From: Dissophora ornata
Lineage: Eukaryota; Mortierellomycota; Mortierellomycetes; Mortierellales; Mortierellaceae
DNA: 38,891 bases
Assembly: GCA_025201705.1 (NCBI GenBank)
Contig: MU616826.1
Coordinates: forward strand, 1-38,891
Direction of reading: 5' to 3'
The notes under the pieces are model-generated. The model saw only the letters and a program-made list of their open reading frames with translations, was not told the origin of the DNA and did no database searches. This document shows, piece after piece, positions 1-38,891 of this stretch. A program made the translations under genes and the position numbers. Numbering within the stretch: position 1 is the first letter of the stretch; each line of letters opens with the position of its first letter.

Positions 1-102
1 AAAAAAGGCCATTGACATTATTGGTCAATAGATAGCTCCTGGAATATGCGCTTGTTTTTATTTCTGAATCTCATATTTTTGGTTTGTGATCTATGTTACT
101 AG

Positions 103-204
103 GTACTGGAAACAGACATCGGGGAGATTGTGGCAGCAGTACAGGAAGCAGGAAAGCTCGCAAAGAAGCCGACGGGACTCTTGGCGCAGAAATCGCCATT
201 TTAG
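103..204 (+). CDS. Putative 3'-terminal coding exon of an unidentified gene cut by the window edge
   Basis: After a possible acceptor (ttactag at 96-102) one frame reads 33 codons to a TAG at 202-204. The peptide begins VLETDIGEIV and ends LLAQKSPF; it is amphipathic and Lys/Ala-rich, like the C-terminal helix of a globular protein. The frame has no suitable ATG, so it would need an upstream exon; nearly all of the first 100 bases would then be intron. I do not recognise the family. The sequence looks more protein-like than its surroundings, but chance cannot be excluded. Confidence 0.35.
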   Translation, partial: VLETDIGEIVAAVQEAGKLAKKPTGLLAQKSPF

Positions 205-1325
205 CCCAATGGGACCCAATAGGTGTAATAACAATAAAGCACAAAAAAAAATGTACATCACCCTGCAAAATACCATACTAGGAGCAATTGCAAGGCGTGG
301 GCGCAACTCAGACGTTCGTATAATTGGAGGGCAGGGCAAAGGAAATGCCTAAGGAAATAGAGTTGTGGCGAAGGATTGTAGAATGGTAAAAGACATAGCG
401 CCATTGTTGACCCAGAGCAATGAAGGCTACCGTGGGAGCCTTGTTTTTTTCATTTCCTTGGACGTCTTAATTCTCGAACACGCGTTTGGCAGCGTTCCTT
501 TTTTTTCTGAGACCTTAATCGTAAGCGTCGTATTTGATATTCATCCTTCACCAGGCGCGTCGTTGAATCTATCCCTCAGCGGGTCGTTGTATTGTGAGAA
601 CGGTCTGGAATGTAGCACGCGAGGCTGCTTGTGTTTACGAACGCCGGCCAAAATACCACTACCAACAACTGTACTTGACTTTTTGTTATTTACGCTATTT
701 ACGCTGATGTGAAGTACATCCTCTGTTGTACGCGATTGAATTTCTTTTCACGCGTTCATTCAAGCAAATCCTCAAAAACACCCTCCAAGCAAGTTACGTA
801 GTCCACGGCAGAGTAAATATCAAGACAATCCTCAAGCCGATAGCACAAAAGCCAAAAAGGTAAGAAAAGGAGGGTCTCTCTAATTTACAAGGGGGGGGAG
901 ACCAAAAAAAATGCGTTCAGGATGGATTGCAGTCACTTAACACAAATGGAGAATTTCCTCCGCATTTTCGTATGCGGGATGATTTCTACTATGAACGCAT
1001 TTTTTTCTTTCTTTGTTATTTTGGGAGGGGTTTTTTTATTTGATTATTTGTTTTTTTTTTTAGCAAAAAAATCGAGTTGAGAAAAAGAAGCGTTGCGTTC
1101 AACTTTCTCTACTACCCGTGCTAAACATCCTTACTACCACACAAAAACCCCCCCTTCCTTCTCCTTGAAGATGAATATAAAAAATGACTATGATAAAAAA
1201 CTAAATAAAAATGATTCTCTCTTTTTTTCTGTCTTTTGGTTCGTGTAAGTGTTTTTGTACAAAGGAATCGGAACAAAAAGCAGGTATAAAAAAAGGCAGA
1301 CTAAGAACAATAACAGGGGGGGTTT
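205..1325. other. Intergenic region, 3' flank of the fatty acid synthase gene
   Basis: I see no supportable gene here. The longest frame (365-712, + strand) is hydrophobic and of low complexity, with no family resemblance. The stretch is rich in A, T and G homopolymers, for example a run of G near 890-898 and T runs between 1029 and 1062. Because the FAS stop codon is at 1326-1328 on the minus strand, the right part should hold the FAS 3' UTR and polyadenylation region. A-rich motifs on the minus strand there are compatible with this, but I cannot place the site. Confidence 0.5.
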
Positions 1326-4300
1326 TTACAACGCATTTGCGACCGCAACTGCGTAAGCACCAGAATGGCTAATCGAGACCTTGATCTCCTTGACGCCAGC
1401 CTTAGCAGCAGCCTCCTCAGCCGCGCCCGAGAACACCACCGATGGTGCTCCACTTTCTGCCATCACAATCTCAATCTCCTTCAGTCCTGCACCAGCACCC
1501 TGCGTCCAGACCTTCTCAGTTTCGAGCGAGAACGATGACACGGCCTTCACAACAGCTTCCTTTGCCGACCACCGTCCTGCGAAGCTGGACTGAGGGTCCG
1601 GTCGGCTCAAGCAATAGTCGATCTCCTTCTGTGTGAAGTTGCGCTCCAAGAACGTGTCGTTTTCGATGTTGATCGCTGAAACCATCTCGACATCAACACC
1701 CACACCACGAGAGGAAGTGGAGGATCCGCCTAGCGACTCAGCAGCAGAGGTCTCGAGGATTGCACGGGTCATGTCCACATCAACCTTATCTGACTCGGGT
1801 ACAAGAGACTTGGCGTTGAACGACCACGACTTTGTCGCCTTGTTGTACTGGGCACGTGCCTGAGGGTTGAGGTAGACGGGCGACTCGAGCTCGGGCGTGT
1901 ATGGGGGAGCGTTCTTGACCTGGACCAGAGCTGGGCCACCGGTCATCGAGTCGTGGAGGTAGCGGTACGACTTGGACTGACGCGATTGTTGCTTGACCTT
2001 GTAAGCCTCGTACTCGTGCTCCTCAAGGGCTCCGAGGATGTAATCAGAGTGGATCAAAAGGACCTCACCTCCGACCTGACCGAAACCGAACGACTTGAGC
2101 AAACCGGCCTTGACACCGTCCGTCTGGATCGAGCGAGAAGTGTAAAGGACATGCTCATACTGTCTCATGACGTCATCGATGTTGTCGGCATTGCGGTTGC
2201 CGGGGATCAAACCAGTCTGGAGGACCTGGAGGACACCGTTCATCATCCAGGCTGCAGCAGCACCCTTGGGGTGACCAGTGAGGTACTTCTGCCAAATCGT
2301 TGGCAACGCGTTACCCTTGCTACGGCCCAGGTGCTCCATCTGCTTGTTGACGACCTCGGACTCGTTCTTGTCGTTGGCCTTGGTTGAAGTACCGTGGAAG
2401 GATCCGACACCGATATCATCGATCGTCAAGCCGAATGAAGCAAGAGCACCGCGAAGAGGAGAAATCTGAGGATCCTGTCTGTAGAACTCGTTACCCCACA
2501 AGTTGAGAGCCTCACGATGTTGACGCTTGGCCTCCTTCTGAATGCGCTCCGTCTCGGAAGCGAGGTACTCTTCCTCGGTCACAGGCAAGGCATTGTTAGC
2601 CTTGAGCTCTTCAAGCTCGTAACGCAATTCGGTGTACTCGTTTTCAACCCACTGCTTGATCTGGGCACGGCGGGCATCGATCTGACGCTTGCGGTACTTG
2701 ATGTCCAAGAGGCGAGAAGGCATCTTGCCCTTGGCCTCGCGGGCAGTAGTCAGGACACCCTGACCAGGAGCAGGGACCGAGCGACCCTCCTTGTCCGTAG
2801 CAGTGTTGGTGAGACCGACAATACCATAAATTGGCACACCCATCTCGATGGCCAACTTGGCCTGCATCAAGATCTCGATACCAGCTCCGTGAGACTCCAT
2901 GAAACCAGAGCGAGTGGAAGTTGCGGGGCGAGACATTTCCTTGGGCGTGCGTCCATGGGCAAACTCCTCCTCGGTGTTGCTTGTCGCCTTCATGTTGGCG
3001 AACTCATACGAGCCTTCCTCCTGGAAATCATCGTAACCTCCGACAATAACAATCTTGGCCTTGCCACTCTGGATTGTGTCCACACCAATCTCGACAGACT
3101 CGACAGCAGTGGCGCAGGCTCCGACGGGGGTCTTGATGGGTCCGGAAGACGACAGGAGCAACATGTTGATCCAGGCAGGCATGGTGTTGATGAACGACTC
3201 CTGCAAGATATCCTTCTGGACAGGCTTGTCAAGCAGGCGGTCACGGTACATACCTCTGAGCGAGAGCATGCCTCCGACACCAGAACCGGCAGTGTTACCG
3301 ACTTCGGAGACGTGGACATACTGGTAGAACTCGTAAGGGTCGGTGATACCCGAAGCGATCAAGGCCTCGACAGTCGAGATCAAGACGTAGAGAGTGATGG
3401 TATCGACCTGGTCAATGATGTCCTTGGGAACACCATAGCGGGCAGCGTCCCATCCAGTAGGGATCTGACCAGCGACGAGGCGGTCAAACTTGAGCGCCTT
3501 GGGGATGTACATGTTGGCGCCCTTCTTGAACTTGACAGCCCACTGACCCGACTCCTCCTCATAAATGTCGACCTTGTCACCGTGCTCAAGCTTGAACATC
3601 TGAGCTTCCTCCTTCGAGACCTCGAAGGGCTCCATGTCGTGGTCAATCAAGACTTCCTGCATGAGACCCTTACGCTGGGGATCGTAGCCACCAAAGAGCT
3701 CGGGCTCGATCAGACGGATACCAGTGTGTTCCAAAATCTGCTTTTCGTACTTGGACTTGACATCCTTGTCCTTGACGGGCTCACCAGTCTTGGCGTCAAC
3801 CCATCCAGAATAAGGCGCACCAGACTTGAGAGGACCGTTGTGGTGCTTGATGAAGCCCATGATCCAAGCCATCTCGATGCATCCCTCGAGCGAGAACTGG
3901 CCGTTGGCCTCCATCTCCCAACGAGTACGAGAGTTACCCCATGGTCCAACTTCGCTGAAACCGGTGACGACGACCACCTTCTCAAGGTCGAGCATGCCAC
4001 GCAGCTTGTGGGCGTGAGACAGGTCCTTGTACTCCTTAAGCTCAGGGAAGGGGAACTTCATGTTGGCGCGAGGCGTGGCCTTGTGGGGCTGGTGCTTACG
4101 CTCCGCTTCGGCGCCGTGGGTCTCCTTGAAGTCCAAGGTGTTTTCGGTGACAATCGCCTTGCGAATCTCAGAAGTCTGGCGGTGTTCAGCACGCAAGTTA
4201 GCGCTAATCTCGTTCAGATTAGGCAAGTACTGGAGGCCACCGTTCAAGTCAGCCCAGACAGGCTCGATCTGGCACAGGCTAGTGATCGAAGGGTGCATGA

Positions 4301-7300
4301 GACCGAGAATGTTGAAGGCCATCTCCTGAGACGAGAAAGTGCGAACACCATACTTCTCGAGACCCTCAGCGACAATGTTATTGCCGCTCATCAATCCAGT
4401 TCCACGAGTCCAGCCGATAACAGCTCCAGTGATGGTCAAGTAGGCAGACCACGACTCAGATGTCCAGCGGTTGAACAGAGTCTCGAGAGCAACCTTGGAC
4501 TCACCATAGAGACCGTCAGCACCAAAGGTTCCGTGGTTAGGCGAGAGAGGCAAGATGACTTGAGCTGGGCGAGTGTCGTAGCCATTCTCCATCTTCTTGG
4601 TCTTCACGTTACCGAGGAGACGAAGGACGTTGGTCAACATGATACGATGAGCCAACTCAGACTGCGAGTCAATGTTGTCAATCTCCTTTCCTTGGACCGA
4701 GATGGCAGCGAAAGGAATAATGTAGTCGAGATCCCAGCCGAGACCCTTCTTGGGGTCCTTGTCATAGATGTAGTTGACCAAAGCGTCGACATCCTGCTTC
4801 GAACCTCCGTTGAAAGGAACAACAACCAATGAAGAGTTCTTGGAACCGTGACGCTGGTAAATCGACTGGTAGTACTCGGTGACATCACGACTGAAGCGCG
4901 AGGTAGTGACAACAACCTTGGCACCTCCAGAAAGGAGACCCTTGAGGATCGCGGCACCGATTGAGTCCTTGCCAGCACCCGTCATGAGGACCATGCGGTT
5001 CTCGTAGGTGATACCATCCTTGGCCATGTTGGTCAAAACATCAAGGTAAACGCTGGTCAAACGCTGGCTGAACTCCCATCCGCTCTCGGACTGGGGGTTC
5101 TTCTTCTTGAGGTGCAGGAAGGGAATGGTCTCCTTCTTGGCCTTCTTGGGGCGTTCAGCGTTGACATTGACCGAGGGACGGCGGGCGCGGCTAGCACGGC
5201 GAGACTTCTCCTCGCGGATGATGCTGTTGGACATGTTGATCGAGTGGATGACTTCACCGTAGAGAGACTTGATAGCCAGCTTGGATGACGATTTCATGTT
5301 CTGAGCTTTGATGATCTTGTAAATCTGAGCCAAGTTCTTTTGGACCTTCTGACGGTTGCTGTACTCGGACATCTTGCCACCAGCAGACATGTCCTTGACA
5401 TAGTGATCCAACTTGCGAACACCAACGCGCTGAACCTCCTCGTACAAGATGTTGCCCTTGTTGTCAATCGATGTCGAAGGACCAGTGGGGAGACCAACTA
5501 ACATTGACAAAAATAAGATCAAATAAAATTAAATACTGTTAACATGTGTCCACATTCACGCATCACCGCAAAAAAAAAATGCGGTGAGATTGTCCAAACT
5601 TACCATCCTTGTAGACGGGAGCGGTCTCAAGAACTTCACGACAGTTCTGGATCAACATGTTACCGAGCTCTTTGGCAAGAGCATAGGTCTTGCCGCGCTC
5701 GGCTGCGGTATTGTCAATGTGGTAGATCATGAACTCCAAAAGCTGGGGGTTGGCGCGGTTCATGACGTGAATGCACTGGGCGACAACCTCACGGTCAACA
5801 ACGGTGAGACGACCAAAGATCATGTCATAGAGCAGCGACATAGCATCCTGGCGAACCCAGTTCCAGTGAGAGTCGTACTTGCGAGCCTTCTTCACACTGA
5901 ACGCTGGCTTGATACCCTCAGCGTAATAGTCGCCGTGCTCAGCCATCCACTGATCGATGTCGGCCTGAAGACGAAGTGTAGCAAGCTTTTCCTCTTCGTA
6001 GAGCTTCTCGCCAGCACGGAGATCCTTCTCGAGGTAACGGGCATAGATCTCGAGGTGCTGGTACATCATTGCGTTTTGCTTGGCCTGGAACTGGTTGAAC
6101 TCCTCGCTGTTCATCATCGCACCACCAACAGCTCCTCCGGCAACGGCACCACCGCCGCCACCGCCAAGAGAGATACCGGCGCGACGAGCGTAAGCTTGAG
6201 CAACAGTATCCAACCAGGCCTTAGCCTCAGCTTCCGATCCGAGACGGGCAGCGGGTTCCATGGTAAGACCCAAAAGGAGAGCGCCATCAGCGCGAACAGA
6301 ACCCAATCCGTAGGCCGAGGCAAGGTAACCCTTAGCGGACGACTGAGTGAAACCGCCAGGCATCTTGGATCCAATCATCTTGGCAATCAGCGAGGTCGTC
6401 TGCTTGCCAAGAACGCCGTTGAAGTTGCCCTGGAGTGCGTTTCCAAGATCTTCCAAAGGAGCTTCCTCACCCTTCTCGGGGAACCCGCTACCGCCAAATT
6501 CCTTCTGAAGATCACCCAAGATCTCGTTCTGGAGAGTTGACTTGCCTCCGACGAGATCCTTGATCGCCTTCGAGAGAGGAACCTCGTCGACTGTCTTCTT
6601 GATCTTCTGAGCGACAATGACGTGGAGAATGTCGACAGCCTTGATAGGAGCATCGGCGATTGCGGCGGGAGCACCAGCACCAGCAGGAGCAGCAGCCATC
6701 ATGGCGGGAGCAGCGCCAGCAGGAGCGCCAGCGCCGAGAGTGACACCAGCGCGGCGGGCATAAGCTTGAGCGACGGAATCCAGCCAGGCGTTGGCCTCAG
6801 GGACGCCGTTAAGACGAGCTGCAGGCTCCATGGTCAAACCGACCAAAAGAGCAGCATCAGCACGAACAGGGCCCAAACCGTGGGTCTTGGTAAGGTAGCC
6901 CTTAGCGGTCGAGAGCGAGAAACCACCGGGCATCTTAGATCCGATCATCTTGGAGATCAAAGATGTGGTCTGCTTGCCAAGAGCGCCATTGAAGTTACCC
7001 TGGAGAGCATTAGCGAGCTCCTCCAAAGGAGCCTCTTCACCCTTCTCAGGGAAACCACTGCCACCAAACTCCTTCTGAAGATCACCCAAGATCTCGTTTT
7101 GGAGGGTAGACTTGCCTCCAACCAGATCCTTGATAGCCTTGGAGAGGGGAACTTCCTCCAACGACTTCTTGACCTTCTGGGCAACAATGACGTGCAAAAT
7201 CTCAACTGCCTTGATAGGAGCATCAGCAACTGCAGCTGCGGGACCAGCAGCGGCAGCGACAGGGGCAGGAGCGGCAACAGCAACTGGAGCAGCCCTGGCG

Positions 7301-10300
7301 GCAGGAGCGGCAGCGGCAGCAGGAGCAGGGGCCGACGACTCAACGTTGTCCATAGCGTAGTAAATCTCCTTGGCATCCTTGGATGTACAGAGAGTAGAAC
7401 GCTGGAAGGTCAGAGCATCATCATAAGCCTCATACTTGAACTTGAGAGTACGTTGGGCCATTCCGCAAAGAGTGGGCGAGGGTCCGACTTCGATCAAACG
7501 GACAACGTTGTACTCCTTGAATAGCCTGTCCTGAGTCTCAATCCAGCGGACAGGAGAGGCGAACTGGTAAGCGAGCAGCTCGACCAAAAGAGTGTAACCG
7601 AGGCGCTGCTGTTGCTTGGCAGTGAGCTTGTCATCAATCCAGTTCTTGAGGACCTTGCCGAGACGGGGCGAGGAGGTCAAGTTGTAGACGCCTTCAATGT
7701 ACGACTTCTCAATGCTGAAAGGCTGGGCAGTCAAGTTGGGAATATACTTGGCGGTCAACAGAGGAACATTGATGAAGGTAGGGTTAATCTTCTTGGCGAG
7801 GTAGGTGCGGAAAGGGGCGACACCGGAGAGCAAGAAGCTGGAGTGGAAAGGCACATCGATACCAGCCAAGGGGATAGTGGCAACACCGCGCTCGGGCTTA
7901 ACGATGCCCTCCTTCGCCAACTTCTCAGCGACCTTCTCAAGAGCACCAGCAATGATCTGGGACAGGTGCTTCTTGACCTCTTCAAGAGGCATGGTCTCCA
8001 TCAACTTTTGGAGATCGATCTTCTGGACCTTGATGTAGTTCAAGACAGTTGAGAGAGCATCGAGGTTGGTGAGCTCACCAGCAGCGACATACTGCCAGTT
8101 CTCAACGTTCTCGTTCACGATTTCCAAGAGTCCGTTCGACTGTCTAGCAATAGCATCGACGACATAGCGGAGAGCAGAGTCGTTGAATGTAGGCGAGACA
8201 CGCGAGGGGTTGATGGCAACCATTCCATAGTTGGAACGACCAGCCTCGTCACGGGGGACAGCAACCTGCATGGTCATACCACGGTAGAAGACGACATCGA
8301 CCAAAGACTCGATGGGAAGCACCTCGCCGATGGCGGCCAAGGCAGAGTATTCTCCGAGAGAGTGACCGGCAAAAGCGCAGTTGCCCTGGATCAATCCCTT
8401 GGAGCGCATATCCTCGAAGGCTGCCTTCTCCATCAAGGTCAAGGCAGGCTGGGTGAACTGAGTCGCAGCCAACAGACCGTTGGGGGACTGGAAGGTGTAA
8501 AAGTGGGTGGTCTCGTTGATGCCAGGGAACAAAGGCAAGGACTGAATGGATCCATCCTGGTTGACAAGATCGTAGCGCATCGACATGTAGTTCTGACGGA
8601 TGGCGTTACCCTTGGGACCACCAAAGTGGATCGTCTTCTTGTGAGGGTTGTTGCGGACAATATCCAAAATGGAGAAACCTACAAGTGCAAGACACTACAC
8701 GTCAGATTCCATGATGGGGATAACATCAACAGGCACATTAATAGAAGCGAGGCTTACCATAGTTCTCCAAAAAGTGGCGATCGGCTCTCTGCCAGATGTC
8801 CTTCGCAACGGGGGAAGAGTCGTAAAGAGCCATTCCCATTCCCTGCTCCTGCGATCCTTGGCCAGTGAAAACGTAAGCGATCGTGGGCTGGTCGATCTCA
8901 GCAGCACCCTCAACAACCTAGATATTTTGAAGGACACAATATCAGCACATTTGTAGCAGATTGTACGCCCTTTCGTGATGCGAAATAAAAATATATATTA
9001 CCTTGACGCCGTTTTGGTTGAAGGTCTCGACCTTGATGATCTTTTTACCGTTGATCATACCAATATGCGACAACTTGGTCGAAAGGCGGTCCTGAGGAAG
9101 AACCATAGACAAGAAGCTGACCTCGTAGCTATTCAAAATAGACAATATCGGGGTATGTTCAGTTAATCAAGCTTATATATACCAATCAACCTTGCAATCG
9201 TACCAGAACTTCACAGCCATGCATACCTTGTGACACGCTGAGGATGGTTATCTGCAGCGAAAATCTCAACAAACTTGCGGGTCGAGGCACTTGTCCACAT
9301 TCCGTGGGTAATGGTACCAGGGAGTTCAGCAAGATCAGCAAAGTAAGGGTTGACGTGAATAGGGTTGAAATCACCCGAAACCTTGGCATAGGGCTCGTTG
9401 CTGAAGGGCGAGATGACCTCTGAGCTGTAGGCTCCCTCGGGCATGACAGAGTAGCCTCCGTTCTCGAAGTGGATGGCTTGCTCAATGGGGCTACCATAGC
9501 GCTTCAAGTAACCGAGGACGGGATTACCGTGGGTCTCTTCGTCGTTGCTATAGTGGACCGTGGCAATCTCAACGTGCTCCTTGGTAGAGATCTGCATCGA
9601 GACGGTACCTGTGGTCTCCACATGGGAGAAGAGAGTCTTGTTCTTGAAGCGGAGGATGGTGTTCAGACGGAAGACCAACGAGGCGTTAGGGCCAACAGTG
9701 TGCTCACCCTCAGCCCATTGGATCCACTCCTTGCTCTTCAATACAGCAACGTCCTTGGCAGAGGTCAGCTTGACCTCCATGGGGAGCTCGACGATCTTCT
9801 GGAACGTGTTGTGGTAGTCCGTGAAGGTACCACGGTACAAGAACTCGGAAGTGACCTCCATGACGCGCTTGCCCTCACGCAAAACAACGCCCTTGACTTG
9901 AACAAGCTTTCCAGAATCGTTGTTAACAACCGCGTTGATCTCGGCAACAGTATCGACGATATCGCCCTGCTTCAATGACTCGGCACCATCGAGCATGCGG
10001 AAACCGTTCGAGAGATGAACGAGCTTCAAGAGGTCACCATCGATCGACTTGGGGAAAATAGCCTTGATGATCGACTTCCAACCAACGACGATGGCAAAGT
10101 CCATGGGAGCATAGACGACCTTCTGGCGACGCTCAACGTACAGTTCAGCTTGATTACCGACAGCTTGGCAGAATTCCTTGATTTCAGAAGTGTTGACCTG
10201 TTCATCGTTGCAGATAAACTTCTCGGTGAAGGCATCGGTAGCGAGGCAGGTGTTAAACTGGCCTTCCTCCGAAGGGAACCACAGCTTGTAGTAGAACTCT

Positions 10301-13300
10301 TTGATCCTCTCGTTGCGACCTTCCATGACTTCGTGGATGGGGGCGTAACCCTTCTCAGGAGTGTAGTGGAACAGGAGAGGGAAGGGGATCAAGCGATCAC
10401 CATTCTTCTCCACGAGGACGACTTCGACCAGATCGTTGGGTTGAAGGCGGGCGCGAAGGGAAGGCGACAAGTCGTCGGTCTTGTTGGAAGCCGACCACGA
10501 GCGACGATCATACACGGTGACGGTCTGGAGCTTTTCGTCGGTGTACTCAAAGTGAACGGCCTGAGAGACACGAGGACGGAAGATACGCGCAAGAGGGTTG
10601 TCCAAGAACTTCTTGCCCTGGATAACAGCAGGGGCTGTCAACAAGGCACGGAACCAGGAAGGATCGGCGCCAGCGAGGAACTCGAGCCAGTCCTCAGTTT
10701 GAGGCAAGCTTGACTCCGACATCGAGGTCTCGACCATCTTGACCTTGCCGTTCTCATAAAGATCGATCTTGACCAATGGAGAAATGGCGCTTGAGGCAGC
10801 ATTGAAGTGGACAGGCTTGCCACCGAAGTACTCGACCTGTGGGATGCTGGCGTCGTTGTTGCCGTAGTAACGCTCCTTGAGTGAGGCAATGTGGCTGTGG
10901 AAAATACCGTCCAGGATGTCCTTGACTGGCTCATCAACTTTGGTGGCATAACGAACAGCCGTTGGTCCCTGAAGAATACAGGTGCGCTGAACATCTTGGT
11001 CTACGACGGCGGCCAGGTCCTCAGCCTGCCAGAGCGAGTCCTTCTTGAACCAGACCTCGAAGTCCTTGTCGAGAACGGGAATGAATGGCACGGGCTTCTG
11101 ACCACGACGGTTCATCAAGAACAAGAGGTAGCCAACATCCTCAGTGGTCAAGAGCTGGGTCTTAGTCAATGGGTAAGTGTTGATGAACTCCTGAGAAAAC
11201 TCGAAAGGAATATCCAGCTGAGCATAGGTCTGGACAATCGACTCCTTCTCAACACCAACGAAGCGCTCCTCAATGCGGCGGAGGACGTCTCCCAAAAGGT
11301 TGCGGTGCGAGTAGTCAATCCAGCGTTCTTCGTGCTTGATGAACAAGAGCTCGATCATGCGGTTGATCACCTCCTCGTAGGTCATATCCTGGAGATCAGC
11401 AACACTGCCATCTGCCTTCTTACCGAACCAAACCTACAAAGCACAATAAAAAGCAAGCACGTTAATGGTCTGTCATAATAAAACAGCCCCATTTCATGCA
11501 CAAAGAGTAAGTCGATCATATTACCTTCTGGAAGTCGGCGTTCAAACGCTTGATAATGTAGTCCTTCTTGGCCAAAAGGGCAGCAGGGCGCTTATCCTTG
11601 GGAAGAGAAAAGATAGTGTCGTCCATCTCCTTCCAGAGGCGGACACCACGAGTAGCAATCTTGTGGATGGGCTCTCCCAACTCGGAGCGGACAGTCATGA
11701 CACCACCAGTGGGGCCCTTGTACGTCTTTTCCCATTCCGAATCATCGACTCCAGGGGCGTCGACAATAGCCTGCTTAACGCCGAGCGAGGCCATACCCTC
11801 CTTGGCAACCATCATACGGGAACCAAAGAGCATTCCATCGAATGGCATGGATGGGTAACCAAGCTGTACGGACCAGTCACCGGTGAGATAGGGGTAGGTA
11901 TCCTCAGCACCACCGAATCCAGATCCGGCAACCAAGACAACGTTGGGGTGGCGACGAATAGAGGAGTAAGTGTCCAGGATAGGCTGATGGAAATCCTCGA
12001 AACTGTGATGACCACCAGCACGTCCGCCAGTCCACTGGAGAATAATAGGCATCTCAGGGTGAGCAGCGGCGATGGCCAAAACCTGGCGAATAGACTCGGT
12101 TGAACCGGGCTTGAAAGAGACGTGACGAATTCCTGCACTGAACATATCCGTGATGAACTCGTCGGCGACCTCAAGCGAAGGAACACCGGCGGCACAGCAG
12201 AAACCTTCCATAGGGAGACCCTCGCGACGCAGCTTGGGAACCAAAGGAGCCTGGAAACCCCACTGGCGGACATTGATAAACAAAGTATTCAAGGTAACAC
12301 CAGCTCCAGGGGTGGTGAGATGCATGATCTTCTTGACCTTGCTGCGGATAGCGGCCTCGTTGTAGTGTCCACCTCCAGCCAACTCAACATGGTATCCTGC
12401 ATTCATGACAGCGCTGACAAAGCCCTCGTTGACAGTTGAAGGGGTCATACCAGCGACCATCAGTGGCGGCTTTGAGAGCAGACGGGACATGCGGGTGTCA
12501 ATGTGGACGTCTCCGTTCAACGAGCGCACCAGCTTTGGCTGGAACTCAGTGGCCCAGTTAGGAGCATAGCGAAGAGAAGCTGAGTTGGCGTCAAAGAGAT
12601 CAGATTTGTACGACAGCTCACGGTTGACGCCCTCAGAGGCACCCGCAAGGATGACCTGGACTCCAGTACCATCCTTGTTACGGGCAGTCAGAGAACCGAC
12701 TCCTGAGGAACCTCCGGGACCGAAATCAATAACATGAGTCAATCCGGTCATGACGGTAGCCTTCTCCCAATGGACGGGAAGGGATAAGATCTGGTGGACC
12801 AACTCCATAGTGACATTGGGCGATCCAGAAATGTCCTTTCCAGAGTCAGTGGCAAAGACAGGGACAGTCATGCGGGTGTGATCAAACTGCAGATCGTCAC
12901 GGATGATATCCTGCTCAATGATAGCGGCAGCACCATCCAAGTATGAGGAATGGAAGGGAGCAGTAATGGGCAAGAAGCGAGACGAGAATTTGATCTTTCG
13001 CTGCGAGAAAGGAACACGACCCTGCTCAAGGCCGGTAGGAGCTTTGAGCTTGCGAAGAGCCAAGTTCAAACCGTACAGCGACTGAGGAGGACCCGTGCAG
13101 ATGATCGAGCGAGGACCGTTGATCAGCGCAATCTTGATCTGGCGATCCTCAGGCAAGTGGCGGTTGGTAGCATCGACGTACTTGTAAACCTCAGATGCAC
13201 GGAGCGAGTTGACGACCAACATGGGGGTGGGGTTGCCTTCATTGTTGGAGAGCGAGTCCTGAAGAATAGCGGGGTTGAGGGTGGTTTGAGGGTAAACCTG

Positions 13301-15059
13301 CTGAGAGCGGGTTCCGATCCAGAAGAGCAGACCGAGCGCCTTACGCGAGTTGGAAAAGAACTCCTCCATTGTAGCCGACGCCGAGATGACGACGGATGAG
13401 ATGATGCCCTGGGAGTGTCCAGTTGATCCCAAAATAACATCCCGCACCTTGTCGGGGGTTTGGTCGAGAACCTATTTGTTACATGATAATGGTACGGCAA
13501 GATCAGTACATTTTATCCTCCCTCCTTCCGGCTATTTTTCACTCCGGGGTTTCTGCCATTGGTTTTTTTTTACCTTGAGCATCAAATAGTAGTGCATCAA
13601 CTGAATAAGTCCGATCAAGGGCAGGGAAACGGGGGCTGAAAGCAGATACGCAACATCTGGCTTCGAGTCCGGGTTCCTCAGCCAGCCCATGACATCGAGT
13701 CCCTTGGAGTGGAAGACGGAGGCGTCGTCGGATTTGGCTTGCTCGCGCAATAGTGCAGCCATTTCCTCAATGTAGTCTTGGACCAAGGTGGTATAGGTGG
13801 TGTAGATGTCGGCAAGCTCCTCAAAGTAGTCCTCGATGTTACCCTGACCGCCAAAGATGGCAAAGAGCTTGGCTTTACCCTCGTGTGCAGCTGCAAAGAG
13901 GGCAGAAGTAGGCTGTGTGTACTCGCCCGGCGCAAGTGCCTCCGAGGCGCGGAGGAAGACCAAGGCCGAGAAGAAGGCATTGATGATCTCGGCGCGGGTA
14001 TCCTTTGCCAAGAGTTGGGTGACCGCATGGATGTCGTTTCCTTTGAGGTATTTAGCGACGAAGAACAAGAAGACAGTCTTCAGCACAGGGATGAACTGCA
14101 GCGAAGGGTCGTTCTAACGGGGTTGGTGAACATGATTTATGTTAGCGTTAATCGTGGGAAACCTGGCAACACAAACAACTCCTTTTTACTTTGTCAGTAG
14201 ACAACAAGAACGTTAAAAATTAAATTTGCCCGCCTTTCATTTTTTTTTCCTTGTCGCACCCAAAAAAAAAAAAAAACGAATAAAGACTGAGACATCCACC
14301 TTCACTCCATTGCTCGAGTGCTCCTTGTACAAAAGTGCACACTATCTTTCCTCAGGAGTAGCAGTGGCTTTTCTGCACTCCTGCATTGATCCCTCCAATG
14401 TACCTATGCACACGAGCATTCATAATACTCTCTTCGCCTCTTATACTCTTGCCCCATCACTACCGCTGCAAGCAACCAACAACAAAAAACTCTGGGGACC
14501 TTCAATAATTTTGACAAAAGGGCCCAGATCAAAGAACATTTCAAGAATGAAATCCACTGTCCTGGCACTGAGCGGCTCTTCCTTGTTCTATCCCACAAGG
14601 CGTCGTCGAGACGCCATGTCGGTGTCTCCATGCCATCCCTTTCAAAAGCATGTATCTTATATGGCGCCCCAAAAACGTCCCCCCCTTCTTCTTCTTCCCG
14701 CCCATCAATTCATTAGGCTGTTCTAACCCCTCTTCCAACGAATCCAAAAATGCACCAAACAACAAACAAGTATGCACAATTGAAAGTGCTCTCTCTCTTT
14801 TCTTTACCTGCTCGCTCTTCTCAGTAGCAAACTTGAGGAAGCGGGCCACAAGCAACATCTCGGGGGCTTGATCTTCCGAAGCATCGGATGCAGCGGTGGC
14901 TGCGTCTTCAGCAGTGGGTGCAGCGGCATTGCTCGAGATCCTGAACTCTTCCCGGAGTTGTTCAGCAGCGACCCAGACATCCGAAGGAACAAGAATCGAG
15001 ACCTCGGATGTGGCCTGCTTGAGAGTCAATGGACGGGTCAAGTTCGATTGAATCGTCAT
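1326..15059 (-). CDS. FAS: Fused fungal type I fatty acid synthase (AT-ER-DH-MPT-ACP-ACP-KR-KS-PPT)
   Basis: Single-chain cytosolic synthase making long-chain acyl-CoA from acetyl- and malonyl-CoA with NADPH. My model has eight exons: 15059-14808, 14113-13574, 13471-11525, 11433-9227, 9128-9002, 8917-8758, 8678-5604 and 5497-1326. All introns are GT-AG, the phases agree, and the total is 12480 nt or 4159 aa. Visible domains: AT with GHSQG (Ser284) and APFHSS (His438); FMN enoyl reductase near 598 (VAGMTPS); dehydratase with GDFNPIH (Asp1601, His1606); malonyl/palmitoyl transferase GHSLGE (Ser1851) and His2023; two ACPs (Ser2268 and Ser2458 in GGKS); ketoreductase TGAGKDSIG at 2942 with Tyr3100 and Lys3104; ketosynthase Cys3564, His3804 and His3845; phosphopantetheinyl transferase GVGVDVE near 4034 and WSAKE near 4079. 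Yeast splits these activities between Fas1 and Fas2; here they are joined at the MPT-ACP boundary inside exon 7. All expected catalytic residues are present. Confidence 0.97.
6166..6657 (-). repeat. Second acyl carrier protein domain of FAS (tandem copy)
   Basis: Encodes residues about 2419-2582 of the synthase. It begins [17 protein letters not shown], carries the phosphopantetheine serine in LVGGKS (Ser2458), and ends [11 protein letters not shown]. It repeats the preceding domain at an exact spacing of 190 codons (570 bp). By hand count about 27 of 164 residues differ, i.e. roughly 84% identity. The stretch around the modified serine, from [10 protein letters not shown] on through GGSGFPEK, is identical in both copies. 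A glycine/alanine linker follows before the next domain. Confidence 0.93.
6736..7227 (-). repeat. First acyl carrier protein domain of FAS (tandem copy)
   Basis: Encodes residues about 2229-2393, beginning [17 protein letters not shown], with the phosphopantetheine serine at 2268 (LVGGKS). It sits behind an Ala/Pro-rich flexible linker (about residues 2192-2228) and is joined to the second ACP by another Ala/Pro/Gly-rich linker (about 2394-2418). Such linkers tether mobile carrier domains in fungal synthases. Both copies keep the serine and its surroundings, so both look functional. Confidence 0.93.
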
Positions 15060-15179
15060 GTTTTGATAGTTCAGCTTTTTTGGGTTTCTTTTTTTATGTG
15101 CGTGTGTGTGTGTCCTTTGAGATAGAAACGGTCAATTGAATTGCAACTTTTCAATAGAAACGTTTTCTTTTCGTCAAAG

Positions 15180-15420
15180 GGGGGAGGAGAAAGGACAGGT
15201 GGGTTATGGAGCTGAAATGCGAGAATACGATACAATAGAGGAGGTGGAGGGAAAGCGGAACAGAACGACGAGGTATGCAAGGAAGGAGAGGAGGGAGGAG
15301 GACCAATTCTAACAATAATATTTAGAAATGAGATGCGGGAATGAATGAAGTGAATGACTGAATGGGGTGGCGGCGGGTTGGTGGAAGGAGAGGAAGAGAA
15401 AGGAGAGAAAAAAAAAGGAC
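15180..15420 (-). promoter_or_regulatory. FAS: Probable FAS core promoter / 5' leader (pyrimidine-rich)
   Basis: On the minus strand this stretch is a nearly continuous C/T-rich tract ending about 120 bases before the FAS ATG at 15059. Pyrimidine-rich tracts upstream of the start also precede the Pub1-like gene in this window. No clear TATA box stands out. Assignment rests on position and composition only. Confidence 0.35.
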
Positions 15421-16242
15421 CCAACCAAAACGACCGGCTTTGTCCTATTTGATCCACACGCCACTGAGGATAAGAAGGGCCTTCAATCGATAATACTCTG
15501 AACGTATCAGAGAATCCCTGCACGTCTGATTGTGGGGACAACGCCCTTGCGGATCGGTGGGACAAGGTAAGCCGCGCGATGATAGAAAATACCTCCCACC
15601 ACTTGCGTTGCAGACATCAAACACAGACAAATCTGCATTTAAAAAACAGACTGTGCGGTCTATGGAGACAAAGCCAATAAATTAAATCCTCCAACGACAC
15701 GGTTTAAACTCAACACTTTGGTGCTTTGTCCCCAACATTTGTCCCTTTTTACACATTTTTTTATTTTATTTTTTGCTTTCTGGACAAGCCGAATTTGCTG
15801 CCATCGAAACCGATCGCCCGCTCGTTGTGGAGAGTGGACACACCGCAGTACTCCGGACATTCGGTCTCTCCGCATCCTGGCGGGGATCCGACCTATCCCC
15901 CGTAATCATCTGCTCACTCTGATACATGCATCATGATTGAGCAGGGACAACTGCTGCGTTTCTTTTCGTTATCAGAGCAAAATCTTCCTCGGGATCCAAC
16001 ATTCCAGGAATACGGACTCTTTCTTCTGAACATAATCGTTGTTTGATACCAGTCATTTATTGATCGAACATCGCAACGCTACGCCATGTCTTGATAAGCC
16101 CAACACATATATGATCGCAAGGGAATGCGATTTGTTTTTTTGGTGCTACCATATTAGTTCAATAGGAATGAACAAAGCATCGAACTGCTTCGCTCGCTAT
16201 GTAGATCAAGCTCCAAACACAAAAGCTCTGGCCAACAAAAAA

Positions 16243-16273
16243 AAATTGACAAATTGACAATTGACAATTGACA
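16243..16273. repeat. Short tandem TTGACAA/TTGACA array
   Basis: Four consecutive copies of TTGACAa or TTGACA follow an A run (about 16243-16273) in the FAS-Pub1 intergenic region. On the other strand this reads TGTCAA. It could be a simple slippage repeat or a cluster of binding sites; nothing in the sequence decides. Confidence 0.6.
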
Positions 16274-17219
16274 GCCGGGTGACTGTGTTCGATAAAAAAA
16301 AATACAACGAAAGCGTTTCCCGCCCCAAAAACTTATTGCCCCAAGAAGAAGCCCCGGTTGCCTTTTTCGACAAACGACTTCACCCCCGATGGGCTTCGTT
16401 TATCGTGGCCGGAGCACGTTTATATCTCCCCTTTTAGTTTTTTTTTTTTAGTTTTTTGGGCCCAATCGCAACCACCACTATGGATTATGGAATCCTTCTT
16501 CTGTGAACTACCATCGCGTTTGCTGTTTGAAAAACGACCAAAAAGAGTTGAAACGTGTTTAATTATGAACAAGAGATAACCCTGGTCCGCGCATCGCCAT
16601 CCATTGTCTCACAAAATAAACACCAAAACACCGTAAAGTGAGCACTTGTTATCCTCTGCTTGGCATGGACCATGTAGACCCAAAAAAAAAAAAAAAAAAC
16701 TTGTAATCTCTCTCCTTCAGGCAACCGCATGACGCCTCTTGGATTGATTTTCGCGATTGCCAGGCTGATTGACGACATGTAATATGAGGGATGCAGGGAA
16801 CAAACTGCATAGAGCCTACGGAAAAGGTCCCCCATGCCCTTTTCAATCGCTGTGCCATTGCTTATCCAATATCTAACACTAACCCAAACCAATCGTCACT
16901 CTACTCCACCAATGCTACTATCCAAGAGCCAAGAGCAATTGTTGGGCTTCCTGAGAAAGCAAAAGAAAATGGCCCAGAGGGAGGAGGAGGAAAGGGGCCA
17001 CAGAATCGTAATGTCTGTCTGACTACACACAAAAGATGCGTAGTCCACATGTTATAGTTTTCATTTTTTGTTGCCTACATTATGTTGTCCCTTTAGCTCC
17101 TCGTAGATTATGTATGCTGCATTGCGTCTTTTTTTTTTTTTTTTTTTTTTCTCTATGACTTTCCATTCACTCATTTCATACTTCTTTTCTTTTTTCTCCG
17201 TCCGACTTCAATTTCTTTT

Positions 17220-19532
17220 TTATCTTGAGCCTCCGTTGTTGTTGAAGGACGAGAATTGGTCGTAGGCCTCTTGGCTAATGTTGCCATTGTTGCCGTTATT
17301 GCTACCGACAGCAATGTTTGCGGGAGGAAGAGCAGAGCTGCCTGCAGCCAAAGCTGATGATCCCGTCACTCCAGGAACTCCATCCAATCCGCCAGCTTGC
17401 TGCTGCTGCTGATGGTGGTGCTGGAAGGCATGCTGGTTATGGTGGTTTCCCATATGGTGGTTGTTGTGGTGGTGTTGGTGGTGTTGGTTGTGATGATGCT
17501 GGTTGTGGTGGTGATGGGGTCCATTGCGTCCATAAGCCTGACCGTTGCCTCCATAGTGGTTGTTGTTATGGTGGTTCATGTGGTTGTTGTACTGATAAGG
17601 ATACCCGCCATTGTTCTGGTGGCTGCCCATAGGATAACCAGCACCATTGTTGTAGTAGCCGTAATGGTTGCCACGTGCCGCATTCTCGGCAGTGCGATCC
17701 TTACCCCATGACATCTGATAGTGATCAACATTTAGCGACAAATGATGGCGTTAATGTACAATGACTATCTCACGCATTTTGCTATCCAGGGAATATGTAA
17801 CATTTGATCCCTACCTTGGCGGGACGTCCATTGATCATAGTGCCAGCAAGACGAACAATCGCATTAGCAGCCTTCTCGTGAGTCTCCAGCTTAACAAATG
17901 CAAATCCACGATCTGCCTGCAGCCTGATGTCCACAACAGCTCCAAAGGGCTGGAAGAAGGGAACCAAGTCTTCCTGAGTAGTGTGAGGGGGCAAGTTTCC
18001 AACGTAAACTGTCGTGTTGAACTGAGGAGCCTGGCTTGCAACCATCTTGAATGAGTTTCCTGCATGGTGCATTCCTGTGAAAATATTGCAAAGCCAGAAA
18101 GTATTAGAGCCGTATGGTACTTCCAGCAAACGATAAGCAACTTTCGCCTGTCTAATCCGTACCAGCGTGGTGGAAGGCGGGTCCGGGCATGCCGCGTTGG
18201 CTGGCCCAGTTGCAGCGCACAGCCCTGTTTCCAAGGGCCTGGCCGTTCATAGATGCGATGGCACGTTCCGCATCCTGTGGATCCATAAAAATAAAGCTGC
18301 TTAGTATTCGCCACTCACACTTGCTGAACTCCTTTTATAATAAGACAACGCAGTATCCATTGATCTCAATCTTACAGTGCGCTCCTTGTAGGCAGCAAAT
18401 CCATAACCACGAGACTTGCCAGAGGAGGGATCCCACATGACGCGCGCATCACTAAACGAAGAGGATCGCGTGTCAATACAGAATCAGCATGGTGCCCTCT
18501 GTCCCATCAGCGCCTTTCGTCATCGATTATCCCAAGCCTAACATACGTCATAGTTCCGAAAACGCCGAACGCGCTGCTCAGTCCCTCGTCATTAATCTCG
18601 GGACTGAGATCTCCGATGAAGATATGATAATGGGCTATGATCAAAGAAATATGCACAAACATAGCTCAGGACGTAGCAATTGAATAGATCCTGATATTGG
18701 CATATTGGCAAAGCCATCCTAGAATTGGGTCTTACATGCTGTGTCCTCCTTGCCTGCAACCTGTCCAGTAAATGCCCAATTGACCTTGATCTCCTATTTT
18801 ATGTAGTGTAACGACCATAGGACTTTGTAAATTTAATGTACAAAGCCCTAATAACGACTCTGCACGCAGGTACATTTACATAAGACAAAAATCAACTGAC
18901 TCGTACCTGAAGCAAGACGCGTCGTCCATTCATACTCTGTAGAGCATTCTCAGCAGAGATGTGGTCAACAAACTCAACAAATCCATAGTTCAACCCGCCT
19001 TGATGAGCAAACTAAAATGAACAGCAAGGCGTTAGTAATTATATACCATAAATGATCCTATGTTGAGAGCTACCTCAATCCCAGTTCACTCCATGTAACA
19101 AAGCGGCGACAAACTTCCGACAGCCTGAGGATAATCTGCTTAGCAACAAATAGCGCTAAACCCAAGCGCCTTCGAAGCTTCCCGAAGTCTCCAAAGTCGA
19201 CTGATTTGTTTGAGTATGGCAGAGGAAAAAAAGGGAGCCATGACATATACGCTTACGTTTTTATCACGGATGATTTTGACGCCTTCGACCTGGCCACCGG
19301 TTTGAGAGAAGATCTCTTGCAAGAAAGCCTCGTTTATGCTCTGATCCAGGTTGCCAACATAGAGCGTTTTGGAGTTCTCGTCAGGTTGGAAGGCTGGGGC
19401 TGCTGGGGCTGAACCAGACGAAGATGCGGGACCTCCAGCTGCGGAAGAAGAAGCAGGGGCAGGGGTCGTAGGCTGGGAAGAAACGGAAACCGCTGGGGAG
19501 CCCTGTTGTTGTTGAGTGGCAAACTGATCCAT
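17220..19532 (-). CDS. PUB1: Three-RRM RNA-binding protein, Pub1/TIA-1/Csx1 family
   Basis: Model of 489 aa in eight exons: 19532-19257, 19011-18907, 18793-18736, 18634-18547, 18451-18376, 18274-18163, 18074-17815 and 17714-17220. All introns are GT-AG with matching phases. After a Ser/Ala/Pro/Gln-rich N-terminus come RRM1 (LYVGNL at 57-62, NYGFVEF at 100-106), RRM2 (HIFIGDL at 150-156, GYGFAAY at 191-197) and RRM3 (TVYVGNL at 260-266, GFAFVKL downstream). The WSGKDR-type motif usual after RRM3 appears as SWGKDR. The last about 150 residues are extremely rich in His, Asn, Gln, Gly and Tyr. Family members bind U-rich or poly(A) mRNA, shuttle between nucleus and cytoplasm, and gather in stress granules through such tails. 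The assignment to this family is firm; the exact orthologue is inferred. Confidence 0.93.
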
Positions 19533-20147
19533 TTTTTTTTGTTTTTTTGGTAAAGAATGAAAGTTTTACAGAGTGAATGGGAAGTGTGTATTGAATTCGA
19601 AAGGACGACGATAGAAAGGAGAACGAAAGAAAACAAACGTAGAGAGAGAGAAAGGAAAAGAAGAAAAAGAAAGAAAAAAGAAAATAAACAGAACTGGAAG
19701 AGCAAGAAAGAGAAGTTCTCAATTAGCATCCGGTCGGCCCGTCTAGATCACATGGGGCTACGCATCGTCACTGAAGTCAGGTAGAACCGGCGTCTTGATT
19801 TGCACCGAGACTCGTCTTCGGCACAGCCTGCATGACAAGTAAAGCGAGGAAAGCGAGTTGTACCTGAAAGAAACACAAAGTCGACAAAGTCCTCTTTTTC
19901 CTGTCCGTGATGCTCCAGATGTAGGTGAGTCGTGGAATGAAGAAAGCAAAACTCAACCCCAGGTTCCAACTCTCTAATGGCGACCAGAAGCGCCTCATTC
20001 TATTGTTGTCGTGCCGAAGCATAGGCGATGTCTTCAATACCGAGCGTGACAAAAAAATCCCTCAGATACCGTTGTAGTCAATGTGTCCTCACATGGTTTT
20101 TTCGAGGGACAAGTAGTGTTGTCGTCATAAGGATCTTAAATCAATTG
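19533..20147. other. Upstream flank of the Pub1-like gene
   Basis: On the minus strand 19560-19700 is a long C/T-rich tract (TTTC and TCTC steps) just upstream of the ATG at 19532, probably promoter and 5' leader. The remainder (19700-20147) has only short frames. One 91-codon minus-strand frame (19777-20052) contains a hydrophobic stretch but shows no family resemblance, so I leave it out. Confidence 0.45.
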
Positions 20148-20233
20148 TGCTCTTCCCAGGATTCGAACCTGGAGCCTCTGTCCACCAGCATAAACCAGAA
20201 GTGACAGGCGCTTTCCCGGAAGGCCAAAAAAGC
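20148..20233 (-). tRNA. tRNA-like gene, best read as tRNA-Arg(TCT) with a short intron; may be degenerate
   Basis: On the minus strand a perfect internal B box GGTTCGAATCC sits in a T arm with the stem CCAGG/CCTGG. The acceptor stem GCTTTTT/GAAGAGC (20233-20227 with 20155-20149) pairs fully with two G-T wobbles, followed by discriminator A at 20148. The D region has GGG and A residues but a poor stem and no A14. The best anticodon stem is TGTCA/GGACA with one mismatch around CTTCTG, giving anticodon TCT and an intron of about 11 nt after position 37. The 3' side lacks a clear run of T for polymerase III termination. The anticodon and functionality are therefore uncertain. Confidence 0.5.
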
Positions 20234-20287
20234 TTTGATTGTAAATTTTGCGATTTTCCAATATCATCCCATTCCGACATTTAAATT

Positions 20288-20345
20288 CACGTGATCTGAT
20301 AGAGCACGACGGGAAATAACACGTGATCAATGTACACACGTGATA
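20288..20345. promoter_or_regulatory. Cluster of three CACGTGAT (E-box) motifs
   Basis: CACGTGATC at 20288-20296, CACGTGATC at 20320-20328 and CACGTGATA at 20337-20345 lie within 58 bases, upstream of the tRNA-like gene and downstream of the GILT-family stop codon. All three share orientation and the same GAT extension. CACGTG is the core bound by basic helix-loop-helix factors of the Cbf1/USF/TFE type. Which gene they serve is unknown. Confidence 0.45.
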
Positions 20346-20474
20346 TAAATCATCAAACGATAAAAAAAAGTGCAGGTTGGTGGGGATTCATGATCGTTTT
20401 ACTTTCAAACTGCTGTTTTTCAAGGCTTGCAGTGTATGGGCGGCTGGCTTCTCAAATGGGTCTCACTTTTCTTT

Positions 20475-21575
20475 TTAAGACGAGCTCCAGCGCAACAAAC
20501 GACTTTGCACCAGCCTTGAGGTGAATCGTGAGGCAGCCTCCTGAATGCTCCTAACAAAATCCGACACCATGCTTCCTTCTGGACAATCGCGCCAGAAACC
20601 GCCGTCGACGACACAGCGCTTCTTATTGTCGATAAACATTGTGCAACTCGTTCTAATGTTTTGTATCGAAGAAGACAACGATTTAGTTTTCCTCAAAAAA
20701 CAAAAAAAAAAAAAAAAAGATAAGAGCGTTCCCACCAACATGCGTATATTTACCCGATGCCATGATCGATTGTGTACTGAACTGACTCCACCAGCAATTC
20801 AAATCCTTCTTCACCCTTTGCACACTCGTCCACTTGGTCCAACGGCACCTCCGATTTACCTTCCTCTTTGGTAATGGAACCAAGAACCTTCTCAGCCACC
20901 TCTCTTGCATATTTGGGATCTCCAATTCGAGTAGGCTGCAACGAGTTCATTGTCACTACAAACGGCACCCAGACTTTGTGATCTGGGAAATATTTCTTGA
21001 AGCACAATTGCTGGATGTTTCCTGCACATTCCAGAGGCCCATGTTTACAGGTAACCGAGGTGGTCGTGGTCGTGCTTGTTGTAAAGGTCAAAGCCCCAGT
21101 TGCAGCATCAGCATGGGGCGAAGAAGGGGTGGCGATGGTGGTGCGGTGGATAGAGCCGATATAGGAGAGCAACGGTTTCACGGGCGGAAGATTCTCTGTT
21201 TGGACTAAGTGTCACAAGATGAGACAAAAATATCCCACGGTTATTGAGAGGTTACAAGAAAACATGGGAATTCCTTGTGCGCAGCGTAGAACAATGGAGA
21301 GATCCTTACAGACTTGCGAGAAAACATACTCGCACTTCATAGCATCCGGACATCTTGACATCACGAACAAGGCTAATTTTATAGATCGATTTTGAAAGCA
21401 AAAGACGATCAATAGACCACTCGCAAGTTTGAACAAGGGCGTTGTGAGATACAGCTCCACAGTGTTGCAACATACTGACGTCCACAGGAGTCTTATTCAC
21501 AGTCAAGGGCGTGTTAGCGGCGGACGATGCGACCAGCCCCCAGGCTGTGACCAGCGTAGGCAATGTGAACTTCAT
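20475..21575 (-). CDS. GILT-family thiol reductase (gamma-interferon-inducible lysosomal thiol reductase-like)
   Basis: Model of 263 aa in four exons: 21575-21476, 21372-21310, 21204-20754 and 20652-20475, GT-AG introns, phases consistent. An N-terminal signal peptide is visible (hydrophobic core TLVTAWGLVA, then SSAANT). Exon 2 gives VTLFVMSRCPDAMKCE, the position of the GILT active site. The family signature CxHGxxECxxNxxxxC is complete (Cys107 to Cys121). The C-terminal part carries SCTMFIDNKKRCVVDGGFW followed by RDCPEG, then a helix VSDFVRSI, as in other members. Enzymes of this family reduce protein disulfides in lysosomes or outside the cell. Here the usual CxxC pair reads CPDA with a further Cys six residues on, so redox chemistry may differ. 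Next gene upstream on the same strand is a lysosomal-type transporter. Confidence 0.9.
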
Positions 21576-21813
21576 AGCGCTATTTTTATTACGTGTGGAG
21601 AATATCTTTCAGAGTAGTAGAGGTCCAGGAGATGTGAGGGACGCGAGATTGTTGAATGGAGGAGGTGAGGTGTGCGAAATAAAAAAAATAAAATAAAATA
21701 AAAAAGAAGAGAGAAGAGGAAATGATGCGATCGCAGCCTTGAATGGTCGAATTGGAGTCAGCTGCGCCGCAAAGATTCGTGGTGTTTGTGTGACAACAGT
21801 CGTTACTATTGCT

Positions 21814-24283
21814 TCAACGTGGGCTTGGGAAACTTGGTCTTGACGACAAATACGGCGACGACTCATGGGGCATGGTTCCAGGAATGGCATTCAATCGCGG
21901 TGCAGCTTGTGCGTGCTGGGCATAATGTCTCAGCCTCGCTCGCTCCAAATGACCCGCAAAGCCCGCTGTAGAGTGCCTCCGTCGATGTGGAATTACCGTA
22001 ATGATTCCTTCTCCTACAGATTTCGTGGTTACCATATCCTGCACATCCTCCATATCGGGATCCTCGTCCTCCAGCAGGTCTTGAGAGTATCGTCTTTGCC
22101 TCTTATACTCAAACCCAGGTTCTCGTGGGTCATAAAGATCGCGACGAGTATGTTGTTGTTCATGTTGCTGATGTTCTCGTCGCATGTGCTCTTCATAGTC
22201 CTCCTCTTGCGAGGACTGTAATTCTGGCGATGGCCCCTCTGTCAGTTGAAGACATCCACCTTGACGATGATCCAGCACGTTCAGGAGGATTGAAAGTACC
22301 ATACCGATAGCAGCAAGCCCGATGAATAACCCCTCAACGTGGACATAGGAGCCATCGGTGTCGTGAAGAATGGTTGCCACGATCATTGGGAAGAATGTCA
22401 ACGAAATATTGAGTGCAATGGTGACCAAGCCATAGGCTGTGCCGAGCTGATGGTCTTTCACCAGGAACGGAATGCATGGCCAGAGCACAGAGGCAAATAG
22501 CGAATAAGCGAGTCCAAGGACAAACATGGCCGCAATAGGCGTGACAAAGGTAAAGCCGAGCTGTGTATGGGCCCAGATCAGGAGTATAGCTGAGAATGGA
22601 ATGTAGCGAGCGCGGTGCCCAAACCGATCAACTAGGTATCCGCAAAGTGGTGACCCCACCGAGGAAACGATATCTGGGATAGACTACAATAATCAAAATT
22701 CATGAGAACGTGGGCTCGTTTTGGCTGGGATTTGACATGTCAAGAAAACATTCGACCTACCATGACGGCGCCAGCCTTTGTCGGGTTTTTCATGTACCAC
22801 TTCTTTTGCAAAACTAGTTTCCGCAGGAAAACACCATGCGTCAGTCATTATCTCAAGAGGTACATTCATGCAAAAAGGAATGACCAGCCTTGTAAACTTA
22901 CAGTCTGAAGAAACGTGAATGAAAGGTACGACCGCCCCTAGAAGAACAAACACGATATTATATTTCTCCTGTTATCATTTGGAAAGGCACAGTGACATGA
23001 TGAAGTATAGGGGCAACGATCATGCGGGAGGGCAGTTGGGACGGGAGCATCTGGAATTGGACACTCTAGCACACATCACTCTTCCACGATAAGCAAAAGC
23101 CATCCGGCTGTAGCCGTACATACCGTAAAGCGAAATGCAACAGAGGCACAGGATCCAGAAGTTTGGCTGGAGCGTAAAGATCTCAGTGTAGACCATCTGA
23201 TCATCCTCCGCCATCTCGTTCTCCTTCTCAGCTTCCTCCTCTTCCTCCATGGCCACCGAGGACATGGTCATGGTCGAATCTGAGGAGGCATTGATGGCTG
23301 CCCGTCCCACGATATTATCCTTTCGCGACCTGATCTGATCGTCCCTCCTATCTCTTGCATCCAATCTCACTCCTACGGATTTTCTCGACTCTGCACGGTC
23401 CAGATACGCTAGCCAGAATCCAGATAGAAGACTTAATCCACACACCGCAAACCCTGTCCAACTAGCTCCGACAACCCCCCCACCATGTGAGGCAATAGCC
23501 GGGGATATGTTATCGTTCAAGGCGGTTGCAACCCTTGCTGACGACAAATTCAGGCCAAGGGCAAACCCCAACCACCTAGCTTTGAACCAGTCAGTCGTGA
23601 TCTTTGCTTGTGCCACCTCGAGACACTCGCCTCCGATTCCGAAGATCAAACGACCCAAGATCATTACCCAAATCGATTTTAAAGACACTCCAATGGCAAA
23701 GATGCCCTGTCCAGCACAGACACAGAGACTGAAAAGGATCAGCATCCTTGAGGCCGAGAGGCGATCGATCAAGAAGCCTCCCAGCAGCGGGAGCACGATG
23801 TTTGGAAGAGAATAAACAGAATAAAGGAGGTTGAGGTGATACTGATGTGTTGCATAGTCTGTCCCGAGCCACTCCTGAAGTTGCACGTTCAACGCCTGCA
23901 CGAAACGATCAATAAGGTTGATATTAGCGATACCGTGAACCAAAATGAGATCGCATGCAGATCAAACAGCATAAAAGACGTACGGCTGGTATATCGTAGC
24001 AGTAATAATTGCCGAACAGGAGCAGACACGCCAGAAGTAGGACCAGCCAATGTCTTTGGGTGATGGTATGTGCCTGCTGGTGTCGATGGGCTGCATCGAG
24101 ACTTGGGTGAGGCGGCTGGGTTTGTCTCTGTGGCGGCGGCAAGAGATCATATTGAGGGAATGAACTGGTGTTGTTGGCTAGGTCAGTGGAGTAGAAGCTG
24201 CCTCTGTTTCGGCCAAGACGGTTACTGCCGACGCTCTCACGGTTGCTGGATATAAGCGGTGTCTGTTCGTCGTCGTAGTGCAT
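21814..24283 (-). CDS. Major facilitator superfamily transporter, MFSD1-like
   Basis: Model of 676 aa in five exons: 24283-23984, 23895-23124, 22937-22902, 22813-22761 and 22683-21814, all GT-AG with matching phases. The cytosolic N-terminus starts MHYDDEQTPLIS and so contains an acidic dileucine motif (EQTPLI). TM1 leads to the family-typical YDIPAALNVQLQEWLG across the first junction. MFS loop motifs GGFLIDRLSASRM and GYLVDRFGHRAR mark the two six-helix halves. A long acidic cytosolic loop (EEEEEAEKENE region, encoded near 23220-23260) separates them, and a charged His/Arg/Gln-rich tail follows the last helix. MFSD1 relatives are lysosomal membrane transporters; dipeptide export is reported for the animal protein. 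Substrate here is inferred only. A downstream start is not indicated. Confidence 0.88.
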
Positions 24284-24443
24284 GGTGTTGTCAGAAGAGA
24301 GTGAAGGAATGAATTCAACATGCGAGACAAGAGAATGAATGACACACCTGTTGAGTGTGAAGCAGCAAGTGGACTGTGCGCGTTTCACCCAAGCAGTCCA
24401 TCACCACTTTGCTTTGTGCGATTTGTTTTTATTCGTGCTTATT

Positions 24444-25486
24444 CTATTGCCCATCCTCTGCTACCCAAAGCGCCTTTTCTACAGCTGAATAGATGTGTCC
24501 AGTTTGATTCAGGGAGTCGATCAGGAGTTCCAATTGTACGCCCTCTAAAGAATCAGTCTATTTCGCGGTGGAAAGGGTGAGCAAGGGGGGTTTCAACAAC
24601 CAGAGCACAAGAACAAAAAGATTTCTGTGTATTACCTCGCGTAACGTATTCAACTCGTCGCCGAATGCCAGCATGATCTTGGTCATATATTTGTCGTGGA
24701 ACGCCGCCTCGATCTCTGGGTTCGTAAGCGTCTTTTGTACACGATCTGAAGTGTGTGCCTCCTTCTACAACAAATCGACGGCGTCTTAGTATCTCTTATC
24801 AGAGTTCATGTGTGTTGGTGGGTATATCAACAAGTCAATCAGGACGTACTTTGGGTTCAGTTGCAGCATTGGCTTTCAGCTCCTGGTCCTCGTCATCCTC
24901 TACATCCGACTCCTGATCGCTACTTTCTCGATCGTCATCCTGCATATCCACGTCGTTGTTGTCGTCCTCGTCTTCCTCAGCCTGCACTCCAGTATGCACA
25001 CTATCTGCTTCGGCGTCCAGGTCCATACCTCCTGGAGATGCTCCTTTTGTTGCGTTTACATCGTGATCTGACAATGATATTGACGACGAGATTTCATGTT
25101 GTGATTTCTAGAACACGAGTATGTCATCATATGGGCGATCAGTATCGTGCGGATCACGTCGTTTTAAGATCGATTCCAGGTGACATACGTAAGTGCCTAA
25201 TACCTTTGATCGTTTACTGGAATGATCCTAGGGAAGCAGGTCAAGGGCGAGGGTGTCAGTTCAACTTCATAGATGGCCATGCTCACAGTCGGCTCCTGTC
25301 ATCAGTGTCATATCCTTGAAAAATACCTGTAGTTCGTCTATTGCAAGGGTGAAAGTTGAAAGGTATAGCTCAGAGTCAGTCTTAACTAATCGCCTTGCAC
25401 GAACTGTTTTGAATGACGTCGAATGCAAGAAACATACTTGATGAAGGTGTCCGTTTCGAGGATGTACTCTTTGTTTTTGAACCCAT
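24444..25486 (-). CDS. RSA3: Ribosome assembly protein 3 (Rsa3) family
   Basis: Model of 194 aa in six exons: 25486-25438, 25337-25327 (11 nt), 25227-25204 (24 nt), 25107-24850, 24764-24636 and 24557-24444. All have GT-AG borders and continuous phase. The N-terminus is Ser/Lys-rich (MGSKTKSTSSKRTPSS), then a strongly acidic middle (about residues 60-105, Asp/Glu runs), then the conserved C-terminal domain: EAAFHDKYMTKIMLAFGDEL, NTLRE, and LELLIDSLNQTGHIYSA. In yeast Rsa3 is a nucleolar factor of early 60S subunit assembly associated with the helicase Dbp6. The tiny second exon is the least certain part: a longer alternative starting after the ag at 25386-25387 keeps the same phase but has a poorer acceptor. 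The gene is divergent from ribosomal protein L35. Confidence 0.75.
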
Positions 25487-26369
25487 GGCTGTAAATGTGT
25501 ATGCGTTGAAATGGTGGCAAAAGAATGCTGTTTATTTTCCTACTAGTTCTCCCTGTTGGAGTCGCCGTGACTGCCTGGCACAGAAAAAAAGTATTTTGGG
25601 CGGATCAACGCGAGGGACTAGGGAGCCTTCTTTTCTCCAATTTATAAAAATGGTCTCTATACTTGTCATGTGATCGTATATCAATCTGCACTCTTGACTG
25701 GACATCCATCTGTGTACAGACGTGTCTCCAGATACAAGCACCACCATCCATCCAACATCATGGCGATAGCGACTACAGGCAGGACTCTCGACCATTGGAG
25801 CATCTCGACATTAATATCAGCAACGGAACTCATTTTGTGGGATCGGCCATCAACTCATCCAGAAATTCCATGATGAAATCTTGATTTCGAGCCTTGCATT
25901 CGAATTCAAGTATTTCTTGGGAACAGTGTTGCCAACAGAAAGCCGACTCGTTATCGCAGTGAATATCAGTTGAGGCAGAGAGAGACGTGGGTCATGGAGA
26001 CTTCCTCGCGACCTTCAAGGAACAGAGATCTCGGGAAGGACCTGTGTGTTCTTATGATCGCCAACTCTGTTGGATTCAACGCAACGCTCTGACTGCATGA
26101 CGAATCCAACTGCGATTCTGTCAATCGGAGCCGCCTGAAATACGGGCGCTGCCACCATCTGCACCAGCATCAGAGCCTTCGCAGGATTCAACTTGAAATC
26201 AGTTAGCTGGACATCTGTACTTGGAATCAGGATCGGATCAACACACTGAGAAGCACTGTCTCAACTATCGCCAGGATCCTCCACTCCCTTTTTCCTTCCC
26301 TATCAGAGATATCTTTGATCGCCGATACAACCCTCTGACCGAGTTTTTATCTGCTCGTCCACTGTACAG
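25487..26369. other. Divergent RSA3/RPL35 intergenic region and probable first intron of RPL35
   Basis: The region separates the RSA3 start (25486, minus) from the first recognisable L35 exon (26370, plus). A TATA-like TTTATAAAAA is at 25641-25650. The 3' end, up to the acceptor tgtacag (26363-26369), must be intron. L35 genes commonly carry an intron directly after the first codon. No ATG followed by a strong donor is visible: ATG-gt occurs at 25511-25515 and 25650-25654 with weak donors, and ATGGCG at 25760-25765 would need a GC donor. I found no convincing box C/D or H/ACA snoRNA. Confidence 0.45.
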
Positions 26370-27145
26370 GCTGCTGTCAAGGCTTACGAATTGCGCACCA
26401 AGAACAAGGCCGAGCTCACCAAGCAGCTCGAGGAGCTCAAGCAGGAGCTTGCCAGCCTTAAGGTCCAGAAGGTTGCTGGTGGTTCTGCCGGCAAGTTGAC
26501 CAAGATGTAAGTTTACGGGAACATGGATATCGACCTCAATTGACTAGGAATCATGGAGATACTGCAATTCTTGTACACTGGCGACAACCACAACTGCAAT
26601 CGACTGCACCTTCATAAGAGCTCGGGAGAAAAAAAGGCTGCGTTTCAACCGAATGTGTGTGTGTGTGTAGGACTCGGGGACCTCTTTCGACTACACCCGT
26701 AACAGTAGCGACGTCTTCAACGATTGTGCGCAATTTGACTGAATTCGTGTCTTGATCTGCGTTATGGCAGCATTTGGCTGACTTCGACGTCTTTGAAGAG
26801 GATCGCCAGCATGACAACAAAGATCATCAACTCCTAGGGGATTGTTTAGTGGCGATATTTAGTGCAAGTTTCACTAACTCGATATTCACGAATCTCACTT
26901 CGATCGCCTCTAGCTCTGCTACCCGCAAGTCGATTGCTCGCGTCATGACTGTCATCACCCAGACCCAGCGTGCTCAGCTCCGCATCTTCTACCAGAAGAA
27001 GAACTTCCTCCCCTTGGATCTCCGTGTCAAGAAGACCCGTGCCATCCGCCGCCGTCTTACCAAGAACGAGGCCTCCCTCAAGACTGTTAAGCAGCAGAAG
27101 AAGGACACCCACTTCCCTCTCCGCAAGTACGCCGTTAAGGCTTAA
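26370..27145 (+). CDS. RPL35: 60S ribosomal protein L35 (uL29), start codon exon not resolved
   Basis: Two exons are clear, 26370-26506 and 26914-27145, joined by a 407-nt GT-AG intron with the split codon AT|C. They give 122 residues beginning [20 protein letters not shown] and ending PLRKYAVKA. With the missing initiator Met this makes 123 aa, the usual eukaryotic L35 size. Family hallmarks are VKAYELR, the coiled helix [26 protein letters not shown], and [12 protein letters not shown]. The protein binds 25S rRNA at the nascent-chain tunnel exit of the 60S subunit and docks factors such as signal recognition particle. The coding bases are strongly biased towards C-ending codons, as expected for a highly expressed gene. 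Identity is certain; only the first codon is unplaced, probably on an upstream ATG-only exon. Confidence 0.95.
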
Positions 27146-27626
27146 ATGCAGAGAAATGCGAGTGTTTCTTTCAACTACTTAAATAAAGACAGGAATGACC
27201 TTTTCTTGAGCCTTCTACAACATCAATATGCAGATCCCTCCAATGTTCCCGTTTTTTTGTTCTAACGATTTAACGTAGCGCTGGAGTTGCTAGCCGTGGG
27301 TGGTATGGGTACTTAGGACTGCAATTGAGGGTTTTACAAGTAACCGCACTGCTGCAAGCCGAAGGCAAGATGTTGAGCGTTTAAAGTGCCGAGTTGCAAG
27401 CGCATGCGTGCCGATCGATCATTTCATAGTGTGAAATGCCAAGCCACAAGGCGGATTTCTCAAGATGTGCTCGGTCTGGCGCCCTTTGCAAAATGATGAT
27501 CGCTTCGTTTCGCCTTACTCTTTCCAACAATTCCATTCGAATCACTCCTTTCCCTGAAAGTCAAGAATACTCTCGTTCGATAAACTCTTACAAGCAATAC
27601 ACACAACCAGCACACGTCTAATAGTC
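27146..27626. other. RPL35-SEC22 intergenic region
   Basis: Contains the L35 3' UTR (a possible AATAAA at 27181-27186, thirty-odd bases after the stop) and the SEC22 promoter. No further gene is visible; short frames lack family features. Confidence 0.5.
27181..27186 (+). terminator. RPL35: Possible polyadenylation signal of RPL35
   Basis: AATAAA lies 36 bases past the TAA of RPL35, the only match to the canonical hexamer in the near downstream sequence. Fungal signals are loose, so this is suggestive only. Confidence 0.4.
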
Positions 27627-29056
27627 ATGGTTAAAACGACGATGATCGCGCGCGTCTCGGACGGTAAATGTTACCATCAACACGGAGCGCTGTCCTTTCT
27701 CTAAGCTCACCACGCTGCCGGCCTTCTCGACAATGCGACACGATTACTGAAAGCTGGTGCGATACCCTTTGCCTCGCCACAAATAGCGCTGCCATTGGCT
27801 GCATCTATTGATGATGAGCAGGTACAGCCATTTCATTAAACCATATTGTTCGTTGAAGAAGAATTACAAGTCACTAAAACCCCAGACCGTCTGTAACCCC
27901 TCTACTTCCTCGACGTCCCCAAACAATAAACTTGTAGGTGGAGATGGAGCTCAAGGAGTACAAGTCGCAGGCAAAACTCATCTTTCGCAAGCTGAATATG
28001 AATTCTGAAAAACGGTGCTCGATCGAGTCTGGGAGCTACGTTTTCCAGTAAGGATCGGAGAGGAGAGAAAGAGAGAGAGAGATCGTGTCCAAATTTTATA
28101 TTTATTTCGCGGCAGGATTTGATAGGTTGGACAGACACAGCACACAACGAAATGGATGCAGGAGGCAGAAAGCCCAATTATTGCCAGGACCTAATTTTTT
28201 CCCCTTCGTGAACACTGGATCATCGGTGCAACACCCGCATTAGTAGGCGTAGATTCACTGCTGCTTCTCGACTCAACCTGATCTTGACGGGACACGATGT
28301 TTTAGGCTGCAATCAATTGCGGAGTTTTAGCGGGGAAATCAGATCGGCTCACTTGTCGATTGCGACCCATCCGCCTCTCTCACACTAGCACCTATGCATT
28401 TTTATCTACGATAGCTACATCATTGATCACGGCGTGGTTTACCTGTGCATATGCGAGCGCAACTACCCACGCAAGCTGGCGTTCACATACCTGGATGACC
28501 TCTCCAAGGAGTTCTTCATGAGTTATGGCAATGAGATTGACCGCCCTGGTCTCCGGCCCTATGCATTCGCCAGATTCGGTAAGAAAAGAGGGGCTCTTGT
28601 TGTTTGGAATTGCCTTGGAATGATAAAATGGCAAGGCATCAATCACCATTGACTGACACCCTTTTTCGCTAGACACATTCATGCAAAACACAAAGCGATT
28701 GTATCAAGATACCAGAACGCAGTCGAATCTGACAAAGCTCCACGAAGATCTGCAGGATGTGACCAAGATTATGACCAAGAACATGGAGGATCTGCTTTAC
28801 AGGTACAGAAAACAAGTAGACAAAAAAAAAAAAAAAAAAAAAACGAAGACGTTCTCAACTCCATCATCTTTACTTTAGAGGAGAGACGTTAGATAATTTG
28901 CAAGGAAAATCAGAGTTGCTGCTCCGGGACTCTGCCCGGTACCGAAAGACAGCCAGGGACGTGAACCTGCAAGCGTTGTACCGCAAGTATGGTCCACCAG
29001 CGATTGTAGGACTTGTGTTTATGGTGGTCGTCTACTGGAGGTTCTGGTGGTATTAA
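27627..29056 (+). CDS. SEC22: R-SNARE Sec22 (ER-Golgi vesicle fusion)
   Basis: Model of 217 aa in six exons: 27627-27663, 27787-27821, 27938-28047, 28415-28578, 28673-28802 and 28879-29056, all GT-AG and in phase. The N-terminal longin domain (about 1-120) begins MVKTTMIARVSDALPLAAS and contains YVFHYIIDHGVVYL and PRKLAFTYLDDL. The SNARE motif runs about 130-190 with the zero-layer Arg159 in LLYRGETLDNL; that codon is split by the fifth intron. A C-terminal membrane anchor (AIVGLVFMVVVYWRFWWY) ends the protein. Sec22 sits on COPII and COPI vesicles and drives fusion between ER and Golgi with Qa, Qb and Qc partners. Length matches yeast and animal homologues. Intron 5 contains a pure A run of about 20 bases. 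Confidence 0.95.
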
Positions 29057-29249
29057 AGGATAGACTCTACATCGGCAGTGATAATGAGCGCTATAGGCAC
29101 AGACGTCAGAGCAGATGGATACATGAAACTATAATGAATAAAACGAAAGCCCTGACCAAGCAATCGCAATGTTAAGATTTCGCGTTCGCTCTCGCGTTCT
29201 GTAAACTTCTGGCGACCATCAAATAACAAAACTGAAATATAAAAAAAAA

Positions 29250-29465
29250 ATGCCTCGGAGTCCTTTTAAACCGAATGATCTGTGCGAGGACAAAAAGGGC
29301 TTCAAAGTCCTGCATAGTTCGGCAACCAGACTTGGGGAAATGTATAGCACTGGTAATGGCGTCCCAATGGATGTTCCTAAAGCTACTAGTTGGTATCAAA
29401 AGGCGGCGAAGCATGGAGATCTCGCGCTTTCTCCAAATGAACAACAGAGTATAGGAGATAAATAA
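29250..29465 (+). pseudogene. Sel1-like repeat fragment
   Basis: A 71-codon frame contains one good Sel1 repeat: ATRLGEMYSTGNGVPMDVPK followed by ATSWYQKAAKHGD, matching the LGxMYxxGxGVxxDxxxAxxWYxKAAxxGd pattern. A weak partial unit precedes it. Sel1 proteins normally carry many repeats in tandem, so this is most likely a remnant or a displaced piece of a larger Sel1 gene. No additional exons are apparent on either side. The frame has an ATG directly after an A run, and the stop follows shortly after the repeat. Confidence 0.55.
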
Positions 29466-29842
29466 TTTTATTCATCCACAATAATAATCGTTGAGCTAGT
29501 TTGTCGAGTAGGTTAGCGAGAGAGCCAAATGGTCTCGTTGACCGTAGGCAGACGGTCTGCTGCAGTATCCTCTCTAGCAAATGTTCTGAAGGGAAAACGT
29601 GGCCTGCACCATTATGGAGTCGGCGTCGGTGAGGTTATAGGAACAAATGGTGTCTGGGTCTTGCATCTATTTGACAAGAAATGGAACAGGCACCATGTAA
29701 TGAATGTCAACAGTCCCACCATTTCGGAGTACTCCCATTTCGTATTGCATTTATAGACCGTTGAACTAACCTCAAGTCCCCTGAATGAAAGAACGAGATT
29801 GCTGGGCAGTATGTTCAATAATAATGCAATGCTTTTCCTAAT
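29466..29842. other. Spacer with a possible short coding frame (29529-29756, +)
   Basis: A 75-codon plus-strand frame from ATG 29529 includes GVGVGEVIGTNGVWVLHLFD followed by KKWNRHH, which has the alternating pattern of a small beta-barrel (SH3/Tudor-like). I recognise no family. A donor-like CAT|GTAATG at about 29697 could join it in phase to GTGGAATTT at 29909, which follows the acceptor-like cttgcag, and so extend the next gene; this is conjecture. Confidence 0.3.
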
Positions 29843-30378
29843 GTGAATGACATTTGTGTGAGTGGAGGGCGCGTCGAACGAATATACCGCGGCCGGCTCC
29901 TCTTGCAGGTGGAATTTGACTATCATGATGGGCAGAAAGGAGAAGTTCCGTGTTCGAGTCTCGTATCCGAATTCCATGCTTCCACAAACGACATGGAGAT
30001 AAGGGAGTCCATTTTAGGCATGTATTCCTTTCGGTAACTATCGATGTGTCTGACATGTACGACAGCCTATCGAAGTGGGAGCTGTATTACATTCTACCTC
30101 TTGGGGAGCTTCCCCCAATTGAGGCCTGTTTGCAAGCACCATTGGATCAGCGAGCGTTGGCTGCGGTGCCCATAAAGCTCACTCCTACTGGCAGCATCGC
30201 TTATCATTTCTTTGATCCTTCTAATCGGCGGGATGAAGTCTCTCTGTCATGCCTTTTATGCGGAAAGAGCTATCATCACAATACCATCTCCAATGTCCTT
30301 GTGCGACATCTCAAAACGTGCCATCTGGATATCACTGACGCGGTGATGAACTTCAGATCGCACCATCGTGGGTGGTAG
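29843..30378 (+). CDS. Possible small gene with a C-terminal C2H2/BED-like zinc finger
   Basis: I do not recognise the family. The best model has two exons, 29843-30021 and 30066-30378, joined by a 44-nt intron (GTATTC...GACAG) with split codon AT|C, giving 163 aa. The first part (GRVERIYRGRLLLQVEFDYH) looks like a small beta-barrel. The second contains LSCLLCGKSY followed by VLVRHLKTCH, i.e. C-x2-C and H-x4-H at zinc-finger spacing. Without the intron, a single frame from 29950 covers the same 3' part. An in-frame stop precedes the ATG directly. Its setting among a Sel1 fragment, palindromic repeats and an NLR-like gene suggests accessory or transposon-derived origin. The alternative is a frameshifted relic. 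Confidence 0.4.
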
Positions 30379-30452
30379 ACTAGGAAGGTAGCAACAACAT
30401 CACCCCTTCAACAATAAAAGTCGCCATGTACTTCGTATCGACCTGCAGTTGG

Positions 30453-30694
30453 CATTCGCTGGTGAACTTGCCCCTTATTGACCAAATCCTTTCACCGGTG
30501 CTGAGTCCATCAGTTAAACAAATTTTTTCACCGGTGAACAATCAAGTCAGATATCCAAATGCTTTCATTGATCAACTTCACCGGTGCTGAATCCAATTTT
30601 TTTCACCGGTGAACAATCCAGTCAGGTATCCAAATCCTTTCACCGACCAACTTCACCGGTGCCAGTTTTTTCACTGGTGAATTTCACCGGTGAA
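30453..30694. repeat. Degenerate tandem units built on the palindrome TTCACCGGTGAA
   Basis: The 12-base perfect palindrome TTCACCGGTGAA occurs at 30527-30538, 30602-30613 and 30683-30694. Half-changed forms (TTCACCGGTGCT, TTCACCGGTGCC, TTCACTGGTGAA, TTCGCTGGTGAA, TTCACCGACCAA) occur at 30491, 30577, 30652, 30670, 30453 and about 30639. They lie in larger direct units: TTCACCGGTGCTGA, a T-rich spacer, TTCACCGGTGAACAATC, AGTCAG-TATCCAAAT and CTTTCA recur with starts at 30491, 30577 and 30652 (86 and 75 bases apart). The palindromes are thus embedded in tandemly duplicated, diverging units. Confidence 0.9.
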
Positions 30695-31079
30695 GAATAA
30701 TTTTTCGGTTACAATTACTGGTTTGTACATCATAGTTACCCAAACCGGCTCCATTTGTATTCAACTCATGTACAAGATAGACCGCGTAGGTGCCAATGAA
30801 AGAATCTGAAAACCTGCTTGGACATTGTTGGGTTCATTTTAACAAAAAAAAACCTCATCCTATCTTGACTGACTGAATGTACAACCGTCGGTACCATTGG
30901 GCAGGACTATGATTCTACATGCGTTTCGCGACTGGATCTGACGGTGAGGGCAACGTGTGTGGGCTGTACATGTACAGTAAATAAACATGGACCGCTCGGG
31001 ACAGATCCTTCTCTCCCATTCGAACAGAGCCCATTCCAGGATACACAAGGGCAAGGGGAATGGAAAGTTGAAAATGTCT

Positions 31080-31200
31080 CTTTCCTTTCACACCTGCACC
31101 TCTTCCTACTTATACCCACAACTCAACTCTCTCACATTATCTCTCTCCTCTCTTCTGTCTCTCTTCTCTCTGGCTCTTGCGCCTCTCTGCTCGGCTTGAC
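31080..31200 (+). promoter_or_regulatory. C/T-rich tract, possible promoter or leader upstream of the NLR-like gene
   Basis: About 120 bases are dominated by TCTC and CTCT steps on the plus strand, the orientation seen upstream of other genes in this window. It ends about 570 bases before the chosen ATG (31771), so a 5' UTR intron or another small transcript would be needed to link the two. Confidence 0.25.
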
Positions 31201-31770
31201 TAGATCCAATTCAGCAGCGACTCATTGGTAACAAACAACTCCACTGTCTAACATGTCTATACCTGAACTGGTGCACCCGAGCTAAGGATGCGATGCTAAA
31301 TAGCATAATAGCTTGGATTGAAGTATGTGTGAATCAAGAAAAGGACCATGCATTTTGCGATAGAGAATAATAAGTTGCATTTGATAGCAGCCACTTCTGC
31401 TAGAAGCGACGAGGCAGAGTGAACATCATTCTGGGAGACCGCCTTGCCGCCTTGTCCATGGACGGTCAGTCTTTCGCAGCAAGGAATCATATTTGTGTTT
31501 GAGGTGAGCCATCGTTTCTTGACCGCTGATGGCGATGCTTAAGTATTCTGTTGAATGACCATCAATGCCTCCTGTTCGATGAAGGGCACTAATGTATTTG
31601 CATTGAAAGAAACTTAGCACGGCCTGCTGTCTCTTAGTCATATCGCTGTTTCGCCATCGCGTGGCATCAATATCTGTCAAGTGTAAGTGTGTAGGCTTGA
31701 TGTTTGAAAGGGTTCAGAGCTCGACCACAGAGTTGCTAACATTAAATCTATTCCAAGGTAGTCTATCGAC

Positions 31771-34700
31771 ATGATAAGCAATATGGTATTGTCGTTGAGA
31801 AACGTTCTCGCGCCAGCGGCGGCTCTTGAGGTTGCCAAAGTGCATTTGAAGAACGCACGGGAAACAGAGAATTCAGAATTGGCTCTCACGTTTTGTGGCG
31901 AAGCGATAACCGCATTATCCCGCATAAGACGATCCGTGAGAAAGACTCTTGTTGCTTCTTCGTGCGCTGAGGATCGGAGCCTGCGCAATGAGATCGCTGC
32001 CACCTATCTTGAGTTTGGCAGACTGTTGGACAGATTGGAGAGTCGATCCAAGGCAAAGGCCTGTTATATGAATGTGGAAAAATGGGGGTAAGTAAATGAT
32101 ATCACGCTGACTGTCTGTATACGAGAGCAAAGGACAATACATGCATTCATCTGACTATACTACGATCCTACATAATTAATTTGTATTATGCTTTACAGCG
32201 GATCTGTTCAGGAGCCAAGTCAATCATCCTCTCGCCGAGTCGAAGTCGCATCGCTTCATGTTGCAGACCCTAATGCGGATACCGCCGCAAATATTGCTAT
32301 CAACCCCACTTCGAGTACCATTGCGGGTCCTGCTGATATTCCCACGTCGGCCCCTCCTCCACCCTCTACTCCCCCGCCTCCTTCTCTCCCTCTACTCCAG
32401 GACAGCCGAGCCCGCGACATTGCACTACTCCCTCCGAATATTTTTGCAAAGGACATGTATCAACCTCCTGACATAAACAATTTGCCAAGAGTTGAGGAGC
32501 GTCTCGAGAGCATATCTCAGCTGGTCCACTGTCTTGACCTTCTACAACCTTCGCAACCGCCCGACGACCCGCTCGACCAGACTGAGATCAATTGGCTAAA
32601 TGCTATAAAAGATGATCCAGACGAGCAGGAAAGACTGAAGATGCTGGTGACCAACTTGCTCCGAGAATTCGCCCGTGAGGAGATCAAGGATGCGAACGCT
32701 GTTGCAGAAATCGTGTGCCTGGTGCCAGTTCTCGAAAAAGACGATCTTCAGCAATTACTCCGGTTGTTTTCCCGTGGCATTGAGCAATCTAAATTGTTGG
32801 ACTCCAATCTAATCGAAGGATTGGCACAACTGGTGCAACGCGCTGTCCCAGGCCACCTCAACTCTGATGATCTGATCAAGATACTGGAACTCATCAGCAC
32901 GTGTTTACAAGACACTCACAAGCAATCGCAAAATTACATCTATCAGTTAACGCTCACGGTGTCGCACGTCTTGGATGCCATGGCCGATAGTAGCGTCAAG
33001 GGACTAGACCGCGAACGGCTCCATGCACCTCTTGCAGCCTATTTGCATGGTCTAGAGGGCAGCAGTGACCCATACTTAGTCTATCAAGCTGCTTATGCCT
33101 CACAAGCTTTACTATATGTCCCTGATAATGAAACGCCATGGCAAGCTACGGTGCGGCGCACAGGAAAAGTAGTCAAGGGTGTTTCAGGGCTAGTGAGCGC
33201 TGTAAAAGGCTTGGATCTTAACCGGTTTGTAGAAGGGTTGAGTCATATACAAGAAGGGCTGGCTGGAGCGTCAGAGGTCGTTACGCTGGCCAAAAACGCT
33301 TACAAAGACGCCAGCACACTGACCAAGAACGGAAAGCAGTTTCTGGACTGCCTCAAAGAGGGCTTCGCGGTCAGTCTCAAACGTGCGTGGTATCCAGCAT
33401 TACGTGGTGCAGATATCTTGCTTCGGAATGGCCATCTCATCGGGTTCAAGAGACTGGTCTGCGAAGCGCCATGCCGACGCGATCCTGTCTTTCAGTGGGG
33501 AGTATGTCAACGCCTCGGAGAGATCGCAGCCAATACAGAGTGCGATGACGACTCTCGAACAGGTTCTGTTGCGCTTCTAGGAGAGATGTATCAAAACGAT
33601 TCAGTCTGGGGCCAGGATGCCAACATAAAGCAATGGATCGTTGATATCCTTGTGCAACTGGCAGCTCCATCCGGAAGCGCTATGAAAGGTATGAGGGAGA
33701 GAAGGATGATGCAATGACACCATTGATGTCAATTGACACAGTAGCAAAATCTAACCAAACACCAACATGTACATGCTATAGCTGCCAACGCGCTGCTGCT
33801 GCAGTTAGAGAAGGATGGAGATGACAGAAAACAGGCACTTTACTGGTCTTACCGAGAGAAGGGTCCAAGCTCGCATCCCCTGGAGGTCATTCTATCGCTG
33901 CCGATGTCTCCGTCCCTGCTCGATCGCGTTCAGAACAAGGTCGACGTCGAGGCCACTTTGCGCCAGCTGAAAGAGCGACGATTACAAAGCGGGGGCGAAT
34001 TCGTGTATGTTTCCCCACAGGCGAAGGCTAATCTGACGGCTCGCGATGACACGCTGTTCCCTTTGATGGAGAAAGTGAAAGAGTTCCTGGGTAGCGAACA
34101 AAAGGTGTTTTTGCTGCTGGGAGACTCTGGCGCGGGGAAATCTACCTTTAGCCAGCAACTCGAGCGTGAGTTGTGGGAGAGCTACAAGAAGAAGGAAGGT
34201 CGGATCCCACTCTTCATCGCTCTCGCAGCAATCCAAACCCCTAAAGATGAACTCATCGCCAAACAACTAAAGAAGGAAGGGTTTACCGAGCATCAAATCC
34301 GAGAGATGAAGGTGTACCGCGAATTCATCTTGATTTGCGACGGGTATGACGAGAGTCGGCAGACACACAACTTGTACATGAGCAACCGACTGAACCAGCC
34401 AGGGGAGTGGCATGCACAAATGGTGATCAGCTGTCGCAGCGAGTACCTTGGCATCGATTATCGGGATCGCTTCCAACTGGTAGACCGTAATCACCAAGTG
34501 GCTTTGACCCTGTTTCAAGAAGCGGTTATTGCACCGTTCTCGAAGGATCAGATTGAAGACTACGTCAATCAATTCACGTCATTGAAAGGATCGCTATGGC
34601 AGGCCGCTGATTACTTGCAGGCTCTTGATCGAATTCCCAACATGAAAGACCTGGTGACGAACCCATTCCTGTTAACTTTGTCATTGGATGTGTTGCCGGG

Positions 34701-37700
34701 CATGGTAGATCCAGGACAAACCCTCTCGGCAACCCGAATCACAAGAGTCGCACTGTATGACCAGTTCGTGGAGCAGTGGCTGGAGCGCGGTAAAAAACGA
34801 TTAGTGGAGAAGGTGAGCGACAATGAGAGAGCGGCATTTGAGAGCTTGTACGACGAAGGATTCGCGGAGAAAGGCATTTCATTCTTAAAACGGTTGGCGA
34901 CAGCGATCTTTGATAATCAAGCGGGTAATTCGGTGGTCGAGTATTCGTCTGCTCGGGATCGAGGGACGTGGAAGGAGGCCTTCTTTAATCAAGACGCTGA
35001 GAAGAAACTTTTGCGTGAGGCTTGTCCTCTGAACCGCATCGGCAATCAATACCGGTTTTTCCATCGATCATTATTGGAATACAGTTTGGCGCGAGCAGTA
35101 TTTGAACCGCAGAAGGGACGAAAAGATGGACAAAGTATGATAGAATCGACGACCACTGCTTTACGTCGAGGGAGCACCAGTTCTTCTTACAGTTTCGAGA
35201 GTCAAGGGGCTTTGGAGGAAGTGCAAGTCGCCGTAGAACAGCCGGTGGTCGAGTCGCCTTTAGGACGGAAGAGCTTTGTAGGCGAGCCGTCGATTATACG
35301 ATTCTTAGTGGAGCGTGTACAACAAGAAGCTCTCTTCAAAAAACAGCTGCTGGCAGTCATTGAGCGATCGAGAACAGAACAGAAGGAGCTCGAGGCTGTA
35401 CGCAAGGCGGCGGCCAATGCGATCACAATATTGGTCAGAGCAGGAGTTCAATTTAATGGAGCGGATTTGAGAGGGATCCAAATTCCTGGAGCAGATTTAA
35501 GTCATGGTGTATTCGATTGCGCTCAGCTGCAAGGCGCGGATATGAGAAAGGTCGCTCTTCGCAGTGCATGGCTGCGTGGAGCAGATTTGAGCAACGCACA
35601 GATGGCAGGAGTGCAGTTTGGCGAACTGCCTTTTCTCCAAGGAGATAGCAATATCGAATTCTGCGTATATTCACCAAATAGGGAAACATTCACAACCAGT
35701 CTCGCCGAAGGCGAAATCAGTATCTTTACAACATCGAACTGGGAAAAAGTGTGGATGTTGCGCGGCCACAGCAAGCGTATTTGGAGCGTTGCGTATTCGC
35801 CACAAGGTGATCAGATTGCATCTGGCAGTGAGGATACTACAGTGCGACTTTGGGACATTGAAACTGGAGAATGTCGCCACATCTTGAGTGGCCACGGCAT
35901 GGGAGTCCAGATCATCGCGTATTCGCCAAGAGGTGATCAGATTGCATCTGGCAGCAAAGATAATACAGTGCGGCTGTGGAACCTTGAAACCGGAGAATGT
36001 CGCCACACCTTGAGCGGCCATAGCAACTGGGTTCGGAGCATCGCGTATTCAGCAAAAGGCGATGAGATTGCATCTGGCAGTGATGACTTCACAGTGCGGC
36101 TGTGGGACGTTGAAACCGGGGATTGCCACTACACCTTGAGCGGCCACAGCGACAAGGTTCACAGAGTCGTGTATTCGCCAAGAGGCGGTCAGGTTGCGTC
36201 TAGCAGTTGGGACAACACAGTGCGGCTGTGGAACATTGAAACCGGAGAATGCCGCCATACCTTGAGCGACCGCAGATGCATGGTTATGATAATCGCGTAT
36301 TCGCCAAAAGGCGATCAGATTGCGTCTATAAGTTCGGAAGAGACAGTGCGGTTGTGGGACGTTGAAACCGGAGAATGTCGCCACATCTTGAGCGGTCATA
36401 ATGGCATTGTTTCGAGCATCGCATATTCGCCGAAAGATAGTCAGATTGCGTCTGCCAGTCGGGACAAGACAGTGCGGCTGTGGGACACCGAAACCGGCGA
36501 TTGTCACCACACCTTGAGCGGCTATAGCGACTGTATTATGTACATCACATATTCGCCGAGAGGAGATCAGATTGCGTCTATCGGTGAGGACAATACAGTG
36601 TGGCTGCGGGACATTCAGACAGGAGATTACCGCTCCACCTTGAGTGGCCATGGCAAAAGTGTTTGGAGCATCGCATATTCTCCAAAAGATGATCAGATTG
36701 CTTCTGGCAGTGAAGATAATACTGTGCGGCTGTGGGACGTTGAAACTGGAGATTGCCACCACACCTTGAGCGGCTATGACATCGGGCCTCCGGGTATCGC
36801 GTATTCACCAAGTGGTGGTCAGATTGCGTCCGTTAGTTGGAACAATACAGTACAGTTGTGGGACGTTGAAACCGGAGAATGTCGCCACACCTTGATCGGC
36901 CATACTGACAATGTTATGAGCGTCGCGTATTCTCCAAAAGTCGATCAGATTGCGTCTGGCAGTTCTGACAATACAGTGCGCTTGTGGGACATTGAAACCG
37001 GAGAATGCCGCCACACCTTGATAGGCCATGTTTACACTGTCAAGAGCGTTGCGTATTCGCCAAAAGGTGATCAGATTGCATCCGGCAGTTATGACAAAAC
37101 AGTGCGGCTGTGGGACACTGAATCCGGAGAATGTCGCCACACCTTGAGCGGCCATTACAGCGGGGTCCTGATCATCGCGTATTCGCCCAGAGGTAGTCAG
37201 ATTGCGTCTGGCAGTTGGGACTATACAGTGCGGCTATGGGATGTTGAGACCGGAGAATGCCACCACACCTTGAGCGGCCATTATGGCAAGGTTACCACCA
37301 TCAAGTATTCGCCAAAAGGCGATCAGATTGCGTCTAGCAGTGAGGACAAGTCAGTGTTGCTGTGGGACCTTGAAACCGGAGAATGTCGCTACACCCTGAG
37401 TGGCCATAGCAACTTTGTTCAAAGCATCGCGTATTCGCCAAAGGGTGATCAGATTGCGTCTAGTAGTGATGACTGCGAAGTGCGGTTGTGGGATGTCACA
37501 TCTGGTCAATGTCGAGTCGTGATACAAAATTATGCCAAAGCTAGAAGCGTCGCCTGGAGATCAGTCCCAAATGGCTATTATTTAGTAGTTGGTTGTGAAG
37601 ACGGATCAGTGTTGCAGTGGCAGGTGATAGTAACGGGGAATGAGTACTGCGTACGCTTGCGCTGGAGATCTTTGCCGAATGCGCTTATATTGACGGATAC

Positions 37701-37797
37701 ATCTATACCAGATGTGCGAGGACTAAGTCGGCTGAATAAGCTGCTCTTAAAGCAGCGCGGAGCCATATTTAATGACATAAAAAACAAGTCCAATTAA
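31771..37797 (+). CDS. NLR-like NACHT protein with pentapeptide and WD40 repeats
   Basis: Model of 1940 aa in three exons: 31771-32087, 32199-33688 and 33782-37797, GT-AG introns in phase. Residues 1-105 are helical; a Pro-rich linker lies near 140-165; helical repeat-like sequence runs to about 650. NACHT-type NTPase: Walker A GDSGAGKST (716-724), Walker B FILICDGYDE (Asp789, Asp792, Glu793), sensor-like MVISCRSEY, and NACHT-distal FFHRSLLEYSLAR. Pentapeptide A(D/N)LxG-like repeats span about 1157-1217 (GADLRG, GADLSH, GADMRK, GADLSN). Then come 14 regular 42-residue WD40 repeats (about 1264-1851) with a degenerate repeat at each end, and a short tail. Fungal proteins of this build act as intracellular STAND receptors, some in nonself recognition. 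The ligand and output are unknown. An upstream coding exon before 31771 is possible but not seen. Confidence 0.88.
35443..35625 (+). repeat. Pentapeptide-repeat segment of the NLR-like gene
   Basis: Encodes about 60 residues of A(D/N)LxX-type repeats (FNGADLRGIQIPGADLSHG, then LQGADMRK and LRGADLSNAQMAG). Such repeats fold as a right-handed quadrilateral beta helix. It is in frame with the flanking NTPase and WD40 parts, so it is a domain rather than an insertion that breaks the gene. Confidence 0.85.
35764..37527 (+). repeat. Fourteen 126-bp tandem repeats encoding WD40 blades
   Basis: Starting at the GGC of the first full GH (35764) the sequence repeats every 126 bases without a single length change for 14 units, the last starting at 37402. 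The consensus blade is (x)VxxIAYSPKGDQIASGSxD, then xTVRLWDxETGECRHTLSGH. Nucleotide conservation between units is high and extends to silent positions, implying recent duplication or gene conversion. Diverged blades precede and follow the array, so the array has probably expanded from inside an older propeller. Confidence 0.95.
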
Positions 37798-38891
37798 AGC
37801 AATATGGTCAAAAGTTTGGGTTTTACGTTTCGGGTGTGTCGGATAACCAAGTAAAACTTCAATGTGCGCAACGTCTGACTATTAGGGACTTCTAGCTGAC
37901 TAGAATTGGATGAGTCTGGAGTAATGCTGTCTATCAACAGTGGAATTGTTAGTTTGGCATTTGGCGTCTGTTTCATTGTATATCCTTCCTGTTTGTCCAA
38001 GCAACTCGACATCTGTGGAGTGGCATAATAGCTCTTTCAAGTACAGAAACTACAGACTACGCCTCCAAAAGAATGGACCTCGGCATTATGGTTAAATCCT
38101 CTGTTTTAAACTTCTCTGCGCCTTCTTTCCAGCAAAGAAGAAATTAAAAGTATAGGGATCAATTTCCCCCCCTTTTCTACTTCCCAGAGTCCGTGAGACG
38201 TAAAGAGATCCAATTAACGTTGCGGTTTAGAATATTACGAGATGAAAACTTGTCGCGCGGTATCCGAGCGCTGCCGCCTCGAGCTGGAACACTCGCTTGA
38301 AACGATGCGAAGAAGGAAGGAGAGGGGGGTAGAGAGAGAGAGATAAAGAGAAAGTATTGGGGCATCAAGACAGCGAAAAAAAAAAACAAAAACAAAAACA
38401 AAGCAGCATGTGTCGCAGGCAAAGCGACTACCGCTCCCTTCTTTCAAGCTTGGCAACCAAGCTGTGGGCATGAACGTGTCCCTATTATGCGACGCAGGGG
38501 TTACGGCTTACTGCTGTGAGTCTGCCTTCAACACCCTCGGGCATTATATGAGTTATATGAGGAATGCCCTTCATTGAGTATTTTTTTTTGCAGAGTACGA
38601 AGGTGGTCCTCCCTGATCGCGTGGTATGTGTGCGTGTGTTTGAGTGCACAAACCATTTGACCGAGGTGAACCACGCTCTTTGAACGAAGCAGAAAGGCCA
38701 TCCACTTCGCCTCGCCCACACCCTAGTTTAAGCACGCAAGCACAAATTGGGTCGACAGTTTTCAGTTTCGCTGCAGATCAACATAAAAGCAACTATGCAC
38801 CTATCCACCCGGGGGTTGATCATACTACTTTTCATACAGTCGGAAACGAAAAGAACAAGGGGATTGCAGGGAGTTGGTAGATGTAACTTTA
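37798..38891. other. Right-hand intergenic flank
   Basis: No gene is supported. The stretch has short frames only, a GA-rich segment at 38310-38355, an A-rich segment with CAAAAA steps at 38377-38402, and a short TG-repeat at 38625-38641. The NLR-like 3' UTR must begin here; I see no clear polyadenylation hexamer near the stop. Confidence 0.45.

What the first reader, a model, noticed from the sequence alone, without database searches (positions are those of the whole stretch)
35764..37527. Variation in the WD40 array is focused on a few positions per blade
All 14 blades are exactly 42 residues and share AYSPxxDQIAS and TVRLWDxETGECRHTLSGH. Differences concentrate in two short windows: the residues just after GH (SKRIWS, GMGVQI, SNWVRS, NGIVSS, VYTVKS and so on) and the pair around the invariant Asp (SEDTT, SKDNT, SWDYT, SYDKT, SRDKT). 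In ascomycete HNWD genes the same kind of pattern, conserved frame plus hypervariable surface sites and concerted evolution, builds variable recognition surfaces. Here it implies a rapidly evolving ligand-binding face.
Basis: partly seen in the sequence, partly recalled or inferred. Interest (0 to 1): 0.8.

Follow-up and report, generated by a model that had tools for sequence, protein, structure and literature searches.

The report
Fungal receptor with fast-changing binding face
A fungal gene of the immune-receptor type carries 14 similar propeller blades in which selection appears to keep changing about five residues per blade, four of them at the positions known from self/non-self recognition genes of a distantly related mould, while the rest stays largely fixed.

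Summary
Window 35770-37533 encodes 14 WD40 units of exactly 42 residues, the C-terminus of a predicted 1,940-residue ARM-NACHT-pentapeptide-WD40 (NLR-like) protein. Replacements cluster (variance 10.96 against at most 5.15 in 10,000 random draws). In 305 intact blades from 31 genes of this genome the most variable sites are 3, 5, 21 and 23, then 2. Counted from the residue after GH, the four match codons 7, 9, 25 and 27 of Podospora HNWD genes (register inferred). With one synonymous rate, exactly sites 2, 3, 5, 21 and 23 exceed omega 1. With site-specific rates 2, 3 and 5 stay significant; 23 and 21 do not. Conserved codons 4 and 22, between variable ones, show ordinary synonymous change, against local hypermutation. 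AlphaFold2 gives two propellers matching eight-bladed ones. Blade order is not clearly shared between paralogues. Internal identity is 62%, below HNWD. The family and its sharing with endobacteria are in print; I found no report of the site-specific selection. No strains could be compared. Ligand unknown.

The parts
31771..32087 (+). exon 1 of the predicted gene (start codon at 31771)
   Evidence: best-scoring of 48 open splice combinations against five full-length homologues; intron 32088-32198 is GTAAGT...TTACAG
32199..33688 (+). exon 2; carries the ARM_5 domain (PF23948), about 32596-33669
   Evidence: PF23948 E 2.9e-73; intron 33689-33781 is GTATGA...CTATAG; the runner-up model (3492 against 3507 bits) puts this intron at 33652-33744
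33782..37797 (+). exon 3; NACHT, pentapeptide-like stretch and WD40 array; whole protein 1,940 residues
34105..34581 (+). NACHT nucleotide-binding domain (P-loop LLLGDSGAGKSTF)
   Evidence: PF05729 over its cut-off, 40.6 bits
35449..35619 (+). pentapeptide-like stretch (GADLRGIQIPGADLSHG...) before the propellers
   Evidence: read from the sequence; PF00805 is precomputed for many homologues listed; it is not among the 25 of 57 Pfam hits shown
35644..35769 (+). divergent blade 0, N-terminal blade of propeller 1
   Evidence: sequence; four strands in the model
35770..37533 (+). 14 WD40 units of 42 residues; site 1 is the residue after GH
35773..35784 (+). example, blade 1: variable codons 2, 3 and 5 (d-a loop), with conserved codon 4; they recur every 126 bases
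35830..35838 (+). example, blade 1: variable codons 21 and 23 around conserved Asp22 (b-c turn); they recur every 126 bases
37534..37674 (+). divergent blade 15, C-terminal blade of propeller 2
   Evidence: sequence; strands in the model
35623..36621 (+). predicted propeller 1 (model residues 22-354)
36640..37626 (+). predicted propeller 2 (model residues 361-689)

Best explanation
The array is the sensor end of an intracellular NLR-like (STAND) protein from a Mortierellomycota-type fungus. Its 14 canonical and two divergent blades fold into two eight-bladed propellers. Residues 2, 3 and 5 (d-a loop) and 21 and 23 (b-c turn) of each blade stand on the top face and form a combinatorial contact surface. 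Purifying selection holds the frame; diversifying selection keeps replacing the contact residues; gain, loss and exchange of whole blades among about 70 paralogues reshuffles them. Shown here: the pattern, the excess replacement change, its restriction to a few codons, the weak or absent blade collinearity, and a confident model of each propeller. Inferred: top-face placing (from sequence rules), that the face binds variable non-self ligands (competing or endosymbiotic bacteria, viruses or other fungal strains), and that binding makes the NACHT domain oligomerise and the N-terminal ARM domain signal.
For: Close blade pairs: pN over global pS is 2.5-3.3 at sites 3, 5, 21, 23 (7 pairs) and 2.1-2.6 (1,679 pairs), against about 0.2 at 31 frame sites. 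Single-base codon differences at the four sites: 2,116 replacement to 208 synonymous, neutral expectation 3.42 to 1, omega 2.98, bootstrap over genes 1.87-4.99. One-rate FEL (alpha fixed at the median of the site estimates): only sites 2, 3, 5, 21 and 23 exceed 1, p 2.4e-7 to 2.8e-38. In 38 disjoint pairs matched on the frame, residues differ at 84% of the four sites against 10% of the frame. With matching on half of the frame and the neutral rate taken from the unused half, 59% and 67% of these codons differ by two or more bases in the best 40 pairs of each split, 14% and 20% expected. Codons 4 and 22 have ordinary synonymous change. NACHT dN/dS averages 0.19. Both predicted propellers superpose on eight-bladed ones. 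In 60 blades of four endobacterial relatives the most variable sites are 3, 5, 21, 40, 23 and 2.
Against: Two-rate FEL does not support site 21 (omega 0.65, p 0.11) or, firmly, site 23 (p 0.13, 0.058). In disjoint pairs the excess over neutrality at the four sites is modest: 38:5 (p 0.067), 80:13 (p 0.038), 126:24 (p 0.032) for 38, 79 and 129 nested pairs. The single-base measure taken site by site is noisy: site 5 alone has a bootstrap of 0.66-7.2, and sites 9, 34 and 8 also exceed 1; sites 1, 8 and 36 exceed 1 in some. The tree methods assume no exchange between blades. No ligand, phenotype or expression evidence exists. The assembly is in 968 pieces with runs of N, and short-read assemblies of such arrays can be wrong (PMC12222747). 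No second strain was available. The model's pTM is 0.52, so the mutual placing of the propellers is unsure.
Confidence: 0.75

Rival explanations
1. Relaxed constraint: these are merely the most exposed positions of any WD40 blade and drift without selection for change.
For: Three of the positions (R1-2, R1, D-1) are variable contact sites in WD40 proteins generally (PMC3419727 passages), and highly repetitive WD40 proteins are reported to vary there (PMC5587647 passages). In disjoint pairs the excess over neutral is modest (p 0.067 to 0.032), and two-rate FEL gives omega below 1 at site 21.
Against: Drift cannot exceed the neutral rate. Omega is about 3 with a gene bootstrap of 1.87-4.99; one-rate FEL p-values are 2.4e-7 or lower. 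In the best 40 pairs of each split, first and second codon bases at the four sites diverge by 0.60 and 0.65 where unmatched four-fold sites diverge by 0.23 and 0.28. Site 2 shows 48 replacement to 2 synonymous single-base differences, p 0.00045.
Confidence: 0.12
2. Targeted mutation, or short conversion tracts, rewrites the loop codons regardless of the protein.
For: Local synonymous divergence at sites 3, 5, 21 and 23 is above that of frame sites in close pairs (0.34 against 0.18), and many of these codons differ at several bases. Codon 4 is at the top of the range for valine (0.25 against 0.18-0.23; 0.32 and 0.37 against 0.25-0.33).
Against: Apart from that slight excess, conserved codons 4 and 22, flanked by variable ones, diverge like the same residues elsewhere: over all pairs Val4 0.34 against 0.30-0.33, Asp22 0.32 against 0.13-0.47. 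Changes hit all three codon positions about equally (779, 835, 710), unlike adenine-directed retroelement mutagenesis (recalled).
Confidence: 0.06
3. The face diversified for a housekeeping scaffold role, each paralogue binding a different cellular partner, rather than for non-self recognition.
For: WD40 proteins are general scaffolds, and the ligand is unknown. Contact-residue combinations are almost all different (292 of 305).
Against: The eight own genes placed in the tree are one lineage-specific clade, the arrays differ by whole blades (about 12 to 15 canonical blades in 14 genes), and closest paralogues share little blade order. That turnover fits recognition of changing targets better than fixed partners.
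Confidence: 0.2

Closest known systems
Podospora anserina HNWD/NWD genes (het-d, het-e, het-r)
   Same: NACHT plus C-terminal WD40 units of 42 residues; diversifying selection at the same four blade positions (codons 7, 9, 25, 27 there; 3, 5, 21, 23 here, register inferred); predicted double propeller; part of a multigene family
   Different: No HET domain found (ARM_5 instead); internal identity 62% rather than 80-100%; 14 canonical plus two divergent blades predicted as 8+8 rather than 11 plus 3 as 7+7; site 2 also selected; incompatibility function untested
Mortierellomycota NACHT-pentapeptide-WD40 receptors and their Mycoavidus/Glomeribacter homologues (PMC11291939; helical N-terminus noted in PMC9815663)
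   Same: Same domain order; homologues at 46-58% identity in named Mortierellaceae and endobacteria among the best 120 of 7,982 hits; the window gene belongs here
   Different: The passages read describe domain content and gene transfer, not site-specific selection, blade turnover or propeller number
Highly repetitive WD40 proteins (PMC5587647)
   Same: Conserved units with variability at predicted contact sites
   Different: The window array falls in the moderately repetitive class (0.62 against the cut-off of 0.7), although six paralogues exceed 0.7; no dN/dS work was seen in the passages read

Membership tests
HNWD family (Podospora type) | N-terminal HET domain | tested here: not met
   The N-terminal exon (window 32188-33714) matches ARM_5 only at E 0.001 or better; gene model
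HNWD family (Podospora type) | NACHT domain | tested here: met
   PF05729 at 34105-34581, 40.6 bits, over the cut-off of 26.7; the model also rings in 11 of 14 control genomes, over the cut-off in 3
HNWD family (Podospora type) | WD40 units over 80% identical within the gene | tested here: not met
   Mean 61.8% of residues in the window array; highest paralogue 76.3%
HNWD family (Podospora type) | Diversifying selection at the four top-face codons | tested here: met
   One-rate FEL: all four, plus site 2; pooled single-base omega 2.98, bootstrap 1.87-4.99. Two-rate FEL: sites 3 and 5 significant, 23 p 0.13/0.058, 21 not
HNWD family (Podospora type) | Concerted evolution of units within and between genes | tested here: inconclusive
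   Between-gene blade dS below NACHT dS in 248 of 276 pairs, with codon-usage difference as a partial cause; nearest blade in the same gene in 8.2% against 3.3% by permutation
HNWD family (Podospora type) | Repeat-number polymorphism between strains; incompatibility phenotype | not testable with these tools
   One genome only
Mortierellomycota NACHT-pentapeptide-WD40 receptors | ARM-like helical N-terminus, NACHT, pentapeptide and WD40 in one protein, in Mortierellomycota or their endobacteria | tested here: met
Highly repetitive WD40 proteins | Internal identity of at least 0.7 | tested here: not met
   0.618; cut-offs from passages of PMC5587647

The most novel reading that the evidence does not exclude
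Fungus and endosymbiont draw on one horizontally shared receptor pool: both partners carry this NLR-like architecture and diversify the same five top-face residues, so the two-sided repertoire takes part in controlling the symbiosis, convergently with ascomycete allorecognition.
Probability: 0.2. Interest if true: 0.85.

Novelty: new variant of a known kind. Interest (0 to 1): 0.55.

Why it matters
If the NLRs of early-diverging fungi came from bacteria independently of those of Dikarya, as PMC11291939 proposes, then selection on the same four blade positions in both is convergence: the WD40 top face would be a general, evolvable recognition surface, comparable to the LRR face in plants. It also suggests that near-identical repeats are not needed for such diversification, since these units are only 62% alike. 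The set of about 70 paralogues in one genome, with homologues in fungal endobacteria, makes recognition between fungus and bacterium directly testable.

Tried and rejected
Two-rate FEL was first run with a badly started optimiser, so those values were discarded; the corrected runs are kappa 2.0; kappa 2.6. Searches (wrong Python; empty list) failed and were rerun.

A higher-order three-blade unit (TRF period 378) was checked by lag: mean distance in the window array is 0.24-0.29 at every lag from 1 to 11, with no dip at 3, so it was dropped.

In one search I took the neutral rate for frame-matched pairs from the very codons used for matching, which gave 5% expected multi-base codons; that is biased low. 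One search repeats it with unmatched codons (14% and 20% expected in the best 40 pairs), and the report uses that. The high third-base divergence of Ser1 (20 of 39) is partly the same bias: over all pairs it is 0.44, other serine codons 0.27-0.48.

Comparing four-fold sites of blades and NACHT gave 255 of 330 pairs lower in blades (330 of 351 pairs had enough sites), but codon usage alone lowers the blade ceiling (0.655 against 0.726). I rely on dS and still call concerted evolution inconclusive.

Adenine-directed diversity-generating retroelements were considered and rejected on codon-position counts; I did not search for a reverse transcriptase.

The scan of genome contigs with the NACHT half found no relative. 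With an alignment of four endobacterial proteins it found 17 loci of other bacteria and no Mycoavidus or Glomeribacter. So endobacterial blades were looked at as protein only, and the selection test there is undone. In one of the four proteins (P0005) sites 8, 40 and 36 vary as much as 3, 5 and 21, so that protein alone does not show the pattern cleanly.

The species could not be named: the fatty-acid-synthase search gave an unnamed 87% hit as best.

Rows dropped: 7 of the 38 loci then held overlapped others; 18 blade hits with indels, stops or Ns were dropped. NACHT comparisons used 27 of 31 genes; one search used the 276 pairs of 24 genes with at least five intact blades. The tree holds 30 rows; P0046, own_L003 and out_L041 gave no usable stretch. 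Blade counts could be read for 14 of 23 genes.

Full report
WHAT IS THERE. The window is contig C265 (38,891 bases) of a 31.4 Mb genome in 968 contigs. The ORF at 33904-37797 lies in the third exon of a predicted gene with exons 31771-32087, 32199-33688 and 33782-37797, which gives 1,940 residues. It is the best-scoring of 48 open splice combinations against five full-length homologues; the runner-up shifts the second intron. The domains are ARM_5, NACHT at 34105-34581, a pentapeptide-like stretch near 35449-35619 (read from the sequence), and WD40 units. The array holds 14 units of exactly 42 residues at 35770-37533, with a divergent blade on each side.

IS THE PATTERN REAL? Yes. The 150 replacements against the consensus are far more clustered than chance (variance 10.96; null mean 2.59, maximum 5.15 in 10,000 draws). 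The genome has many paralogues: the NACHT half gave 76 matching stretches, 73 of 103 candidates scored. From 31 of these genes I took 305 intact blades and dropped 18 hits with indels, stops or Ns. Entropy peaks at sites 3, 5, 21 and 23, then 2.

SAME SITES AS HNWD. In Podospora, codons 7, 9, 25 and 27 of the unit are under positive selection, each pair flanking a conserved codon (8, 26), in the d-a loop and the b-c turn (PMC1805685, passages). Laid on the unit printed in PMC12222747 (passages), these are my sites 3, 5, 21 and 23, with conserved 4 and 22; the start of their numbering is my inference from spacing and loops. By the V-R1-R2-V rule of PMC3419727 (abstract, introduction and passages), sites 3, 5 and 21 are R1-2, R1 and D-1, the general top-face contact residues.

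SELECTION. (a) Close pairs: pN over the global pS is 2.5-3.3 at the four sites in the 7 closest pairs and 2.1-2.6 in 1,679 pairs, against about 0.2 at 31 frame sites; sites 1 and 36 also exceed 1, site 8 at two of three thresholds. (b) Single-base codon differences: 2,116 replacement to 208 synonymous at the four sites (neutral 3.42 to 1; omega 2.98, gene bootstrap 1.87-4.99); sites 1 and 2 together 0.8; the rest 0.31. These pairs share blades, so only the bootstrap is to be trusted. Site by site it is noisy: site 5 alone spans 0.66-7.2, and sites 9, 34 and 8 also exceed 1. (c) My own FEL code on a FastTree of 305 blades: with the synonymous rate fixed at the median of the site estimates, sites 2, 3, 5, 21 and 23 alone exceed 1 (omega 1.62, 2.65, 3.12, 3.06, 1.54). 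With site-specific synonymous rates, sites 2, 3 and 5 stay significant (p 0.00023, 1.3e-7, 0.00023 at kappa 2.6), site 23 has p 0.13 (kappa 2.0) or 0.058 (kappa 2.6), sites 12 and 34 are above 1 without significance, and site 21 drops to 0.65. (d) Disjoint pairs matched on the frame: at frame distance 0.10 or less (38 pairs), residues differ at 84% of the four sites and 10% of the frame. Replacement to synonymous single-base differences are 38:5, 80:13 and 126:24 for 38, 79 and 129 nested pairs (p 0.067, 0.038, 0.032 against neutrality); site 2 gives 48:2, p 0.00045. (e) Matching on half of the frame and reading the neutral rate from the other half: in the best 40 pairs of each split, 95 and 107 of 160 codons at the four sites differ by two or more bases, 14% and 20% expected; their first and second bases diverge by 0.60 and 0.65 where unmatched four-fold sites diverge by 0.23 and 0.28. 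(f) The NACHT part has mean dN/dS 0.19. In the window array alone, over 91 pairs, single-base differences at the four sites are 88 replacement to 14 synonymous, against 539 to 597 at the frame.

NOT LOCAL MUTATION. Val4 and Asp22 sit between variable codons. Over all pairs their third bases differ by 0.34 (other valines 0.30-0.33) and 0.32 (other aspartates 0.13-0.47); in matched pairs Val4 is at or just above the top of its range. Hypermutation of the loop, or conversion tracts through it, should have raised them clearly. All three codon positions of the variable codons change.

BLADE TURNOVER. Among the 15 closest NACHT pairs compared (0.10-0.15 nucleotide divergence), the in-register blade distance lies within 17% of the mean over all blade pairs; the best of up to 13 offsets falls up to about 28% below it, so remnants of shared order are possible. 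Of 280 blades whose nearest relative is in another gene, 31 have it at the same index, 23 expected. In 14 of 23 genes where it could be read, 634 to 762 residues lie between the pentapeptide end and the stop, about 12 to 15 canonical blades. Blade-frame dS between genes is below NACHT dS in 248 of 276 pairs (medians 0.70 and 1.03), which suggests exchange between genes. Codon usage explains part of it, and only 8.2% of blades have their nearest relative in their own gene, so I leave concerted evolution open.

RELATIVES. Among the best 120 of 7,982 hits, the named ones are Mortierellaceae (Mortierella, Benniella, Dissophora, Gryganskiella, Modicella, Entomortierella, Haplosporangium) and the endobacteria Glomeribacter and Mycoavidus. 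In a NACHT tree of 30 rows the eight own genes included form one clade (100/99), and one Glomeribacter protein groups with Dissophora ornata (98/89), away from two other endobacterial ones. That Mortierellomycota NLRs of NACHT-PPR-WD40 type are shared with Mycoavidus is published (PMC11291939, passages; PMC9815663, passages). In 60 blades of four endobacterial proteins the most variable sites are 3, 5, 21, 40, 23 and 2; three of the four show it singly, P0005 less cleanly.

WHAT IS NEW. Five literature searches, seen as listings and, for some papers, passages, showed no report of site-specific selection or blade turnover in Mortierellomycota NLRs. The library holds open-licence papers only, so absence there is weak. 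The mechanism class is known; the variant differs by low internal identity, 8+8 blades, an ARM N-terminus and the fifth site.

HOW IT LIKELY WORKS. Shown: frame conserved, contact residues diversified above neutrality, blades gained, lost or moved. Inferred: the top faces bind variable ligands, the NACHT switches and oligomerises, and the ARM part passes the signal. Whether the ligand is microbial, viral or allelic is unknown.

Noticed in passing
G000: C357, C245, C629, C405, C459, C154, C622, C539, C273, C379, C420, C189 (two), C30, C428: Fifteen places match the Pfam NACHT model far better (E 4.8e-24 to 6.9e-20) than the window's family does, and do not appear in the search with the window's NACHT half: perhaps a second, separate NACHT family in this genome.
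   Followed up: no
G000: C73, C85, C111, C487, C170, C714, C694, C35, C80, C357: Ten of the 76 NACHT-half matches contain one to three in-frame stops, so some paralogues may be pseudogenes; assembly errors or missed introns are not excluded.
   Followed up: no
P0076 and P0014: A Glomeribacter NACHT groups with that of Dissophora ornata (98/89), apart from two other endobacterial proteins: more than one transfer between fungi and endobacteria, or contamination of one assembly.
   Followed up: partly
36049-36762, minus strand: A 237-residue ORF runs antisense through the WD40 array (others at 35671-36021 and 36805-37155): probably a by-product of the periodic codon use, not a gene.
   Followed up: no
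30482-30662: A short tandem repeat of about 37/75 bases (CACCGGTGAACAATC...) lies about 1.1 kb upstream of the predicted gene.
   Followed up: no
1326-14086, minus strand: A fungal fatty acid synthase locus in several exons; the 723-residue piece has an unnamed relative at 87% identity as its best match.
   Followed up: partly
L003, L004, L015, L016, L019, L025 against L020, L024, L035: Paralogous arrays fall into very diverse ones (within-array blade dS above 1) and much more homogeneous ones (dS about 0.2), so blade turnover or homogenisation differs strongly between genes.
   Followed up: partly
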